Of a stretch of 64,000 nt of DNA, positions 1 to 64,000 are shown one piece after another. Source of the stretch: Pelosinus sp. UFO1 (GTDB lineage Bacteria > Bacillota > Negativicutes > DSM-13327); the NCBI RefSeq assembly GCF_000725345.1, contig NZ_CP008852.1:858001-922000 (forward strand), read 5' to 3'. The notes beneath the pieces are model-generated. The model was not told the origin of the DNA. It ran no database searches and saw only the letters and a list, made by a program, of their open reading frames with translations. Each line of letters starts with the position of its first letter. The stretch's first letter is position 1. A program made the position numbers and the translations under genes.

Positions 1-1140
1 AGAAAGTTCGGAAAAACAAATGAGATGGTTTCTGCTTTAGGTTTTGGCTGTATGAGGCTGCCGATTATTGACAATGATCCAACTAAAATCGATGAAGAAA
101 AAGCATTACAGTTGATACGGCATGCTATTGATTCTGGAGTCAACTATATTGATACGGCCTATCCTTATCATGGAACCGGTTTTACTCAGGGGGGAGCAAG
201 TGAGCCTTTTGTTGCTAAAGCTCTGAAAGATGGCTATAGAAACAAAGTCAATATAGCAACAAAGCTTCCAACTTGGCTGATAAAAACGAGAGCAGATATG
301 GATCGATATTTAAATGAACAACTGGAACGGCTTGAGACAGATGTAATTGACTTTTATTTACTCCATAATTTAAATAATAATGTTTGGCCGCAGTTAAAAG
401 AGGCAGGAGTTAAAGAATTTTTGGATCAGGCCATTAAAGATGGGAAAATCAGATATGCCGGGTTTTCCTTCCATGAACAAGGCGGGTTATTTAAAGAAAT
501 AGTAGATTACTATGACTGGTCATTTTGTCAAATTCAATATAATATTTTAGACGAAAATTACCAAGCGGGAAAAGAAGGTCTGGAATACGCTGCTAAGAAA
601 GGCTTAGGCGTTGCCATTATGGAACCGTTAAGGGGAGGTAACCTGGCAAGGTTGCCCAAAGATGCAAAAGCTGTTGTTGATCAAGCCGACATCACAAGAA
701 CTCCGGCAGAGTGGGCCTTGAGGTGGGTCTGGAATCACCCTGAGGTATCCGTTGTATTAAGTGGCATGAATGAGATGGAGCATGTTATTGAGAATATTAG
801 AGTGGCTGGGGAAGCACAAGCCAATTCTTTAACGGCAAAAGAAGTAGCTATTGTTGAAGCAGTGAAGAAAATCTTTAAAGACAAAATAAAAGTCAATTGT
901 ACAGGATGTGCTTACTGCATGCCTTGCCCTATCGGCGTCAATATCCCGATATGCTTCTCTACATATAATGATCATTGGGTTTTTGACGGTGCACCTGAAG
1001 CAAAATTTATGTATGGAGCATGGTCGAAAATGGGGGCTCCTGCTTCTAAATGCGTGGAATGTGGTAAATGCGAAAGTCATTGTCCACAAGGGCTTGAAAT
1101 TCGCAAGCAATTAAAGAACGTCGTAGAAGCGTTTGAATAG
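1..1140 (+). CDS. Aldo/keto reductase with C-terminal ferredoxin domain (5' partial)
   Basis: This is a predicted NAD(P)H- or ferredoxin-linked oxidoreductase of the aldo/keto reductase family with a C-terminal 4Fe-4S domain. The frame is open to base 1 and reads RKFGKTNE before the first in-window ATG at 25. That matches the usual N-terminus of the family, so the true start lies upstream of the window. Barrel motifs seen are GFGCMRLP, DTAYPYHG (catalytic Asp and Tyr), ATKLP (Lys) and YLLHN (His). Near the C-terminus are two Cys clusters, CTGCAYCMPCP and CVECGKCESHCP, suited to iron-sulfur binding. The substrate cannot be told. A strong hairpin follows the stop, so it is probably not cotranscribed with larC. 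Confidence 0.88.
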   Translation, partial: RKFGKTNEMVSALGFGCMRLPIIDNDPTKIDEEKALQLIRHAIDSGVNYIDTAYPYHGTGFTQGGASEPFVAKALKDGYRNKVNIATKLPTWLIKTRADMDRYLNEQLERLETDVIDFYLLHNLNNNVWPQLKEAGVKEFLDQAIKDGKIRYAGFSFHEQGGLFKEIVDYYDWSFCQIQYNILDENYQAGKEGLEYAAKKGLGVAIMEPLRGGNLARLPKDAKAVVDQADITRTPAEWALRWVWNHPEVSVVLSGMNEMEHVIENIRVAGEAQANSLTAKEVAIVEAVKKIFKDKIKVNCTGCAYCMPCPIGVNIPICFSTYNDHWVFDGAPEAKFMYGAWSKMGAPASKCVECGKCESHCPQGLEIRKQLKNVVEAFE

Positions 1141-1151
1141 TTATTAAGAAA

Positions 1152-1190
1152 GCTGCAGACATATTAGAATGTTTCTAATATGTCTGCAGC
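1152..1190. terminator. Perfect 18-bp inverted repeat after the aldo/keto reductase
   Basis: Arms 1152-1169 and 1173-1190 are perfectly complementary around a 3-nt loop. It lies 11 nt after the reductase stop and separates that gene from the lar operon. No U-tract follows on the plus strand, so it may be a transcript-end stabiliser or an atypical terminator. Confidence 0.5.
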
Positions 1191-1311
1191 AATGCGGAAT
1201 TGGATAAGCAATATTTCTTTTGCAGGACATATGTGGAATATGGTGAAAAGATAGAGTGAGTCGTAAGAAATAGATACTGGTGAATAAAAATATGTAATGG
1301 AGAGCTATACA

Positions 1312-2166
1312 ATGAAAGTGTTATATTATGATTGTTTTTGCGGCATCAGCGGCGATATGAATCTAGGTGCACTCTTGGATTTGGGGGTAGATGAAGCTTA
1401 TTTAAGGCAGGAGTTGTCTAAGCTGAATCTAGATGCTGAATATGAGCTGCAGGTAAAAAAGGATAACAAAAAAGGAATAAGCGGAACTAGAGTGGATGTA
1501 GTATTAAAGGATGTAATGCATATTCATAAGCACGACCACCACGGCGAACATCATGACCACCATCATCATGAAGCACAGGCCGGTATGGAGTCTGACAATG
1601 GTCATACTCACCATGCTCATAGAAACTTAAAGGATATTGAAAATATAATAATAAGCAGCAGTTTAAGTGATAGAGTTAAAAAAATAAGCTTGGATATTTT
1701 TATGGAGGTAGCTAAGGCCGAAGCAAAGGTTCATGGAAAGCCTCTATATGAAGTGCACTTCCATGAGGTTGGGGCCGTTGACTCAATTGTTGATATTGTG
1801 GGAGCCGCTGTGTGTTTAGATTATTTAAAAGTTGATAAGATTATGGCTTCATCGGTTCAGGTAGGAGGAGGGTTTGTAAAATGTGCTCATGGTATCATTC
1901 CCATTCCGGCACCTGCAACAGTAGAAATCTTAAAGAATGTCCCCATAAAATCAGGTATAGTGCCTTTTGAAACAACTACGCCTACTGGGGCTGCGATATT
2001 GGCGGCAAATGTGGACGCTTTTACAGATCATATGGATTTTTCAGTAGACAAGATTGGCTATGGGATAGGTCATAGAGATCTTGAGATTCCTAATGTTTTA
2101 AGAATATATCTTGGTTACGAAGATATATGCGCTAAAGAAGCAAGTTTACAAAAGGATAGAGGTTAA
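1312..2166 (+). CDS. larC: Nickel-pincer cofactor biosynthesis protein LarC, N-terminal part only
   Basis: LarC inserts nickel into the pyridinium-3,5-bisthiocarboxylate mononucleotide cofactor used by lactate racemase and relatives. The protein opens with MKVLYYDCFCGISGDMN, the typical LarC start. ATG 1312 is chosen because a GGAGAG site lies 6 nt upstream; an in-frame ATG at 1297 has no such site. Residues about 70-105 are very His-rich (about fifteen His), a likely Ni2+ store. The frame stops after PNVLRIYLGYED plus a short tail, at about 284 aa. Full LarC is about 400 aa and continues with a domain containing a NIDDM-type motif. In Lactobacillus plantarum, larC1 and larC2 are joined at this junction by ribosomal frameshifting. 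Here larE starts 5 nt after the stop and no larC2 is visible. Confidence 0.88.
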   Translation: MKVLYYDCFCGISGDMNLGALLDLGVDEAYLRQELSKLNLDAEYELQVKKDNKKGISGTRVDVVLKDVMHIHKHDHHGEHHDHHHHEAQAGMESDNGHTHHAHRNLKDIENIIISSSLSDRVKKISLDIFMEVAKAEAKVHGKPLYEVHFHEVGAVDSIVDIVGAAVCLDYLKVDKIMASSVQVGGGFVKCAHGIIPIPAPATVEILKNVPIKSGIVPFETTTPTGAAILAANVDAFTDHMDFSVDKIGYGIGHRDLEIPNVLRIYLGYEDICAKEASLQKDRG

Positions 2167-2171
2167 CGATC

Positions 2172-2978
2172 ATGATTAATAATGAAAAGTATATAAATTT
2201 GATTCAGTGTTTAAAAGATATGGAGAAAGTTATTTTGGCTTTCTCTGGAGGAGTAGATAGTACTTTTTTACTTAAAGCAGCTAAGGAAGCCTTAGGAGAT
2301 AACTTTAAAGCAGTGACGATACAATCTCCCTATATTCCTAAATGGGAAATCGAAGAGGCCAAACAATTAGTAGCAGAACTTGGTGTAGCATTTGAAATTT
2401 TAGAGGCACCTATTATTGATGAAATTAGAAACAATCCTGAAAATAGATGTTATCTTTGCAAGAAGGCGGTATTTAGTCAGATCAAAGCCATTGCGCAAAG
2501 AGAAGGTTATCCTTATGTTATTGATGGCACCAATTTTGATGATATCAGTGACTATAGACCGGGGTTAAAGGCGCTTAGGGAACTGGATATAAAAAGTCCT
2601 TTATTAGAGTGTCAGTTAACAAAACAAGAAATTAGAAATTTATCTAAGGAACTTGGGCTTAACACGTGGGATAAACCACCCTATGCCTGTTTGCTTACAA
2701 GAATACCCTATGGCAATGCACTGAAAGAAGAAGATTTTATAAAAATAGAAAAAGCGGAAAAGTATATGATGGACAGAGGATTCCGTGCGATTCGAGTGCG
2801 ATGCCACGATGATCTGGCGAGAATTGAAGTGGATAAAAAGGATAAAGGTAAATTACTTAATGAGGATCTGCTTGATGAAATATCTGATAAGTTTAAGGAA
2901 TTTGGCTTTAAGTATGTAACCTTAGATTTAGAAGGATATAGGGTCGGAAGTTTTAACGAGGCAATAGGAAATAAATAA
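2172..2978 (+). CDS. larE: LarE, ATP-dependent sulfur transferase for the nickel-pincer cofactor
   Basis: LarE adenylates the pyridinium dicarboxylate intermediate and supplies sulfur to make the thiocarboxylates that hold nickel. The 268-aa product has a PP-loop ATP-binding motif, FSGGVDST (about residues 24-31), and an NRCYLCKK segment. Cys173 in the PYACLLTRIPYG motif aligns by position with the sacrificial sulfur-donor cysteine of characterised LarE (Cys176 in L. plantarum). It lies 5 nt downstream of larC and 33 nt upstream of larB, so the three are one operon. Its frame has a stop at 2157-2159, so it is not a frameshift continuation of larC. Confidence 0.9.
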   Translation: MINNEKYINLIQCLKDMEKVILAFSGGVDSTFLLKAAKEALGDNFKAVTIQSPYIPKWEIEEAKQLVAELGVAFEILEAPIIDEIRNNPENRCYLCKKAVFSQIKAIAQREGYPYVIDGTNFDDISDYRPGLKALRELDIKSPLLECQLTKQEIRNLSKELGLNTWDKPPYACLLTRIPYGNALKEEDFIKIEKAEKYMMDRGFRAIRVRCHDDLARIEVDKKDKGKLLNEDLLDEISDKFKEFGFKYVTLDLEGYRVGSFNEAIGNK

Positions 2979-3014
2979 TAAGGTTTATACCTTTAGATAT
3001 TCCGGGAGGAAATG

Positions 3015-3761
3015 ATGAATAAGGCGGATATTAGAAAGCTGCTGCAAAGAGTAAAGGACAATGAGATAGAAGTCGAAACAGCAATGGAAGTCATTGAAGA
3101 TTTACCCTATAAGGAAATGGGGTTTGCTAAGATTGATAATCATCGTGAAATACGGGTAGGATACCCGGAAGTCATCTATTGCGAAGGAAAAACAGTCGAA
3201 CAAGTGAAAAGTATCATCGAGTTCATGCTGACTAAGGATAATAATATATTAGCAACTCGCGCTAACGAAAAGATGTACGAAGCAGTGAAAACTATCTGTG
3301 CAGAAGCCAAATATAATCCTCTGGGAAGGACAATTACCATTCGACAGAGAGAAGAACACCTTACCGACAGTTATATTGCCATTGTTTCAGCTGGAACTTC
3401 TGATTTGCCGGTGGTGGAGGAAGCAGCAGAAACAGCAAGCATTCTTGGCAACCGCGTAGAAAAGGTTGTGGATGTGGGAGTTGCAGGCATTCATAGACTT
3501 TTCGCCAAGATTGATGTTATCCGGGGGGCAAAAGTAGTTATCGTAGCTGCAGGCATGGAAGGCGCACTCGCCAGCGTTATAGGGGGAATGGTAGATAAGC
3601 CTGTTATTGCTGTCCCGACAAGTGTTGGCTATGGGGCAAGCTTTGGCGGTCTTGCTGCTCTATTATCCATGCTGAACAGTTGTGCAAGCGGTGTTAGTGT
3701 AGTTAATATCGATAATGGTTTCGGCGCAGCTTATAATGCCAGTATAATTAATAAATTATGA
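3015..3761 (+). CDS. larB: LarB, nicotinate adenine dinucleotide carboxylase/hydrolase
   Basis: LarB carboxylates nicotinic acid adenine dinucleotide and cleaves its phosphoanhydride, giving the first intermediate of the nickel-pincer cofactor. The C-terminal half resembles PurE (AIR carboxylase), with IVSAGTSDLPVVEEA and GMEGALASVIGG segments, and the length of about 248 aa is usual. Two ATGs occur in tandem at 3012 and 3015. The second is preferred because GGGAGG ends 5 nt before it. Third gene of the lar operon; a Ni2+ permease follows 71 nt later. LarA itself is not in the window. Confidence 0.9.
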   Translation: MNKADIRKLLQRVKDNEIEVETAMEVIEDLPYKEMGFAKIDNHREIRVGYPEVIYCEGKTVEQVKSIIEFMLTKDNNILATRANEKMYEAVKTICAEAKYNPLGRTITIRQREEHLTDSYIAIVSAGTSDLPVVEEAAETASILGNRVEKVVDVGVAGIHRLFAKIDVIRGAKVVIVAAGMEGALASVIGGMVDKPVIAVPTSVGYGASFGGLAALLSMLNSCASGVSVVNIDNGFGAAYNASIINKL

Positions 3762-3832
3762 GATACTAATATAACTAGGAAAATAGGATAAGTTTACCTC
3801 TGACATTTAAATTAATATCTGGAGAGTGTTGT

Positions 3833-4849
3833 ATGGATAGTAAGAAACATAAGTGGTCCAACTGGATAGGGTTTGGCATGAATGTAGCATTGCTGCATTT
3901 GATTGGTATCGCCTGTTTGGTATCTTCAGCATCCGGTCCGACTCTTTTGGGCTTAGGCTTTTTAGCATACACACTAGGACTACGGCATGCTTTTGATGCA
4001 GACCATATTGTAGCAATTGATAACACCATACGTAAGTTGGTACAGCAAAAAAAGAATGCTGCAGGTGTTGGCTTTTACTTCTCATTAGGACATTCCACCG
4101 TTGTATTCCTTATGACAGTGGCCACTGTTTTCGTAACACAGTGGGCAGAAACCAGTATGCCGGAGTTAAAAGAGATAGGCGGTATTATCGGGACCACCGT
4201 TTCAGGGGTGTTCTTGATTTTAATAGGAATATTGAATCTAATTGTTGCCATTGATATTTATAAAGTGTTTATCAATATGCGCCAAAAGTCTTATGATGAA
4301 AATAAAATGGAAGAATTGCTGCACAATAGAGGTCTTATAGCTCGTTTTTTGAACCCTCTGTTTAACTTGGTCAGCAAAAGCTCACATGTGTATCCAATCG
4401 GCTTTTTATTTGGTTTGGGCTTTGATACAGCAAGTGAAGTTGCTTTGCTGGCCATATCATCAGCAGGAGCAGCTAAAAGTGATGTTGATATTACCGGTAT
4501 TATAGCTCTTCCTATTTTATTTGCTGCTGGAATGAGCTTACTCGACACCGCGGATGGAGTATTTATGACTACCGCCTATAAATGGGCGTTTAACACACCG
4601 CTTCGTAAGGTATATTACAATCTTACAGTCACTAGTTTGTCAGTGATTGCTGCGCTCCTTATCGGGACTATTGAGCTGGCGCAAGTCATAACTTCTAAAA
4701 TGGGTTTAACATATGGAGTTTGGAAATGGGTACAGAATCTGGATGTTGGAGCGGTAGGCTATATCCTAGTGGTGTTATTTGTGCTTATTTGGATGACTTC
4801 CTATGGTATATGGAAGTTTAATAAAGTAGAAGAAAGTTTTATTAAATAA
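3833..4849 (+). CDS. NiCoT-family nickel/cobalt permease (HoxN/NixA type)
   Basis: A 338-aa polytopic membrane protein of the nickel/cobalt transporter family. The family signature is present in TM2: RHAFDADHIVAIDNT, with the HX4DH motif that selects Ni2+/Co2+. A second conserved segment, LFGLGFDTASEVALLAIS, is also seen. GGAGAG lies just ahead of ATG 3833. Its place directly after larCEB indicates that it supplies nickel to LarC. No NikR-like palindrome was found in the 71-nt gap, so regulation is unclear. Confidence 0.9.
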   Translation: MDSKKHKWSNWIGFGMNVALLHLIGIACLVSSASGPTLLGLGFLAYTLGLRHAFDADHIVAIDNTIRKLVQQKKNAAGVGFYFSLGHSTVVFLMTVATVFVTQWAETSMPELKEIGGIIGTTVSGVFLILIGILNLIVAIDIYKVFINMRQKSYDENKMEELLHNRGLIARFLNPLFNLVSKSSHVYPIGFLFGLGFDTASEVALLAISSAGAAKSDVDITGIIALPILFAAGMSLLDTADGVFMTTAYKWAFNTPLRKVYYNLTVTSLSVIAALLIGTIELAQVITSKMGLTYGVWKWVQNLDVGAVGYILVVLFVLIWMTSYGIWKFNKVEESFIK

Positions 4850-4964
4850 TTCGCGATTGTTTCGGGGACTGGCTTGTATTTATGCAAAAGCCCTGTAGCG
4901 CGAAATCGAAGCATGTCCATATATCAACTACAACCCGTTTCTCCTGGTTAATTTGATAAATGAG

Positions 4965-5085
4965 ACTTGATTCAGATGGGGTTTTAACCCCATCTGAATC
5001 TTAGTCGAATTATCCAGGGACTTAGCCGTTCTTTACTCCCGCCTGCAGAGGACGGGAGTATTAGAACGGGTTAGTCATCGGATAA
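4965..5085 (-). repeat. Short copy of a structured repeat, overlapping a histidine kinase 3' end
   Basis: Read on the minus strand from 5085, it begins TTATCCGATGACTAA and shares blocks with the element at 29321-29655. Shared parts are an outer helix (ACTCCC/GGGAGT flanked by CCG/CGG), a GGCTAAGTCCCTGGATAA block, a CGACTAA block, and a terminal hairpin (4969-5000) whose stem keeps pairing despite base changes. The inner loop here is only about 13 nt, whereas the long copy holds two units of about 101 nt. The first 15 nt encode the last residues (LSDD) and stop of the kinase. The rest of 4850-4964 holds a weak GGCTT/AAGCC hairpin and nothing else recognisable. Confidence 0.75.
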
Positions 5086-6489
5086 ATTGAGGGGGATGCG
5101 AACTGTTATTGTAGTTCCTTCTCCCAATTTACTATCTAAGTGAATTGTACTATTATGCTGCTCAGCAATCAAACTGGCAATGGAAAGCCCGAGTCCAGTG
5201 CCGCCGGTAACTTTGGAACGGGACTTATCAACTCGATAGAAACGGTTAAACACATGAGGTTGCTCCTCGTCCGGAATTCCGATTCCCGTGTCTTTAACAG
5301 TGACTTCAAAATCGTGTTCCATTTTTCTTGCGCCAATCATGATTTTCCCATCGCTCAGGGTATATTTTATACTATTCTCGATAAAAATTCTCAGCATTTG
5401 TTTGATGGATGCGGAGTCGGCACAAATAATGGCGGGATCGTTTTGCGTAAGAATGATCTTGTGGTTTGGCGCAATAATACAAGTTTCTTGAAAAATTTCC
5501 TCAATGAGGCGCTCCGTGTTAAGCGGGGCCTTTTTTAGTATTTGACGGTTCTGGTCAGCCCTAGCTAAAAACAGCAATTTTTCAATTAATCCATACATAT
5601 TGTTTGCTTCAGATTTTATAGCTTCAATTCCTTCCTGTAAGGCGGAAGGATCTTGTTTTCCCCAACGATCCAGCATTTCAGCATAGCCGCTAATAACGGT
5701 TATGGGGGTTCTTAGTTCGTGGGATGCGTCTGATACAAATCGTCGTTGTTTTTCAAAACCCAGTTGAATTCGGTTTAGCATATGATTAAAGGTTTTAGCC
5801 AATTCATGAAGTTCATCGTTGCTATCGGTCAGCGTAATCCGCTTTTCTAAATTTTTAATTTCTATTTCTTTTGCAGTTTCCGTTATATTGCGAATCGGTC
5901 GTAATATCCGATTACTAATGAATATACCAGATATAATTGCAATGATAAGACCTAGCACATTGGTAATAAAAAGGTTTACAATTAAATTTTTTAGAAAATG
6001 GTTTTGCTCCAGCATTGGTTTCATAAAGTGTAACTTAAATAAATGCCCATCTAATGAAATTTGCTTTTTATCATAATAGAAATAAGAACGCTCAGTGTCG
6101 ATTAGCTGCGACACTTCTTCTTTCATTGCCGCAAATTTACGATTGCCAGATTCATGATTATCCCACATAGGGGCATGCATATCCAACGCATGTGCATCGC
6201 TATCAATGATCAAGGAATTTTGATCATCGTATATTTTTAGTATTACCCCCGGCTGCAGGAGATTTTCCTCTAATAACCTACTGTCAACTGTATTTGCCTT
6301 TTCTAGGTATTGGGTTACGTTGATTACACTTTGCCGTAATTCAGCATGGGCTTGGGTAAAAAGTACATAAAGTAATCCTGTAAAGGTAAGACAGCTTGTA
6401 AATAGAAGGATGCATGACAAAATGACTGAGTAAAGCATTGTTAATTTAATCGAAATCGGCATCTGCAGAAGTTTAATCTTTGACCACAT
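5071..6489 (-). CDS. HAMP sensor histidine kinase
   Basis: Membrane sensor kinase partnering the response regulator directly upstream. The start at 6489 is chosen because AGGAG lies 6 nt before this ATG; the 17-nt overlap with the regulator implies translational coupling. Features in order: TM1 (about residues 15-45), extracytoplasmic sensor of about 120 residues, TM2 (about 165-190), HAMP, HisKA with SDASHELRTPI (phospho-His), and HATPase with N, G1 (DTGIGIP) and G2 (GGTGLGLSI) boxes. The signal is unknown. The final codons and stop lie inside the repeat at 4965-5085, so the C-terminus may have been set by insertion of that element. Confidence 0.9.
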   Translation of the reverse strand: MWSKIKLLQMPISIKLTMLYSVILSCILLFTSCLTFTGLLYVLFTQAHAELRQSVINVTQYLEKANTVDSRLLEENLLQPGVILKIYDDQNSLIIDSDAHALDMHAPMWDNHESGNRKFAAMKEEVSQLIDTERSYFYYDKKQISLDGHLFKLHFMKPMLEQNHFLKNLIVNLFITNVLGLIIAIISGIFISNRILRPIRNITETAKEIEIKNLEKRITLTDSNDELHELAKTFNHMLNRIQLGFEKQRRFVSDASHELRTPITVISGYAEMLDRWGKQDPSALQEGIEAIKSEANNMYGLIEKLLFLARADQNRQILKKAPLNTERLIEEIFQETCIIAPNHKIILTQNDPAIICADSASIKQMLRIFIENSIKYTLSDGKIMIGARKMEHDFEVTVKDTGIGIPDEEQPHVFNRFYRVDKSRSKVTGGTGLGLSIASLIAEQHNSTIHLDSKLGEGTTITVRIPLNLSDD

Positions 6490-7165
6490 AGCCAACTCCT
6501 CTGACTGTATGAATATATTTTCGTTTGTAACGTTCATCCAACTTGCTTCGTAAATATCGAATATAGACATCTACTATTTTTGTATCCCCCATAAATTCAT
6601 ACCCCCAAACCTCCTGAAGGATACGCTCGCGATTTAGAACAATATTTCGATTGCGGATTAGGTATTCCAGGAGGTCGTATTCTTTCTTGGTTAGTTCTAC
6701 CGACTGTTGATCAATGTGTACTTCGTAGCGTTCAGGATACAAAACCAGGTTTTGTACCCTGAATTCATTATTGTTCGCTGAATGCAGCGCCGGCTTATTT
6801 TTACGCAGTGCAGCCCGAATACGAGCAATAAGCTCTTGGGTTGCAAATGGTTTTGTTATATAGTCATCTGCACCGGTATCAAGCCCCATAACTTTGTCAA
6901 TAAGATCGTCTTTGGCAGTCACCATAATGATAGGAACTTCCGATAACTCCCTTGCTCGCTTGCAAATTTCTATTCCGTCCATTTCCGGCAACATTATATC
7001 TAAGAGAACTAAGTCAAAGCTTTCCTGCATAATACGGTCCAATGCTATGCGTCCATTTGCCTCAATGGATGTTTTAAAACCCTCATGTTCTAATTCCATT
7101 TGAAGAAAACGGGCGATTTTCCGCTCATCCTCCACAATTAATATTTTCTTATAGTCAGCCTGCAC
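6473..7165 (-). CDS. OmpR/PhoB-family response regulator
   Basis: A 230-aa regulator with an N-terminal receiver domain (ILIVEDE acidic pocket, phospho-Asp in LVLLDIMLPEMDG, Lys in TKPF) and a C-terminal winged-helix DNA-binding domain (about 130-228, ending HTVRGVGYVVKD). Translation starts at GTG 7165 with AGGAGG 10 nt upstream; the nearer ATG is out of frame. It is cotranscribed with the kinase and divergent from the DUF347 gene at 7365, a likely target together with its own promoter. Confidence 0.92.
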   Translation of the reverse strand: MQADYKKILIVEDERKIARFLQMELEHEGFKTSIEANGRIALDRIMQESFDLVLLDIMLPEMDGIEICKRARELSEVPIIMVTAKDDLIDKVMGLDTGADDYITKPFATQELIARIRAALRKNKPALHSANNNEFRVQNLVLYPERYEVHIDQQSVELTKKEYDLLEYLIRNRNIVLNRERILQEVWGYEFMGDTKIVDVYIRYLRSKLDERYKRKYIHTVRGVGYVVKD

Positions 7166-7260
7166 GAATCCATTACCTCCTGGTCAATAAATATCTACCA
7201 ATTATATAAAACCATTTTTTCACACTATTGAAAACTATTATTTATCATTTTTAACCAAAT

Positions 7261-7289
7261 TCTAACTTTGGTCTAATCAGAAGTTAATC
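7261..7289. promoter_or_regulatory. Candidate OmpR-type direct-repeat site in the divergent spacer
   Basis: TCTAAC at 7261-7266 and TCTAAT at 7272-7277 are spaced 11 bp apart, one helical turn, with a looser TTAATC at 7284. Such spacing is typical of OmpR/PhoB-family regulators. It sits between the regulator (minus) and the DUF347 gene (plus). The match is short, so confidence is low. Confidence 0.3.
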
Positions 7290-7364
7290 TTTAAGGCCTA
7301 TGCTGTGATTAAGGCAATGTCCTGGGGAGGGAAATTATTGGTTTGGAAATGGAGGTAAATACAT

Positions 7365-8171
7365 ATGGATAAAAATTTATCATCGACCATGAAGGGGACA
7401 TTAAGTAAGGTTCCGGAAATTACGGTTATATTTTGGATTACGAAAATTCTAACCACCGGGATGGGGGAAGTATTCTCTGACTATCTATTCTTTAATCAGT
7501 TAGATCATCAAACTGCTATGGTTCTGGCGTTAATTGGGCTGGCTGTTTCGTTGACAATTCAGTTCTCAGTAAAGAGATATGTGCCCTGGATCTATTGGTT
7601 AGCTGTCGTCGCGGTCAGTATATTTGGAACGATGTTTGCCGATTTTATACACGATGGTTTGGATCTACCCTTCATCGAATCAACTACCTTCTTTTTGGTG
7701 TTTCAAGCCGCCATATTTGTAATTTGGTACATGACGGAGAAAACATTGTCGATAACCAGTATCTACACCCGTCGTCGGGAAGCATTCTACTGGGCTACAG
7801 TACTAGGTACTTTCGCACTGGGTACCGCTGCCGGAGATATGACCGCATTTACGATGGACTTAGGAACATTCTCATCGGGGGTGTTATTTGCCATCTTAAT
7901 TGCAATCCCAGCTTTGTCCTATAAGCTTTTTGGATTAAATGAGATTTTTGCCTTCTGGTTCGCCTATATCATGACGCGGCCGCTAGGCGCCTCATTTTCA
8001 GACTGGATGGCTCTGCCTCAGAGTCATAGCGGTCTCGGATGGGGCAGCGGGATGGTTAGTTTTGGCTTAACTGTTATTATCATTGTTCTTGTCGGCTACA
8101 TGACAATTGCCAAGAAGGATGTTAAGGAAGAACATGTCGCGATTCGGTCAAATGAGCAAACACATTGTTAA
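7365..8171 (+). CDS. DUF347 (COG4705-type) multipass membrane protein
   Basis: A 268-aa integral membrane protein with about eight hydrophobic segments. It carries internally repeated motifs of the DUF347 type: KVPEITVIFWITKIL with GMGEVFSDYL near residues 18-45, and VLGTFALGTAAGDMTAF near 147-163. Repeated GE/GD acidic pairs in membrane segments are characteristic. The biochemical role of the family is not established. It starts 200 nt from, and divergent to, a two-component system, so regulation by that system is likely. ATG 7365 follows a GGAGG site. Confidence 0.75.
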   Translation: MDKNLSSTMKGTLSKVPEITVIFWITKILTTGMGEVFSDYLFFNQLDHQTAMVLALIGLAVSLTIQFSVKRYVPWIYWLAVVAVSIFGTMFADFIHDGLDLPFIESTTFFLVFQAAIFVIWYMTEKTLSITSIYTRRREAFYWATVLGTFALGTAAGDMTAFTMDLGTFSSGVLFAILIAIPALSYKLFGLNEIFAFWFAYIMTRPLGASFSDWMALPQSHSGLGWGSGMVSFGLTVIIIVLVGYMTIAKKDVKEEHVAIRSNEQTHC

Positions 8172-8252
8172 CAGTGGTGCAAAAAGAACGTTACGTCGTT
8201 TTGAGTGTGCAACTTCTTGATTATGTACGATTATTAAAAGGAGGCGTTTCTA

Positions 8253-9293
8253 GTGATTATTGATTGTAATATGCATTATCTCCCTGAGGATCTTTTTACA
8301 AATGAAAAAATACTAAATGGATTTCTTGATTGTGTTCCGAGGACTTTCGGTGAAAATGCCTATCTGGGAGTTGTCCCAGGCACAAGTATTCGCCAAATTA
8401 TTCTCGAAAAGCCCAAGGGCTACGAAAACTTGAATTACGCTGAAGGCCAATATACTTTGGAAGCCAAATTGCAGGATATGGCTGATGGTGGGGTAGATAA
8501 GGCCCTTCTTAGAATACCGGTTTGGCAGGAATGGCTTCCTATCGAAATGTGTAGAATCATTAATGACGGACTAGCGGACATGGTTAAACGTAGCAATGGC
8601 AAATTTTTAGCCAATGCTGTCCTTCCGCCGTGGGCAAACAAGGAATGTATCTACGAATTGGAAAGATGTGTAAAAGAACTTGGCATGGTTGGTGTGCAAC
8701 TTGCCTGCCATTATGGAAAACTATATCTAGATGATGAAATTTTTAAGCCATACTTTAAAATATTAAATGAACTTAAGTTGCCGGTTGTTGTACATCACAC
8801 TCCGTTACCAGTGGAATATGAATCAATTACCAGCTATACCAACCTACGGCGGTTCTATGGAAGGTGTATCGACCAAGGGACAGCTGTAGGAAGAGAGCTG
8901 TTTAGCGGAATGTTCGATGAATTTCCTGATCTTAAATTAATTCACACTATGCTAGGCGGAGCATTCTATTCTTTTGTTAACATCCTCCTGCCAAACGTCT
9001 CCAAAACCGGTGAAGTGATGGAACGCTTTAAAACAGATTCGGATAAGCTTATAGGGCATCTGAAAAACAATCTGTATTTTGACATGTCGCATGCTGCACC
9101 GTGGGGTAAAGAACAATTAGAATGTGCAATAAGGGTATTTGGTGCTGACCATGTACTTTTCGGTTCTTCCTATCCGGTCAGAAGAGAGTGGCTGATCAAG
9201 GGGGTGGAGGTTATTAAATCTTTAGACATTGGTGAAAAAGAAAAAGCTTTGGTTCTTGGTGAAAATGCCCAAAGATTGTTTAATATTAAATAG
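8253..9293 (+). CDS. Amidohydrolase-2-like TIM-barrel protein with altered metal ligands
   Basis: A 346-aa protein with the fold signatures of the amidohydrolase-2 (ACMSD-like) family. It starts at GTG 8253 after AAGGAGG. Family members usually show HxH after the first strand, a His in VHHP-type and SHGG-type motifs, and an Asp in FGSDYP. Here these read IDCNMHYLP (first His is Asn), VVHHTPLP, LIHTMLGG and VLFGSSYP (Asp is Ser). Two expected metal or catalytic residues are thus changed, so it may use another chemistry or be non-catalytic. The preceding DUF347 gene is 81 nt away. Substrate unknown. Confidence 0.75.
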   Translation: MIIDCNMHYLPEDLFTNEKILNGFLDCVPRTFGENAYLGVVPGTSIRQIILEKPKGYENLNYAEGQYTLEAKLQDMADGGVDKALLRIPVWQEWLPIEMCRIINDGLADMVKRSNGKFLANAVLPPWANKECIYELERCVKELGMVGVQLACHYGKLYLDDEIFKPYFKILNELKLPVVVHHTPLPVEYESITSYTNLRRFYGRCIDQGTAVGRELFSGMFDEFPDLKLIHTMLGGAFYSFVNILLPNVSKTGEVMERFKTDSDKLIGHLKNNLYFDMSHAAPWGKEQLECAIRVFGADHVLFGSSYPVRREWLIKGVEVIKSLDIGEKEKALVLGENAQRLFNIK

Positions 9294-9322
9294 ACTTAAT
9301 TTTAAATGTTAGTTACATTTTT

Positions 9323-9356
9323 AGCTGGGAGGCTTAGTATAAGCGAGTTTCCCAGC
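9323..9356 (+). terminator. Hairpin downstream of the amidohydrolase-like gene
   Basis: GCTGGGA at 9323-9329 pairs with TCCCAGC at 9350-9356 around a long loop, about 30 nt after the stop. No clean U-tract follows, so terminator function is uncertain. Confidence 0.35.
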
Positions 9357-9488
9357 ACTTTGCTATACTAAATTGCTCATAACGTTTTAACATTTAGGGT
9401 TTTTATTGAGTGCCCCTGATGGCATCAAAATAAGCCCGAATACAGATTTTTTCTTTTTCTATTAGTAATAAAAAGGTGGAGATGGATT

Positions 9489-9767
9489 ATGAGAAAAATT
9501 ACATCCATTATATTGACGATTGCATTCATTATTGTATCTGTATCAGGGGTACAGATGGCTGTTGTACCCAAACCCAAAAATGTTCAGCAGCAAATGATAG
9601 GTAACCGTGATGGAGATAAATCAATGGCTATGTGCGGAATGGCCTTTTATCCTAAAAAAGCTCATGAATGGGCTGGATATCTCTTTATTGGAGCGGGATT
9701 GGTGCATATCGGCCTCAATAGAAGACCAATGTTATCCTATCTCAGGTTTAGAAAAAGTAGCAATTAA
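9489..9767 (+). CDS. Small two-TM membrane protein, DUF4405-like
   Basis: A 92-aa protein with an N-terminal hydrophobic segment (about 5-25) and a second one (about 60-78) that contains HEWAGYLFIGAGLVHIGLN. Two His residues one helix length apart in this segment resemble DUF4405-type, possibly haem-binding, proteins. KPKNVQQQM and CGMAFYP lie between the segments. Assignment is by pattern only. A good AAAGGTGG site precedes ATG 9489. It has no close partner: 195 nt separate it from the gene before and 145 nt from the MFS gene after. Confidence 0.55.
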   Translation: MRKITSIILTIAFIIVSVSGVQMAVVPKPKNVQQQMIGNRDGDKSMAMCGMAFYPKKAHEWAGYLFIGAGLVHIGLNRRPMLSYLRFRKSSN

Positions 9768-9912
9768 TGGGCAATTGTATTAAAAAAAGAGAGTTCCTGA
9801 AGTTAGTAAAATTTATACGTCAAGGACCATCGCAATGTAAGTCTTTTTTTGAAAACTATTTTTGCTTGTTATTAATTTTGGTTATTTGTTTTTTAAGGAG
9901 GAGTTAGTTTTT

Positions 9913-11151
9913 GTGGAGAACATTATGGAAGTAGAGAAACTTTGGACGAGGGAGTTTATATTCAGTTGCTTGTCAAATCTATTCGTTTTTATGAGTATGT
10001 ACTTTCTTTTACCAATATTGCCACTGTTTATAACCGAGGTTTTTGCAGGGGATAAGGGACAGGTGGGATACGTGTTTGGTATTTTTGCATTTGCAGGGGT
10101 TATTATAAGACCCGTGGCGGGATATTTATTGGATGTGATGGGAAGAAAACCCATAGCTTGGATTTCAATAAGTTGTCTATTTTTAGCCATGTTGTCCTAT
10201 AATTGGATGACAAGTTTATTGTTACTCCTTATTTTAAGAGGCATTCATGGAGTATGTTGGGGAGTCTCGACTACATCTCTTGCAACTTTGGTAACAGATT
10301 CTATTCCCTTAAAACAACGTGGAGAAGGGATTGGGTATTATGGTTTATCCATTTCCGTTGCCATGTTTATTGGTCCTATACTTGGATTAGATATATTGCG
10401 GTATTTTGGTTATTCTATCTCGTTTTATCTAGGTACTGGTTTGGTAGCGATTGCCCTATTCTGTTTATTTGCGCTTAAAAGGCAGGAAGTTTATCCAGTG
10501 TCAAACGAGAAACATAAGGGAATGTTAGAAAAAAAGGTACTTTCCTATGCATTACTCGTGTTTTTTTTATCTTTGCTATATAGCGGCATTCTCTCTTTCA
10601 TAGTATTATTTGCTAAGGAAATCAGCATAGAAAACTCAGAGGTGTATTTCCTTGCCAACGCTTTAACCTTGGTTGTCAGTAGACCATATGCGGGAAGAGT
10701 TTTAGACAAAAAAGGGCCAATAAAGATTATGTGTATCGGATTTCTAACATTATTTGCTACCTTTATATGCTTGTTTTTTGCTGAAAGCTACTTTCTGTTC
10801 ATAATGTCCGCTTTGTTATTAGGAATTGGTTTTGGTATTGTCCATTCAACAGCAATTACTTTGGCAATTAACAAAGTCGATGCATCTAGGCGCGGAGTAG
10901 TCAACGGAACAATATTAACAGCTTTTGATTTAGGGGTTGGGATTGGTTCTATGTTGCTAGGAGTTTTGTCAAATTATGCGGGGCTGAAAATTATGTATTT
11001 GGTAAGTGGGTTTATGGTTCTTATACCGTTTAGTATTTTTTACGTAACACATATGATAAAAAACAAGGAAACAGTGGTAGATGGCAAAATCAAAGTATCT
11101 GGTAAGGTGCCTAGCAAAGAAGAAATTAAAACAATGTTGAAGCAGGAATAA
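9913..11151 (+). CDS. Major facilitator superfamily transporter
   Basis: About 412 aa with 12 predicted transmembrane segments. MFS motif A-like loops are seen: GYLLDVMGRKPIAW after TM2 and GRVLDKKGPIK in the second half. Two starts are possible: GTG 9913, 9 nt after AAGGAGGAG, or ATG 9925, 6 nt after GGAG. The N-terminus MEVEKLWTREF from the second is also typical of the family. Substrate is not evident. A bidirectional terminator separates it from convergent ulaG. Confidence 0.82.
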   Translation: MENIMEVEKLWTREFIFSCLSNLFVFMSMYFLLPILPLFITEVFAGDKGQVGYVFGIFAFAGVIIRPVAGYLLDVMGRKPIAWISISCLFLAMLSYNWMTSLLLLLILRGIHGVCWGVSTTSLATLVTDSIPLKQRGEGIGYYGLSISVAMFIGPILGLDILRYFGYSISFYLGTGLVAIALFCLFALKRQEVYPVSNEKHKGMLEKKVLSYALLVFFLSLLYSGILSFIVLFAKEISIENSEVYFLANALTLVVSRPYAGRVLDKKGPIKIMCIGFLTLFATFICLFFAESYFLFIMSALLLGIGFGIVHSTAITLAINKVDASRRGVVNGTILTAFDLGVGIGSMLLGVLSNYAGLKIMYLVSGFMVLIPFSIFYVTHMIKNKETVVDGKIKVSGKVPSKEEIKTMLKQE

Positions 11152-11231
11152 ATGTAAATAACGTTGTCCTAGAGTGATAGGTCTACTAGTTTGAAATCGG
11201 TGAGTCGGGATGAGGGTTCCATGGGCGAAGG

Positions 11232-11277
11232 AAAAAAGCAGGCTATTTCTTGATTACAAGAAATAGCCTGCTTTTTT
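11232..11277. terminator. Bidirectional rho-independent terminator
   Basis: A 15-bp perfect stem (GCAGGCTATTTCTTG and its complement) has an A-tract before and a T-tract after it, so it can terminate from both sides. It lies between the convergent MFS gene and ulaG. Confidence 0.88.
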
Positions 11278-11301
11278 AACTGATATAAGAGAGTACTAGG
11301 T

Positions 11302-12366
11302 TTAGAGAAAAGAAGGGAAAGGTAAATCGATATCACCTTCAAAGCAATCATCAAAACCACGAGGATAATGATATTCACGTTTGTCTTTATCGGCTGGGAA
11401 AACAAATTTTCCGCCCACCTGCCAAATGAAGGGTTTAAACTTATATTGTAGTCTGTCCTTTTTCATTTCAAATAGGACATTAATCTCTGCAGGATCTGCT
11501 TGGAAGTTAGACCATATATCATGGTGGAAAGGAATGACTACTTTAGTATTCAAAGATTCTGCCATTCTGAGTATATCAGAGGCAGTCATTTTATCTGTAA
11601 TACCACGAGGATTTTCACCAAAAGAGCCTAATGCCACATCAACTTTATGATCGTTGCCGTGCTTGGCGTAATAATTTGAGTAATGAGAATCACCACTATG
11701 GTAAAGGCTTCCACCTGTTGTTTTTACAAGATAATTCACAGCTCTTTCATCCATGTTACCAGGCATTTTACCTGTCAAAGTTTCTCCTTTAGGGACGGTA
11801 ATCAATGCTGTACGGTCAAAGGACTCAAGGACTACAAGCTCAGTATCTTTAATTTTAACCACATCACCTGGCTTGACAACAATGCAACGTTCTGCAGGCA
11901 CACCCCAGCCAATCCAAAGATCAACGCAAGTTTTTGGTCCAATAAAGGGGACGGATGAATCGCAATTTTTCATGACTGCTGCTGCTACATTTACATCAAT
12001 GTGATCATTATGATCGTGCGTTGATACTACTGCATCAATTTTATTAATAGCAAAAGGATCTAGAACAAAAGGTGCAACTCTTAGGTTTGGCTGTAACTTT
12101 TTGCCACCCGTCATTCTTGCCATTTGATGATGAGAATCCATCAGTGGTTTAGACTTGGTTCTTTTACCACTTCCACACCAAAAATCAATACAAATATTCG
12201 CGGAACCCTCAGATTTAATCCAAATGCCTGTACAACCTAGCCACCACATGGCAAATGTACCTGGAGCAACTATTTCTGATTCGATTTCTTCATTAAGCCA
12301 TGTTCCCCATTCGGGAAAAGTACTTAATACCCAAGAATCGCGTGTAATTTGATCAATTTTACTCAT
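11302..12366 (-). CDS. ulaG: L-ascorbate-6-phosphate lactonase UlaG
   Basis: UlaG opens the lactone ring of L-ascorbate-6-phosphate, giving 3-keto-L-gulonate-6-phosphate. The 354-aa length equals that of E. coli UlaG. Metallo-beta-lactamase motifs are present: [10 protein letters not shown] (metal-binding HxHxDH), HSGDSHYS and PFHHDIW, plus [15 protein letters not shown] near the start. It is cytosolic, with no signal peptide. It lies on the minus strand, 164 nt after the beta-propeller gene, and faces away from the ulaCABEF genes. With them it makes an ascorbate catabolic island. Confidence 0.92.
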
Positions 12367-12529
12367 TTTTCACCCTTCTTTTTATGGTTTTTTTTGTTTA
12401 ATTATCGAAATTTTCTTAAATTATTAGATGGTTTTATCCTGATTTTAAAAGCAGATAAATAATCTTATGCAATAATGTATTGATTCAGCAAGTAGATGCA
12501 AGAGTTGGTTGGCAGTATGTTAACTATTT

Positions 12530-13558
12530 TCACTCAGTTATTTCGTAAATTGCCACCTCGCCAATTTCTCTGTTGGCAGCGAGAATTACGTCTGAGGTCT
12601 TCTTATTCAATACAGCTATATTGCTAGGACCTCCTGTATTATCTATGGTGAAATGCTTAATTTTTCCGGAGTCATCGTCCATTTGAAAGCAGTTCAATTC
12701 CCTGTTTCCTTTTCGGCCGCCGATAATAAATGAGGGTTTATTCAATATCTTTCCTCCCCAGACAACATGCCCAAATTCATATGCATGTTCGTGGATTGGA
12801 ATCAATTTGCCATCTATAGATTTATAGATAATACCACGGCTGCCGTGAAATGACTCTATAGTTGCCAGTTCCATATGCCCGTCATTATCAATATCAAATA
12901 CAGCAATATCGCTAACCTCATGGTTCAATAGTTGTTCTGATTCCCATACTTCACTATCCTTTTCAGGGAGGTAAAGAGCGAAAACGCCTTCTGATCCAGA
13001 TATGAGATAAACATCTCGGTTGTTCCATTTTCCCCTGCAAAAACCATGATTTTTTGTAATGCCTTCCAGTATTGGTTTTAACGCAAAAGGTTTACATATC
13101 TCAGGGGGTATTTCTGCAACATAAACTTTGCCAGGTTTCGACCAGTCTTCCTTAGAGTCTTTATCTTCACACAGAGTTGCACCAATGAGAAAAAGTTTAT
13201 TATTTAAAACAAATACGTCGAATCTGTGGAGATAAGGAATCGTCATAATAGGACGAATTGTCCATTTTGAGTCACTATCGCATTTGGCATGAACAATTTT
13301 TGATTCTTTTGCCTGAAATGTGGGAGTGAAATCTTGTGTTGCAATAAACTCATTTTTTCTACCAGGTATAGGCACAATATTCATAGTCCCCCCCGGTCCG
13401 GGCCAGACGTCACTTTCTTTCCAAGTATTTTCATTGAACGCTATGCAAGGGCCATAACCCTCGGTTGCAACTAGGTAGTTTGTCTCCCCGTTGACTTCCA
13501 TAATTGCAGTTGCATATGCCTTGTCCAGTTTCCTTGAAAATCGTTTAGTTATTATCAT
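12530..13558 (-). CDS. Cytosolic FG-GAP/VCBS-like beta-propeller protein, function unknown
   Basis: A 342-aa protein with no signal peptide or membrane segment. Repeated beta-rich blades contain a FDIDNDGHMELA calcium-loop-like motif (about 225-236) typical of FG-GAP/VCBS propellers. Other blade-like strings are YLVATEGYGPCIAF near the start and SDVILAANREIGEVAIYE at the end. It lies between ulaG (same strand) and the divergent PRD regulator, which suggests a role in ascorbate or related sugar-lactone use, but no catalytic site is recognised. A tag-like lactonase function is possible but unproven. Such propellers are more often secreted, so a cytosolic one is unusual. Confidence 0.7.
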   Translation of the reverse strand: MIITKRFSRKLDKAYATAIMEVNGETNYLVATEGYGPCIAFNENTWKESDVWPGPGGTMNIVPIPGRKNEFIATQDFTPTFQAKESKIVHAKCDSDSKWTIRPIMTIPYLHRFDVFVLNNKLFLIGATLCEDKDSKEDWSKPGKVYVAEIPPEICKPFALKPILEGITKNHGFCRGKWNNRDVYLISGSEGVFALYLPEKDSEVWESEQLLNHEVSDIAVFDIDNDGHMELATIESFHGSRGIIYKSIDGKLIPIHEHAYEFGHVVWGGKILNKPSFIIGGRKGNRELNCFQMDDDSGKIKHFTIDNTGGPSNIAVLNKKTSDVILAANREIGEVAIYEITE

Positions 13559-13818
13559 GGTAACTCTCTCCTTTTCTCATAATCTAGGTATGAAAATGGT
13601 ATGGCACATCATTTAAAATTTATTATAGCAGAATTCAGAATTAGTAAATAAGAACAAGTTTTGTACAGCCAATCTCGCAAAAATGTACTTGTGCGACACA
13701 ATTTTGCATAAATGATTTTTCATTTATTGTTCTTTTTTTTCAGCACAGAACAATTGTATAATCAATTTAGAAAGTTTGAATAATTTAAAAAAAGTAGTGA
13801 GGAGGTGCAGCAGGAGAC
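13559..13818. promoter_or_regulatory. Divergent control region between the propeller gene and the PRD regulator
   Basis: This 260-nt AT-rich spacer must hold promoters for both directions. It contains three small palindromes of ACAA/TTGT type: ACAAGTTTTGT (13663-13673), TTGTGCGACACAA (13689-13701) and ACAATTGT near 13750. They could be regulator or catabolite-control sites. No sigma-54 -24/-12 element was found. Confidence 0.35.
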
Positions 13819-15852
13819 ATGATCATTCTTAAAAGTCGGAGTAGAGCGATATTGAATTATATTTTGTCGCGGGATGGATATGTGACATTAGATGAAGTAG
13901 CAGAACAAATTCATATTTCTAAACGTGCTGTTTATTATGACCTCCACGAGATTATTGACTGGCTGAAAAGCAAAAATATCTCATTACTAAAAGTTGAAAG
14001 GCAGAGGGGCATATTTTTGAGCGCAGAGCAAAAATCACTTGTCCTTCAGCATCTTGGAAAGTCATCAAATACCGCATTTTATACCTTTTCACAGGATGAG
14101 CGCCTAGCGGTATTGATTTGCAAAATGTTAACATTGACGGAAGTTTGGCATGCTGACAGGCTAGCTAGTCTATGCAACGTTAGCCGCAATACTGTTTTGA
14201 GTGATTTGAAAGCAGCTAAAACTGCATTAATGGAATATAAGTTGAAATTGACTTATGGAATTAAGCAAGGGTATGTGATTTCAGGTGACATCATTCGACT
14301 ACGAGCAGTTTTTCTGTACTACCTTGCTCAGATAATGCCACTGGCAAAGCGTGGGATTTTGCCATATTTACAAGATGAAGTTGTGAAGAAAAGCTTGGTC
14401 TCTTTGACAGCAATAGAACATGAGCTAGATACTGAATATGTGGATGGCACATTAACGCAACTGGCAATTTTGATTGGGATGATGATGCATAATAATGATC
14501 GAGTCATCATTGGATTCGAGCGAGAAGAGATTGTAAACAGTAAAGAGTTTCTATTGATCAATCAGTTCTTTCCCGAGCTTCCAAATGAAGAACAAGTTTA
14601 CCTTGCAATACATCTTTTAGGAGCTCGTGTCCAATTTCCTAAGGAAATTACTGGTGAAGAGAAACATAACTATGCAGATATGTCAAGGATTGCCATGCGA
14701 ATGATTCATGAATTTGAGCGACTGGCATGTGTTGATTTTAGTGAAAAAGACAATTTACTGCAGAAAATAGTCATTCACTTGGATAGCTCTTTTTATCGTT
14801 ATCGTTACGGTATTTTAGAAGGAACTCCAGTTGTTGCAGAAATCGAAAAGAAATATCCAGAACTATTTGTCATTACGCAAAAGGTATCAGAGTCGTTAGC
14901 AAAAGCCATCGGTTATCCGATTCCTAAAAGTGATATTTCTTATTTGACGCTGCATTTCGGTGCACACCTACGCACGTCAGGACGAAAAAAATGTCTCATC
15001 AAGATTCTGATTGTTTGTCAGAATGGTGTAGCTACTGCCCAGATCCTTAGTAGGGAAATAGAGGAATTACTTCCTTTTATTGAAGTGGTTGACATTATAT
15101 CTGCCCGTGAATTAAATGGATACAGCCAGCCCTATGACCTGATCGTTTCCACCGTGCAATTGTCAGCAAATTATCAGGCTTTAACAGTCAATCCCATACT
15201 GACAGTGGAAGACAAGCAGACTATCTTGGCACATGTATTTAGAATGCGAAAGTCCGTGCGAAAGAAAGATGATGCAGAACGGATTTTTGACATAGTAAAG
15301 CAATACGTACCAGAAGATATGCATTATAACGTAAAGAGGGAACTTGGCAATTATTTTAACGAAAAACATTCCTTATTTCGTGAAGTTCTCGAACAAGGAC
15401 AACAGGGGTTGGCTGACCTGATTACACCAGGACGAATTCAATTAATAGAATCTATGGATGATTGGCGTGAAGGAATTAGTCTGGCTGCTGCTCCACTATT
15501 AGAAGAAGAGTTAATTAATGATTGTTATGTAAATGCCATGATTGAATGTGTTGAAAATTATGGTCCATATATTTTCATTACGCCTGATGTGGCACTTGCT
15601 CACGCTAAGCCTGAAGGTAATGTGAATGGATTGTCTGCATCAATGCTGCTGGCTCATGATGGTATCCTTTTCCCTGACAATAAAGTAGCACGGGTCATCA
15701 TTGTATTAGCATTGATTGATGATGAACAACATTTGGGCGCAATGAAAGATATTTTAGATTTCTTTGGAGATGAGCACAATACGGCCAGGCTGTCCAATGC
15801 TGTTAATGAAGTGGTGGCCTACAGCTTGATCGCTGGTATGCCAACCAATTAG
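13819..15852 (+). CDS. PRD-containing transcriptional activator with EIIB- and EIIA-like domains (MtlR/BglG type)
   Basis: A 677-aa PTS-responsive activator. In order: HTH domains (about 1-130, with DEVAEQIHISKRAVYYDLHEI), PRD1 (about 170-285, LAIHLLGARV), PRD2 (about 290-395, IVIHLDSSFYRYRYG and LTLHFGAHLR), an EIIB-like domain (about 395-490, Cys in VCQNGVATAQI), and an EIIA type-2 domain (about 535-677, His in DVALAHAKPEG). Phosphorylation of these sites by PTS proteins sets its activity. It sits directly upstream of ulaC, so it most likely activates the ascorbate genes. In E. coli that regulon is instead controlled by the DeoR-type repressor UlaR. Confidence 0.88.
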   Translation: MIILKSRSRAILNYILSRDGYVTLDEVAEQIHISKRAVYYDLHEIIDWLKSKNISLLKVERQRGIFLSAEQKSLVLQHLGKSSNTAFYTFSQDERLAVLICKMLTLTEVWHADRLASLCNVSRNTVLSDLKAAKTALMEYKLKLTYGIKQGYVISGDIIRLRAVFLYYLAQIMPLAKRGILPYLQDEVVKKSLVSLTAIEHELDTEYVDGTLTQLAILIGMMMHNNDRVIIGFEREEIVNSKEFLLINQFFPELPNEEQVYLAIHLLGARVQFPKEITGEEKHNYADMSRIAMRMIHEFERLACVDFSEKDNLLQKIVIHLDSSFYRYRYGILEGTPVVAEIEKKYPELFVITQKVSESLAKAIGYPIPKSDISYLTLHFGAHLRTSGRKKCLIKILIVCQNGVATAQILSREIEELLPFIEVVDIISARELNGYSQPYDLIVSTVQLSANYQALTVNPILTVEDKQTILAHVFRMRKSVRKKDDAERIFDIVKQYVPEDMHYNVKRELGNYFNEKHSLFREVLEQGQQGLADLITPGRIQLIESMDDWREGISLAAAPLLEEELINDCYVNAMIECVENYGPYIFITPDVALAHAKPEGNVNGLSASMLLAHDGILFPDNKVARVIIVLALIDDEQHLGAMKDILDFFGDEHNTARLSNAVNEVVAYSLIAGMPTN

Positions 15853-15895
15853 TGGAAGTGGATTAGTAAACCCATAATGAAAGGAAGCTGGTTTT

Positions 15896-16333
15896 ATGTT
15901 TAAAGAATTGATCGCAAAACAACGTGTTGTATTTGCGGATGGTTTTGACCACTGGGAGGACGCCATACGGGCAGCAGCTCAACCCTTGCTGCGGGATGGT
16001 GCAATTGAAGAATCCTACATCGATGATATGATTGCCAGTGTTAATAAATTCGGGCCCTATATCGTGATTGCTCCTGATGTAGCTATGCCTCATGCCCAAG
16101 GCGGAAACGGGGTAAAGGAAACTTCTATTTCTTTTATGAAGGTGAATCGTCCGGTAAGTTTCAGTGCAAGCAGCGAACATGATGCGCGGCTGTTATTTGT
16201 CTTAGCTTCCATTGATAGTAATTCACATCTGGACATGCTGCAAGCTTTGGTAGCTGCTATTTCTGATGATAATATTCTCGCTCAACTGCCGAATACTACA
16301 TGCGTTGCCGATTTGCAAAAAATGTTTGCATGA
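15896..16333 (+). CDS. ulaC: PTS EIIA component, ascorbate type (UlaC)
   Basis: A 145-aa cytosolic EIIA of the fructose/mannitol/ascorbate fold. The phospho-accepting His is in PDVAMPHAQGGNG (about residue 66). It takes phosphate from HPr and passes it to UlaB. AAGGAAG lies upstream of ATG 15896, 43 nt after the regulator, so the two are probably cotranscribed. It closely resembles the EIIA domain at the C-terminus of the regulator, which suggests common origin. Confidence 0.88.
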   Translation: MFKELIAKQRVVFADGFDHWEDAIRAAAQPLLRDGAIEESYIDDMIASVNKFGPYIVIAPDVAMPHAQGGNGVKETSISFMKVNRPVSFSASSEHDARLLFVLASIDSNSHLDMLQALVAAISDDNILAQLPNTTCVADLQKMFA

Positions 16334-16462
16334 AGATAAATTTCTTTTTGTTGTTACTTTAAAAAAAGGAGAGTGATAGTGCCTTAGATTGGAATTCGAT
16401 TTTATGGGCCTGATTTAATTCAATAAAGAGTATCCTATACAATATGAAATGGAGGATGAGAA

Positions 16463-17914
16463 ATGGGAGATTTATATACAACGATTAATACAGCAAGTAC
16501 AATATTTGCAAATAATATCCTGTCAAAACCGGAATTTTTCATAGGTATATTAGTTTTTATTGGTTATATGTTACTAGGTAAGCCAATTTATGAAGCCTTC
16601 GGTGGGTTTATTAAGGCGGCTGTTGGTATGATGATCTGGAATGTGGGGGCTGGCGGCTTGGTTAGCACGTTTAGACCGATATTAGCCGGCCTAAACGATC
16701 GTTTCCAGCTTAATGCGGCAGTTATTGATCCATATTTTGGCCTAAATGCTGCTAGTGAAGCGATTAAGATGATTGGTATGTCTCTTTCTTGGACAATGAT
16801 CTCACTAATGGTTGGGTTTGGCTGGAACATTCTATTAGTTTTATTGCGTAAGTACACTAAGCTTCGTACATTGTTCCTGACGGGTCATATTATGATTCAG
16901 CAGGCGACAACGTGTACTTGGATCGTATTCTGTGCCATTCCTGAACTCAGAAATTTCAGTGGTGCTCTCTGGATTGGTCTTTTAGTTGGTACCTATTGGT
17001 CAGTTTTCTCTAATCTTACAGTAGAGCCTACAGAGGAACTCACTGAGAATGCTGGCTTTGCTATCGGTCACCAACAAATGTTTTGGGTATGGTTAACGAG
17101 TAAGATTGCACATAAATTTGGGAGTCCAGATAGTAGTGTAGAAAACGTCAAAATGCCTAAGTGGCTGACTGTATTTAATGATAATGTAATTGCTACTGGT
17201 ACATTGATGCTCATTTTCTTTGGCACGATCATGGCAATTCTTGGCGAACCCTATATGCGCAGTATCGATAAGGCTGGTTTTCCAGCAACGTTAGCATTTG
17301 CTACCTATATTTTAGCTAAGTCGCTGTCCTTTTCAGTATACTTGTTTATTCTGATCAGTGGCGTCCGAATGTTCGTATCTGAGTTGACAGAGTCTTTCCG
17401 CGGTATTTCTGAAAAGATTCTGCCAGGAGCGCTGCCGGCGGTTGACTGTGCTGCAACCTATGGTTTTTCTTCACCGAACACTGTTTTATTCGGATTCATA
17501 TTTGGCTGTATTGGTCAATTCATAGCCATTGCCGGATTGTTTATCTTCAAGGCTCCAATTATGATTATCACAGGTTTCGTACCTGTATTCTTTGATAATG
17601 CGACTGTCGCTGTTTTTGCCAATAAGTTTGGTGGGGCTCGCGCAGCTGCCATATTACCTTTTTGCACAGGTATCACTCAGGTCATGGGGGGAGCCATTGC
17701 TGCTTGGTATTTTGAACTTTATAAATACGGCGGATGGCATGGTAATATCGACTGGGATACCTTGTGGCCAGCCATTGGATTTATTATGAAAAATTTATCG
17801 ATTCCTGGATTGATCCTTGTGATTGTAATGATGCTTCTTATTCCACAGCTTCAATATAGACGCAGTACAAATAAGGAACAGTATTTTAGAGTAACTGATG
17901 AAGGAGGATTATAA
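16463..17914 (+). CDS. ulaA: PTS ascorbate-specific EIIC permease (UlaA/SgaT)
   Basis: A 483-aa multipass permease that takes up L-ascorbate with phosphorylation to ascorbate-6-phosphate. Typical UlaA segments are ILVFIGYMLLGKPIYEAF near the start, NAAVIDPYFGL, GHIMIQQATTCTW and VPVFFDNATVAVFANKFGG. It ends in the ATGA overlap with ulaB, a translational coupling usual in PTS operons. GGAGGATG precedes ATG 16463. A gap of 129 nt from ulaC leaves room for an internal promoter. Confidence 0.9.
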   Translation: MGDLYTTINTASTIFANNILSKPEFFIGILVFIGYMLLGKPIYEAFGGFIKAAVGMMIWNVGAGGLVSTFRPILAGLNDRFQLNAAVIDPYFGLNAASEAIKMIGMSLSWTMISLMVGFGWNILLVLLRKYTKLRTLFLTGHIMIQQATTCTWIVFCAIPELRNFSGALWIGLLVGTYWSVFSNLTVEPTEELTENAGFAIGHQQMFWVWLTSKIAHKFGSPDSSVENVKMPKWLTVFNDNVIATGTLMLIFFGTIMAILGEPYMRSIDKAGFPATLAFATYILAKSLSFSVYLFILISGVRMFVSELTESFRGISEKILPGALPAVDCAATYGFSSPNTVLFGFIFGCIGQFIAIAGLFIFKAPIMIITGFVPVFFDNATVAVFANKFGGARAAAILPFCTGITQVMGGAIAAWYFELYKYGGWHGNIDWDTLWPAIGFIMKNLSIPGLILVIVMMLLIPQLQYRRSTNKEQYFRVTDEGGL

Positions 17915-18198
17915 TGATTAAGGTTGTTGCAGCTTGTGGTAATGGGATGGGGTCTAGTCAAATTATTAAGATGAAAATTGCTAAGGTGTTTAAAAAAATG
18001 GGGATTGAGGCTACGATAGATCACATGAGTGTCGGCGAAGCTAAATCTGCGGCCGCAGGGTATGATGTGGTATTCTGCTCTGCTTCACTAGTAGATAATT
18101 TTAAGGTCAAAAATAATAGAACCAAAATCGTTGGTTTAGTGAATCTACTATCGGAAGCTGAAATTGAGGCAAAGATTATAGAAGAAAATATTAAATAG
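17914..18198 (+). CDS. ulaB: PTS ascorbate-specific EIIB (UlaB/SgaB)
   Basis: A 94-aa EIIB. The phospho-Cys is in the loop VAACGNGMGSSQ (residues 5-16), the standard lactose/ascorbate EIIB site. It carries phosphate from UlaC to the substrate held by UlaA. ATG overlaps the ulaA stop by one base. Confidence 0.9.
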   Translation: MIKVVAACGNGMGSSQIIKMKIAKVFKKMGIEATIDHMSVGEAKSAAAGYDVVFCSASLVDNFKVKNNRTKIVGLVNLLSEAEIEAKIIEENIK

Positions 18199-18255
18199 CA
18201 ACAAGTAAGGATGCACCAGTCAATCCTTAGGTGCTGCACCTTTGATTGGTTGCTA
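18196..18255 (+). other. Structured intergenic RNA between ulaB and ulaE
   Basis: Directly after the ulaB stop the sequence can fold several ways: AGCAAC with GGTTGCT as outer stem, AAGGAT with ATCCTT, and AGGTGCTGCACCT as a short inner hairpin. No U-tract follows. It may set mRNA stability so that transporter and enzyme genes are expressed to different levels. Confidence 0.4.
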
Positions 18256-18297
18256 GGATTTATAATATTTTTAATTTATGAAGTTGTGGTGAGAAAA

Positions 18298-19149
18298 GTG
18301 GAAAATTTATTAGGACTTTATGAAAAGGCTTTGCCGAAAGATATGGATTTGTCTACTAAATTGCAGACAGCTAAAAAACTAGGTTTTGATTTCATCGAAA
18401 TTTCCATTGATGAGACAGATGAACGACTGTTTAGACTGTATTGGACTAAAGAAGAAAAACGCCAGTTGTTACAAGACATGGCAGAACTAGGAATGCCGAT
18501 CATGTCTATGTGTTTCAGTGGTCATAGGCGATACCCTTTAGGCAGTCGTAATCAGGAAGTAAGAGAACGGGCATTAGAACTTATGGCCAAGGCCATTGAG
18601 TTTGCAGGTGATATAGGAATTCGTGTCATACAAGTTGCCGGATATGATGTGTATTATGAAGAGCATGGTGAGGACACACTCGCCAATTTTATTGAAGGGT
18701 TAAAGCAATCTGTGGCCATGGCTGCTAAGCATCAGGTTATACTAGCTATTGAAATTATGGATACGCCCTTTCTCAATTCTATACAAAAATATATGGTATA
18801 TGAAAATTTAATTAAGTCACCTTGGTTAGCTGTATATCCTGATATCGGAAACCTTAGCGCATGGGGGAATGATGTAGGGTATGAGTTAGAGATTGGTCAT
18901 TCCCGTATTGTTGCTGTTCATGTGAAAGAAACATTAAACGTCACTGATAGCTTTCCTGGTAAATTCCGTGATACCTCTTTTGGTACAGGGGATGTAGATT
19001 TTGTTCCGATATTTAAAAAATTAAAATCACTAGGATATAGCGGACCTTTCCTTATTGAAATGTGGGCAGATACTTTTGAAGATCCACTGATTGAAATAGT
19101 CAGATCCAGGGAGTTTGTTCTTGATAAGCTCAAAGAAGGCGGATTTTAA
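18298..19149 (+). CDS. ulaE: L-ribulose-5-phosphate 3-epimerase (UlaE)
   Basis: UlaE converts L-xylulose-5-phosphate to L-ribulose-5-phosphate in ascorbate degradation. Strong similarity to E. coli UlaE is visible by eye: LGLYEKALP at the start, FIEISIDETDERL, SMCFSGHRRYPLGS, GIRVIQVAGYDVYYE, YPDIGNLSAW and HVKET. GTG 18298 is preferred because homology begins here and GGTGAG lies 4 nt upstream; the open frame runs upstream to 18211 but those residues are unlike the family. Length is about 283 aa, as usual. Confidence 0.92.
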   Translation: MENLLGLYEKALPKDMDLSTKLQTAKKLGFDFIEISIDETDERLFRLYWTKEEKRQLLQDMAELGMPIMSMCFSGHRRYPLGSRNQEVRERALELMAKAIEFAGDIGIRVIQVAGYDVYYEEHGEDTLANFIEGLKQSVAMAAKHQVILAIEIMDTPFLNSIQKYMVYENLIKSPWLAVYPDIGNLSAWGNDVGYELEIGHSRIVAVHVKETLNVTDSFPGKFRDTSFGTGDVDFVPIFKKLKSLGYSGPFLIEMWADTFEDPLIEIVRSREFVLDKLKEGGF

Positions 19150-19184
19150 TAGTACGGGATTAAATTAGTAAAAGGGAGGAGATT

Positions 19185-19880
19185 ATGGATAAATTAATTC
19201 GGGAAGTATTAGAAGCGAATCTTGACCTTCCACGTTATGAAATGGTGACTTTTACCTGGGGAAATGTTAGTGCGATTGACCGCAGCCGCGGATTGATCGT
19301 GATAAAACCAAGTGGGGTACCTTATGATGTAATGGCAGAAGAACATATGGTTGTAATTGATCTAGAGAATAATGTTGTGCAGGGTGACTATAGACCATCT
19401 AGTGATACTAAGATTCATCTGGAAATCTACAAGGCATTTCCAGAGGTTGGTGGTGTTGTTCATACCCATTCTCGCTGGGCCACTATTTGGGCCCAGGCCA
19501 GACGGGGGATACCAGCCTTCGGTACGACTCATGCTGATTACTTTTTTGGTGAAATTCCCTGTACTAGAAATCTCACAGCAGAAGAAATTAACACTGCTTA
19601 TGAACAGAATACAGGCAAAGTCATCATCGAAACCTTTCGTGAACGTTCCATTGACCCTGTTGCCGTACCTGGTGTATTGGTGAGCGGACATGGGCCTTTT
19701 GCCTGGGGGAAAAGTGGTGAAGATGCCGTGCATAATGCTGTTGTTATGGAAGAGGTAGCCATGATGGCCATGAACACATTGCAGTTGAACTCTAGTTGCC
19801 AACCTCTTGAACAAGTACTGCTTGATAAACATTATTTCAGAAAGCATGGGAGTAATGCTTATTACGGACAAGAAAAATAG
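19185..19880 (+). CDS. ulaF: L-ribulose-5-phosphate 4-epimerase (UlaF/AraD)
   Basis: This class II aldolase-fold enzyme makes D-xylulose-5-phosphate from L-ribulose-5-phosphate, feeding the pentose phosphate pathway. Seen motifs: [43 protein letters not shown] (broken here into family blocks; zinc ligands HTH) and GHGPFAWG. The 231-aa length fits. GGGAGGAG precedes ATG 19185. It ends the ula operon, before a strong terminator. Confidence 0.93.
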
Positions 19881-19893
19881 AGTGAAATATTAA

Positions 19894-19952
19894 ACACCTA
19901 AAAGAACAAGCAAGCCGAGACGTAATCTCGACTTGCTTGTTCTTTTAGGTGT
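19894..19952. terminator. Terminator of the ula operon
   Basis: A perfect stem of 21 bp (ACACCTAAAAGAACAAGCAAG with its complement) extends further inward to a small loop. It starts 13 nt after ulaF. No clean T-tract follows, but stem length and place make it the likely operon end. Confidence 0.75.
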
Positions 19953-20249
19953 CGGTTACTTGTTTTCCATTTATGTAATAATGATATAATAAGTGGTGGA
20001 TTGTGATACTGTATTAAAATGATCGAGATATCAGATGACTCTCCTAAGATCTAGATGATCTGATGTATAATATAACGATGATAAGAGTATGGGTACTATC
20101 TCCGAGATGGAGATTGATCTATCGGATTTTACATCTAAATTTGGGAATACTGTAGTTGATTCATGCAGGAGCCTCTTATAATCCTCCTGTTGCTTTGGGT
20201 TAATGAGCCCAGGTTAATTAAGGCTAAAAATTTGATACGGGGGATGTTT
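19953..20249 (+). other. Leader region of the PAP2 gene with several hairpins
   Basis: This 297-nt stretch has no gene. It holds a hairpin ATCTCC-GAGAT-GGAGAT (about 20098-20114), a CAGGAG/CTCCTG hairpin (about 20166-20192), and ATCAGAT/ATCTGAT arms near 20030-20066. I do not match it to a known riboswitch class. Confidence 0.3.
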
Positions 20250-21395
20250 ATGGCTCAATATGCGCGAGTGGTCAAATGGATCGTGTTTACTTTTATGAGT
20301 TTACTTATTCTTACGAGTGTTTGTTTCAGTGCTACTAGGAAAGGCGTAGAAGAATTTCCCGATGTCTTTGTGCACGAGAATACTTCTATTGGGGCGGGGC
20401 AAGCCATAGGCAAGCTTATGGTGGCTGGAGGCGACGCAAGCGTAGGAGGAACGGTAACGGATGGCATTATTGTTGTGGATGGCAACTTAATAATAAAATC
20501 TGGGGCAAGGATAACCGGGCGAGTTGTTGTACTTGGCGGAAGCGCAATGATTGAGCAGGGCGCAAGTGTTGAATATAAGCCATGGACAATCGTGCCACAG
20601 GGGCATCCCTTAGTGCCGGTAGTGGTGGGGGGGCTTTTTCTAATTGGGGCGGTAAGCCTCATCATTCTACCGGTACTATTTTGGATCATTGGTCATTTAT
20701 TTAAAAGGACCAAGTGGTATTCTCCAATCAAAGAAAAATTCTTAGCAATAGAGCGGCGGTGGCCAGCGCTTTATATTGTAGCAAGCTTAGGCATTAGCGC
20801 TTTAATGTTAACGGTGTTTGGCATACTTGCTTGGGAAACCTTATTCCACAAAGAAATGGTGTTATTTGATGATAGCTTTGTTTGGCTTATCCGCTATTTC
20901 GCGAATCCCACCCTCGATAAAATAATGATTATAATTACCAATATAGGATTTGGCACAAGCTACATTGTAATTGTGGCTATTACTCTTTTACTACTTGCAT
21001 ATCTTAAACGCTGGCGGGAGTTGGGGGCACTGACTATCTGTTTAGCAGGTGGAGGGTTGCTTAGTTTTCTGTTGAAAATTTTGTTTCATCGTACTAGGCC
21101 AGACTTGTTTCGGGTTGTGCAGGAGACTGGCTATAGCTTCCCAAGCGGTCATGCCTTGGCAACCATGTGTTTCTATGGGATGGTGGCATTTCTAATTATG
21201 CGTACTATAGATTCTTGGCGAGGGCGGCTGACTGTTATGACATTGGCAGTAATTTTGAGTATGTTAATCGGTATAAGCCGTATTTATTTAGGTGTTCACT
21301 ATCCCACCGATGTGATAGCAGGATATGCCGCTGGTTCAATGTGGCTTGCTTTTTGTATATCACTCTTAATGTGGTGGGAGAGAGCGCGGGTATAG
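20250..21395 (+). CDS. PAP2-family membrane phosphatase with N-terminal beta-helix-like segment
   Basis: Starts at ATG 20250 (GGGGG 6 nt upstream); an open frame continues to 20163 but lacks a ribosome site. About 381 aa. After a signal-type helix (about 8-26) comes a repetitive segment (about 45-120) with IGAGQAIGKLMVAGG, TVTDGIIVVDGNL and ARITGRVVVLGGS, like polymer-forming or bactofilin-like beta-helices. Then come about seven TM helices with the three PAP2 motifs: KILFHRTRP, SFPSGHA and SRIYLGVHYPTDV. The enzyme part probably dephosphorylates lipid phosphates such as undecaprenyl or phosphatidylglycerol phosphate. The fusion is uncommon. Confidence 0.82.
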   Translation: MAQYARVVKWIVFTFMSLLILTSVCFSATRKGVEEFPDVFVHENTSIGAGQAIGKLMVAGGDASVGGTVTDGIIVVDGNLIIKSGARITGRVVVLGGSAMIEQGASVEYKPWTIVPQGHPLVPVVVGGLFLIGAVSLIILPVLFWIIGHLFKRTKWYSPIKEKFLAIERRWPALYIVASLGISALMLTVFGILAWETLFHKEMVLFDDSFVWLIRYFANPTLDKIMIIITNIGFGTSYIVIVAITLLLLAYLKRWRELGALTICLAGGGLLSFLLKILFHRTRPDLFRVVQETGYSFPSGHALATMCFYGMVAFLIMRTIDSWRGRLTVMTLAVILSMLIGISRIYLGVHYPTDVIAGYAAGSMWLAFCISLLMWWERARV

Positions 21396-21407
21396 ATAAT
21401 AAATTGA

Positions 21408-21443
21408 AACACTATTTGCTAATCAAGCAAATAGTGTTTTTTT
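21408..21443 (+). terminator. Rho-independent terminator after the PAP2 gene
   Basis: AACACTATTTGCT (21408-21420) pairs with AGCAAATAGTGTT (21426-21438), followed by five T. It begins 13 nt after the PAP2 stop. Confidence 0.9.
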
Positions 21444-21513
21444 ACGGAATCAGAAAGTATAACACTTTCTTGATTCCAAGTAAGAACGACTAAGGCTTCT
21501 GCCTGCGTCCGAG

Positions 21514-21537
21514 GACTTGGCACAAGCCAAGTCTTTT
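21514..21537 (+). terminator. Small hairpin with T-tract
   Basis: GACTTGGC (21514-21521) and GCCAAGTC (21526-21533) enclose a 4-nt loop, followed by four T. It may be a second terminator after the PAP2 gene or the end of a short RNA. Confidence 0.5.
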
Positions 21538-21640
21538 CTTATCTTTACTTTCTTTTGACACAAAAGAGTTATTTCCTGACGCCATCCTTACGGCAAATCA
21601 TGCTACTATCAAGGTGAAAATAGTTATGGAGGCGACAACG

Positions 21641-21763
21641 ATGGTGGATTTTACAACTATGTTACAAATCAAACTAGTACTAAGTTTGATAATTATGATA
21701 GTAGCATATTTTACCTGCATTTCTTTTGAGAAAGGCATTGAGTTTTTTAAGCACTATAGATAG
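21641..21763 (+). CDS. Small single-TM peptide upstream of kdp (40 aa)
   Basis: A 40-residue frame begins MVDFTTMLQIKL and has one hydrophobic helix (about 10-27) with a basic C-terminal end (FFKHYR). A GGAGG site lies 8 nt before ATG, so translation is credible. No family is recognised. It could be a K+-transport accessory peptide like KdpF, or an independent small membrane protein. Confidence 0.55.
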   Translation: MVDFTTMLQIKLVLSLIIMIVAYFTCISFEKGIEFFKHYR

Positions 21764-21812
21764 CATCACTAGCTACATCTTGTTTATCAATTTTAAAAAG
21801 AAGGTGAATAGT

Positions 21813-21899
21813 ATGACAGAGGTTTTTCCTCTCTTTACATTTTTTTTAGGATTTTGCATTGGTTTATTATTATGGCCTAAACTTATAGGATTTAAATAA
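21813..21899 (+). CDS. Small single-TM peptide upstream of kdp (28 aa)
   Basis: A 28-residue frame, MTEVFPLFTFF onward, is almost wholly hydrophobic and ends PKLIGFK. GAAGGTG lies 6 nt before the ATG. Size and layout resemble KdpF (also 28 aa, 122 nt downstream), but the sequence differs and it lies before the presumed KdpE sites. No family recognised. Confidence 0.5.
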   Translation: MTEVFPLFTFFLGFCIGLLLWPKLIGFK

Positions 21900-21911
21900 G
21901 ATCATTCAATA

Positions 21912-21960
21912 TTTACAACTTCTTTACAAGGTAACGCGGCTTCTTTACTGCATCTTTACT
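21912..21960. promoter_or_regulatory. Candidate KdpE-binding direct repeats upstream of kdpF
   Basis: Four hexamers occur as two pairs: TTTACA at 21912 and 21923, TTTACT at 21944 and 21955. Within each pair the spacing is 11 bp; the pairs are 21 bp apart, so all lie on one DNA face. The E. coli KdpE site is also built of TTTATA/TTTACA units. A TAATAT -10-like box lies at 21972-21977 with no good -35, which fits an activated promoter. Confidence 0.6.
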
Positions 21961-22020
21961 TAGAATGGAGCTAATATAAAGGTGTAGTAATTAATTTATC
22001 ACGAGAAAGAGGGGATACAA

Positions 22021-22107
22021 ATGGCTGACTTATGGTTAGCTGGAGGGATCACGGTTCTTCTACTTTTATACTTAGTTTATGCATTAATGAGACCGGAGGA
22101 GTTTTAA
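22021..22107 (+). CDS. kdpF: KdpF, small subunit of the K+-transporting ATPase
   Basis: A 28-residue single-helix peptide, MADLWLAGGITV to ALMRPEEF. The ending YALMRPEEF is typical of KdpF, which stabilises the KdpABC complex in the membrane. The stop is one base before the kdpA ATG. Ribosome site GAGGGG precedes the start. Confidence 0.85.
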   Translation: MADLWLAGGITVLLLLYLVYALMRPEEF

Positions 22108-22108
22108 T

Positions 22109-23815
22109 ATGATTAATGATATAATGATGTTCGCCTTTTACATTGTGGTTTTGCTACTGTTAGCCCTGCCTCTCGGAAAATATATGGCAAAAGTATTTTC
22201 GCAAGAAAAAACTATTTTTGATTTTGTGTTAAAACCTATAGAGAAAGTAATCTACCGGATTACCGGAGTAAAAGAAACCGAAGAAATGAATTGGAAGCAG
22301 TATGCTGCTACTTTAATTATTTTCAATCTTTTCGGTATGATTTTGGTTTTTATGATCCAAGTATGGCAGGATATTCTGCCATTTAATCCTGAGCAACTGG
22401 CTGGGGTTGATCCGTGGCATTTGGCTTTGAATACGGCAGTAAGTTTTATGACGAATACAAATTGGCAGTCTTATTCCCCAGAAGCCACAATGAGTTATTT
22501 TACGCAAATGACTGTATTAACAGTACAAAATTTTCTTTCTGCAGCAACTGGCCTTACGGTAGCAGTAGCCCTAATCAGAGGTCTTACTCGTAAAAATGCT
22601 AAAACTATAGGAAATTTTTGGGTTGATATGGTACGCAGCATTATGTGGGTGTTACTGCCTCTAGCTATAATTTGTTCTACCATCCTTGTAGAACAAGGTG
22701 TGCTGCAAAATTTATCACCTTATGTAACCGTTCAAACGCTGGATGGTGCCGATCAAAAATTGGCTATGGGGCCTGTAGCTTCTCAGGAAGCGATCAAAAT
22801 GTTGGGGACCAATGGCGGTGGTTTTTTTAACGCCAATTCGGCCCATCCTTTTGAAAATCCGACTCCTGTAAGTAACTTTATCGAGATGCTCAGTATATTC
22901 CTGATTCCTGCTGGGTTGGTATTTACTTTTGGACATATGGTGGGCAATAAGCGTCAAGGTTATGCGATTATTGCTTCTATGATTCTGCTGTTCATTATTA
23001 TGCTTGGTACTCTATATACGAGTGAGTTAAACGGGAACCCCATTTTGAGTTCTATAGGAGTAAGTAGTCCCACATCTATGGAAGGGAAAGAAGTTCGCTT
23101 TGGCATAGGGGGATCGGCACTCTTTGCTACGATTACCACAGCTGCTTCCTGTGGTGCGGTTAATAGTATGCATGACAGCTTTACCCCCCTCGGCGGTCTA
23201 ATTACTATGTTACAAATTAAGCTTGGTGAGGTAATCTTTGGCGGCGTAGGCGCAGGCTTTTATGGCATGATGATGTTTGTTATCATCACCGTCTTCATTG
23301 TCGGTTTAATGGTTGGAAGAACCCCTGAATACCTTGGTAAAAAAATTGAAGCATGGGAAACAAAAATGGCAACGATTGCTATCTTGATTCCCTCGGTTAT
23401 CATTCTCATTGGTTCCGGTATTGCATCAGTCATCGATCAAGGTACATCAGCTCTTACAAACTCTGGACCACACGGTTTGAGTGAAATTCTCTACGCATTT
23501 GCCTCTGCTGCAGGGAATAACGGTAGCGCTTTTGCGGGATTGAGTGCTAATACACCTTTTTATAACTTAATGCTGGCATTCAATATGGTTGTAGGGCGCT
23601 TCGGGGTGATTATTCCCACTCTTGCGATAGCAGGCAGTATGGCTGCAAAGAAGATTTCGCCGCCAGGACCTGGAACATTCCCTACTACTGGCTGGTTATT
23701 TGTTGTTTTGCTAGTGGGCGTAGTTTTAATCGTCGGAGCCCTAACATTCTTACCAGTGCTGTCATTAGGGCCGATTATTGAACATTTGTTAATGCTAAAA
23801 GGTACAACGTTCTAA
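22109..23815 (+). CDS. kdpA: K+-transporting ATPase subunit KdpA
   Basis: A 568-aa membrane subunit that binds and selects K+ in the high-affinity KdpFABC pump. The four pseudo-repeats of K+ channel type are visible through their pore loops: [48 protein letters not shown] and [12 protein letters not shown]. About ten TM helices and normal length. It is followed 16 nt later by kdpB. Confidence 0.95.
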
Positions 23816-23831
23816 AAGGAGAGTAGAAATT

Positions 23832-25862
23832 ATGAGTACTCGCGAGAGTTTTAATAAGGAAATACTAGGCGTGGCAATCCGTGATGCCTTTCGAAAGCTA
23901 AAGCCGGCGACACAATTCAGAAACCCGGTCATGTTTATCGTGTATATTGGTTCGTTTTTAACCACTGGTTTAATGATACGGGATATTGTGGGAGGAAATA
24001 CAGCCCATGTTGGTTTTTCCTTGCAAATAGCCTTATGGTTATGGTTTACCGTATTATTTGCTAATTTTGCCGAGTCCGTTGCTGAAGGTAGAGGCAAGGC
24101 CCAGGCCCAGGCTCTACGAAATGCACGAACCCAAACGAAAGCTAATAAAGTAGTTGATAATACAACGAAACAGGTAGACGCTGCAGATCTGCGTAAAGGT
24201 GATCTAGTAATGGTAAAAGCCGGCGAATTTATTCCTGGTGATGGTGAAATTGTTGAAGGAATGGCATCTGTAGATGAAAGCGCGATTACCGGAGAATCTG
24301 CTCCCGTAATCCGTGAATCAGGTGGAGATAAATCAGCTGTTACTGGTGGTACACGGGTATTGTCTGATTGGATTAAAGTACGAATTACCGCTAACCCAGG
24401 CGAAACATTTCTTGATCGTATGATTGCGCTGGTTGAAGGTGCCAAAAGGCAGAAAACTCCTAATGAAATAGCCCTTACCATTTTACTTGTTGGTTTAACC
24501 CTCATTTTTTTGGTTGCTGTAGCCACAATTGAGCCATTTGCGGTTTATTCCGGCACATTAATACCAATTCTAATTTTGATTTCTTTGTTAGTTTGCCTTA
24601 TTCCCACGACCATCGGCGGACTTTTAAGTTCCATCGGGATTGCTGGTATGGATCGTCTTTTGAAAAGAAACGTATTGGCAATGTCCGGACGTGCTGTTGA
24701 AGCTGCGGGTGATGTTAACGTATTGTTATTGGATAAAACAGGCACCATTACACTGGGCAATCGGATGGCAACTGAATTTATTCCTGCACCTGGCGTAGAT
24801 AAAACTCAGCTTGCTGACAGTGCTCAATTATCCTCCCTTGCAGATGAAACTCCTGAGGGACGTAGTATCGTTGTATTAGCAAAAGAGAAATATAATTTAA
24901 GGGAACGTGATTTGCAGGCATTAGGTGCAGAGTTTATTCCCTTTACGGCTCAGACGAGAATGAGCGGAGTGAATATTAAGGGAGAACAAATTCGCAAAGG
25001 ATCCATGGATGCCATTCAAAGATATATGACTGAACAGGGGGGCATGTTCCCAGAAACGGTAAAAAGCGATTGCGAAAAAATTGCCAAATCAGGTGGTACT
25101 CCTCTGGTAGTTGTCCAGGGAACCCAAGTTCTTGGGACAATTTACCTGAAAGATATTGTTAAAGGCGGGATTAAAGAGCGCTTTAAAGATTTGCGGCAAA
25201 TGGGTATTAAAACGGTCATGATTACAGGGGATAATCCTCTTACCGCAGCTGCGATTGCGGCTGAAGCCGGAGTCGATGACTTCTTGGCTGAAGCTACACC
25301 TGAAGCTAAATTGGCATTGATTCGTGAATACCAGGAAAAAGGTATGCTGGTAGCTATGACGGGAGATGGAACCAATGATGCTCCGGCACTAGCCCAAGCG
25401 GATGTGGGTGTAGCCATGAACAGTGGTACCCAAGCTGCAAAAGAAGCTGGTAACATGGTTGATCTTGATAGTAATCCGACAAAACTGATTGAGATCGTAG
25501 AAATTGGCAAACAACTGCTGATGACTCGGGGAGCGCTGACAACTTTCAGTATTGCCAATGATGTGGCTAAATACTTTGCAATCATTCCAGCTATGTTCCT
25601 AGCGGCATATCCGGAAATGAATGTCTTTAATATCATGAATCTGGCTACATCGGAGAGTGCTATTTTAAGTGCGGTAATCTTTAATGCCCTCGTTATTGTA
25701 GCTCTTATTCCGTTAGCCTTGCGTGGCGTAAAATACCAACCATTAGGAGCAAGCGTAATTCTTAGAAGAAACCTACTGATTTATGGTCTTGGTGGGCTGA
25801 TTGTACCGTTTATCGGCATTAAAATCATTGATATGATTATTGTTGCCTTGGGATTGGTATAA
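23832..25862 (+). CDS. kdpB: K+-transporting P-type ATPase subunit KdpB
   Basis: A 676-aa catalytic subunit that hydrolyses ATP to drive K+ uptake. P-type ATPase motifs: actuator [13 protein letters not shown], phosphorylation loop [13 protein letters not shown] (Asp301), nucleotide domain [10 protein letters not shown] and hinge [21 protein letters not shown]. Membrane helices are at the N-terminus, middle and C-terminus. AAAGGAGAG precedes ATG 23832. Confidence 0.96.
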
Positions 25863-25925
25863 TGCCTTCATTACCAATCATGTTCTTTTAGAAAGGCTAA
25901 TTTATTGAGAGGAAGCGAACGAATT

Positions 25926-26504
25926 ATGTTAAGACAAATGTTAAATGCATTTGCCATGTTGCTAGTTTTTACTATCATTACCGGCTTGGCTTATCCTTTA
26001 GCCATGACTGGGTTGGCACAAGCTTTATTTCCCTTTCAGGCTAACGGTTCCATCATTGTCCATGATGGTAAGCCCATTGGATCAGCACTAATTGGACAAA
26101 ACTTTACAAGTGCTAAGTATTTTTATGGTCGTCCCTCAGCGGCAGGAGCAGATGGTTATGATGCTGCCAGTTCTGGTGGCTCTAACCTTGGACCGACTAG
26201 TAAAAAACTTGTTGATACAGTCGCAGGCAATGTTGCAAAAGTTCGTAATGAAAATCAGCTTGATGAGCAAAAACTGATTCCATCTGATCTAGTTTTGGCT
26301 TCGGGTAGTGGACTGGATCCGGATATTTCTCCAGCAGCAGCCCAAATGCAGATAGGACGGATAGCCAAGGAACGAGGATTATCTGCTGAGGAAGTTCGTA
26401 ATCTTGTAGATCATCATATAAAAAAACGTCAGTTAGGTATTTTGGGTGAGCCAAGGGTCAATGTGCTTGAACTCAACTTAGCACTTGATGCGCTGAAACA
26501 CTAA
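25926..26504 (+). CDS. kdpC: K+-transporting ATPase subunit KdpC
   Basis: A 192-aa subunit with one N-terminal TM helix (LLVFTIITGLAYPLAMTG) and an extracytoplasmic domain. Conserved motifs include GSALIGQNF, YFYGRPSA, SGSGLDPDISP and VNVLELNLAL. ATG 25926 is preferred over an upstream TTG at 25905 since the family begins MLRQ/MLKQ here and AGAGGAAG is 10 nt upstream. KdpC helps KdpB use ATP. Confidence 0.93.
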   Translation: MLRQMLNAFAMLLVFTIITGLAYPLAMTGLAQALFPFQANGSIIVHDGKPIGSALIGQNFTSAKYFYGRPSAAGADGYDAASSGGSNLGPTSKKLVDTVAGNVAKVRNENQLDEQKLIPSDLVLASGSGLDPDISPAAAQMQIGRIAKERGLSAEEVRNLVDHHIKKRQLGILGEPRVNVLELNLALDALKH

Positions 26505-26611
26505 AGATATTTTAAAAATACTACAATTACGAATTATAAAAAAATGTTGTGTACTTTAAACCTTTGTGGTTCAATTGCTTTAGAAACGACTAACATAATG
26601 GAGGCAATGAC

Positions 26612-29299
26612 ATGCCTGAGGAAAGTAAAGAAAAAAAACGTCCAGATCCTGATGTCTTATTAACGAAGCTAAATAAAGAAAACAGAGGTAAGCTGACGGT
26701 GTTTTTAGGTGCAGCTGCCGGTGTTGGTAAAACCTACACCATGCTAGAGATTGCCCATGAGATGTTGGCTTCTGGTGTAGATGTTGTGATTGGTTGGGTA
26801 GAGACCCATAAACGTGTGGAAACGGAAAAAATGGTGGAGGGTTTACCTCGTTTGCCGGCAAGGGAAATTGAGCACCGAGGTAGGACTTTGCATGAAATGG
26901 ATATTGATGCTATTTTGGCGCGTAAACCGAAAGTAGTGTTAGTTGATGAACTGGCCCATACTAATGTGGCCGGTTCTCGCCATGTCCGTAGATTTCAGGA
27001 TGTAGAAGAAATATTAAATGCTGGCATTGATGTATCTACGACACTAAATATTCAACATATTGAAAGTTTAAATGATATTGTCGCCCAGATTACAGGGGTA
27101 ACAGTACGGGAAACGGTGCCTGATAGTATTGTGGAGCAGGCTGATCAAGTGCAATTGATTGATATTCCCCCCAATGAACTCATTAAGCGCTTGAAGGAAG
27201 GCAAAATATATATGCCTCATCAGGCAGAATTGGCGTTGAATAAGTTTTTCCGCCCCGGGAACATTAATGCCTTGCGGGAACTGTCTCTTCGCTTTACAGC
27301 ATATCGAGTGGATAAAGAATTAAATGAATACATGCAGGAACATGATATTCCTGGACCTTGGCCAGCAGGCGAGCGGGTGATGGTCTGTGTGAGTTCTAGT
27401 CCCTTTTCGGCTCAGCTTATTCGGGCAGCACGGCGGTTGGCTCGTGGTTTACAAGCTGAATTATTGGCTGTACATATTGATACACCAAGACGTCTAGAAC
27501 TTAGCGAGAAGGAACGGGATCGTATTTTTCGTAATATGCGCCTGGCAGAGGAATTAGGGGCTAAAACCATAAGTGTCGTTGGTAAAGATCTGACTGAAGA
27601 AATATTATCAATGACACGGGAGTATAATGTCACTCATCTAGTAGTTGGTAAACCACTACGTGGACGTATATGGGAGTGGTTAAATGGCGGTGCGGTAGTA
27701 AATAAACTCATCCGTTATAGTGGTGGTGTTAACATTCATGTTATTCAGGGTAACACAGAGGTAAAGGATGAGCCGAAATTTAAAACCTTAGCAACAAAAG
27801 CAACGATTCCTTTATGGAATTATATGGCCGGTGTGCTAATGATTTTCTTAATTACTGCTGGTAATTGGTTGTGGCGTGAATATATTGAGTCTATACATAT
27901 GATGTTATATTTAGTGCCTGTACTTTTGTCGGCAGTATGGTGGGGGAAGGGACCATCTTATGTGGTGGCATTAGCCAGTGTATTACTTTTTGATTTTTTC
28001 TTTATTCCACCTTTTTTTAGTTTTAGCGTAGCAGATCTTCGTTATCTGTGGAGTTTACCACTTTTTCTCTTAGTATCTTTTACTATCGGCGGACAAACTG
28101 AAAAACTTCGTCTAGAGGCTATGTTAGCTAGGCAGCGGGAAAAGACTACTCGAGCACTCTATTCTTTCAGTCGTGAGATTGCAGCAGTAGTGGAGGTTAA
28201 TGCTATTGTAGGTATTTTGGTCGAGCAAGCATGGCAGACTTTGGAACGACCTGTGGCAGTATTTCTACCCCAGGATAATGGTACTTTACTGTTGGCCGCT
28301 GAAGCAGGGACCAAGAAAAGTGGCATTGATACAAGTGAGCAGGCGGTGGCTATTTGGGCGTATGAGCATAGCGAAATTGCTGGACGTTGTACAGAAACCC
28401 TTCCAGGTGCTAGATACATGTATTTGCCATTAACGACAAGTGATAACACGGTTGGTGTTTTAGGTATTCGGATTCAGGAAAAAATGCTTACTCCCGTGCA
28501 GAGGCGATTGATGGAAGCATGGGCAGGATTGGCAGCTATTGCTGTGGAACGAGTTAATTTAGCCGATCAAGCTAGGCGCGCTGCCTTATTAGTAGAATCA
28601 GATCAATTACGTACTGCCCTATTTAATTCTATTTCTCATGAGCTTAGGACGCCATTGGCATCGATAATTGGAGCAGTTTCCGGTCTTTTAGACGTGGAAG
28701 GTATCTATTCAGGAGAAGATAGAAAAGAATTGTTAGAAACCGTGAAAGAAGGGGCAAATCGTATGGATCGCTTGGTAGCCAATCTTTTGGATACTGCTAG
28801 ATTAGAAAGTGGTATGATGCAGCTGAAAATCGATTGGTGCGACATTGAAGATATTACAGGTATTGCTCTAAGGCGGGTCGAAGAATCTCTTAACGATAGA
28901 GCTTTACTTGTTAGAATACCTGCAGATCTACCGTTGGTGAAAGCTGATTGCGTTCTCGTTGAATTAGTGCTAGTAAATTTACTGGACAATGCTTGTAAGT
29001 ATTCCGCACCGGGGAGTGAAATTGTAATTACTGCCAGTCAGGACGAAAAGGTAGTAAGAGTATCAGTAGCTGACCGAGGTCCAGGTATTCCATCTGAATA
29101 TTTAACACGTGTTTTTGATAAATTTTATCGGGTAGAACAGCCTAAGAGCGTTAGCGGTACAGGCCTAGGTTTATCTATATGTAAAGGAATAATTGAAGCT
29201 CATGGGGGAACAATTCATGCCGAAAATCGACCAGGTGGTGGTACAGTGATGACCTTTGCCCTTCCCTGTGATGAACAGCCACCTTCAAATATGGTATAA
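26612..29299 (+). CDS. kdpD: K+-sensing histidine kinase KdpD, full length
   Basis: An 895-aa sensor kinase. In order: KdpD N-terminal domain with Walker A GAAAGVGKTYTM (about 31-42) and Walker B-like VLVDELAHTN; a Usp domain (about 250-370, known in the family to bind c-di-AMP or nucleotides); DUF4118 with four TM helices (about 395-500); a GAF domain (about 520-645); HisKA with FNSISHELRTPLASI (His near 675); and HATPase with DRGPGIP and GTGLGLSICKG. Unlike the N-terminal-only KdpD of some Firmicutes, this is the long enteric-like form. The structured repeat starts about 22 nt after its stop and separates it from kdpE. Confidence 0.95.
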   Translation: MPEESKEKKRPDPDVLLTKLNKENRGKLTVFLGAAAGVGKTYTMLEIAHEMLASGVDVVIGWVETHKRVETEKMVEGLPRLPAREIEHRGRTLHEMDIDAILARKPKVVLVDELAHTNVAGSRHVRRFQDVEEILNAGIDVSTTLNIQHIESLNDIVAQITGVTVRETVPDSIVEQADQVQLIDIPPNELIKRLKEGKIYMPHQAELALNKFFRPGNINALRELSLRFTAYRVDKELNEYMQEHDIPGPWPAGERVMVCVSSSPFSAQLIRAARRLARGLQAELLAVHIDTPRRLELSEKERDRIFRNMRLAEELGAKTISVVGKDLTEEILSMTREYNVTHLVVGKPLRGRIWEWLNGGAVVNKLIRYSGGVNIHVIQGNTEVKDEPKFKTLATKATIPLWNYMAGVLMIFLITAGNWLWREYIESIHMMLYLVPVLLSAVWWGKGPSYVVALASVLLFDFFFIPPFFSFSVADLRYLWSLPLFLLVSFTIGGQTEKLRLEAMLARQREKTTRALYSFSREIAAVVEVNAIVGILVEQAWQTLERPVAVFLPQDNGTLLLAAEAGTKKSGIDTSEQAVAIWAYEHSEIAGRCTETLPGARYMYLPLTTSDNTVGVLGIRIQEKMLTPVQRRLMEAWAGLAAIAVERVNLADQARRAALLVESDQLRTALFNSISHELRTPLASIIGAVSGLLDVEGIYSGEDRKELLETVKEGANRMDRLVANLLDTARLESGMMQLKIDWCDIEDITGIALRRVEESLNDRALLVRIPADLPLVKADCVLVELVLVNLLDNACKYSAPGSEIVITASQDEKVVRVSVADRGPGIPSEYLTRVFDKFYRVEQPKSVSGTGLGLSICKGIIEAHGGTIHAENRPGGGTVMTFALPCDEQPPSNMV

Positions 29300-29360
29300 T
29301 ATAGAAAACAATATATGATTTTTATCCGATGACTAAACCGCTCTAAGACTCCCATCTTCA

Positions 29361-29461
29361 TCTCGTTAACAGTCTGTAATACCCTTCCCTCTGGTCAGGA
29401 TAACAGTCTGTAAACTCGAAGTAAGTTCGCTCTAAGGATTTTCGAATCCAAGGCTCACTTA
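29361..29461 (+). repeat. Tandem unit 1 of the kdpD-kdpE element
   Basis: The unit begins TCTCGTTAACAGTCTGTAA, has a second TAACAGTCTGTAA, and ends with a branched hairpin: GTAAGT/ACTTAT outer stem and GGATT-TTCG-AATCC inner stem (29436-29449). The loop belongs to the stable UNCG class. Confidence 0.75.
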
Positions 29462-29564
29462 TCTCGTTAACAGTCTGTAATTCCCTGCCCTTGACGGTCA
29501 GGGAAACAGGCTGTAAACTCGAAATAAGTTCGCTCTAAGGGTCTCCGGACCCAAGGCTCACTTA
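29462..29564 (+). repeat. Tandem unit 2 of the kdpD-kdpE element
   Basis: Same layout as unit 1. The terminal hairpin is GGGTC-TCCG-GACCC (29539-29552), where two base pairs differ from unit 1 with both partners changed, and the loop is still UNCG. A CCCTG/CAGGG stem (about 29484-29503) is better formed than in unit 1. Confidence 0.75.
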
Positions 29565-29684
29565 TACAAGTGGGAGTTAAGAGCGGCTAAGTCCCTGGAT
29601 AAGTGCGACTAAAATTCAGGTGGAGTTAAAACTCCATCTGAATCAAGTCTTATTTATTTTCTTTGGAGGAGGGTGGTGTAGATA

Positions 29685-30374
29685 ATGGAAAAAGGAGCAC
29701 GAATTTTAATTGTTGATGATGAACCTCAAATTAGGCGATTGTTAAAAGTCTCATTAACTGCTCATGCCTATGAAATTGATGAATGTCAAAATGGACAGGA
29801 AGGAATCAATAGAGTAGCCATATTTAAGCCTGACCTGATTCTTCTGGATTTGGGATTGCCTGATATGGACGGAAAGACAGTAGTGGAGTCAATTCGTGAA
29901 TGGTCAAAAGTACCTATCATTATTCTGACTGCCCGTGATCAGGAAAATGAAAAAATTGCAGCACTAGATGCTGGGGCAGATGATTATGTTACGAAACCAT
30001 TTAGTATGGGAGAATTGTTAGCACGCTTGCGGGTAGCTCTAAGGCATACTGTAACGGTGGAAAGTTCTCCAGTGATAACTTGTGGTGAATTGATGATTGA
30101 TTTAGTTGCTCGTCATGTAACTCGAAATGATAAAGAAATAAAATTGACACCTACAGAATATGAGATATTAAAAATATTAGCCCAGAATATTGGTAGAGTA
30201 TTGACTCATAAACAGCTATTAAAGGCAGTATGGGGTACCGCTTATAATGAAGATACTCATTATATTAGGGTGTATATTGGTCAGCTCAGACGTAAGGTAG
30301 AGGAGAACCCAGCTCAACCTAGATATATTATTACAGAGTCAGGTGTCGGTTATCGGTTAATGACTGGGATTTAG
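29685..30374 (+). CDS. kdpE: Response regulator KdpE
   Basis: A 229-aa OmpR-family regulator that activates kdpFABC on phosphorylation by KdpD. Receiver: ILIVDDEPQIRR, phospho-Asp in LILLDLGLPDMDG, TKPFSMGELLARLR. DNA-binding winged helix: about 130-227, with LTPTEYEILKILAQNIGRVLTH (in two blocks) and HYIRVYIGQLRRKVE, ending GVGYRLM as in KdpE. GGAGGAGG precedes the start. The structured repeat lies between kdpD and this gene, which is unusual because kdpDE normally overlap. Confidence 0.93.
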   Translation: MEKGARILIVDDEPQIRRLLKVSLTAHAYEIDECQNGQEGINRVAIFKPDLILLDLGLPDMDGKTVVESIREWSKVPIIILTARDQENEKIAALDAGADDYVTKPFSMGELLARLRVALRHTVTVESSPVITCGELMIDLVARHVTRNDKEIKLTPTEYEILKILAQNIGRVLTHKQLLKAVWGTAYNEDTHYIRVYIGQLRRKVEENPAQPRYIITESGVGYRLMTGI

Positions 30375-30382
30375 GAGAGACT

Positions 30383-30420
30383 TAACGGTAGAGATATAAA
30401 ATCTCTGCCGTTATTTTTAT
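30383..30420 (+). terminator. Terminator of the kdp operon
   Basis: AACGGTAGAGAT (30383-30394) pairs with ATCTCTGCCGTT (one G-U pair), followed by ATTTTTATT. It starts 9 nt after kdpE. Confidence 0.88.
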
Positions 30421-30633
30421 TACTGGTAGAATTAAATATTCTTCATTTGAACATATATAATCTTAGTGTAAAGATTATATAAAGATTGTGCAATCACACT
30501 TCCATTTTCAATAAAATATTGTATACTTAATCTCATGCAAAATAACAGTTTATATTCGGTGGCCACCTTGTAAATTGATAGTATAATATTGAATATTTTA
30601 CCAAAAGATAATACTCGTAGGGGTGGATTAATT

Positions 30634-32478
30634 ATGATGAAATTTGTTCGGCGAATACTGATTGGCAGACCGTTACATAATCAAGAAATGAGCCATGAAA
30701 AGCTCCCTAAATGGAAGGCTTTGGCAATATTTTCTTCCGATGCCCTCTCATCTGTGGCTTATGGCCCTGAGGAAGTCATGATCATGCTAACACTTCCGGG
30801 AATTATAGCTTATGGCTATTTAGCACCAATCAGCTTGGCGATTTTGGCTTTGCTCGCTATTGTCACTTTTTCCTATGTACAAGTAGCCAAAGTGAACCCC
30901 GGCGGCGGTGGTTCCTATTCTGTAGCGATACATAATCTTGGCGAAATGCCAGCACTAGTAGCTGCAGCTGCCTTATTTGCTGATTACACACTTACTGTGG
31001 CCGTAAGTGTTTGTGCTGGTACAGCTGCTCTTGCATCAGCTTTTCCTGCATTGGCGGCACACCAAGTAGGGATTGATTTAGCCGTTTTATTTTGCATTTT
31101 AATGTTAGTGAATCTAAGAGGAGTCAAGGAAGCCTCTACTGCCTTTGTTTACCCAACCTATGCATTTATTTTCGGTATTATCGCTTTGATTTTTACGGGA
31201 ATATACCAAGCTTTGACTGGGCAGCAGCCCATTATTCCGCCAGAATCCTTGGCTAAGCAATTTGATTGGACAATGTTGGTACTACTTTTACGTGCCTTCG
31301 CTAATGGCTGTAGCTCTATGACTGGGGTAGAAGCCCTTTCTAATGGTGTACCTATGTTCCGCTCTCCTGAAGTACGTAATGTAACAATAACGACATATTG
31401 GATGTCAGGTATTCTAGGCTTTATGCTTATGGGTATTTCCTTCCTAATTATGCACTTTCATATTTTACAGATAGAAGGCGTAACCACCTTGTCGCAAATT
31501 GTTGAAATGACCTTTGGACGAGGTTGGGGATATTATTATATCCAAATCACCACCATGATCGTATTATATTTAGCGGCCAATACCTCGTTTAATGGTCTAC
31601 CTTCTCTTTTATCCCTTCTGGCTAAAGACGGCTATATGCCACGCTATCTAGGAATCAGGGGTGAACGTTTGAGTTTCTCCAATGGCATTGTCCTACTCAG
31701 TGCGATAGCTGGTCTGTTAATTTTTATTTATGATGGGAGTACTGAGCATCTAATTTCCCTATATGCTATCGGTGTTTTCCTCTCATTTACCATCGCCCAA
31801 ACAGGTATGGTTGTCCATTGGCGTCGGGAAAGAACCCCTGGTTGGATTATGAATGCTACTATAAATACAATTGGTGCCATCGTCACTGGAATCGTCGTGC
31901 TTATTATCGGTATTACCAAATTTTCCCACGGAGCCTGGGCTGTTATTGTGTTTATTCCGTTTATGATTTTTATTTTCAAGAAAATTCGTTCTCACTATAT
32001 TGATATGTCTGAACAACTACACTTACCAATGGAAGACTTTGACCCTGCGATTGCTACTACTTTTAAAGTAGGTAGAAATATGGTCATTGTACCTGTTGCT
32101 ACTCCCACCAATATCGTAGCGCAAACCCTCACATATGCGAAAAGCATTAGTAAAGATATTGTTGCCTTACATATTGCTACTGATGAAGTAGATGCTCAAA
32201 AGGTAGCAAAAAAATGGCATGACTGGAATCCGGGTGTTGAGTTAGTAACAGTTTATTCTCCCTACCGCTTAGTAATTCAACCACTACTTGATTACATCAT
32301 CCAACTAGAGCGCCAAAAAGAACCAGAAGATTATATTACAATTCTAATCCCTGAGTTCCAAACAAAAAAATGGTGGCACCGTCTGCTTCACAACCAGACA
32401 GGTTGGGTGCTCCGTACTTTACTAATTCTAAAGGAAAATGTGATTGTGACTAGCGTTCCCTTCCACTTGAAAAAATAG
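30634..32478 (+). CDS. kimA: KimA-type potassium transporter (APC superfamily)
   Basis: A 614-aa protein with about 12 TM helices and a C-terminal cytoplasmic domain (about 480-614). It resembles Bacillus subtilis KimA (YdaO), a high-affinity K+/H+ symporter. Typical segments: IFSSDALSSVAYGPEEVM near the start, VNPGGGGSYSVA, ALFADYTLTVAVS, LVNLRGVKEAS. ATG 30634 has GGGGTGG 7 nt upstream; an upstream TTG at 30589 lacks one. Next to kdp, it gives the island two K+ systems. In B. subtilis kimA has a c-di-AMP riboswitch; I see none in the 210 nt upstream here. Confidence 0.85.
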   Translation: MMKFVRRILIGRPLHNQEMSHEKLPKWKALAIFSSDALSSVAYGPEEVMIMLTLPGIIAYGYLAPISLAILALLAIVTFSYVQVAKVNPGGGGSYSVAIHNLGEMPALVAAAALFADYTLTVAVSVCAGTAALASAFPALAAHQVGIDLAVLFCILMLVNLRGVKEASTAFVYPTYAFIFGIIALIFTGIYQALTGQQPIIPPESLAKQFDWTMLVLLLRAFANGCSSMTGVEALSNGVPMFRSPEVRNVTITTYWMSGILGFMLMGISFLIMHFHILQIEGVTTLSQIVEMTFGRGWGYYYIQITTMIVLYLAANTSFNGLPSLLSLLAKDGYMPRYLGIRGERLSFSNGIVLLSAIAGLLIFIYDGSTEHLISLYAIGVFLSFTIAQTGMVVHWRRERTPGWIMNATINTIGAIVTGIVVLIIGITKFSHGAWAVIVFIPFMIFIFKKIRSHYIDMSEQLHLPMEDFDPAIATTFKVGRNMVIVPVATPTNIVAQTLTYAKSISKDIVALHIATDEVDAQKVAKKWHDWNPGVELVTVYSPYRLVIQPLLDYIIQLERQKEPEDYITILIPEFQTKKWWHRLLHNQTGWVLRTLLILKENVIVTSVPFHLKK

Positions 32479-32490
32479 AATGAAATTTGC

Positions 32491-32530
32491 TAAAGGAGCA
32501 GCTTCAAAATAGAGGCTGCTCCTTTATTTA
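32491..32530 (+). terminator. Terminator after kimA
   Basis: AAAGGAGCAGC (32492-32502) pairs with GCTGCTCCTTT (32515-32525), followed by ATTTAT. It lies between kimA and a convergent small gene. Confidence 0.85.
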
Positions 32531-32548
32531 TGGTACGTTCAGGTGGCG

Positions 32549-32824
32549 CTAATTATTAGGTCTGACTTTAAAATTAAGTTGATGAATAAAATGAGGATGG
32601 GGACTAAATAAGTGCTTAAGTTCATCTATACTGACAACTTCCGTTGAAACGATAGTGAATTCTCCCAGAAAAGTATGGAGTGCACCACAAAAAATCAAAT
32701 CCGTATTTGTAATGCTTACTTCAGTTACCTTACTACCTAGAATCTTTTCATTCATCCAATCCACTACTGTGGAAATTTTAACATCTTTGTCAATCTCAAA
32801 TGTCACCATCATTTCTTGTGTCAT
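32549..32824 (-). CDS. Hypothetical protein, 91 aa
   Basis: A soluble 91-residue protein starting MTQEMMVTFEIDKDV with AAGGAG 8 nt before the ATG. It has alternating beta/alpha character and a His-rich stretch (SPHPHFIHQ) near the end. No family recognised. It is a lone minus-strand gene between kimA and the gerA operon. Confidence 0.6.
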   Translation of the reverse strand: MTQEMMVTFEIDKDVKISTVVDWMNEKILGSKVTEVSITNTDLIFCGALHTFLGEFTIVSTEVVSIDELKHLFSPHPHFIHQLNFKVRPNN

Positions 32825-33056
32825 GATAGATTCTCCTTACTGCTTCTCTTTTCCTATTTCATCTTGATGATAACATGATCTCATCTCAAGAAGGCGTAAA
32901 GAAACAAAGGATTTATATCAAGAAAAAGTAAAGGTAGCTTCGTAGGGAAAGGGGATTAACAATGAAGAGGAATACCTTCTCCCTTTTTGGCATTTATTTA
33001 TTGTTGGTTTTTAAAGTGAAAATTAACTTATAATAAGCGGAATCTATTTGCCTAAT

Positions 33057-33087
33057 TGATAAAGAATGACATAGTAATAACATAATA
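33057..33087 (+). promoter_or_regulatory. Possible sigma-G-type promoter of the gerA operon
   Basis: TGATAA at 33057-33062 and CATAATA at 33081-33087 are 18 nt apart, close to the sigma-G pattern used for germination receptor genes in forespores. It lies 73 nt before gerAA. The remaining spacer (32825-33056) holds a 23-codon frame at about 32962 with an AGGGG site, too short to support, and nothing else. Confidence 0.35.
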
Positions 33088-33159
33088 CGGTTAACAATTT
33101 GTTTATGAGGGAAATACTATTAAAAGTATATATAAGGCTTTTCAAGGGAGGGGAGAGGT

Positions 33160-34809
33160 ATGAAAAAGAAGGTACTTTCTCATAATAAAAAAACGTCAAC
33201 TAGTGAGTCGTTAGCTTCATGCCCTGAAAATAACTCTGCGTTAGAGTCATTACAAATGATGATTGAAGGCAGTAAGTACATTACTCAAGATATGTCTTCT
33301 ATAATTAGGCAATTGCGTCAGTCAGGAATTGAAGTACAGCAGGTATCTTCTAAGATAAAAGATAATGAGCAATATATAAAAAATATCTTTGATAAATGCT
33401 CTGATATAGTGATACGGGAAATTAAAATCACCAATAATCCTAAATATAGCGCCCTCCTTGTATATATTGATGGTATGGTAAAACAAGAACTCATTGAAGA
33501 CGCCGTTGTAAAAAAAATGGTCAGTCAACCTGCAGATTCTACCTACCTTCCTGCCAGTAAGGAATATGTACAGTATTTAATCGGGATACGACCTGAGGAT
33601 ATCTATGAAGAAATGAGTCAGGTCATAGAAGCGATATTAAGTAGTAAAATTATTGTATTTGTAGATGGGGTAAATAGTGCACTGACAATCGATTTTAAAA
33701 ATCCTCCTACCAGAAATGTGGAGCAGCCGGAAGCGGAAAGTTCTCTGCGTGGACCGAAAGAGGGGTTTACAGAATCCATAAGGACGAGTACAGGCTTACT
33801 TAGAAAAAAAATCAAAAATATAAATTTGAAGATGGAATCTTATAAGATTGGCAGAGAGACCAAGACAGATATTGTTGTTTGTTATCTCGCAGGCATTGCC
33901 AATGATAAAATTGTAAATGAAGTGAGAGAGAGATTACATAAGATTGATATAGATTCTGTATTGGGCAGTAGCTATATTGAAGCATATATAGAGGACAGTC
34001 CTTTTTTTATCTTTCCTACGATATTCCGCACGGAAAAACCAGATGTAGTGGCAGGCAAACTATTAGAAGGTCATATTGCCATTATCGTTGACGGAACTCC
34101 CGTTGCTATAACCGTTCCCTGTCTTTTTGTAGACTTTATTAAGACGGCTGATGACTATTACTTGAAATTTATTCCTGCCACATTAAGCCGATGGATTCGG
34201 TTTGGAGCATTTTTTATAAATCTTACCCTTACAGGCTTTTATGTGGCATTATTAACATTTCATCAAGAACTGATTCCTGATTCTTTAGTTCCTAGCCTGA
34301 TAAAATCTCGAGCCGGAGTGCCCCTTCCTGTAATGTGGGAGTCCTTTGCCTTGTTATTTACCTATGAGGTATTGAGAGAAGCGGGTATTCGAATGCCAAG
34401 AGTAGTAGGACCGGCTGTAAGTATCGTTGGCGCACTGGTATTAGGTCAGTCCGCTGTAGATGCAGGATTAGTAAGTACACTGACGGTTGTTGTAATCGGT
34501 TTTACCGCCATAGCCGCCTTGACAGTACCTTATCCGGAGATGAGTATGTCACTCATTTATCCTCGATTTATCTTTCTGTTCTTAGGTGGAACCTTGGGTA
34601 TGCTAGGACTTACAGGCGGTATCATGATGTTGTTCATGAACATGATATCGGCACGATCCTTTGGCGTGCCATATATGGGACCTCTGGCACCTCTTGTTAA
34701 AAATGAACTGTCAGATGTAGTGATCAGAGCACCGTTGTGGTCTATGCTTAAACGATCAAAACTCATTACGTGGAAGCAATCCATACGAAAAAAAACAAAG
34801 GTACGCTAA
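33160..34809 (+). CDS. gerAA: Spore germination receptor subunit GerAA
   Basis: A 549-aa member of the GerA family (PF03323 type). A long cytosolic N-terminal part (about 1-345, with SILVYIDGMV-like and YIEDSPFFIFPTIFRTEKPDVV segments) is followed by about five TM helices with ATLSRWIRFGAFF, PRVVGPAVSIVGALVLGQSAV and ARSFGVPYMGPLAP. It is part of the inner-membrane germinant receptor that starts spore germination. First of a three-gene operon in A-C-B order. Confidence 0.93.
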   Translation: MKKKVLSHNKKTSTSESLASCPENNSALESLQMMIEGSKYITQDMSSIIRQLRQSGIEVQQVSSKIKDNEQYIKNIFDKCSDIVIREIKITNNPKYSALLVYIDGMVKQELIEDAVVKKMVSQPADSTYLPASKEYVQYLIGIRPEDIYEEMSQVIEAILSSKIIVFVDGVNSALTIDFKNPPTRNVEQPEAESSLRGPKEGFTESIRTSTGLLRKKIKNINLKMESYKIGRETKTDIVVCYLAGIANDKIVNEVRERLHKIDIDSVLGSSYIEAYIEDSPFFIFPTIFRTEKPDVVAGKLLEGHIAIIVDGTPVAITVPCLFVDFIKTADDYYLKFIPATLSRWIRFGAFFINLTLTGFYVALLTFHQELIPDSLVPSLIKSRAGVPLPVMWESFALLFTYEVLREAGIRMPRVVGPAVSIVGALVLGQSAVDAGLVSTLTVVVIGFTAIAALTVPYPEMSMSLIYPRFIFLFLGGTLGMLGLTGGIMMLFMNMISARSFGVPYMGPLAPLVKNELSDVVIRAPLWSMLKRSKLITWKQSIRKKTKVR

Positions 34810-34840
34810 GCGGATAGGAAAAGAAGAAAGGGAGTCGTCC

Positions 34841-36004
34841 ATGAAAAAAGGTATTGCATTTTTCATGATTTATATCATTATGTTTCTTACGGTAGGCTGT
34901 ATGGCGAAAACTGAAATTGAAAAACTGGCTATAGTAGTAACCTTTGGTGTTGACATTACAACAGATGGGAAATACATGATCTCTACCCAGATATTAAAAA
35001 CACAGAAACAGTCACCTGGAGGCATGGGGGGATCAAAAGGCGAGAAGCAGCCTACGGAGGTCATGGCATTAATCAGTACAGGGGATACTATACCTGATGC
35101 ATTAGATCATTTGTCGAAAGAACTAGGCAAAAAGGTAGCGTTATCCCATGTGAAGTTTATTGTCATCGGTGAAGATGCCGCAAAAGCAGGAATCGCTGAA
35201 CTGATGGATTTTTCGGCAAGAGGATACCAGCTTCGCCCTAATGTTGTTTTCCTTGTTACAAGTGGTAAGGCTTCTGAAATACTAAGAACATCAACACCAG
35301 AAGATTCTATTCCTGCTAACGCCATTGCAGCCATATTGAATTTACAAGCAAACTATGGATACGTACCTGTCACTACTACTATGGAATTTGCTAATTCCCT
35401 AGCCAGCAAGACGGCAGCACCAATGGCAGGGGTCATTAGCCTGCATGGAGATGAACAAGTGGGTAGAGTATTCAAAATGATAGGAATTGCTGTATTTAAA
35501 AAGGATAAGCTCATTGGATATATGATGGGGGAAGAGGAAGTGCGGGGTGTCCAGTGGATACGGGATAAAGTTAAAGCAGGAAATATTGTAATGCCGTCAC
35601 CTAATAAAGGTAGCATAACAATAGAAATTATTTCTGCAAGTAGTGAGATAAAGTCTATCGTAAAAGATAATAAACCCATCATACATATAACCATAAATAA
35701 GAAAGGAAATATAAGGGGAATGGTGGGAGATCTAGATGCTATGAAAAATCCTGAAATATTAACAGAGTTTGAGCAATTAGAGAATGAGGTCATAAAGAAA
35801 GAAGTTGAGAAAGCGTTATATGCAGCGCAAAAGACATTCAAGGCAGATATATTTGATTTTGGCGAAACAATACACAGGGACTATCCTGATGAGTGGAAAA
35901 ATATAGAAGAAAGTTGGAGTGAGATTTTTCCTGACCTTGAGGTAGAGGTAGAAGTACATTCTAGTATACAAAGAATAGGTGTAATATCTAAACCTCTATA
36001 TTAA
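34841..36004 (+). CDS. gerAC: Spore germination receptor lipoprotein subunit GerAC
   Basis: A 387-aa lipoprotein. The N-terminus MKKGIAFFMIYIIMFLTVGC is a signal peptide with lipobox LTVGC. The Ger(x)C family body follows: GVDITTDGKYMISTQIL, ALSHVKFIVIGEDAAKAG and a C-terminal domain ending in FPDLEVEVEVHSSIQRIGVI. AGGGAG precedes ATG 34841, 32 nt after gerAA. It anchors on the outer face of the spore inner membrane. Confidence 0.92.
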   Translation: MKKGIAFFMIYIIMFLTVGCMAKTEIEKLAIVVTFGVDITTDGKYMISTQILKTQKQSPGGMGGSKGEKQPTEVMALISTGDTIPDALDHLSKELGKKVALSHVKFIVIGEDAAKAGIAELMDFSARGYQLRPNVVFLVTSGKASEILRTSTPEDSIPANAIAAILNLQANYGYVPVTTTMEFANSLASKTAAPMAGVISLHGDEQVGRVFKMIGIAVFKKDKLIGYMMGEEEVRGVQWIRDKVKAGNIVMPSPNKGSITIEIISASSEIKSIVKDNKPIIHITINKKGNIRGMVGDLDAMKNPEILTEFEQLENEVIKKEVEKALYAAQKTFKADIFDFGETIHRDYPDEWKNIEESWSEIFPDLEVEVEVHSSIQRIGVISKPLY

Positions 36005-36018
36005 TCGGAGGCTATATT

Positions 36019-37134
36019 GTGGAAACAAAAATATCGGCGTACCAATTGTTTGCTATCATGGTGTTATTGTTATTTGGCAGCGCTATACTCTTTTTTTTAA
36101 CTCCTGAAGCAAAACAGGATGCATGGTTGGCATTACTCATTTATATACCGGTAGGCATTATAGAATCACTTCTGTATACAAATCTATATTACAAATATCC
36201 GAATGATACTATAGTTACATATTTGCCTAAAATTTTCGGCAAATTTATAGGATATATACTGAGTGTTGTATACATTCTATATTTTACTTATTTATCAGCG
36301 AGAATAGTGAGAGATTTTTCAGAACTTATACTGATTGTCTCATTGCCTGAATTACCTTCACTTATCGTTTCCATCACAATTATGGTGATATTTGCTTATG
36401 GAGCGTTCGCGGGGATCGAAAATATTTCACGAGCTGCACAATTAACACTACCAATATTGATGTTTTTCGTTATCCTAGTATTCATATTGTTGTATGCAAC
36501 ACCAGATGTGGTGAAAATGCAAAACCTAAAACCAGTCCTTGAAAATGGCATATCATCTGTCATAAAACATGGATGGCTGCTCATTACCTTCCCTTATGGT
36601 GAGACTATCTTCTTCACTATGATCTACTCATCTGTCAATGAAGCAGCCAATGTAAGAAAAGTATCGCTGCTTGCTGTCCTGTTTGTTGGAATAATCCTTT
36701 CCCTAAATACGATTATGTTCATAGTTTCATTAGGAGTAGCAGGTGCATCTGCTTCCCTCTTTCCCCTTTTTTCAACCATGCGTCTTATAAAACTAGGATT
36801 CTTGGAAAGATTAGATGTATTTGTTATCGTTATCATGATAATAGGAGGTTTCTTCAAGGTAAGTATTATTACCTACGCGGCCATGCTTGGTACATCCCAG
36901 CTTATCAAATTAAAGGATCCCAAGTATTTGGCTATACCCTTCGGTTTAGTAATTGTAATATTTTCAATATTCATCGCTAAAAACTATCCAGAGCACATTG
37001 TGATAGGTCTGAAGTGGACACCATTATATATTCATATACCATTACAAATTATAGTGCCATTGACTGCACTAATGATACATTATATAAAAAGAGGTAAGAA
37101 AAAAAGTCCCTATGACTGTCAAAATAAAGGGTGA
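36019..37134 (+). CDS. gerAB: Spore germination receptor permease-like subunit GerAB
   Basis: A 371-aa protein with about ten TM helices of the spore-permease family (APC-like fold), which in B. subtilis binds the germinant. Segments: SAYQLFAIMVLLLFGSAI, PNDTIVTYLPKIFGKFIG, LLITFPYGETIFFTMIY. Starts at GTG 36019 after a CGGAGG site, 15 nt from gerAC. Confidence 0.92.
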   Translation: METKISAYQLFAIMVLLLFGSAILFFLTPEAKQDAWLALLIYIPVGIIESLLYTNLYYKYPNDTIVTYLPKIFGKFIGYILSVVYILYFTYLSARIVRDFSELILIVSLPELPSLIVSITIMVIFAYGAFAGIENISRAAQLTLPILMFFVILVFILLYATPDVVKMQNLKPVLENGISSVIKHGWLLITFPYGETIFFTMIYSSVNEAANVRKVSLLAVLFVGIILSLNTIMFIVSLGVAGASASLFPLFSTMRLIKLGFLERLDVFVIVIMIIGGFFKVSIITYAAMLGTSQLIKLKDPKYLAIPFGLVIVIFSIFIAKNYPEHIVIGLKWTPLYIHIPLQIIVPLTALMIHYIKRGKKKSPYDCQNKG

Positions 37135-37186
37135 GCCCAGTATATGTTAATTAAATAAAATTTATGAAATTGTGAACATAAAATTT

Positions 37187-37236
37187 TATAGCCTACTACT
37201 AATTTATAAATTAGCAGTAGGCTATACTAATTTTTG
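37187..37236 (+). terminator. Terminator of the gerA operon
   Basis: A 19-bp stem with one mismatch (arms 37187-37205 and 37208-37226), followed by CTAATTTTT. About 50 nt after gerAB. Confidence 0.8.
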
Positions 37237-37351
37237 ACGAATTTCCACAAAAATTTTAATTCTATACCTTTTGGCGGAGGCATGAATGTTCCAAATGTTT
37301 TATTATAGGATTCATAGAGCTCTATTTTGTAAATTGAATGTGTTAGATTTC

Positions 37352-37425
37352 GGCAAACTTATCGAAAGGTAAGGACGCAAAGCTATGGGTCTAAGAATCT
37401 TAGGATTTAAGGCTGCCAGGTTGCC
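37352..37425 (+). ncRNA. Cyclic di-GMP-I (GEMM-I) riboswitch aptamer
   Basis: The class I c-di-GMP aptamer pattern is clear: P1 5' strand GGCAAAC, GNRA tetraloop helix ATCGAAAGGT, the invariant GGACGCAAAGC, then GGGTCTAAG for the receptor helix, and the closing GGCTGCC-AGG-TTGCC. GGCAA (37352-37356) pairs with TTGCC (37421-37425) as P1. It lies 130 nt before a chemotaxis receptor gene, a usual target of this class, and senses the motility-to-sessile second messenger. Confidence 0.93.
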
Positions 37426-37458
37426 ATTGACTAACGTCAATGTTGCCATGGCAGTTTT
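37413..37458 (+). terminator. Terminator overlapping the 3' part of the c-di-GMP aptamer
   Basis: CTGCCA (from 37413) can pair with TGGCAG ending at 37453, enclosing ATTGAC-TAAC-GTCAAT, followed by five T. The stem uses aptamer bases, including the 3' P1 region, so aptamer and terminator exclude each other. This predicts an ON switch: ligand binding prevents termination. The direction is inferred from pairing only. Confidence 0.7.
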
Positions 37459-37552
37459 TAATATTTTAAGAAAGAAGGTAATCGATTTAGAAGATTGTTC
37501 TTAGCAATAGTTGAAATCAAAAAACTTACAATAACAGGAGTGTGTTCTATTT

Positions 37553-39253
37553 ATGAATAGTAAAAAAAGATTGCCTATTATTTTACAGTTAACAAGTATG
37601 TTTGCTATCGCTGCAATGCTATTATTATCAGCCCTTGGTTATACAATTTATAATTATCTTTCACTAGGCGACGAGTCAAATAAGCTGGTATCATATACTG
37701 CAGTTAGGACAATGTCTATTAAGGAAGCTCATACAGATTATGTTAGAGCCCTTCTTAATTTCCGTGGATTCTTGCTGTATCCTGATGGAGCAGCTTATGA
37801 GCAAGGATATCAGGAAGATATGAAAAAAGCGATTAAAACAGTGAAAGAATTTAATTCTAGTTCCGCGAATCAAGATTCAACTGTAGAAGGTGCTAAACTT
37901 GAAAAGTTACTAAATGAATATTTAGGCCTTGTTGAAAAAATGATAATTGCCAAGAAAACCAATGATCCAACACTGAATCAACTGACTACAGAGGGGCGCA
38001 AACATACAAAGGATATTGAAGATCAATTTACAAAACTGGCTGAGATACAACAAAAATCTATGACAGATAAAAGTAATCTTATGATTACACATGCCCAAAA
38101 TAGCAGTAGAAATATTATTTTACTGAGTACCTTAATTTTTATAATGGCCTGTATTGTGGTAATTTGGTATAGTCGCAATTTGGCAATGCGTTTTAGATAT
38201 TTAACGAAATCAATGACTATGATTGGGCAACTAGACCTTACAGAAAAGGATATTGAAATTCGTCGAAATGATGAAATTGGGGATATGGGGAACATCCTTA
38301 ATTCTATGCGTAATTCCCTAAAAGAAATTGTTGCATTGCTTCACACCAGTTCTCGAACATTGGCCGCATCCAGTGAAGAGTTGAGTGCATCAGTCGAAGG
38401 ACACCTAGAAACCGTAGATATTGTGGCTAATAGTACGGGAGAGATTGCTGCGGGTGCTTCTAAAAATTCGGATAGTATTATCAATATCTCAGGAGCAGTT
38501 GAAAAAATTTCAGCTGGTGCAGAAGAAATTAACGCTAATGCAACAGAGGTAAATGCCAATACACAAAATGCTGTTGCGGAAGTAGATCGTGGTATGTCCA
38601 TGTTACAAGCCGTTGTAGAACAAAATGAAAATGTTGCCTCTTCTATGGCTGAGATTACAATAGTAACAGAAAAATTGGCGCAAGGATCGCAGGAAATTAA
38701 AGGAATTGTAGATGTAATCACCAATCTTGCTGGACAAACAAATCTTCTAGCCCTAAATGCAGCAATTGAAGCTGCCAGAGCAGGGGAAGCAGGTCGAGGA
38801 TTTGCTGTCGTAGCAGAAGAAGTTCGTAAGCTAGCTGAACAAAGCGAAAAATCTACAAAAGAAATCACAGAGATCATTTCCAATATGGGAAGTGAGATTG
38901 CAGTGTCAGTAAATGCAGTGGAACGAGCGAACGGAGAGGTTGTGAAATGTAAAACCTCAGCTCTCGATACACAAAAAGGCTTTCAACTCATTGCGAAAAG
39001 GCTAATTACTGTAAAAGATGGTATTGAGCAAATTGCTTCTGCAATTGGTGAAACTGCTTTGGGGACACAGTCTATGGTAACTAGCGTAGAAACCATACGG
39101 CTTGTAGCAGATACTACCTCGGAAGGTATTCAGACCGTTGCAGCTTCCACAGAAGAGCAATCTGCCAGTATGCATGAAATTGGTGATAACGCTGATTCAC
39201 TTGCTAAGCTGGCAACGGAACTGAATGCAGTAGTTCAAAAGTTTAAAGTATAA
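37553..39253 (+). CDS. Methyl-accepting chemotaxis protein (riboswitch controlled)
   Basis: A 566-aa receptor. TM1 (about 12-32), an extracytoplasmic four-helix-bundle-like sensor (about 33-185), TM2 (about 186-206), HAMP (to about 262) and a long signalling coiled coil. The hairpin tip reads [20 protein letters not shown] then [17 protein letters not shown], the region contacting CheA and CheW. Ligand unknown. The upstream c-di-GMP riboswitch sets its level, and a CheV-like gene follows 38 nt later. Confidence 0.94.
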
Positions 39254-39291
39254 GTGAAACCGTTATTATTAAAATTCGGTGGAGGCATTTT

Positions 39292-40212
39292 ATGAGTGAA
39301 ATTGCAAATGATAAAAAGGGGATCTTATTAGAGACGGGTACAAATGAGTTTGAAATTATTGAGTTTATAGTTGGCAAAGTGCATTATGGAATTAATGTTG
39401 CGAAAGTAAGAGAAGTGATTACTCCGGTTCCTGTTACGCCAATGCCAAATTCACATCCTAATGTGGATGGAATTTTTACCTTGCGTGGACGGGTGATGCC
39501 ACTAGTTAATTTGCTGACATGCTTAGGAGTTAAAGACCAAGAAGCAGCTAGCAAAAATATTATTATAAGTGAGTTAAACACTTTTTTTGTAGGTTTTTTA
39601 GTAAATCAAGTTTCGCGGATACATAGGGTATCATGGTCTGCGATGGAACCAGTCCCTGATACTGCTGCTGATTCTGATATGGCTGTTGGTATTATCAAGC
39701 TAGAGGAAAAGATGATTATTCTATTGGATTTTGAAAGAATTATTGCTGAAATTAATCCTCAAATTAATGCTAAAATGGTAGATGTTTCTCAAGGGAGTGT
39801 TGAATTGCAGGCAGTCAGGAAGACGAAGAAAATCATGATTGCTGAAGACTCCAAAATGTTGAGAGAACTTTTGATAGAGTCACTTCACAAAGCTGGGTAT
39901 ATCAATATAACAACCTATCATAATGGTAAAGATGCTTGGGATGCATTAGCGGCATTAGCAGATGGAGGATTGCCCATCGAAGAAAATGTACATATACTGA
40001 TTACCGATATAGAAATGCCGCAAATGGATGGGCATCATTTATTAAAGAAGGTTAGAGAAAACAAAAAACTGGAAAAATTGCCTGTATTAATTTTCTCTTC
40101 TTTAATTAATGAGGAAATGCGTCTCAAAGGCGAAACGATTGGAGCTAATGGTCAAGCTTCCAAACCAGAAATTAATAAATTAATTAATTTATTAGATACA
40201 ATGAGCCTATAA
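39292..40212 (+). CDS. cheV: CheV-like chemotaxis coupling protein (CheW-receiver)
   Basis: A 306-aa protein with an N-terminal CheW domain (about 15-160, LRGRVMPLVNLLTCL) and a C-terminal receiver domain (about 182-305). The receiver has IMIAEDSKMLRE, phospho-Asp in LITDIEMPQMDGHH and a Lys in ASKPE. CheV links receptors to CheA and adapts the signal through phosphorylation. It follows the chemotaxis receptor gene as an operon, probably under the same riboswitch. Confidence 0.92.
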   Translation: MSEIANDKKGILLETGTNEFEIIEFIVGKVHYGINVAKVREVITPVPVTPMPNSHPNVDGIFTLRGRVMPLVNLLTCLGVKDQEAASKNIIISELNTFFVGFLVNQVSRIHRVSWSAMEPVPDTAADSDMAVGIIKLEEKMIILLDFERIIAEINPQINAKMVDVSQGSVELQAVRKTKKIMIAEDSKMLRELLIESLHKAGYINITTYHNGKDAWDALAALADGGLPIEENVHILITDIEMPQMDGHHLLKKVRENKKLEKLPVLIFSSLINEEMRLKGETIGANGQASKPEINKLINLLDTMSL

Positions 40213-40249
40213 ATATATTGTAAAGAAGATAGTTAAAACGTTCTAAGAA

Positions 40250-40289
40250 AAAAGGATGTTAGGGAGTAAAGACTCCCTAACATCCTTTT
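40250..40289. terminator. Bidirectional terminator between cheV and the rubredoxin-like gene
   Basis: An 18-bp perfect stem (AAAAGGATGTTAGGGAGT with its complement) around AAAG. T-rich on the plus side and A-rich before it, so it can serve both convergent genes. Confidence 0.85.
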
Positions 40290-40321
40290 CTTACTTATAT
40301 GTCGTTACCATAAAGGATGGA

Positions 40322-40657
40322 TTACCACTTGCCCTTTGTGATATGGTTTTCTATTTCTGCTTTTGAGCGCTGTTTAATAACGTAGGCTTCATGTTTTGCT
40401 TGTGTAAAACCAGATGTACAGGGAGGATCAAGATTAATCTCAATGCCCTCTTTTGCTAGTTTTACAATTTGGTCCGTTAAAGCAATAATTTCCATATGGA
40501 TGTCATTCGTTCTTTCTGACTTGTAAATCTTAGCGGTATCTTCCGCGGTTAATTCAATAAACTTTTCTTGTGGCTGACCACATTTGGGACATTTGTCAAT
40601 TGCATTATCCCCTTCATGAATAAAACTGCAAACGCTGCATTTAAAAAGGTTTTTCAT
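40322..40657 (-). CDS. Rubredoxin-like zinc-ribbon protein
   Basis: A 111-aa protein. The N-terminal part has CSVCSFIHEGDNAIDKCPKCG, two CxxC pairs (residues 8-11 and about 24-27) that bind Fe or Zn as in rubredoxin or rubrerythrin tails. The rest is helical with no known motif (HMEIIALTDQIVKLAKEG). Probably a redox or oxygen-stress protein in an anaerobe. A good ribosome site AGGAGA precedes it. Function not assigned further. Confidence 0.72.
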   Translation of the reverse strand: MKNLFKCSVCSFIHEGDNAIDKCPKCGQPQEKFIELTAEDTAKIYKSERTNDIHMEIIALTDQIVKLAKEGIEINLDPPCTSGFTQAKHEAYVIKQRSKAEIENHITKGKW

Positions 40658-40721
40658 TGTTTAACAATCTCCTTTTTACATATTATTCTAGTTAGTGACA
40701 CTATTCGCTAAAAGAAATTAA

Positions 40722-40746
40722 AATCCTTCTTATACAAAGAAGGATT
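40722..40746 (-). terminator. Terminator of the YeiH-type gene
   Basis: AATCCTTCT and AGAAGGATT enclose a 7-nt loop just downstream of the minus-strand gene at 40774. On that strand the hairpin is followed by TTTAATTTC. Confidence 0.7.
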
Positions 40747-40773
40747 CAGATAGAAGGAAGCGGACTATTGTAG

Positions 40774-41769
40774 TCACCATATTTGTAAATAATGCTGTAC
40801 TGCAAGTGATACAAGGGCTACTGCTAACCAACAGAATAGTCCGAGTAGTATTGGCCTAATACCATTATTAAATATATGTTTGAGATGTGTTTTTAGACCT
40901 ATGGCGGCCATAGCTATAACGATAAAAAACTTTCCAGTATGGGAAAGGAACTCACAGACAACTGGAGGGATAAATCCAGTTGTGTTTATGATGGAGGCTG
41001 CTAAAAATCCTAAAATAAACCAAGGAAATATTTTTGCAATACCAAAATTGCCCGTACTAGTTTTTTTCCTTGCAATAATAAGAGCAAGAGTTAATGTGAC
41101 TGGCACAATCATTAAGGCGCGGGTTAATTTAACAATGGTAGCAAAATTACCTGCTTCATGACTGTAGGAATAACCGGCGGCCACTACCGAAGAGGTATCA
41201 TTGATCGCCGTTCCTGCCCACATTCCAAAACCCATATCATTCATACCAAGTACGTGCCCCATGAAGGGGAAGATAAACACGGCGGCTATATTAAATAAAA
41301 ATATTGTTGATATAGAATAGGCGACGTCTTTATCATTGGCAGATATTACGGGTGCGGTAGCCGCTATTGCGGACCCACCGCAAATTGCTGTTCCTACGCC
41401 AATAAGAATACTCGTATTTCCTGGTAATTTTAAATACTTACCTACAAGCCAGGCCGATAGGAATGCAGCACTTAATGTGAAAATCATGATATATAAAGAT
41501 TGGCTACCTACTTTAAAAACATTAAATAAGTTCATTTCAAAACCAAGTAGTATGATGGAAGCTTGCAATATTTTTTTTGATGCAAATGTAATACCATCCT
41601 CATAAATAGCAGGCCTTTTCCAGCAGGCTATTATCATGCCTAAGAGTATTCCGAACACGGGACCTCCTATTAATGGCACAAAGGACCCTAAAAACCAAGA
41701 TGGGACGGCTATCGCAATAACAATAAAAATTCCAGGTAAAAGCTTCATTAATTCGGTATTTTGTGTCAT
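40774..41769 (-). CDS. YeiH-family putative anion (sulfate/sulfite-type) exporter
   Basis: A 331-aa protein with about ten TM helices of the PF03601 family. Conserved segments: GGPVFGILLGMII, LGFEMNLFNVFKVG, GVGTAICGGSAIAATAPVI and AGTAINDTSSVVAAGYSYS. The family is annotated as putative sulfate exporters, but the substrate is not firmly known. Single gene between two terminators, with no cys-type regulator beside it. GGAGGAA precedes ATG 41769. Confidence 0.85.
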   Translation of the reverse strand: MTQNTELMKLLPGIFIVIAIAVPSWFLGSFVPLIGGPVFGILLGMIIACWKRPAIYEDGITFASKKILQASIILLGFEMNLFNVFKVGSQSLYIMIFTLSAAFLSAWLVGKYLKLPGNTSILIGVGTAICGGSAIAATAPVISANDKDVAYSISTIFLFNIAAVFIFPFMGHVLGMNDMGFGMWAGTAINDTSSVVAAGYSYSHEAGNFATIVKLTRALMIVPVTLTLALIIARKKTSTGNFGIAKIFPWFILGFLAASIINTTGFIPPVVCEFLSHTGKFFIVIAMAAIGLKTHLKHIFNNGIRPILLGLFCWLAVALVSLAVQHYLQIW

Positions 41770-41909
41770 ATAAATTCCTCCTTTGCCTACTGTGATGATA
41801 CCATTTGAAATCTGATACGTAAAATACTATAATATGATAAAAAAGATAGGCTATTACCTATAGATAAAATATAGGAAGAGAAGATTCAAGTAGTACTGAC
41901 CTATAAAAG

Positions 41910-41958
41910 TCAATAAAAAATACTACTCCAGATACTGGAGTAGTATTTTTTATTGACT
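41910..41958. terminator. Bidirectional terminator after the EmrB-type gene
   Basis: A perfect stem of about 22 bp centred on CCAGATACTGG, with A-tract and T-tract inside the arms. It lies just after the minus-strand transporter stop at 41990. Confidence 0.88.
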
Positions 41959-41989
41959 TGGAAGGCAATCTGGCTTAAACGGTATTCTA

Positions 41990-43555
41990 CTAGTGTGTTG
42001 CAATGGGAGCACCTTTTTTCTTTATGGTGTTACCCGGCATTAGCAGAGCAACAATGGCTAAAACCACTAATATGATGGCGACGTAGTTGTAAGCATCTCG
42101 ATAGGCAAGAATACTTGCTTGATGGATAAGCTCTTGATAAATTTTCCCCATAGCTGTTGATGACGCTTGGGAGTATGGTACACCAAGATTCATAATTGAT
42201 TGGGTGTAGCTTGCTATTGAACTGTGAAAGCCTGGGTCAGCAGCCGTTAGATGCTGTACCAGATAAGATTGTTCCATCTGCTGACTATGCAAGAGTTTGT
42301 TAGTGACCAATGCGATACCAATACTGCCTCCTAAATTACGCATTAGGGAAACAATTGCTGATGCATTGCTGCTATTTTCGGGAGAAATTTTTGAGAAAGC
42401 AAGTGTACTGGCAGGTATGAACAGGAATGGGATACCAACTGTCTGAAGAGCACGTACTAAGACGAAGGTGCTGTAACCCGTTTGAGGCGTCACAAATCCA
42501 GTTGCCCACATACCAACAGCGGTGATCAGCATACCAAAAGAGATAAGGTATTTTGACTGAAATACATTGACGAGTCTGCCAACGACAGGCATCATAACGA
42601 GGGTAGCAATTCCTCCTGGCGAAAGTACAAGTCCGGATAAGGTAGAATCATAGCCAAAATTTGTTTGTACCAGCATCGGTAACAGCATGGCACTTGAGTA
42701 AAGGGCAAAACCGACAAAGAAAATCATAATGCAGGGTAAACTGAAACTAGGAATAGCAAAAAGCTTCAGCTGGACTACCGGATTTTTTTGCCGTAATAGC
42801 CAGAAAACTGCCAAAATGAGACCAGCGGCGGCAATAAAGGCAAAGATCATGATAAAGGGACTGTCAAACCAATCTTCTTGCTGCCCTTTATCAAGAACGA
42901 TTTGCAGTGCTCCAAGGCCGAGGGCGATGAGGCTAAGGCCAATATAATCGATAGAGTCCACCTTTTGCTTTTGCGCACTAGGCGGATCCACGACCAAAAT
43001 CTTGACCAGAAAAGCAGCTAATAGGCCGACAGGTACATTCATGAAAAAAATCCAGCGCCAGCTAAAGTTATCTGTGATAAGACCGCCTAGGGTTGGTCCT
43101 AAAATTGGCGCTAAGACTGTTGTTATACCTGTAATAGCAAATGCCATCCCAAGTTTTTCAGGGGGAAAGCTATCCTTGATGATAGCCTGTTGGCTAGGCT
43201 GTAGGCCGCCCCCTGTCAAACCCTGTAGCAATCGAAAAACGATTAGCATGGGAAGGGACGTTGCAATACCGCACAAAAACGAGGTTAAGGTAAATCCCAA
43301 AATACAAAAGATAAAAAAATTCTTACGCCCCATCAGTGCGGATAACCAGCCAGACAGGGGAAGGATAATACCATTAGCTACTAGATAGGAGGTTAGTACC
43401 CAGGTACTTTCCTCCGAACTAGCTCCTAGCGAGCCGGAAATATGAGCAAGCGCAACATTGGCAATCGTTGTATCCAGCACTTCCATAAAAGCAGCAAGAC
43501 TGACAGCGGTTGATATCAATAGCGGGTTTACAGGCTTTAGAGCATCGTCACTCAT
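41990..43555 (-). CDS. emrB: DHA2-family multidrug efflux MFS transporter (EmrB type)
   Basis: A 521-aa transporter with 14 predicted TM helices of the drug:H+ antiporter-2 family. Motif C-like and early motifs are LDTTIANVALAHISGSLG, WVLTSYLVANGIILPLSGWLS (two blocks) and GRKNFF. It overlaps emrA by 8 nt, as usual in emrAB operons. With EmrA it would export toxic compounds; in a diderm cell a TolC-like partner is expected but none is in this window. Confidence 0.92.
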   Translation of the reverse strand: MSDDALKPVNPLLISTAVSLAAFMEVLDTTIANVALAHISGSLGASSEESTWVLTSYLVANGIILPLSGWLSALMGRKNFFIFCILGFTLTSFLCGIATSLPMLIVFRLLQGLTGGGLQPSQQAIIKDSFPPEKLGMAFAITGITTVLAPILGPTLGGLITDNFSWRWIFFMNVPVGLLAAFLVKILVVDPPSAQKQKVDSIDYIGLSLIALGLGALQIVLDKGQQEDWFDSPFIMIFAFIAAAGLILAVFWLLRQKNPVVQLKLFAIPSFSLPCIMIFFVGFALYSSAMLLPMLVQTNFGYDSTLSGLVLSPGGIATLVMMPVVGRLVNVFQSKYLISFGMLITAVGMWATGFVTPQTGYSTFVLVRALQTVGIPFLFIPASTLAFSKISPENSSNASAIVSLMRNLGGSIGIALVTNKLLHSQQMEQSYLVQHLTAADPGFHSSIASYTQSIMNLGVPYSQASSTAMGKIYQELIHQASILAYRDAYNYVAIILVVLAIVALLMPGNTIKKKGAPIATH

Positions 43556-44606
43556 GATTGTATCCTACGTTTTCTGTGTATACCGTCGGTACCACCGACA
43601 TGCCAGGTCCCAGATGGACTGAGGCGTCTGGGAGACTATCAAACACGATTTTTACGGGAACCCGCTGTACAATTTTTACAAAGTTTCCAGTCGCATTTTC
43701 TGCAGGAAATAGGGAAAAACGAGAGCCTGTTCCAGCTTGTATGCTGTCTACTTTACCGTGCAACTTTAAAGAAGGGAAGGCATCAATCCGAATGTCGACA
43801 GGTTGTCCAGGTTGCATGTGTTCTAACTGTGTTTCCTTGAAATTGGCAACAATCCATAAATCCGTTCCGACTAGTGAAGCTAGTTGGCTTCCAGCTTGCA
43901 CATAATTTCCGACTTCTACGCTGCGGTTTGTAATGCGCCCATCTATGGGGGCGATAATTTTGGTATTTGCCAAATCATTTTCAGCTTGGGCAAGATCAAC
44001 TTGAGCTTGCTTAACTTGTGCCTGCAATTGGTCACTTGTGCCTTTAGCGGATGCGATTACACTAGGTGCTGTATTTGCTGAATGAAGGCTAGCACGCATC
44101 TGATCCAAGGTAGAACGGGCTGATTTTTCCGTTGCTACCGCCTGATCCAGTTGTTGCTGGGAGGAAGCGCCAGCGCTAAATAGGCTCTCCATCCGTTGCC
44201 GATCGGCTAGTGTTTTTTCCCAAGTTGCCCGTGCAGATGCTACCTGAGCTTCTGCGGCATCAATTGTAGAGGGAGCGGAAACGGTGGTTGTTTCCAAATT
44301 GCTATTAGAGGTATTAGCTGCTGCCTGAGCAGCAGCTAATGCGGCTTTGGCTTTGTCACGATGGACAATATAATCAGTAGGATCAATTTCGAGTAATACA
44401 TCCCCGGCTTTAACCAATTGATTGTCTTGCACATTTAGGGTTTTGACATAACCTTGTACCTTCGGACTTAACACGACTGTGCGGCCATTAATGGTGGCGT
44501 TATCCGTTGATACCTCACCGCGTTGGGAATAATAATAAGTGCCAGCTCCGGCTAATAGGAGTAAAATCAAGATTGCGATTTTAATAAATTTTGTAGTAAG
44601 TTTCAT
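43548..44606 (-). CDS. emrA: HlyD/EmrA-type membrane fusion protein
   Basis: A 352-aa periplasmic adaptor with one N-terminal TM helix (about 9-27), a barrel-sandwich domain (TDNATINGRTVVLSPKVQGYV near 35-60 and IIAPIDGRITNRSVEVGNYVQAG near 215-240, quoted in family blocks), and a central coiled coil rich in Ala and Gln (about 85-205). It bridges the inner-membrane EmrB to the outer membrane, in line with a diderm envelope. The 177 nt to marR hold no clear element. Confidence 0.9.
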   Translation of the reverse strand: MKLTTKFIKIAILILLLLAGAGTYYYSQRGEVSTDNATINGRTVVLSPKVQGYVKTLNVQDNQLVKAGDVLLEIDPTDYIVHRDKAKAALAAAQAAANTSNSNLETTTVSAPSTIDAAEAQVASARATWEKTLADRQRMESLFSAGASSQQQLDQAVATEKSARSTLDQMRASLHSANTAPSVIASAKGTSDQLQAQVKQAQVDLAQAENDLANTKIIAPIDGRITNRSVEVGNYVQAGSQLASLVGTDLWIVANFKETQLEHMQPGQPVDIRIDAFPSLKLHGKVDSIQAGTGSRFSLFPAENATGNFVKIVQRVPVKIVFDSLPDASVHLGPGMSVVPTVYTENVGYNHE

Positions 44607-44783
44607 AGTATCACCTTTTCCTAAATATTTAGATTCATATACTGTAGCAACGAAGAAGGGAAATTCAAAAGAGAAAAATTTTTAATTTGGTAAGTGAAAT
44701 TGCTTAGTTGTTTAAGGGAGAGAGGAATGTTAGAGCAATATAGTTTATGAAATAAGTTTACTAGGTGAACAATCTGAGAAAAA

Positions 44784-45239
44784 CTATTCTTCTTGTCTGA
44801 ACTTATCAATGTACTGCTCGACTTCGCTCATGAGATCTTGAAACATAAGCAGATCTGCTTCTTTTAAGGAATTAAATTTTTTTATAATTCCATGGTCCAG
44901 TTTTTTATGAAATTCAGCATGGCTGCGAAAAGCCTTTTGACCCTTTTCGGTAAGTTTTAATAGAACCATCTTTTTATTGTCTTTTGCTTGGTAGCGGTAG
45001 ATTAGCTCTTTTTGTAGGAGCTTACAAATAATTTTAGGGACGGCCCCCTTAGTGATACCAAGTTTATGGGCAACTTCTGTAACATGGATTCCTGGGTTTC
45101 GACCAATAACATCAATCATGTGAATTTCCGAGGCATACAATACCTCAGTCCCAAACATTCGCGGCTCTGCCATTAATTCAGAAGATTTATTAATAATTCG
45201 TAACATGGTATCAAGTACACACTGACTTTGGTTAGACAT
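44784..45239 (-). CDS. MarR-family transcriptional regulator
   Basis: A 151-aa winged-helix regulator. HTH near residues 45-70 (GIHVTEVAHKLGITKGAVPKII in family blocks) and a wing with KKMVLLKLTEKG. ATG 45239 is chosen over an upstream in-frame ATG at 45308 because GGAAG lies 7 nt before it and the upstream frame crosses the operator. It likely represses itself and emrAB through the palindrome at 45273-45305, with drug-like ligands relieving repression. Confidence 0.9.
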   Translation of the reverse strand: MSNQSQCVLDTMLRIINKSSELMAEPRMFGTEVLYASEIHMIDVIGRNPGIHVTEVAHKLGITKGAVPKIICKLLQKELIYRYQAKDNKKMVLLKLTEKGQKAFRSHAEFHKKLDHGIIKKFNSLKEADLLMFQDLMSEVEQYIDKFRQEE

Positions 45240-45272
45240 TCGTTTACTTCCTTTTCTATTACGAAAGATAAT

Positions 45273-45305
45273 TTTACTTGGTATAGTAGTAGTATACCAA
45301 GTAAA
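45273..45305. promoter_or_regulatory. MarR operator palindrome
   Basis: TTTACTTGGTATA (45273-45285) and TATACCAAGTAAA (45293-45305) form a perfect 13-bp inverted repeat with a 7-bp centre, 34 nt before the marR start. The size and location fit a MarR-dimer operator overlapping the promoter. Confidence 0.8.
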
Positions 45306-45386
45306 CAATTCATGTCAAGGACTAACTTAATCTTTACGCCAAACTCGAAAGATTCAAATTAGTATGAGATTTCTCGAATTGAATTT

Positions 45387-46229
45387 TTAAGGGATATAGA
45401 TGAATCCTGCGATAGAAGATCCGCCCTCTTTAAGTAAATATGCTTTGAGATTCTGTAAAGCGTTAAATGCCTGGGTAAAGTTTAAACGTAACCAAAAATG
45501 AAGGAATGTATGTGTTCCGCCTCCAAAGATGGGAATTCTATTTAGGGTATATAATGTTGAATTTACCTTATCTCGTCCAAAGTTCACAGTAAAAGCCGCT
45601 CGATACCCAGATTCCTTTACCAACTGAATTACCCTCTGATCATATTCTCCACCTGGATAAGCTAAATATTCCACTTTTTTGCCCAGCCGCCATTCCAGTG
45701 CTTCCTTTGATTTAACGACTTGATTACGAATCTCTTCATCAGAAGCCTTGGGCAGTGAAATATGACTAGTTGTATGATCTTCAAAACTGATTCCGTTACC
45801 ATTCATTTCTTTTATTTGATCCCAGGTTAAGTACTTATTATAATTACCCACAAAATCAGTGATCAGAAATATAGTTGCAGGGAAATGATATTTCTGCAAG
45901 ATAGGATAGGCTACCTGGTAATTATCTTTATAGCCATCATCAAAAGTGATCAAAACTGGCTTAGGGGGAAGTGGTTTTCCGTATTGCAAATAATCGGCTA
46001 GCTGGTCTGGTGAGATCCCAGTGTAACCATTCTGCTGTAAATAATTAATTTGTGCTTCAAACTCGGAATCACTGAGGGTTAATGCATTATGGTCTTGATT
46101 ATTGATTTGATGATAATTTAAGACAGGTACGCCTTGAAAATAATTAAGTGAGCTATACCCTAATCCAACTACTATACAAAGTAAAATCAGATTTCTATAT
46201 GAGATAACTTTTTTCATAACCTTATGCAA
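45387..46229 (-). CDS. Membrane-anchored polysaccharide deacetylase (CE4)
   Basis: A 280-aa enzyme with an N-terminal TM anchor (about 13-30) and a NodB-type domain. CE4 motifs: VLITFDDGYKDN (catalytic and metal Asp), DHTTSHISLP (metal His pair) and YLAYPGGEYD. It probably removes N-acetyl groups from cell-wall or exopolysaccharide. Start TTG 46229 has GAGGAG 11 nt upstream; ATG 46217 is an alternative without a good site. It shares the 275-nt spacer with the coat genes on the other strand. Confidence 0.85.
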   Translation of the reverse strand: MHKVMKKVISYRNLILLCIVVGLGYSSLNYFQGVPVLNYHQINNQDHNALTLSDSEFEAQINYLQQNGYTGISPDQLADYLQYGKPLPPKPVLITFDDGYKDNYQVAYPILQKYHFPATIFLITDFVGNYNKYLTWDQIKEMNGNGISFEDHTTSHISLPKASDEEIRNQVVKSKEALEWRLGKKVEYLAYPGGEYDQRVIQLVKESGYRAAFTVNFGRDKVNSTLYTLNRIPIFGGGTHTFLHFWLRLNFTQAFNALQNLKAYLLKEGGSSIAGFIYIP

Positions 46230-46504
46230 AAAAAATACAACTCCTCTTTGGTTTGATCTAGGTTAGTAACTATTATATATGAATATTTTACTTGTAAAGC
46301 CATTTTACTTCAAGCTGTAACCTATACCAATCTTAGATCATCTTAAGAAATGCATGGATCATGGGGTGGCGTAAGTCACTTTTTCAATGAAATAAGACCT
46401 TATCACATTAAAAAAAAGTATATTAGGGCATAATAACGTCGCTAATATTTTCGAGTTAAGTAGTAGTACTATCATGTTAATAATTATGTTCAGGAGGTGG
46501 AGAA

Positions 46505-46714
46505 ATGTCAGCAACCAACTTAATTACCCCTCACGAGATTTTGAAACTGCATGAAATTGTTCAGAATGAAGTTGCCTGCGCAAGAAAACTTCAGGCTAAT
46601 ATGAACCGGATTCAGGATCAAGAACTAAAAAACTTTATGCAAAATTCCTTGCAGGCCAAGCGGGAAACTCTTACTGAATTTAAAAGTTTATATTATGGGC
46701 AGCAATTGCAATAG
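46505..46714 (+). CDS. Small spore-coat-like protein (CotF-associated type)
   Basis: A 69-aa helical protein, starting MSATNLITPHEILKLHEIV, with CARKLQANMNRIQDQELKNFM. The THEILKLHEI-type start and helical pattern resemble short coat proteins found with CotF in Clostridia and Negativicutes. AGGAGGTGG precedes ATG. The next gene starts 12 nt later, so the two form an operon. A CATAATA box at 46429-46435 could be a late sporulation -10 element, but no clear -35 is seen. Confidence 0.65.
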   Translation: MSATNLITPHEILKLHEIVQNEVACARKLQANMNRIQDQELKNFMQNSLQAKRETLTEFKSLYYGQQLQ

Positions 46715-46725
46715 GAGGTAAGACT

Positions 46726-47001
46726 ATGGATATCTTTGAAATCGATGCCAATGAAGTATTAGCTGAAGAAGAAATAGCCTTTGATATGTTCAAGGACTCC
46801 AAATTCGCTGTAAACTCTTTGGCGCAAGCGATTGTAGAAGTGGCACACCCGGAGGTACGTAAAGTATTACGCCGTAAATTAAATAACGCGATAGACCAAC
46901 ATTATCAGTTATCAGACATTCTCACCCGGAAAGAATGGTATCAACCATACCTAGCACCTGGGCAACAGATTAGTCAGGATATACAAATGACTAATCTGTG
47001 A
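46726..47001 (+). CDS. CotF-family spore coat protein
   Basis: A 91-aa helical protein. EEEIAFDMFKDSKFAVNSLAQAI and HPEVRKVLRRKLNNAIDQHYQLSDIL (in family blocks) match the CotF pattern, ending KEWYQPYLAPGQQI as is common in the family (W-Y-x-P motif). Likely a structural coat protein of the endospore. AGGAGGTAAG precedes ATG. Confidence 0.75.
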   Translation: MDIFEIDANEVLAEEEIAFDMFKDSKFAVNSLAQAIVEVAHPEVRKVLRRKLNNAIDQHYQLSDILTRKEWYQPYLAPGQQISQDIQMTNL

Positions 47002-47054
47002 ATAGCAACATTATAAAAGCCGTCATAGTTGACGGCTTTTATAATGTTGCTATT
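47001..47054. terminator. Terminator of the coat protein operon
   Basis: A 25-bp perfect stem around TAGT, with AAAAGCC/GGCTTTT in the middle. It begins at the last base of the CotF-like stop codon and can also stop transcription from the convergent SASP gene. Confidence 0.85.
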
Positions 47055-47097
47055 AGTGAAACGTAAGGAGTTGGTATCGTTAGCATTAAATAGATTT

Positions 47098-47340
47098 CTA
47101 CTCCTCATTAGTATTTGCAGCTTCCTCGATAGAATTTTGTGCCATTTGTTCTTCGGCCATTTCAATCATCATTTTGACTTTTTGGCCGCCGATTTTACCA
47201 CCAATTTTGCCAACCTGACTTGTTGTTAGCTCTTCGTTATGTCCTTGATCTAGTGGTATCCCAAGCTCCTTCGCTACCTCATGCTTATTGGGAAGGGCAG
47301 CATTAAGTTCTTGCATAGTGTCGATTTTACCTTTTGTCAT
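47098..47340 (-). CDS. Alpha/beta-type small acid-soluble spore protein
   Basis: An 80-aa protein. The segment AKELGIPLDQGHNEELTTSQ followed by VGKIGGKIGGQKVKMMIEMAE follows the alpha/beta SASP plan: GPR-cleavage-like region, TTS/T-x2-xG, GG, and a K-R/K-M-I-x-MAE end. These proteins coat and protect spore DNA. AGGAGGTTG precedes ATG 47340. It is longer and more acidic at the C-terminus than classic SASPs (60-75 aa). Confidence 0.75.
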   Translation of the reverse strand: MTKGKIDTMQELNAALPNKHEVAKELGIPLDQGHNEELTTSQVGKIGGKIGGQKVKMMIEMAEEQMAQNSIEEAANTNEE

Positions 47341-47409
47341 AAGTCAACCTCCTATATAAGGATATTTAAATCTAGAGCTTTATCTATGGGATAGTATATT
47401 ACTACAGCG

Positions 47410-47490
47410 CTATTGATCCCCTTTTACTGTGTTAGCAGCTTTATCTGTAGCTTGTTCCATTAGTTTGTGAGTGTTTTTTTGTTCAGACAT
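47410..47490 (-). CDS. Small hydrophilic peptide next to the SASP gene (26 aa)
   Basis: MSEQKNTHKLMEQATDKAA to VKGDQ, 26 residues. TTAGGAGG lies 10 nt before ATG, a strong site, so translation is likely. It has no hydrophobic part and no known family. Being 70 nt upstream of the SASP gene on the same strand, it may be a spore peptide. Confidence 0.5.
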   Translation of the reverse strand: MSEQKNTHKLMEQATDKAANTVKGDQ

Positions 47491-47675
47491 TTATTGTATA
47501 CCTCCTAATAAAAGTGTGTACAGCTTTTGGTAAAAATACACCCAACATTAAATGGGATATAGTAGAATGGAATTCATCATTAATAAAAATGTAGACAAGT
47601 GTCTCAAAATTAGATATGCTTATTCAAGACATCGGTCTAACTATAACTTTTGATAATATAATATTTATGAGCAGT

Positions 47676-47722
47676 GGCGCTCTAAGAAATGAAAGCACTT
47701 TCTTTTCTTAGAGCGCCTTTTT
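47676..47722 (+). terminator. Leader hairpin with T-tract upstream of the purine permease (attenuator candidate)
   Basis: A 14-bp perfect stem, GGCGCTCTAAGAAA (47676-47689) with its complement (47704-47717), is followed by five T. Genes before it on the plus strand already end at 47001-47054, and a TATAAT lies at 47657-47662, so the hairpin is probably in the permease leader. No purine riboswitch aptamer is recognised before it. Confidence 0.6.
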
Positions 47723-47810
47723 ATATTAAAAAGGAAGGTGATTTTATTTGGTAGGTTACAAGAAAGTTGGCTGAAATTTATATGTAAAATATAGAAATGG
47801 GGGATACATC

Positions 47811-49145
47811 ATGAGCGTAACAAAAAAAAATCATCCTGTGGATGAAAGATTACCTATAAATCAATTATTTTTATATGGCTTACAGCATGTATTGGCTATG
47901 TACGCAGGAGCTGTGGCCGTACCTTTAATCTTGGCAAATGCCCTAGGATTGGGGAAAGAACAGCTGATTTACTTAATTAACGCAGACTTATTTACCTGTG
48001 GGATTGCAACACTGATTCAAACTTTGGGTTTCTGGAAAATGGGTATTAAAATTCCTGTTATTCAAGGTGTGACTTTTGCAGCGGTAACCCCAATGATTCT
48101 GATAGGGAAGTCTCATGGATTAACTGGTATCTATGGTTCCGTTATGATTGCTGGTATTATAACATATTTGGCTAGTCCCTATTTTAGTCGACTCATTCGT
48201 TTTTTCCCACCAGTAGTCACTGGTTCCATCATTACTATTATTGGTGTTTCTTTATTGCCTGTTGCCGTACGTTGGGCTGGAGGCGGTGTTCCTAGCGCAA
48301 AAAACTTTGGTGATATCCAATTTATTGGTCTAGCTTTTTTAGTTTTAGCTTTGGTTGTCTTCTTTTATCGTTACTTCAAAGGATTTTTAAGTAATATTGC
48401 TGTTTTATTGGGCTTGGCTGCTGGTACGCTGATTGCCCTTCCTTTAGGATTGGTTAATTTTTCTGGGGTTTCAAATGCCGCTTTGATTGGGATAACAACT
48501 CCTTTTGCATTTGGTATGCCGATCTTTGATATTCCTTCTATCGTAGCCATGACTCTTGTAATGTTGGTTGTTATGACAGAAACAACGGGTGATTTTATTG
48601 CAATCGGTGAAATTGTTGATAAGCCAATCAGTCAGGAAGATTTGACTCGTGGACTAAGGGCTGATGGTTTCTCTACTTTGTTAGGAGGCATTTTAAATGC
48701 TTTCCCATATACTGCTTATGCACAGAATGTTGGACTCGTTGGTTTAACGCGGGTGAAAAGCCGTTACGTAGTAGCTGCTGCCGGTGCTATCCTTGTTATA
48801 TTAGGTCTCTTTCCTAAAGCGGCAGCAGTTGTTGCATCCATTCCTACACCTGTTTTAGGTGGAGCAGGGATTGCTATGTTCGGCATGGTAATGGCTAGTG
48901 GTATTAAAACTCTTTCAAAAATCGATTTTGACAACAATCATAATCTGATGGTAGTGGCAGTTAGTGTTGCTGTTGGCTTAATTCCTTTAGCAGTGCCAAG
49001 TATTTATCAAAAATTCCCTGAGGCTCTGCAAGTTATTTTAAATAGTGGCATTACTGTAGGTAGTGTAGTCGCAATTGTACTAAATGCCATATTAAATAAA
49101 ATCGATACTGTACCGTATGCTACAAATAACAAAAGAGCTAATTAA
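47811..49145 (+). CDS. NCS2-family purine (xanthine/urate-type) permease
   Basis: A 444-aa permease of the nucleobase-cation symporter-2 family, about 14 TM segments. The TM1 His is in LYGLQHVLAMYAG; the family signature is QNVGLVGLTRVKSR; another conserved block is VVMTETTGDFIAIGEI. These favour xanthine or uric acid over uracil, but the substrate cannot be fixed from sequence. GGGGG precedes ATG 47811. The leader contains a terminator-like hairpin. Confidence 0.88.
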   Translation: MSVTKKNHPVDERLPINQLFLYGLQHVLAMYAGAVAVPLILANALGLGKEQLIYLINADLFTCGIATLIQTLGFWKMGIKIPVIQGVTFAAVTPMILIGKSHGLTGIYGSVMIAGIITYLASPYFSRLIRFFPPVVTGSIITIIGVSLLPVAVRWAGGGVPSAKNFGDIQFIGLAFLVLALVVFFYRYFKGFLSNIAVLLGLAAGTLIALPLGLVNFSGVSNAALIGITTPFAFGMPIFDIPSIVAMTLVMLVVMTETTGDFIAIGEIVDKPISQEDLTRGLRADGFSTLLGGILNAFPYTAYAQNVGLVGLTRVKSRYVVAAAGAILVILGLFPKAAAVVASIPTPVLGGAGIAMFGMVMASGIKTLSKIDFDNNHNLMVVAVSVAVGLIPLAVPSIYQKFPEALQVILNSGITVGSVVAIVLNAILNKIDTVPYATNNKRAN

Positions 49146-49309
49146 CTGATAGGATGTTTGTCACCTAGTCATATTTATCTATGGCTAGGTGTAACTAAAT
49201 AAAACTAAGATGCTTCTAAATCAGTAGTATGTTAGTGCAAGAATAACTCATGCGTAGGGTCAGGTCGATATAAAATGGATTTTTTATTAAGTAAAAGAGG
49301 TGTAATATT

Positions 49310-49861
49310 ATGGAATCAACTAGCCAAACTCGTCTTTATTTTGCCTATGGTTTTAATCTTAACTTGGGAAAAATGAACCAAAAGTGCACTAAACCACGTG
49401 TTCTTGGTATTGCTCGCCTCGCTGGGCATAAGATTGGATTTTATGAACACTCTGTTATTTGGGATGGAGCTGTAGAGACCCTTATTCCAGATGCTCAATC
49501 CGAAGTTTGGGGCGTCTTGTATCAACTAGAACCGTACGCTTGGGACGAATTGGACAACTGTGAGGATGCTAGGTTAGATGGTACAGGGGAATATTTTCAT
49601 TATCCAATAGAAGTACTAGATGCACAAAACCAGGTCAGAGAAGCAAGTATGTATAAAAAAGCTAGATTGGGAGAAGCAAAGCTCCCTAGTACGGAGTATT
49701 TAGATTTAATTATTCAAGGCGCAAAAGAACAGGGATTACCAGAAAATTATATTGTAACTTTGCAAAATATTGCTTCTAAGCCAGCTTCTTACGCTGTGCC
49801 ACGACAGCGTACTCAGAATAAGATAACGGTAAGTGAGGGGTGTGAGGGTTGTTTAGAATGA
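49310..49861 (+). CDS. Gamma-glutamylcyclotransferase-like (AIG2 fold) protein
   Basis: A 183-aa protein with the fold signature LYFAYGFNLNLGKM near the N-terminus (substrate-cradling YGxN loop), VWGVLYQLEPYAWDELDNCE, and EYFHYPIEVLD. The conserved catalytic Glu of the family is probably that in LDNCED. It would release 5-oxoproline from gamma-glutamyl compounds or act on a similar amine. The C-terminus has a CEGC motif. Single gene with its own terminator. Confidence 0.8.
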   Translation: MESTSQTRLYFAYGFNLNLGKMNQKCTKPRVLGIARLAGHKIGFYEHSVIWDGAVETLIPDAQSEVWGVLYQLEPYAWDELDNCEDARLDGTGEYFHYPIEVLDAQNQVREASMYKKARLGEAKLPSTEYLDLIIQGAKEQGLPENYIVTLQNIASKPASYAVPRQRTQNKITVSEGCEGCLE

Positions 49862-49938
49862 GTAAAAAATATTTATAAGGATGTTTTGCAGACATATGGG
49901 ACTGAAAATCGTGTAGTTCTGTGGAAAAATAATCACGA

Positions 49939-49992
49939 TAAACCAAATGATGATATATTTCCTGGAAATATATCATCATTTGGTTTATTTTT
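49939..49992 (+). terminator. Terminator of the GGCT-like gene
   Basis: A 22-bp perfect stem (49939-49960 with 49966-49987) around CCTGG, followed by TTTTTG. The rest of the 489-nt spacer up to 50350 holds an unlikely 115-codon frame and the candidate YesN motif at 50248, nothing else seen. Confidence 0.92.
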
Positions 49993-50247
49993 GTTGAATT
50001 TCCTAGCATATTTTAAAATTAGGAACAAAGAAGATGGTGGAGTTAGTGTTGTTGTCTCAGTAGCAATAGAAGAAGCAAGTAAGATATCACAATATGATAA
50101 AAGAAGAGTATACTTTACAAAAATTAAAGGTTGTAAGCAAAGGAGTCTAGACTATATTTGCCAAGCATTGCTACCTAAGGTAAGATTGTTGATTCTATGT
50201 ATTCTTTTTGAGATTGTATTAAAATTTCCTTAAAAAGTTAAATAGTT

Positions 50248-50265
50248 TTCTTAAAATATCTAATT
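50248..50265 (+). promoter_or_regulatory. Candidate shared pectin-regulon motif (copy 1, weak)
   Basis: TTCTTAAAATATCTAATT, about 85 nt before the pectate lyase start. It resembles the copies at 55763 and 62645 in its TCTTAA and TAATT parts only. Confidence 0.25.
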
Positions 50266-50350
50266 AATAAATAATAGAAAGTCTTATAAAATGAGATGTA
50301 GAAGAGGTTCAGTATATGGATAGAAAAAATAGTTAAAGGAGAGCTATAAC

Positions 50351-51919
50351 TTGAAAAGAACGAAAATTGTGATAATATCAAGCGTGTTTGCTGCACTTAT
50401 ATTTACTACACCGATGAAATTTGGTTCTGCGGCAGAGAAGAACGCAGTATTGCCACTGGAACCGCAAGTCAGAATCATCACCATGATTATGGAGGAACCC
50501 AATTTTTCTGATAATGGAGCTTATCATGAATTGGAGGAGGGGCTTTATACTAAGCCGCTGACGAAAAATAATGTGGTTATGGCCCCACTTAAGGATGTCA
50601 TGGAAACCATTGGTGGAAATTTTGAGTGGTCTGAAAAAGAAAATAAGATTGTTTTAGAATTGAATAACAATAAAGTAATCTTATTTGTAGGCCAAAATAA
50701 AGCAATAGTAAATGGCAAGGAGAAAGTTAGTGAAGTTGCTCCTGAAATTATTGAGGGCAGACTTTTTTTACCAGTGAAATTCTCTATGGAAAACCTAGGC
50801 TGTTTATACAGATGGGATGCAAAACGCACCATGGTGTATGTGATTGCCAATGTGACGCCAAAAGGGGACAACCTCCCATTAGAACGCGGAGGCAAAATTA
50901 CGATTGCCAATATGGCAGAGCAGCCTAAAGAGTGGTATGGAACGTTGGAGGCTCAAAAAGTTGCTGACGTTATTTTGGGATATCAAAATAGTGATGGCGG
51001 CTGGATCAAATTAGCTCCGAATGTAAACGTTACAAAACCAATCGTGGGCGTGGGTGAGCTTAATGCGGGAACACGTAAGTCTACGATTGATAATGATACT
51101 ACGAGTACGCAGATACGATTGTTAGGCAAAGTTTATTCGGAAACAAAAATTGCAAAATATAAAACAGGCTTTTATAAGGGACTGGATTACCTTCTCAATG
51201 GGCAACTAGAAAATGGCGGATGGCAGCAATTTTTCCCTGTTGCAACTGGTTACCAGAAGCTGATTACTATCAATGATGATGCCATAACGAACGTTCTTGA
51301 ATTGATGCGTGATATTGAGAATAAAGAAGAAGGGCTTGCTTTTGTGGATGAAAGACATATTGCCCAAGGCAAGACTGCTTATAATAAAGGGTTAAATATG
51401 CTTTTAAATACGCAAATTCGTGTCAATGGCAAGAAAATAGCCTGGTGTCAGCAGTATACTCCCGATACACTGGAGCCTGTTATGGGGAGATCATTTGAAC
51501 TTGCTTCTTTTAGTAGTCAAGAAAGTACGAAAGTAGTAAGGTTCTTAATGAGTATTGATAACCCAAGCCCTGAAGTGATTGATGCGATACAGTCAGCTGT
51601 GTTATGGCTAGATTCTGTTAAAATTAATGGTATTAAAGTGCAGGAGAAAAAAGATCCTACTACGGATTCAGGACTTGACAGAACGATTGTTAATGATCCA
51701 AAGGCTACTCCTTTATGGACACGCTTTTATGAAATTGAGAGCAATAAACCTCTGTTTGCTAATCGTGATAGTTCAAAAAAATATAGCTATTGGGAAGTAA
51801 GCACGGAAAGAAGGACGAAATACAATTGGTTTAGCAAAGAGCCATTGAAATTATTAACTGAGGACTACCCTAAATGGCAGAAAAAATGGGCACCGGAAAA
51901 TAATGTGTTATTGAAGTAA
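50351..51919 (+). CDS. Secreted pectate lyase (PL10 type) with copper-amine-oxidase N domain
   Basis: A 522-aa secreted enzyme starting at TTG 50351 with GGAG 8 nt upstream. Signal peptide about 1-27 (KRTKIVIISSVFAALIF). Residues about 60-170 form a copper-amine-oxidase N-type domain (APLKDVMETIGGNFEW, GRLFLPVKFSMENLG), common in envelope proteins of Negativicutes and likely wall- or polysaccharide-binding. Residues about 195-515 match PelA/PL10 pectate lyases: ILGYQNSDGGWIK, DNDTTSTQIRLLGKVY, NGGWQQFFP, INDDAITNVLELM, WCQQYTPDTLEP and RSFELASFSSQES. It cleaves polygalacturonate by beta-elimination. The YesMN regulators lie directly downstream. Confidence 0.88.
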   Translation: MKRTKIVIISSVFAALIFTTPMKFGSAAEKNAVLPLEPQVRIITMIMEEPNFSDNGAYHELEEGLYTKPLTKNNVVMAPLKDVMETIGGNFEWSEKENKIVLELNNNKVILFVGQNKAIVNGKEKVSEVAPEIIEGRLFLPVKFSMENLGCLYRWDAKRTMVYVIANVTPKGDNLPLERGGKITIANMAEQPKEWYGTLEAQKVADVILGYQNSDGGWIKLAPNVNVTKPIVGVGELNAGTRKSTIDNDTTSTQIRLLGKVYSETKIAKYKTGFYKGLDYLLNGQLENGGWQQFFPVATGYQKLITINDDAITNVLELMRDIENKEEGLAFVDERHIAQGKTAYNKGLNMLLNTQIRVNGKKIAWCQQYTPDTLEPVMGRSFELASFSSQESTKVVRFLMSIDNPSPEVIDAIQSAVLWLDSVKINGIKVQEKKDPTTDSGLDRTIVNDPKATPLWTRFYEIESNKPLFANRDSSKKYSYWEVSTERRTKYNWFSKEPLKLLTEDYPKWQKKWAPENNVLLK

Positions 51920-51963
51920 AAGTCATATTTTGTTTAACATTCAATCGGAAGTTCTATGTGGCT

Positions 51964-52003
51964 ATAGGCTCAACAAGCAGAGGGATACTGCAGTTGAGCC
52001 TAT
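51964..52003 (+). repeat. Hairpin of the GCAG/CTGC type after the pectate lyase gene
   Basis: Outer stem ATAGGCTCAAC with GTTGAGCCTAT, inner stem GCAG/CTGC with a 7-nt loop. The same design recurs at 58714-58754 with paired base changes. It lies 44 nt after the stop; there is no T-tract. The rest of 51920-52207 has no other element seen. Confidence 0.6.
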
Positions 52004-52207
52004 TAGCTATCTATTATCATTGAACCGGTCCTTCACTTATAGCAGGTATTTATCGAAATAAGCAGAATATGGGTTAAGGCGTAAAATTATTGTAAACCGA
52101 ATTTATCCCTTATGATTTTTCAATGAATTCATACTATTCTTAGTTCATTATTAGTAATTGACGTGATCATGATAATTCTAAATATGCAGTAGTAAAGGAG
52201 GGACGAC

Positions 52208-54022
52208 TTGAAAAAGTTAAGGATGTTGGTTAGATGGCTGAATGATAAACTTGCGCGCAAGTTTCTTTATTCATTTAAATCTACTATTCTCAGTGTGTAT
52301 ATCCCAATCATTATTTTTTTCATCTTTATTACAGGCATGGCATCCTATCTTTTAGCTGCTGCGCAAATTGAGGATAATGCATATCGTAACATTAACACGA
52401 TCGTTTTTCAGACAGGAAATTACCTGGATAATCGGTTTGCCGATGCACTGCAGCAATTGACGGCACTGTCGAATGAACCTGATATTCTAACGGTTATGAA
52501 TAAAGACCCTGAGGATATTAGTCCTGAAGATTATCTTAAAGTACAATCTCATGTTAATGGAATTCGATCCGTTAATGGTACATTAATTGACTCAATCTAT
52601 ATTAACTTTCATAATGGTAAATTTATTTTTTTCAGAGGCGACGACTCTAGTACTATGATCAAGTTTATATATATGCAGTATCGTAGCCGCTATAAAGACA
52701 ATCCTTATGATGTGTATTGGCAAAACTCGCATCTTGGATACGAGAAAGGTGAAAGGCATGTAAGTTTGTTTAAACTCTTTGGCAAAGAAAATGCAAAAAT
52801 TAATGGAATTATTTTATTTAATTTACGCTATGATTTTTTTGAGAAGGTTTTTAGTAGTTCATTACTTAATAAAAGTGGGTATTTAATGTTAGTTAGCCCA
52901 GAAGAGATAATGACTTTTAAAAAAATCGATGAAAAATATCAGGTAAATAGCGAGGTAGTAAAGCAATTACAACAAGCCAAAACTAGAGAGGGGCAACTTG
53001 AGTTTGATAATCCGCAGGGGAAGAAGATGGTTGTAATTTATAATACCTTGCTTACGAATCAGTGGAAGCTTGCAGCTGTATTTACACAGGATGAGATTCT
53101 AGATCGAGTTAGGTATATTAAATATATTACATTATCCCTAATTGTTTTGTTAGTTATTGTTGCTGTTTTTTTGACAAATGTGCTTGCAATTTATATTACA
53201 AAACCGATTTCAGTTTTGACAGACAGTATGAAACGTATACAGGGAGAGAATATAAATTTTGTTTCTGATACTCACCCCTTAAATGAGATGGGGGTTTTAA
53301 ATCAGGGGGTTGAAGATTTAGTAGAACGAGTCAAAAATTTGGTAGAGCAGATCAATATCGATCAAGAAACAAAAAGGCAATTGGAATTTTCGGTGATACA
53401 AACCCAAATTCATCCACATTTTTTGTATAACACATTGTATTCTATTAAAGGTTTATGTGATATGGGTTTGAATGAAGATGCCAGTGCAATGATTACAGCT
53501 TTATCCAACTTCTTTCGCGTAAGTATTAGTTGCGGTAAGGAAATCATTAGCGTTGAGGAAGAGATGTCACATATACGCAACTATTTATTTATTCAAGAGA
53601 TGCGCTATGGCGATGCCTTTTCATATGAGATTAATGTAAAGCCAGATATTCTATCTTATAGTATTGTCAAATTAACGTTACAGCCTTTGGTGGAAAATGC
53701 AATTTACCATGGTGTAAAACAAAAGAGAGGAATTGGTTGGATTAAGGTAAATGGCTATGAGCAGGATGGGCTTTTATGCTTTGAAGTGCAGGATAATGGA
53801 CTTGGAATGAGTCATGAGCGGTTACAAGAAGTCCGTGGCAGTTTGAATAATAGAGGATTTGGACTAGAGAAGGTTGGGCTCGGTGTTCGTAGTGTTCATG
53901 AGCGACTCCAACTTCATTATGGAAAAGAAGCTGGATTGCAGATAGAAAGTAAGTTAAATGAGGGAACGATAGTAAAGGTAATCATTCCGATGAAACAATT
54001 GGAGGATAAGTTAGATGCATAG
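52208..54022 (+). CDS. YesM-family sensor histidine kinase
   Basis: A 604-aa kinase starting at TTG 52208 (AAAGGAGGG upstream). TM1 (about 26-50), an extracytoplasmic sensor (about 51-298), TM2 (about 299-325), HAMP (to about 375) and the His-kinase internal region with VIQTQIHPHFLYNTLYSIKG (phospho-His in HPHFLYN), then an ATPase with PLVENAIYHGVK and DNGLGM. YesM/YesN pairs control pectin and oligogalacturonide genes in Bacillus. Overlaps the next gene by 8 nt. Confidence 0.92.
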   Translation: MKKLRMLVRWLNDKLARKFLYSFKSTILSVYIPIIIFFIFITGMASYLLAAAQIEDNAYRNINTIVFQTGNYLDNRFADALQQLTALSNEPDILTVMNKDPEDISPEDYLKVQSHVNGIRSVNGTLIDSIYINFHNGKFIFFRGDDSSTMIKFIYMQYRSRYKDNPYDVYWQNSHLGYEKGERHVSLFKLFGKENAKINGIILFNLRYDFFEKVFSSSLLNKSGYLMLVSPEEIMTFKKIDEKYQVNSEVVKQLQQAKTREGQLEFDNPQGKKMVVIYNTLLTNQWKLAAVFTQDEILDRVRYIKYITLSLIVLLVIVAVFLTNVLAIYITKPISVLTDSMKRIQGENINFVSDTHPLNEMGVLNQGVEDLVERVKNLVEQINIDQETKRQLEFSVIQTQIHPHFLYNTLYSIKGLCDMGLNEDASAMITALSNFFRVSISCGKEIISVEEEMSHIRNYLFIQEMRYGDAFSYEINVKPDILSYSIVKLTLQPLVENAIYHGVKQKRGIGWIKVNGYEQDGLLCFEVQDNGLGMSHERLQEVRGSLNNRGFGLEKVGLGVRSVHERLQLHYGKEAGLQIESKLNEGTIVKVIIPMKQLEDKLDA

Positions 54023-55616
54023 GATTTTGATTATTGATGACGATCGGATTATTCGTAAGGGCTTAGCTAAGACAATTCCTTGGGAGGAACATGGGTTTCA
54101 GCTTGCAGGGGAAGCAGCTGATGGAGAGGAGGGGCTTAGACTCATTGAAGAGTTCCATCCTCACATAGTAATATCTGATATTAGGATGCCATTTATGGAT
54201 GGCTTGGATATGGCACGCATTGTTAAGGAACGGTATCCGATGATTAAATTAATTCTTTTAACAGGATATAATGATTTTGCTTATGCACAGCAAGCCATAA
54301 AAATAAGGGCATTTGATTATTTACTCAAGCCAGTAGATAAGGAAATACTACTTGAAAAAGTAAAAAAAGCAGCGGAAGAATGGGATAATGAGAATCGAAC
54401 ACAGCAAAAAATAAGTGAAGCAAATCCCTTTTTTAGACAAGCATTCTTAAAAACGTTGTTAGAATGTCGAGAAGAAGAAGAGGAGCTATTGCGGGAAGCT
54501 CGGTCCTTAGGTATTGAATTAGTAGGTAAAACCTTTATTGTTTTTCTAATCAAAGTAGATGAATCTTATAAAGATGTTTCAGGGAAGGCAGAATCTCTTG
54601 AAAAAAGAGAAGCGCTAAAGTATTGTGTCTTTAATATTTGCGAAGAATTAACTGCAGGAGAAAAAAAAGGCGGAGTTGTTGGCTTAGAGAAAGATGAACT
54701 TGTTTTAATTTATTCCGCGAATGAAACACCTAAGGATGCAGAAGCAAACGCACGTAATTTTGCAGAAGAGATTAAAAATATCGTAAAAGAATATTTAAAA
54801 ATAACTGTGACAATTGCTATAGGAGGAGCTTATCAGGGTATTTCCTGTATTAGGTCGTCCTATCAGGATGCTAGGTCCGTCATTAGTTTTCGCCATTTTA
54901 TTGGTAAGGACAAGGTATTTTCAATGCTAGACATTGGCGATCTGCCTAGTAAAAGTCGTATGCAGATTCAGTGGGACGAGGATGAGCTTGTAAACAAAGT
55001 GAAGTTAGGTTTAGTGCAAGATGCTATGGGGATTATCCATGATCTAGAATGTGAAATCATGCAGCAAAATTACATATCCCTATATCACGTTCGCCTTCTT
55101 GCTGTGCAATTAATAATATCATTATTTAGAGGGGCGGCAGAGTGGGCACAAGAATGGGAGAAGGCACAGAGGGAAAACGTATCTCTCTACTATAACCAAA
55201 TAAACGAAATGCAAACGATTAGGGAAATTATGAATTTAATTAGGCCAGTTGTTTCTGCTCTTGCCGAGTTTATGACAATCCAGCGTGAAAGTCATAGTTA
55301 TGGTGTCATAGGGGAAGCCGCAAAATATATTGAAGAACACTATGCAAAACAAGGACTGTCACTACAAGAAGTAGCTAAGCATGTTCATATGAATTCGGTT
55401 TATTTAAGTACACTGTTTAAGCAGGAAAAAAATATTAATTTTTCCGATTTTTTATTACAGATAAGAATGAATAAAGCAATGGAACTTTTGAGAAGTAATA
55501 ACATGAAAACCTATGAAGTAGCGGAGGTAGTGGGATATAGTAGTCCGGAATATTTTAGTGTATGTTTTAAAAAATATACGGGAGTTCCGCCTATTGAATT
55601 TAAAAATAAGGTATAA
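54015..55616 (+). CDS. YesN-family response regulator with AraC DNA-binding domain
   Basis: A 533-aa regulator. Receiver domain (about 1-120; phospho-Asp in IVISDIRMPFMDGLD, Lys in LLKPVDKE), a central linker (about 130-420), and a C-terminal AraC/XylS domain (about 430-533; YIEEHYAKQGLSLQEVAKHV, VYLSTLFKQEKNINFSDFL, VAEVVGYSSPEYFSVCFKKY, quoted in blocks). It is coupled to the YesM-type kinase and likely activates the pectate lyase and polygalacturonase genes flanking it. Confidence 0.92.
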   Translation: MHRILIIDDDRIIRKGLAKTIPWEEHGFQLAGEAADGEEGLRLIEEFHPHIVISDIRMPFMDGLDMARIVKERYPMIKLILLTGYNDFAYAQQAIKIRAFDYLLKPVDKEILLEKVKKAAEEWDNENRTQQKISEANPFFRQAFLKTLLECREEEEELLREARSLGIELVGKTFIVFLIKVDESYKDVSGKAESLEKREALKYCVFNICEELTAGEKKGGVVGLEKDELVLIYSANETPKDAEANARNFAEEIKNIVKEYLKITVTIAIGGAYQGISCIRSSYQDARSVISFRHFIGKDKVFSMLDIGDLPSKSRMQIQWDEDELVNKVKLGLVQDAMGIIHDLECEIMQQNYISLYHVRLLAVQLIISLFRGAAEWAQEWEKAQRENVSLYYNQINEMQTIREIMNLIRPVVSALAEFMTIQRESHSYGVIGEAAKYIEEHYAKQGLSLQEVAKHVHMNSVYLSTLFKQEKNINFSDFLLQIRMNKAMELLRSNNMKTYEVAEVVGYSSPEYFSVCFKKYTGVPPIEFKNKV

Positions 55617-55626
55617 ATTACATAAT

Positions 55627-55664
55627 AAAAGAGGTTTATACAGTAAAATGTATGAGCCTCTTTT
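55627..55664 (+). terminator. Terminator of the yesMN operon
   Basis: AAAAGAGGTTTATACA pairs with TGTATGAGCCTCTTTT (two G-U pairs), 10 nt after the regulator stop. Confidence 0.82.
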
Positions 55665-55762
55665 GTGTTATGAATTAAATCACCATCTGTTGGCAAAACA
55701 TTTAAAAATGTTAACTAACGTATTTAGAGGTTATTCAAAGAATATTAAAATATTAGATAAGT

Positions 55763-55780
55763 GTCTTAAGATGTTTAATT
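55763..55780 (+). promoter_or_regulatory. Candidate shared pectin-regulon motif (copy 2)
   Basis: GTCTTAAGATGTTTAATT lies about 100 nt before the polygalacturonase gene. It matches 16 of 18 bases with 62645-62662, upstream of the chemotaxis receptor. The YesN-type regulator is a candidate binder. Confidence 0.4.
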
Positions 55781-55878
55781 CCCATAAATTTCATATGTAT
55801 ATAGAATGTAAATAGTTACTTTTATGGTGATTTGATAATGGCTAGTTAGTCGAGTTTGGAAAAAGGAGAAATGATTGG

Positions 55879-58596
55879 ATGAAAAAAGCAAAGTATTTAT
55901 CTCTTATGCTAGCTGTGGTCTTTACTTTTTCGGCAGTTTTTGGTTTTGCTCTGCCAGTAGAAAAAGCCTCTGCCGCAGCTATTGTGCAAGCGCCTCAAAA
56001 TGTCCAAGTACCTGCATTAGCATATGATGAAAAAAGCATTACTTTAGTGTGGGAAAAACCAGCAGTATATGATAATGTTGTAAACTACAATATTTATATG
56101 GATGGAAAACTGGTTGGTACGGCGTATGACAATAAGACTTCACCAGCTAAACCGTATATGGACAAATTCTATGCAGACAGTAGCAATCAGGATGCGCAGA
56201 GAATTACCATGCATAACTATACGGCAACTGGCTTAAAACCGAATACTACTTATAAGTTCACCGTTCGGGCAATTGATAAAGCTGGTAATGAATCACCGCA
56301 AAGCAAGGTGGTAACTCAAGTTACTACTGCGGTGCCTAAAGCATTCAACATTGTGGACTATGGTGCAGTTGGTGATGGTACTACTAGTAATACCAAAGCC
56401 ATTCAAGCAGCGATTGACGCTTGTACGACTGGTGGCAAAGTAGTGGTTCCAGCAGGTGTATTTAAAACAGGTGCTATTTGGTTAAAAAGTAATATGACCT
56501 TAGAAATTAGTAAAGATGCAACTTTGCTGGCAACTGAAAATGCAGATGAGTATGTATATGGTAATCTACCATACATGTACTCGACGGATACCCGCTTTTA
56601 TTCTCTGATTAATGCCCACACTTTTGATTTTGGCAGTATGTCCAATATTCGAATTGTAGGTGAAGGCACAATCGACGGGAATGGATGGAAACAAATTGGG
56701 GTTGACAAGGAAGATCCATCATTGCCTGTATATGCAAGCCCGTTAAATGCTGCAGGACAGTCAGACCTTAAGGAAGTTCTCAATATTGGCATAACGGCCA
56801 AGACTACTGTGGAAAGAGCGGTAGGTATGGGGATGACGATGAAAGCCGTATACCCTAGACGACCAAGTTTAGTCAATTTTAGAGGTGTAAATAATGTGTA
56901 CTATAATGGGATTACAGTAATAAACCCTGCAAACCATACGTTGATGAATGCCAACTGCAATAATGTGACAGTCAATGGTGTAATTTTTAAAACTTATGAT
57001 TGTAACAATGGGGATGGGATTGAATTTTCACATGGCTCGGGGTTAATAGTATTTAACAACTTCTTTGACACTGGCGATGACGGCATGAATTTTGCGGCAG
57101 GTCAAGGGGCGGTTGGCAATAAAGAAGAACCAACACAGAATGCTTGGATTTTCAACAACTATTTCCGTCATGGTCATGGTGCTATTGTAACAGGCAGCCA
57201 CACTGCTGCTTGGATGCAAAATATTTTGGCAGAAGATAATATCATGAACGGCGTCGACGTAGGATTACGTTGTAAAACTAATGGACCTACTGGTGGTGGT
57301 TCCAGAAATATTGTGTTTAGGGATAATGCATTAAAAAATATTCAATTGCAAGGGTTTATCTTTACTTCGGCTTATTCCGATCCGAATGCGGTCATGGAAT
57401 TTGAACCTGCAGCTGAGCCAGGACGATTCAAGGACATAACAGTGCAGAATTGTACAGTCGATGGTACTGGTAAAGCTTCTATTGAAGTGGCGGGCAATGC
57501 AAACGGTTATCATGAAAATATCAACTTTGAAAATGTTAGATTCCTTCATGCTAAACCTGTGCTACTTGATTATATGAAGAATAGTTCTTTTAAGCATGTT
57601 GTGTTTGACAATACGGAAGAACCTTGGAAAATTACAAATTCTACTGGACTTTCCTTTGACAAAAAGACTACACAAAATTCTGCATCACTGGATGCAGAGT
57701 CCGCACCGATTTGGTCTGCTGCAAGTTCGGTGACAGCAGGTGAAATAGGTGAGACAAGTGTGGTAGTAAGCTGGTCTGGGGCAATTGATAATGCAGCTGT
57801 GGCTAAATATAACATACTAGCTGATGATATTGTTGTAGCTACAGTAGCAGGCAGTGAAGTGAGTAAAAAAGTTACTGGGTTTGCACCAGGTGAAACTTAT
57901 AAGCTTAAGGTAGAAGCGATTGATGCAACCGGTAATGTTACCACAACAGGTCCTAGCTTGCTTGTTACAACAATGGGGATAAAAAGTACAGAACCTCCTA
58001 TCGTGTCGACTGATAGCGATAGTGTGAAATTGGCGAACATCGGCACTACATGGGTAAACTTGACTTGGAAGCCTGCTACAAGTCAGTATGGTATAAAACA
58101 GTATGTCGTGTATGCAAATGATAAACAGGTTGCTGTTCTTGATTCCAAGGTTAAATCCTATAATATTGGCGGACTTACTGCTAATGAAAAATATACCTTT
58201 AAGGTAAAAGCTATAGATGTTTCCGGTAATGAAACTATTTATAGTGTACAGCCTGAAGGTACTACTAAACCGTTATATGATCTTGGTGCGCCAAAATGGG
58301 CAGCTAAGAGTAGCATCACGGCTAATGAAACTAGTACCAGTGTAACCCTTAGCTGGCCTGCAGCAACGGATGATAAAGCTGTTGTTGGCTACAGAGTATA
58401 CAAAGATGGTAATGCGATTAGTCCAAATGGTGAATCTATGAATACGGCGAATACCGTATATACGGTTAATGACACCACATTTGCCATTACTGGTTTGTCG
58501 CCAAATACCAAATATACATTCAAAATAGAAGCTGGCGATGCAATGGGCAGATGGACAGGAACTGGGCCAAGCATAACAGTAACTACATCGAAGTAG
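55879..58596 (+). CDS. Secreted GH28 polygalacturonase with fibronectin type III domains
   Basis: A 905-aa exported enzyme; signal peptide about 1-32. An FnIII domain (about 38-150) precedes the GH28 beta-helix (about 152-600, starting FNIVDYGAVGDGTTSNTKAI). Catalytic motifs: NGDG (about 377-380), DTGDDGMNF (about 398-406), GHGA (about 432) and the Arg-x-Lys of LRCKTN (about 464-466). Three more FnIII domains follow (about 610-700, 705-795, 800-905). The layout resembles exo-polygalacturonases. It would hydrolyse pectic galacturonan outside the cell. Tandem FnIII modules probably space the enzyme or bind glycan. Confidence 0.9.
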   Translation: MKKAKYLSLMLAVVFTFSAVFGFALPVEKASAAAIVQAPQNVQVPALAYDEKSITLVWEKPAVYDNVVNYNIYMDGKLVGTAYDNKTSPAKPYMDKFYADSSNQDAQRITMHNYTATGLKPNTTYKFTVRAIDKAGNESPQSKVVTQVTTAVPKAFNIVDYGAVGDGTTSNTKAIQAAIDACTTGGKVVVPAGVFKTGAIWLKSNMTLEISKDATLLATENADEYVYGNLPYMYSTDTRFYSLINAHTFDFGSMSNIRIVGEGTIDGNGWKQIGVDKEDPSLPVYASPLNAAGQSDLKEVLNIGITAKTTVERAVGMGMTMKAVYPRRPSLVNFRGVNNVYYNGITVINPANHTLMNANCNNVTVNGVIFKTYDCNNGDGIEFSHGSGLIVFNNFFDTGDDGMNFAAGQGAVGNKEEPTQNAWIFNNYFRHGHGAIVTGSHTAAWMQNILAEDNIMNGVDVGLRCKTNGPTGGGSRNIVFRDNALKNIQLQGFIFTSAYSDPNAVMEFEPAAEPGRFKDITVQNCTVDGTGKASIEVAGNANGYHENINFENVRFLHAKPVLLDYMKNSSFKHVVFDNTEEPWKITNSTGLSFDKKTTQNSASLDAESAPIWSAASSVTAGEIGETSVVVSWSGAIDNAAVAKYNILADDIVVATVAGSEVSKKVTGFAPGETYKLKVEAIDATGNVTTTGPSLLVTTMGIKSTEPPIVSTDSDSVKLANIGTTWVNLTWKPATSQYGIKQYVVYANDKQVAVLDSKVKSYNIGGLTANEKYTFKVKAIDVSGNETIYSVQPEGTTKPLYDLGAPKWAAKSSITANETSTSVTLSWPAATDDKAVVGYRVYKDGNAISPNGESMNTANTVYTVNDTTFAITGLSPNTKYTFKIEAGDAMGRWTGTGPSITVTTSK

Positions 58597-58624
58597 AAAA
58601 AGGCATTCCATATTCTAGTTAAGT

Positions 58625-58662
58625 AAACGAACAAGTTGAATTTTTCAGCTTGTTCGTTTTTA
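58625..58662 (+). terminator. Terminator of the polygalacturonase gene
   Basis: AAACGAACAAG pairs with CTTGTTCGTTT, followed by TTAA; 29 nt after the stop. Confidence 0.85.
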
Positions 58663-58713
58663 ATAAACAAATAGTTGGAGAAAAGATAGTCTCGTTGAAC
58701 AGTTAGCTAGGCA

Positions 58714-58754
58714 AAAGACTCAACAAGCAGCGTAATACTGCAAGTTGAGTCTTT
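58714..58754 (+). repeat. Second hairpin of the GCAG/CTGC type
   Basis: Outer stem AAAGACTCAAC with GTTGAGTCTTT and inner GCAG/CTGC with a 7-nt loop. It is the counterpart of 51964-52003; differing pairs are compensated. The 300 nt that follow (58763-59071) hold no convincing gene. Confidence 0.6.
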
Positions 58755-59071
58755 AATAATATCTGCATGCGAACTGTCAATAACCATCGCATAGCGATTT
58801 CGTCCTTTGGAGACTACTCCGTTTTTCAGAACATGATCCGATTGTCTTTGAGCACAGAGAACTGCTGCTAGACAGCGTACAATAAACTTCTTTTAAATCA
58901 GAAAATCATTCCTGCAATAAATTGAGTTGAGTGATTTTATGGAAGCCCTTTACAATGATGATGATGTTGTTGTTGTGCGGATGTACATTGATATATTCTG
59001 CACGTCTGTTAAAAGGGTTAACTGGTGATCCTGAGGTGATTAGAGCTGAATGATGCTGACTCTTTTAAGGC

Positions 59072-59106
59072 AACAGGCACCCTACGATTTGCGTAGGGTG
59101 CCTGTT
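59072..59106. terminator. Strong hairpin downstream of the porin gene
   Basis: AACAGGCACCCTACG and its exact complement enclose ATTTG. It is 30 nt downstream of the minus-strand porin stop. No U-tract on that strand, so a transcript-stabilising role is also possible. Confidence 0.7.
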
Positions 59107-59135
59107 TGACTACATCTTTTGTCAAGTTATTTAGA

Positions 59136-60599
59136 TTAGAAGAATAATTCCATCTGAGCATATGCCATATGTTTATTGTCCGTACCGGCAATATCATTCC
59201 CATTTACAGATTTACCAGCAATGTAGAAAGCTTCAAATTTAGTATTTTTAATGGGGGTGTAATCAAGACCAACTTCCACGCCTTTAATATTGTTCATACG
59301 AGCTGCCTTAGCATTATCATGACGGAAACCAGTGGTCATGTCACCGCGGTCAAAACCGTCATCAGCATATCTGTAACCGACCCAAGAACCCCAGGAGCCA
59401 ACTTTGCTTTTATCCACTTTACCATAATCTAGTTTAATTTCATAGCCTTTAGGTTTATCGTTTGTAAACAATTTACTATCAAGAACACCACCAGTTGTTG
59501 TTGTTCTAATTCTAGCAGCTCTGTTTTCAGCATATTCAGCACTTAATGCTAAATTGTCCCAGCCAGTATACTTAAAGCCGACACCTATTGTGTCATAGCT
59601 AGCACCGTACTCTTTTCTATCTTGGAGAGGATTCTTTAACCATTGAGTAGCCATAGTGAAGTCTGGGCTGAAAGAGTATTTTAACTGAGCCAGTTTGTAC
59701 CAGGTGTTTTTCTGGCTGAAAGAAGCAACTGCTTTAGTAGCATAAGTTTGCTTACCATTTTTATCAAGAACAGGCGTGACACCATCTGCTTTATAAACAG
59801 GTGTAGTAGCATAAGTAGTAGTAGTATCAGCACCGCCATGTTTCATAGCATACAAGTCTAAAGTTACTTTATTGCCGATAGTAACGCCTGCGCCGTCCCA
59901 GTTATCTTTATCCCAGCCGGTATAGGCATTGAAGGTTTTGAAATTGCCGCGGCCAGCGAGTACATGAATACCGGAAACATCACCTTCAATATAAGCACGA
60001 GCCAGGGTATTTAGGTTGTCACTGCCGCTGCCACCAAATTTAGCAGCTTGCGATTCATAACGGGCATTTACTTTCCAGTTGTCATCCAAAGGACCAGTCA
60101 TATTCAAGCGGTACCGAACTTGGCCATTTTTCTGTTTGTCAGAGGCATCATTGTCGAAACCAAGAACGCCATCACCAGCATAATCGTAGCGGAAGCGTAA
60201 TTCACCGCCAATTGTCATTTTGCCAAGAGCGTTAACTTTCTTTTCTAAATTTTTCACACGAACTCCCAAATTGTTGAGTTCGTTAGCATATTCTGCAGAA
60301 AGTTTATCAATCGCAGCTTTATTAGCAGCATCTGCTTTGTCGACATGGGTCATTGCTTTGGCAACCAATGAAGCCATTTCATAACGGGTGATAGCGTTAT
60401 CACCGCGGAAATCGCCATCTTTATAGCCATCAATAAGGCCTGCTTTTACTAGTTGTGTCACGGCAGGATATGCCCAATGGTTGGACGGAACTGTTGTAAA
60501 CGGATTTTCCGTTCCGGTTGCCGCAAGTGCTGTACCTGTAACACTACAGCCAAGCATTACAGCAAGTGCCAGAGCTAAACTTTTTTTCGTTTTTTTCAT
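59136..60599 (-). CDS. SLH-domain outer-membrane porin (Omp-alpha-like)
   Basis: A 487-aa protein with signal peptide (1-26, ending ALA), an SLH domain (about 38-90, NHWAYPAVTQLVKAGLIDG then ITRYEMASLVAKAM), a coiled coil (about 92-125, LNNLGVRVKNLEKKVNAL) and a beta-barrel (about 130-487) rich in aromatic strands ending MELFF. In Negativicutes the SLH domain ties such porins to the peptidoglycan-linked polyamines and so holds the outer membrane. Its position beside pectin enzymes suggests that it passes oligogalacturonides, which is inference. AGGGGGAC precedes the start. Confidence 0.92.
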   Translation of the reverse strand: MKKTKKSLALALAVMLGCSVTGTALAATGTENPFTTVPSNHWAYPAVTQLVKAGLIDGYKDGDFRGDNAITRYEMASLVAKAMTHVDKADAANKAAIDKLSAEYANELNNLGVRVKNLEKKVNALGKMTIGGELRFRYDYAGDGVLGFDNDASDKQKNGQVRYRLNMTGPLDDNWKVNARYESQAAKFGGSGSDNLNTLARAYIEGDVSGIHVLAGRGNFKTFNAYTGWDKDNWDGAGVTIGNKVTLDLYAMKHGGADTTTTYATTPVYKADGVTPVLDKNGKQTYATKAVASFSQKNTWYKLAQLKYSFSPDFTMATQWLKNPLQDRKEYGASYDTIGVGFKYTGWDNLALSAEYAENRAARIRTTTTGGVLDSKLFTNDKPKGYEIKLDYGKVDKSKVGSWGSWVGYRYADDGFDRGDMTTGFRHDNAKAARMNNIKGVEVGLDYTPIKNTKFEAFYIAGKSVNGNDIAGTDNKHMAYAQMELFF

Positions 60600-60906
60600 T
60601 TTTTTGTCCCCCTATTTTTTTTAGAAGGGGAGTCAAATAGAGTCTATTGAGTTGCACATGTTTCCTCAACAGTTCTATTCTATCCCAATTATATCTATTA
60701 CCATCATTAGAATTGTCTGGAAAAACCTAATAAGTACCCCATCCAGGCAGTCCCGATGGTCAAAGATCACGAATAAGTTATTGTATTAAAAACCATCTTC
60801 TTTCTAGTAGTGCATTTTTTTACTTATTTGAAAAAATGTCTACTTTTATGTTAAACAAATATTAACTTTTTGCGAATTCAATATATTAAGATTATTCTTC
60901 AATTTC
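60600..60906. other. Non-coding spacer upstream of the porin gene
   Basis: AT-rich spacer of about 300 nt holding the porin promoter region on the minus strand. I see no gene, riboswitch or clear palindrome in it. Confidence 0.5.
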
Positions 60907-61110
60907 TTAATATATTGAATAGCGTTCATTTTTGATATATATGACATAAGGGTGAGTTAGGTTAGCAGGCGCATCTTGTAAAGCTATTTGAATCGTTTTG
61001 TAGGTTTTATGTTTGTTTGCTATAAATCCATTGGTTTTTCCGGAAAGCTGAATCATTCCCATTGGTTTTAGGAATCCTCCGTCGAAGGTACGATCGTATT
61101 GCCTAAAATG
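60907..61110 (-). pseudogene. Pectinesterase gene remnant
   Basis: On the minus strand an open frame of about 67 codons lies between stops and reads FLKPMGMIQLSG, NGFIANKHKTYKTIQIAL and QDAPANLTHPYVIYIKNERY. The YKTIQxALxDAPAN with YVIYIKNxRY pattern is the N-terminal signature of pectin methylesterases (CE8). The frame stops three codons later, and no further pectinesterase sequence is seen. There is no signal peptide or ribosome site. A stop directly precedes the fragment. It is a decayed gene inside the pectin island. Confidence 0.65.
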
Positions 61111-61337
61111 TTAAATTATCATCTTAATATTTTTAATTCACAGGAAATTGTTTATTGCTTAAACTAGGGAGGTAATGCCTATGTAAAAGTGAAAAACTAT
61201 TATCCGAATTATTGGCATCTATTTTGACATTCTGCCAAATTTACAGTTTGGAGGGGTGCAAAAGCAAGTTCGGCCTGTACAGCCATCAAATTCTGCAATG
61301 GACATGGATTCCATTACATGTCTTACGTTATTACAGG

Positions 61338-61387
61338 AAAAAAATTGAATGGCTATAGCATTAGATGATGCTATAGCCATTCAATTT
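61338..61387. terminator. Palindromic hairpin upstream of the alginate-lyase-family gene
   Basis: A perfect 20-bp stem (61342-61361 with 61368-61387) around TAGATG. On the minus strand it is followed by seven T, so it works best as a terminator for leftward transcription; it could also sit in the leader of the gene at 61446. Confidence 0.65.
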
Positions 61388-61445
61388 GATTATATTAAGA
61401 AGAACATTCGTTCATTTAACGAATTACAGAGGTGGATAAGGTAAG

Positions 61446-62621
61446 ATGAAGTGGTTATTAAAAACAACAGCAGCAATAATCCTTAGTACTCTAACTTTGT
61501 TGCTGCAACAACCTGCAGTTAAGGCAGAAAGTTTTTTACATTATGAGCCTATAGAAATAAAAAGCCTATCAGAGGAGCAGGTCTTTCTTGAACTTGCAGA
61601 AACTCTTCAATCCATTCTATATGCAGCGGATATGGCTTTAAAAGAAACACCTGATAGCGTGACACACAAAACCATACTTCCACCATCAGGTGATCCTCAT
61701 GATTATGTAAGTATCGGTAAATATTGGTGGATTGATACTGAGCAACCTAGTGGATCACCCTATACCAATCAGGATGGGCGAATTAATCCAGAGGGGAATG
61801 AATCATCACGGTATGATCATAATCGCCTTATTAGAACAGCAAGTAATATTCATAAACTTAGCCTTGCTTATTATCTTACAGGTAAGGCGGAATATGCTGC
61901 GAAAGCAATTGAGTTTCTTGAAGTATTTTTTATAAATACTGAGTCTCGTATGAACCCGAATCTTGATTTTGCCCAAGGCATTCCTGGAAAAGTTTTAGGT
62001 AGAGGATCGGGGATTATAGATACTGTCTGTTTGATCCAAATAACAGATGATTTAAGAATGCTAGAAAAATCACCATTGTACTCTAAGGATGACGCCGAGG
62101 CTATGAAGCAGTGGTTCAGTAGTTATTTGGACTGGATGCTGACAAGTAAATATGGAATTCATGAATCGAAAGCGTCTAACAATCACGGTGTTTGGTATGA
62201 TGCACAACTGAGTGCTTATGCTTTGTTTATCGGTAATCGGGATCTTGCTGCCCAGATTGTTAGGGAAGCTGCAGCCAGGAGAATTGACCAGCAGATACAG
62301 CCTGACGGAAGCTTACCCAAAGAACTTGCTAGAACAAAATCAATGAGCTATACAACTTTTAACTTGAGAGCATTTATTACTATGGCGAGAGTAGGTAACC
62401 AGGTTGGGGTTAATATCTGGGACTATAGTAGCCCTGATGGTCGAAATATAAAAAAAGCAATTGATTATCTCATTCCCTATCTTGAAGGTACTGCACAGTG
62501 GCAGTATGAACAGATCGTACCCTATCATGAGCCGGGTTTTGCTAGGTATTTATATTTGGCAAAAATTCAGTATGGGACACATGAGTATGACCAGGCTATC
62601 CAAAATCTTTTAAAAAATTAA
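61446..62621 (+). CDS. Secreted alginate-lyase-family (PL5-like) protein
   Basis: A 391-aa exported protein; signal peptide about 1-27. The (alpha/alpha) toroid family is shown by GKYWWIDTEQPSGSPY and RYDHNRLIRTASNIHKLSLAYY (in blocks), and by the active-site SNNHGVWYDAQ (about 243-253; Asn-His) and the later Tyr in LPKELARTKSMSYTTFNL. Family members cleave uronate polymers by beta-elimination. In this pectin island the substrate might be a glucuronan or galacturonan rather than alginate. No copper-amine-oxidase or SLH domain here. GAGGTGG and AAGG lie before ATG. Confidence 0.85.
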   Translation: MKWLLKTTAAIILSTLTLLLQQPAVKAESFLHYEPIEIKSLSEEQVFLELAETLQSILYAADMALKETPDSVTHKTILPPSGDPHDYVSIGKYWWIDTEQPSGSPYTNQDGRINPEGNESSRYDHNRLIRTASNIHKLSLAYYLTGKAEYAAKAIEFLEVFFINTESRMNPNLDFAQGIPGKVLGRGSGIIDTVCLIQITDDLRMLEKSPLYSKDDAEAMKQWFSSYLDWMLTSKYGIHESKASNNHGVWYDAQLSAYALFIGNRDLAAQIVREAAARRIDQQIQPDGSLPKELARTKSMSYTTFNLRAFITMARVGNQVGVNIWDYSSPDGRNIKKAIDYLIPYLEGTAQWQYEQIVPYHEPGFARYLYLAKIQYGTHEYDQAIQNLLKN

Positions 62622-62644
62622 GAATCTTAAGAAAGTAAATACTT

Positions 62645-62662
62645 GTCTTAAGATGTTAGATT
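62645..62662 (+). promoter_or_regulatory. Candidate shared pectin-regulon motif (copy 3)
   Basis: GTCTTAAGATGTTAGATT, 74 nt before the chemotaxis receptor, matches copy 2 in 16 of 18 bases. Part of it can also pair with AGAATCTTAAGA just upstream, so a weak hairpin after the lyase gene is the alternative. Confidence 0.35.
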
Positions 62663-62735
62663 CTCTGGAAAGTCATTGCAAACTATAATAGATTTGTATT
62701 TGGATTAGTAAGAGATTATAAGGTAGGGTGTAGAA

Positions 62736-64000
62736 GTGTTGAAATTGAACAACGTTAGTATTGTGTATAAACTCTTTATATTGTTGGTTATTTCTATTGT
62801 AGGAGTGGGTATAGTAGGATACACTGGTTATTCCCATTTACTAAAAACAAATCAGGATATGAACGCTATGTACCAAGATCGATTAATTGCTGTAAAGTTA
62901 ATTAATGAAAATATTGGTCATTTTCGTTTCATACAAGCATTTGTGTTTGAAGCGATGGTTACTGTAGATGGGGCCCGGAAAGAGGCGGTGGTAAAAGCCA
63001 TAGATCTTAGGGATGAGATGTTTAATAAAAATATTATAGAGTATGAAAAAAATAACTTGAATGCAAAAGAGATAGAACAATTGAAGGAAATGAAAATTGC
63101 CATGGAAAAATATCGTGATGGGCGAAAAAGAATCATGAATTTAGCTATGGAAAACAAAAGTGCAGAAGCATATAAAGAATATGTTACAAACGTGTTGCCT
63201 TATTCCAATATCTTTATAGACTTGTTAAAGAAAATAGCAGAGGATAATACAAAAGCGGCTGATGAACTCAACAAACAAAATGGTGAAGCGTTTATTCGTG
63301 CGAAAAACTTAATTGGTGGTAGTTTTATCGGGGTGTTAAGTATCATGGGATTAGTTAGCTTTTACATTGGTAGAAACATAACCAATCCTATGAAAATAGG
63401 TACTAGCCATTTGTGTGAAATGGCAAAAGGAAATTTTTCTATTGATGTACCTAAAAAATTGCTAGAAAATAAAGATGAATTCGGCATCATGGGACAAGCC
63501 TTTCATATGTTAAATCACAATATGAGGATGTTAGTACAAAAGATTGGACATTCTGCGGAGAAGTTGGCAGCAGCATCAGAGCAATTAACTGCTAGTGCCG
63601 AACAATCTGCGGATGCCTCAAATCAAGTAGCTGCTTCAGTGACTGATATTACCTTTGGAACCGAGAGACAGGCAAGTGCTCTGAAGGAAACGACTGGAGT
63701 TATGGAAGAGATGTCTCGTCAAATTCAAATTGTGGCAGATAATACAGAACAAACTGTAGTCTTATCTGAAAAGACAGCTGTAGCATCTAAGAATGGTACT
63801 TATTCGGTCAGTGTTGCATTAGAACAAATGAGAAATATTGAAAGAACGGTCAATACATCTGCAGAGGTTGTGACTAAGTTAGGAGAGCGCTCCAGTGAAA
63901 TTGGACAAATTGTTGGCACTATCTCTACGATTGCTGGACAGACGAATCTTTTAGCGTTAAATGCCGCTATCGAAGCGGCAAGAGCTGGAGAGACGGGGCG
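62736..64000 (+). CDS. Methyl-accepting chemotaxis protein (3' partial)
   Basis: The reading frame is open from 62736 to the window end, so the gene is cut. Start is probably GTG 62736 (AGGGTG 5 nt before) or TTG 62739. TM1 (about 12-32: FILLVISIVGVGIVGYTGY), a helical sensor of about 150 residues, TM2 (about 190-210: GGSFIGVLSIMGLVSFYIG), HAMP, and a signalling coiled coil reaching the tip [20 protein letters not shown]. Located after pectin genes, it may guide the cell to pectin products; this is inferred from context. Confidence 0.92.
   Translation, partial: MLKLNNVSIVYKLFILLVISIVGVGIVGYTGYSHLLKTNQDMNAMYQDRLIAVKLINENIGHFRFIQAFVFEAMVTVDGARKEAVVKAIDLRDEMFNKNIIEYEKNNLNAKEIEQLKEMKIAMEKYRDGRKRIMNLAMENKSAEAYKEYVTNVLPYSNIFIDLLKKIAEDNTKAADELNKQNGEAFIRAKNLIGGSFIGVLSIMGLVSFYIGRNITNPMKIGTSHLCEMAKGNFSIDVPKKLLENKDEFGIMGQAFHMLNHNMRMLVQKIGHSAEKLAAASEQLTASAEQSADASNQVAASVTDITFGTERQASALKETTGVMEEMSRQIQIVADNTEQTVVLSEKTAVASKNGTYSVSVALEQMRNIERTVNTSAEVVTKLGERSSEIGQIVGTISTIAGQTNLLALNAAIEAARAGETG

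Follow-up and report, generated by a model that had tools for sequence, protein, structure and literature searches.

The spacer between kdpD and kdpE of Pelosinus sp. UFO1 probably contains one copy of a mobile element that is non-autonomous and moves as single-stranded DNA, much as the IS200/IS605 transposons do. The element works like an element of the IS200/IS605 type, and it is not filed here as a proven member of that group, given that none of the Y1 loci examined carries its ends. The spacer insert thus looks like a transposon-type insertion and not like an RNA dedicated to potassium control.

The kdpD-kdpE insert and its parts

In the window, that is, the 64,000-nucleotide stretch of the chromosome that was analysed (positions 858,001 to 922,000 of contig NZ_CP008852.1), kdpA, kdpB and kdpC are located upstream of kdpD (26612-29299) and kdpE (29685-30374), for which the best NCBIfam matches are KdpD and KdpE, respectively, each below the strict cutoff of that model. 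The spacer is about 53-55 nt long without the insert and 385 nt with it, and the ribosome-binding region of kdpE is intact. The preliminary description of this locus assumed that kdpD and kdpE normally overlap; in this genus, there is no overlap even in the empty site (counted by eye). The same description correctly identified an organised spacer with tandem units, an outer helix and a 3' hairpin, all of which are present, but the borders it gave, 29321-29655, have to be revised because the element proper occupies 29326-29657 of the plus strand.

The whole inserted element is 332 nt long and includes two inner units; its extent follows from the empty-site comparison, with the borders taken from 104 copies. 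It is preceded by the target site TTTAT (29321-29325, plus strand), which is found once in the empty site of the sister species (L168). All parts of the element are read on the plus strand. The left part (29326-29354) consists of CCGATGACTAA followed by the 5' arm of the left hairpin (CCGCTCTAAGACTCCCA). Inner unit 1 (29362-29462, 101 nt) runs from CTCGTTAACAG to CTCACTTAT and carries a TTCG hairpin, and inner unit 2 (29463-29565, 103 nt) has the same layout, a TCCG hairpin and 85% identity to unit 1; the two unit hairpins initially described, GGATT-TTCG-AATCC (29436-29449) and GGGTC-TCCG-GACCC (29539-29552), are both there. The units are followed by the 3' arm of the left hairpin together with the outer helix (TGGGAGTTAAGAGCGGCTAAGTCCCTGGAT, 29571-29600), the right-end hairpin with CTAA on its 5' side (29607-29649), and the element-borne right terminus TTTAT (29653-29657).

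The window contains a second copy of the family at 4956-5086 on the minus strand (model R1, 143 bits, E = 5e-31), which belongs to another subtype and has no units. This copy is close to the Sporomusa-type copies, and its left hairpin is changed on both sides (CCGTTCT/AGAACGG). Elsewhere in the window, a c-di-GMP-I riboswitch (37342-37428, plus strand, 79.6 bits) is located upstream of a methyl-accepting chemotaxis gene (37553-39253).

Copies and distribution

The element is dispersed over the genome of Pelosinus sp. UFO1 in at least 55 copies, those with mismatched ends included, and a search of this genome returned at least 80 matching pieces at about 40 places; these numbers come from pattern and model searches and are lower bounds. 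Pattern scans detected 49 exact left ends, each with a right end no more than 550 bp away, as calculated from the coordinates. In this genome, the core of about 132 nt accommodates 0, 1, 2 or 4 units of ∼102 nt in the loop of the left hairpin, which corresponds to copy lengths of about 130, 233, 335 and 536 nt, with the same outer parts throughout; the sister species G006 has a copy with five units (L138). No exact copy was found at 1493523-2845586 of the chromosome, the region in which the replication terminus presumably lies, and a gap of this size (1.35 Mb) was never reached in 20 000 random placements of 49 copies.

With the covariance model R1, the element was detected in all eight genomes of the genus, in one of the two genomes of a sister genus and, over the class, in 49 of the 251 genomes, representing 29 of the 91 genera. 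The carriers include Sporomusa malonica, S. acidovorans, S. silvacetica, Pelosinus fermentans and Desulfosporosinus sp. PR, the last one with dozens of copies (L269-L345), some of them in tandem chains with a common TTTAT. Desulfosporosinus belongs to a different class than the other carriers, and its copies suggest horizontal transfer. The phage and plasmid records searched contained no match to the element. Likewise, the open-access full-text literature yielded no description of it for Pelosinus, Sporomusa or Negativicutes, and none of the three core sequences.

Insertion site and ends

The joined flanks of 11 copies were used to search four related genomes for empty sites. In the sister species G006, six of the 11 sites are empty, three are filled and the remaining two could not be called; the kdpD-kdpE locus (L168) is among the empty ones, and the site is clean. 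The empty-site alignments place the element 3' of YTAT, usually TTTAT. At L009, the empty site reads CTAT, and in the filled site the left 5-mer is TCTAT and the right one TTTAT; at L010, the respective sequences are CTTAT and TTTAT. Over the 104 copies, the left 5-mer is TTTAT in 85 and another sequence in 19, with TTAT to the left in 98; the right end is TTTAT in 97, including 18 of the 19 copies with another left 5-mer. Given that the left 5-mer varies and the right TTTAT is constant, the latter is part of the element, and insertion does not duplicate the target. Where copies of the element stand in tandem, they have one TTTAT in common (L058, L345).

Each end hairpin is preceded by YAA, in the form of CTAA or CCAA on the left (CCAA in about a fifth of the left guides and mostly CTAA in the rest) and CTAA on the right. 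The TAA of CTAA is complementary to TTA, and CTAA lies in an internal loop of the predicted fold.

About one copy in four sits at a TTAT target that coincides in part with the stop codon of a convergent gene, read as TAA on the opposite strand; the right ends concerned are those of L004, L006, L009, L010, L011, L021, L032, L033 and L034. Because the TTTAT brought by the element restores the stop codon, the insertion is harmless to the convergent gene, as judged by eye at L010.

Inner units

The inner units have borders of their own. Among 78 units, the start CTCGTTAACAG is preceded by TCAT in 50, TTAT in 18 and CTAT in eight, and the unit ends with CTTAT in 76. As read from the sequence, the last hairpin of the unit is followed by AAGGCTCAC and TTAT, and the right end of the element shows the same spacing, with AAGTCTTCT and TTAT; the ∼102-nt unit has a layout similar to that of the element and may itself be a mini-element, nested in the larger one. 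The number of units differs at eight orthologous G000/G006 sites, namely, 0/1 at four, 1/2 at three and 4/2 at one.

The alternative to the transposition of units is that their number changed by recombination, that is, by slippage or by gene conversion between dispersed copies, and the chances of this are about even. The units within one array are often 95-100% identical, most units have one flank type, as if derived from a single founder, and no solo unit was found outside the outer element; the one candidate, L128, is actually an element with the right hairpin deleted. By contrast, the units of the kdp copy are only 85% identical, the unit borders fit TTAT, and the unit-free loops of L122, L127 and L156, where CTTAT is directly joined to ATAAGTGG, look like exact empty sites for the unit. 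The units may have multiplied by duplication, by conversion or by independent arrival.

Proposed mechanism

The elements of the IS200/IS605 family have hairpin ends, with a guide 5' of the hairpin foot, and insert 3' of a tetra- or pentanucleotide without target duplication (PMC7290912, PMC6006769). By analogy, an HUH transposase of the Y1 type, acting in trans, would recognise the two end hairpins, and the TTA at the cleavage sites would base-pair with the TAA guide adjacent to each hairpin. Once excised, the strand would be joined to the 3' side of a YTAT target and would itself supply the TTTAT at the right end. The inner unit would probably derive from another mini-element, laid out similarly, that entered a TTAT within the left hairpin's loop; additional units would have been inserted at the terminal TTAT of the unit before them, or would have arisen by duplication.

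Several observations do not sit easily with this scheme. None of the Y1 loci examined contains a transposase gene with matching ends, and in four genomes that carry the element, one of them only 72% complete, no Y1 gene was seen. The GAC of GACTAA is paired in the predicted fold, so that the guide is not plainly at the hairpin foot; about a fifth of the left guides have CCAA in place of CTAA; and 50 of the 78 units follow TCAT, which agrees with the TTAT rule only on the assumption of a single-base loss in the lineage concerned. Elements of the IS608 type prefer the lagging-strand template, whereas the 49 exact copies show no replication-strand bias (22 versus 27, P = 0.57), with the origin roughly placed by GC skew.

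Fold, covariation and competing explanations

The preliminary description took the two-sided changes between the unit hairpins as a sign of selection on RNA structure, and the reading that follows from it is that the insert is a functional structured RNA that either regulates kdpE in cis or acts as a small RNA of its own, with the fold kept by selection on the RNA. The structural observations behind this reading are sound. Compared with shuffled sequences, the kdp insert folds with z = -7.4 as RNA, and with z = -10 as single-stranded DNA; the loops are of the UNCG type; and the two-sided changes recur over the unit copies, with GC in 21 and AU in 12 at the column pair 85-95, and CG in 19 and UA in 13 at the pair 87-93. 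The outer element, for which 33 diverse unit-less copies were sampled, covaries as well when compared with shuffled and slid controls: the named structure is 93% paired in these copies and collapses when slid, and two-sided changes affect 16 pairs, compared with 5.4 in the shuffled controls. Nevertheless, base-paired ends would also be expected from selection on single-stranded DNA hairpins for transposition, so that covariation does not separate RNA from single-stranded DNA. The single mispairs are even, with 56 G·T and 56 A·C. Neutral transitions in former Watson-Crick pairs give G·T and A·C equally, whereas selection on RNA should favour G·U. The orientation of the copies relative to the neighbouring genes is random (++12, +-11, --10, -+6), and comparison with Rfam, at gathering and at relaxed thresholds, gave chance-level scores only, with no family match. 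Together, the equal mispairs, the random orientation and the lack of an Rfam match mean that nothing points to a selected RNA; covariation among lineages combined with neutral decay of single copies fits source elements selected for their hairpins during transposition. The presence of the element in many copies and its absence from the same locus in the sister species further speak against an RNA tied to kdp or a discrete functional RNA, the chances of which appear slim. The preliminary description itself named, as an outcome contrary to an RNA function, homologues that occur only as a known transposon-derived repeat and give no expressed RNA; as for the first half of this outcome, the homologues are indeed found only as a transposon-like repeat, although not one that was already known, as far as searched.

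The element could still be transcribed with kdpE. A promoter-like site with TG before TATAAT (29272-29300, plus strand) spans the end of kdpD and is a possible promoter of kdpE's own, and its TATAAT is kept in the species with the empty site; behind such a promoter, the insert could be part of the kdpE leader, a point in favour of the RNA reading.

The remaining alternatives are themselves mobile elements. A classical MITE would depend on a DDE transposase and show terminal inverted repeats and a duplicated TTTAT or TTAT target; it would be small, non-coding and multi-copy, as this element is, and most copies indeed have TTTAT on both flanks. However, neither end is an inverted repeat of the other, and the right end is TTTAT even at targets that are not (as at L009 and L010), which makes a MITE very improbable. 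A REPtron, in which the resident RAYT-like protein would mobilise a REP-like element, is a special case of the IS200/IS605-like explanation that names the enzyme. The genome of Pelosinus sp. UFO1 encodes one full-length RAYT-like Y1 protein of 253 amino acids (L068:1468-2229, plus strand), which is near the NCBIfam model REP_Tyr_transpos and under its cutoff, and a shorter relative at 3546063. The element resembles REP/BIME sequences with their RAYTs (PMC2817692, PMC6006769) in that it forms dispersed intergenic hairpins with a short 5' tag in a genome with a RAYT-like gene. The RAYT-like protein and the element are both present in 36 of the 251 genomes of the class, with 13 having the element only and 10 the protein only, an association (Fisher P about 1e-23) that is confounded by phylogeny. 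Against this explanation, the RAYT-like gene at L068 has no copy of the element beside it, and the element is abundant in genomes without the RAYT-like protein (the f11 family) and also occurs in the four genomes in which no Y1 gene was seen. Furthermore, the tag is CTAA or CCAA instead of GTAG or GTGG, the element is much longer than a REP (at least 132 nt versus 21-65 nt), and the sequence of the Pelosinus element is common to several genera, whereas REPs are described as species-specific (PMC2817692, PMC6006769). Mobilisation by the resident RAYT-like protein thus seems unlikely.

The search for mobilisers yielded no carrier of matching ends. None of the Y1 loci examined, RAYT-like or IS200, carries the ends of the element or shows similarity to them, and the genome of Pelosinus sp. 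UFO1 contains no long left-right end pair, so that no autonomous TnpA element with matching ends was seen there. A TnpB-type partner was sought in the genus and gave a single match, in G006, with none in Pelosinus sp. UFO1. Partial ends in Desulfosporosinus (L318 and other loci) were considered as remains of autonomous copies; no transposase lies within the stretch of L318 that was read.

Comparison with known systems

The closest described systems include the non-autonomous derivatives of IS200/IS605, known as ends-only or palindrome-associated elements (PATE; PMC7290912), which similarly consist of hairpin ends only, with no gene, are located 3' of a short fixed target without target duplication, and are thought to be moved in trans. 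The differences are that no full-length partner with the same ends was found and that the present element has many copies, inner tandem units and a range of many genera. In its modularity, the element is reminiscent of BOX of Streptococcus pneumoniae (PMC3049150), which also combines two fixed outer modules with variable inner modules, is intergenic and has a strong predicted fold; here, 0, 1, 2, 4 or 5 units occur between the outer parts, and the likeness is one of form only. Unlike the case of BOX, the insertion rule is known from empty sites, and the layout of the inner unit is similar to that of the outer element. Porphyromonas gingivalis has a MITE with a minisatellite (PMC4596501), likewise a miniature mobile element that includes a tandem array; the present element differs in that its units are about 102 nt long, with hairpins of their own and a TTAT end. 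Thus, the element is IS200/IS605-like and non-autonomous, with BOX-like modularity: its kind is known, and the repeat itself is new as far as searched.

A broader interpretation, possible if doubtful, is that these are orphan single-strand elements that occur across the class and beyond, harbour a nested similar element and are mobilised in trans by an enzyme that has so far not been associated with repeats of this kind, in a REPtron-like arrangement outside the described REP classes.

Implications

The puzzling kdpD-kdpE spacer is resolved into an insertion for which the empty site can be seen, and the case illustrates that a spacer element present in many copies can covary without this being a sign of selection on RNA. 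Beyond this locus, the repeat family is common to 29 of the 91 sampled genera of the class and a Desulfosporosinus. Finally, because the inner unit is laid out like the element that hosts it, the way in which modular repeats such as BOX gain their internal modules becomes testable.
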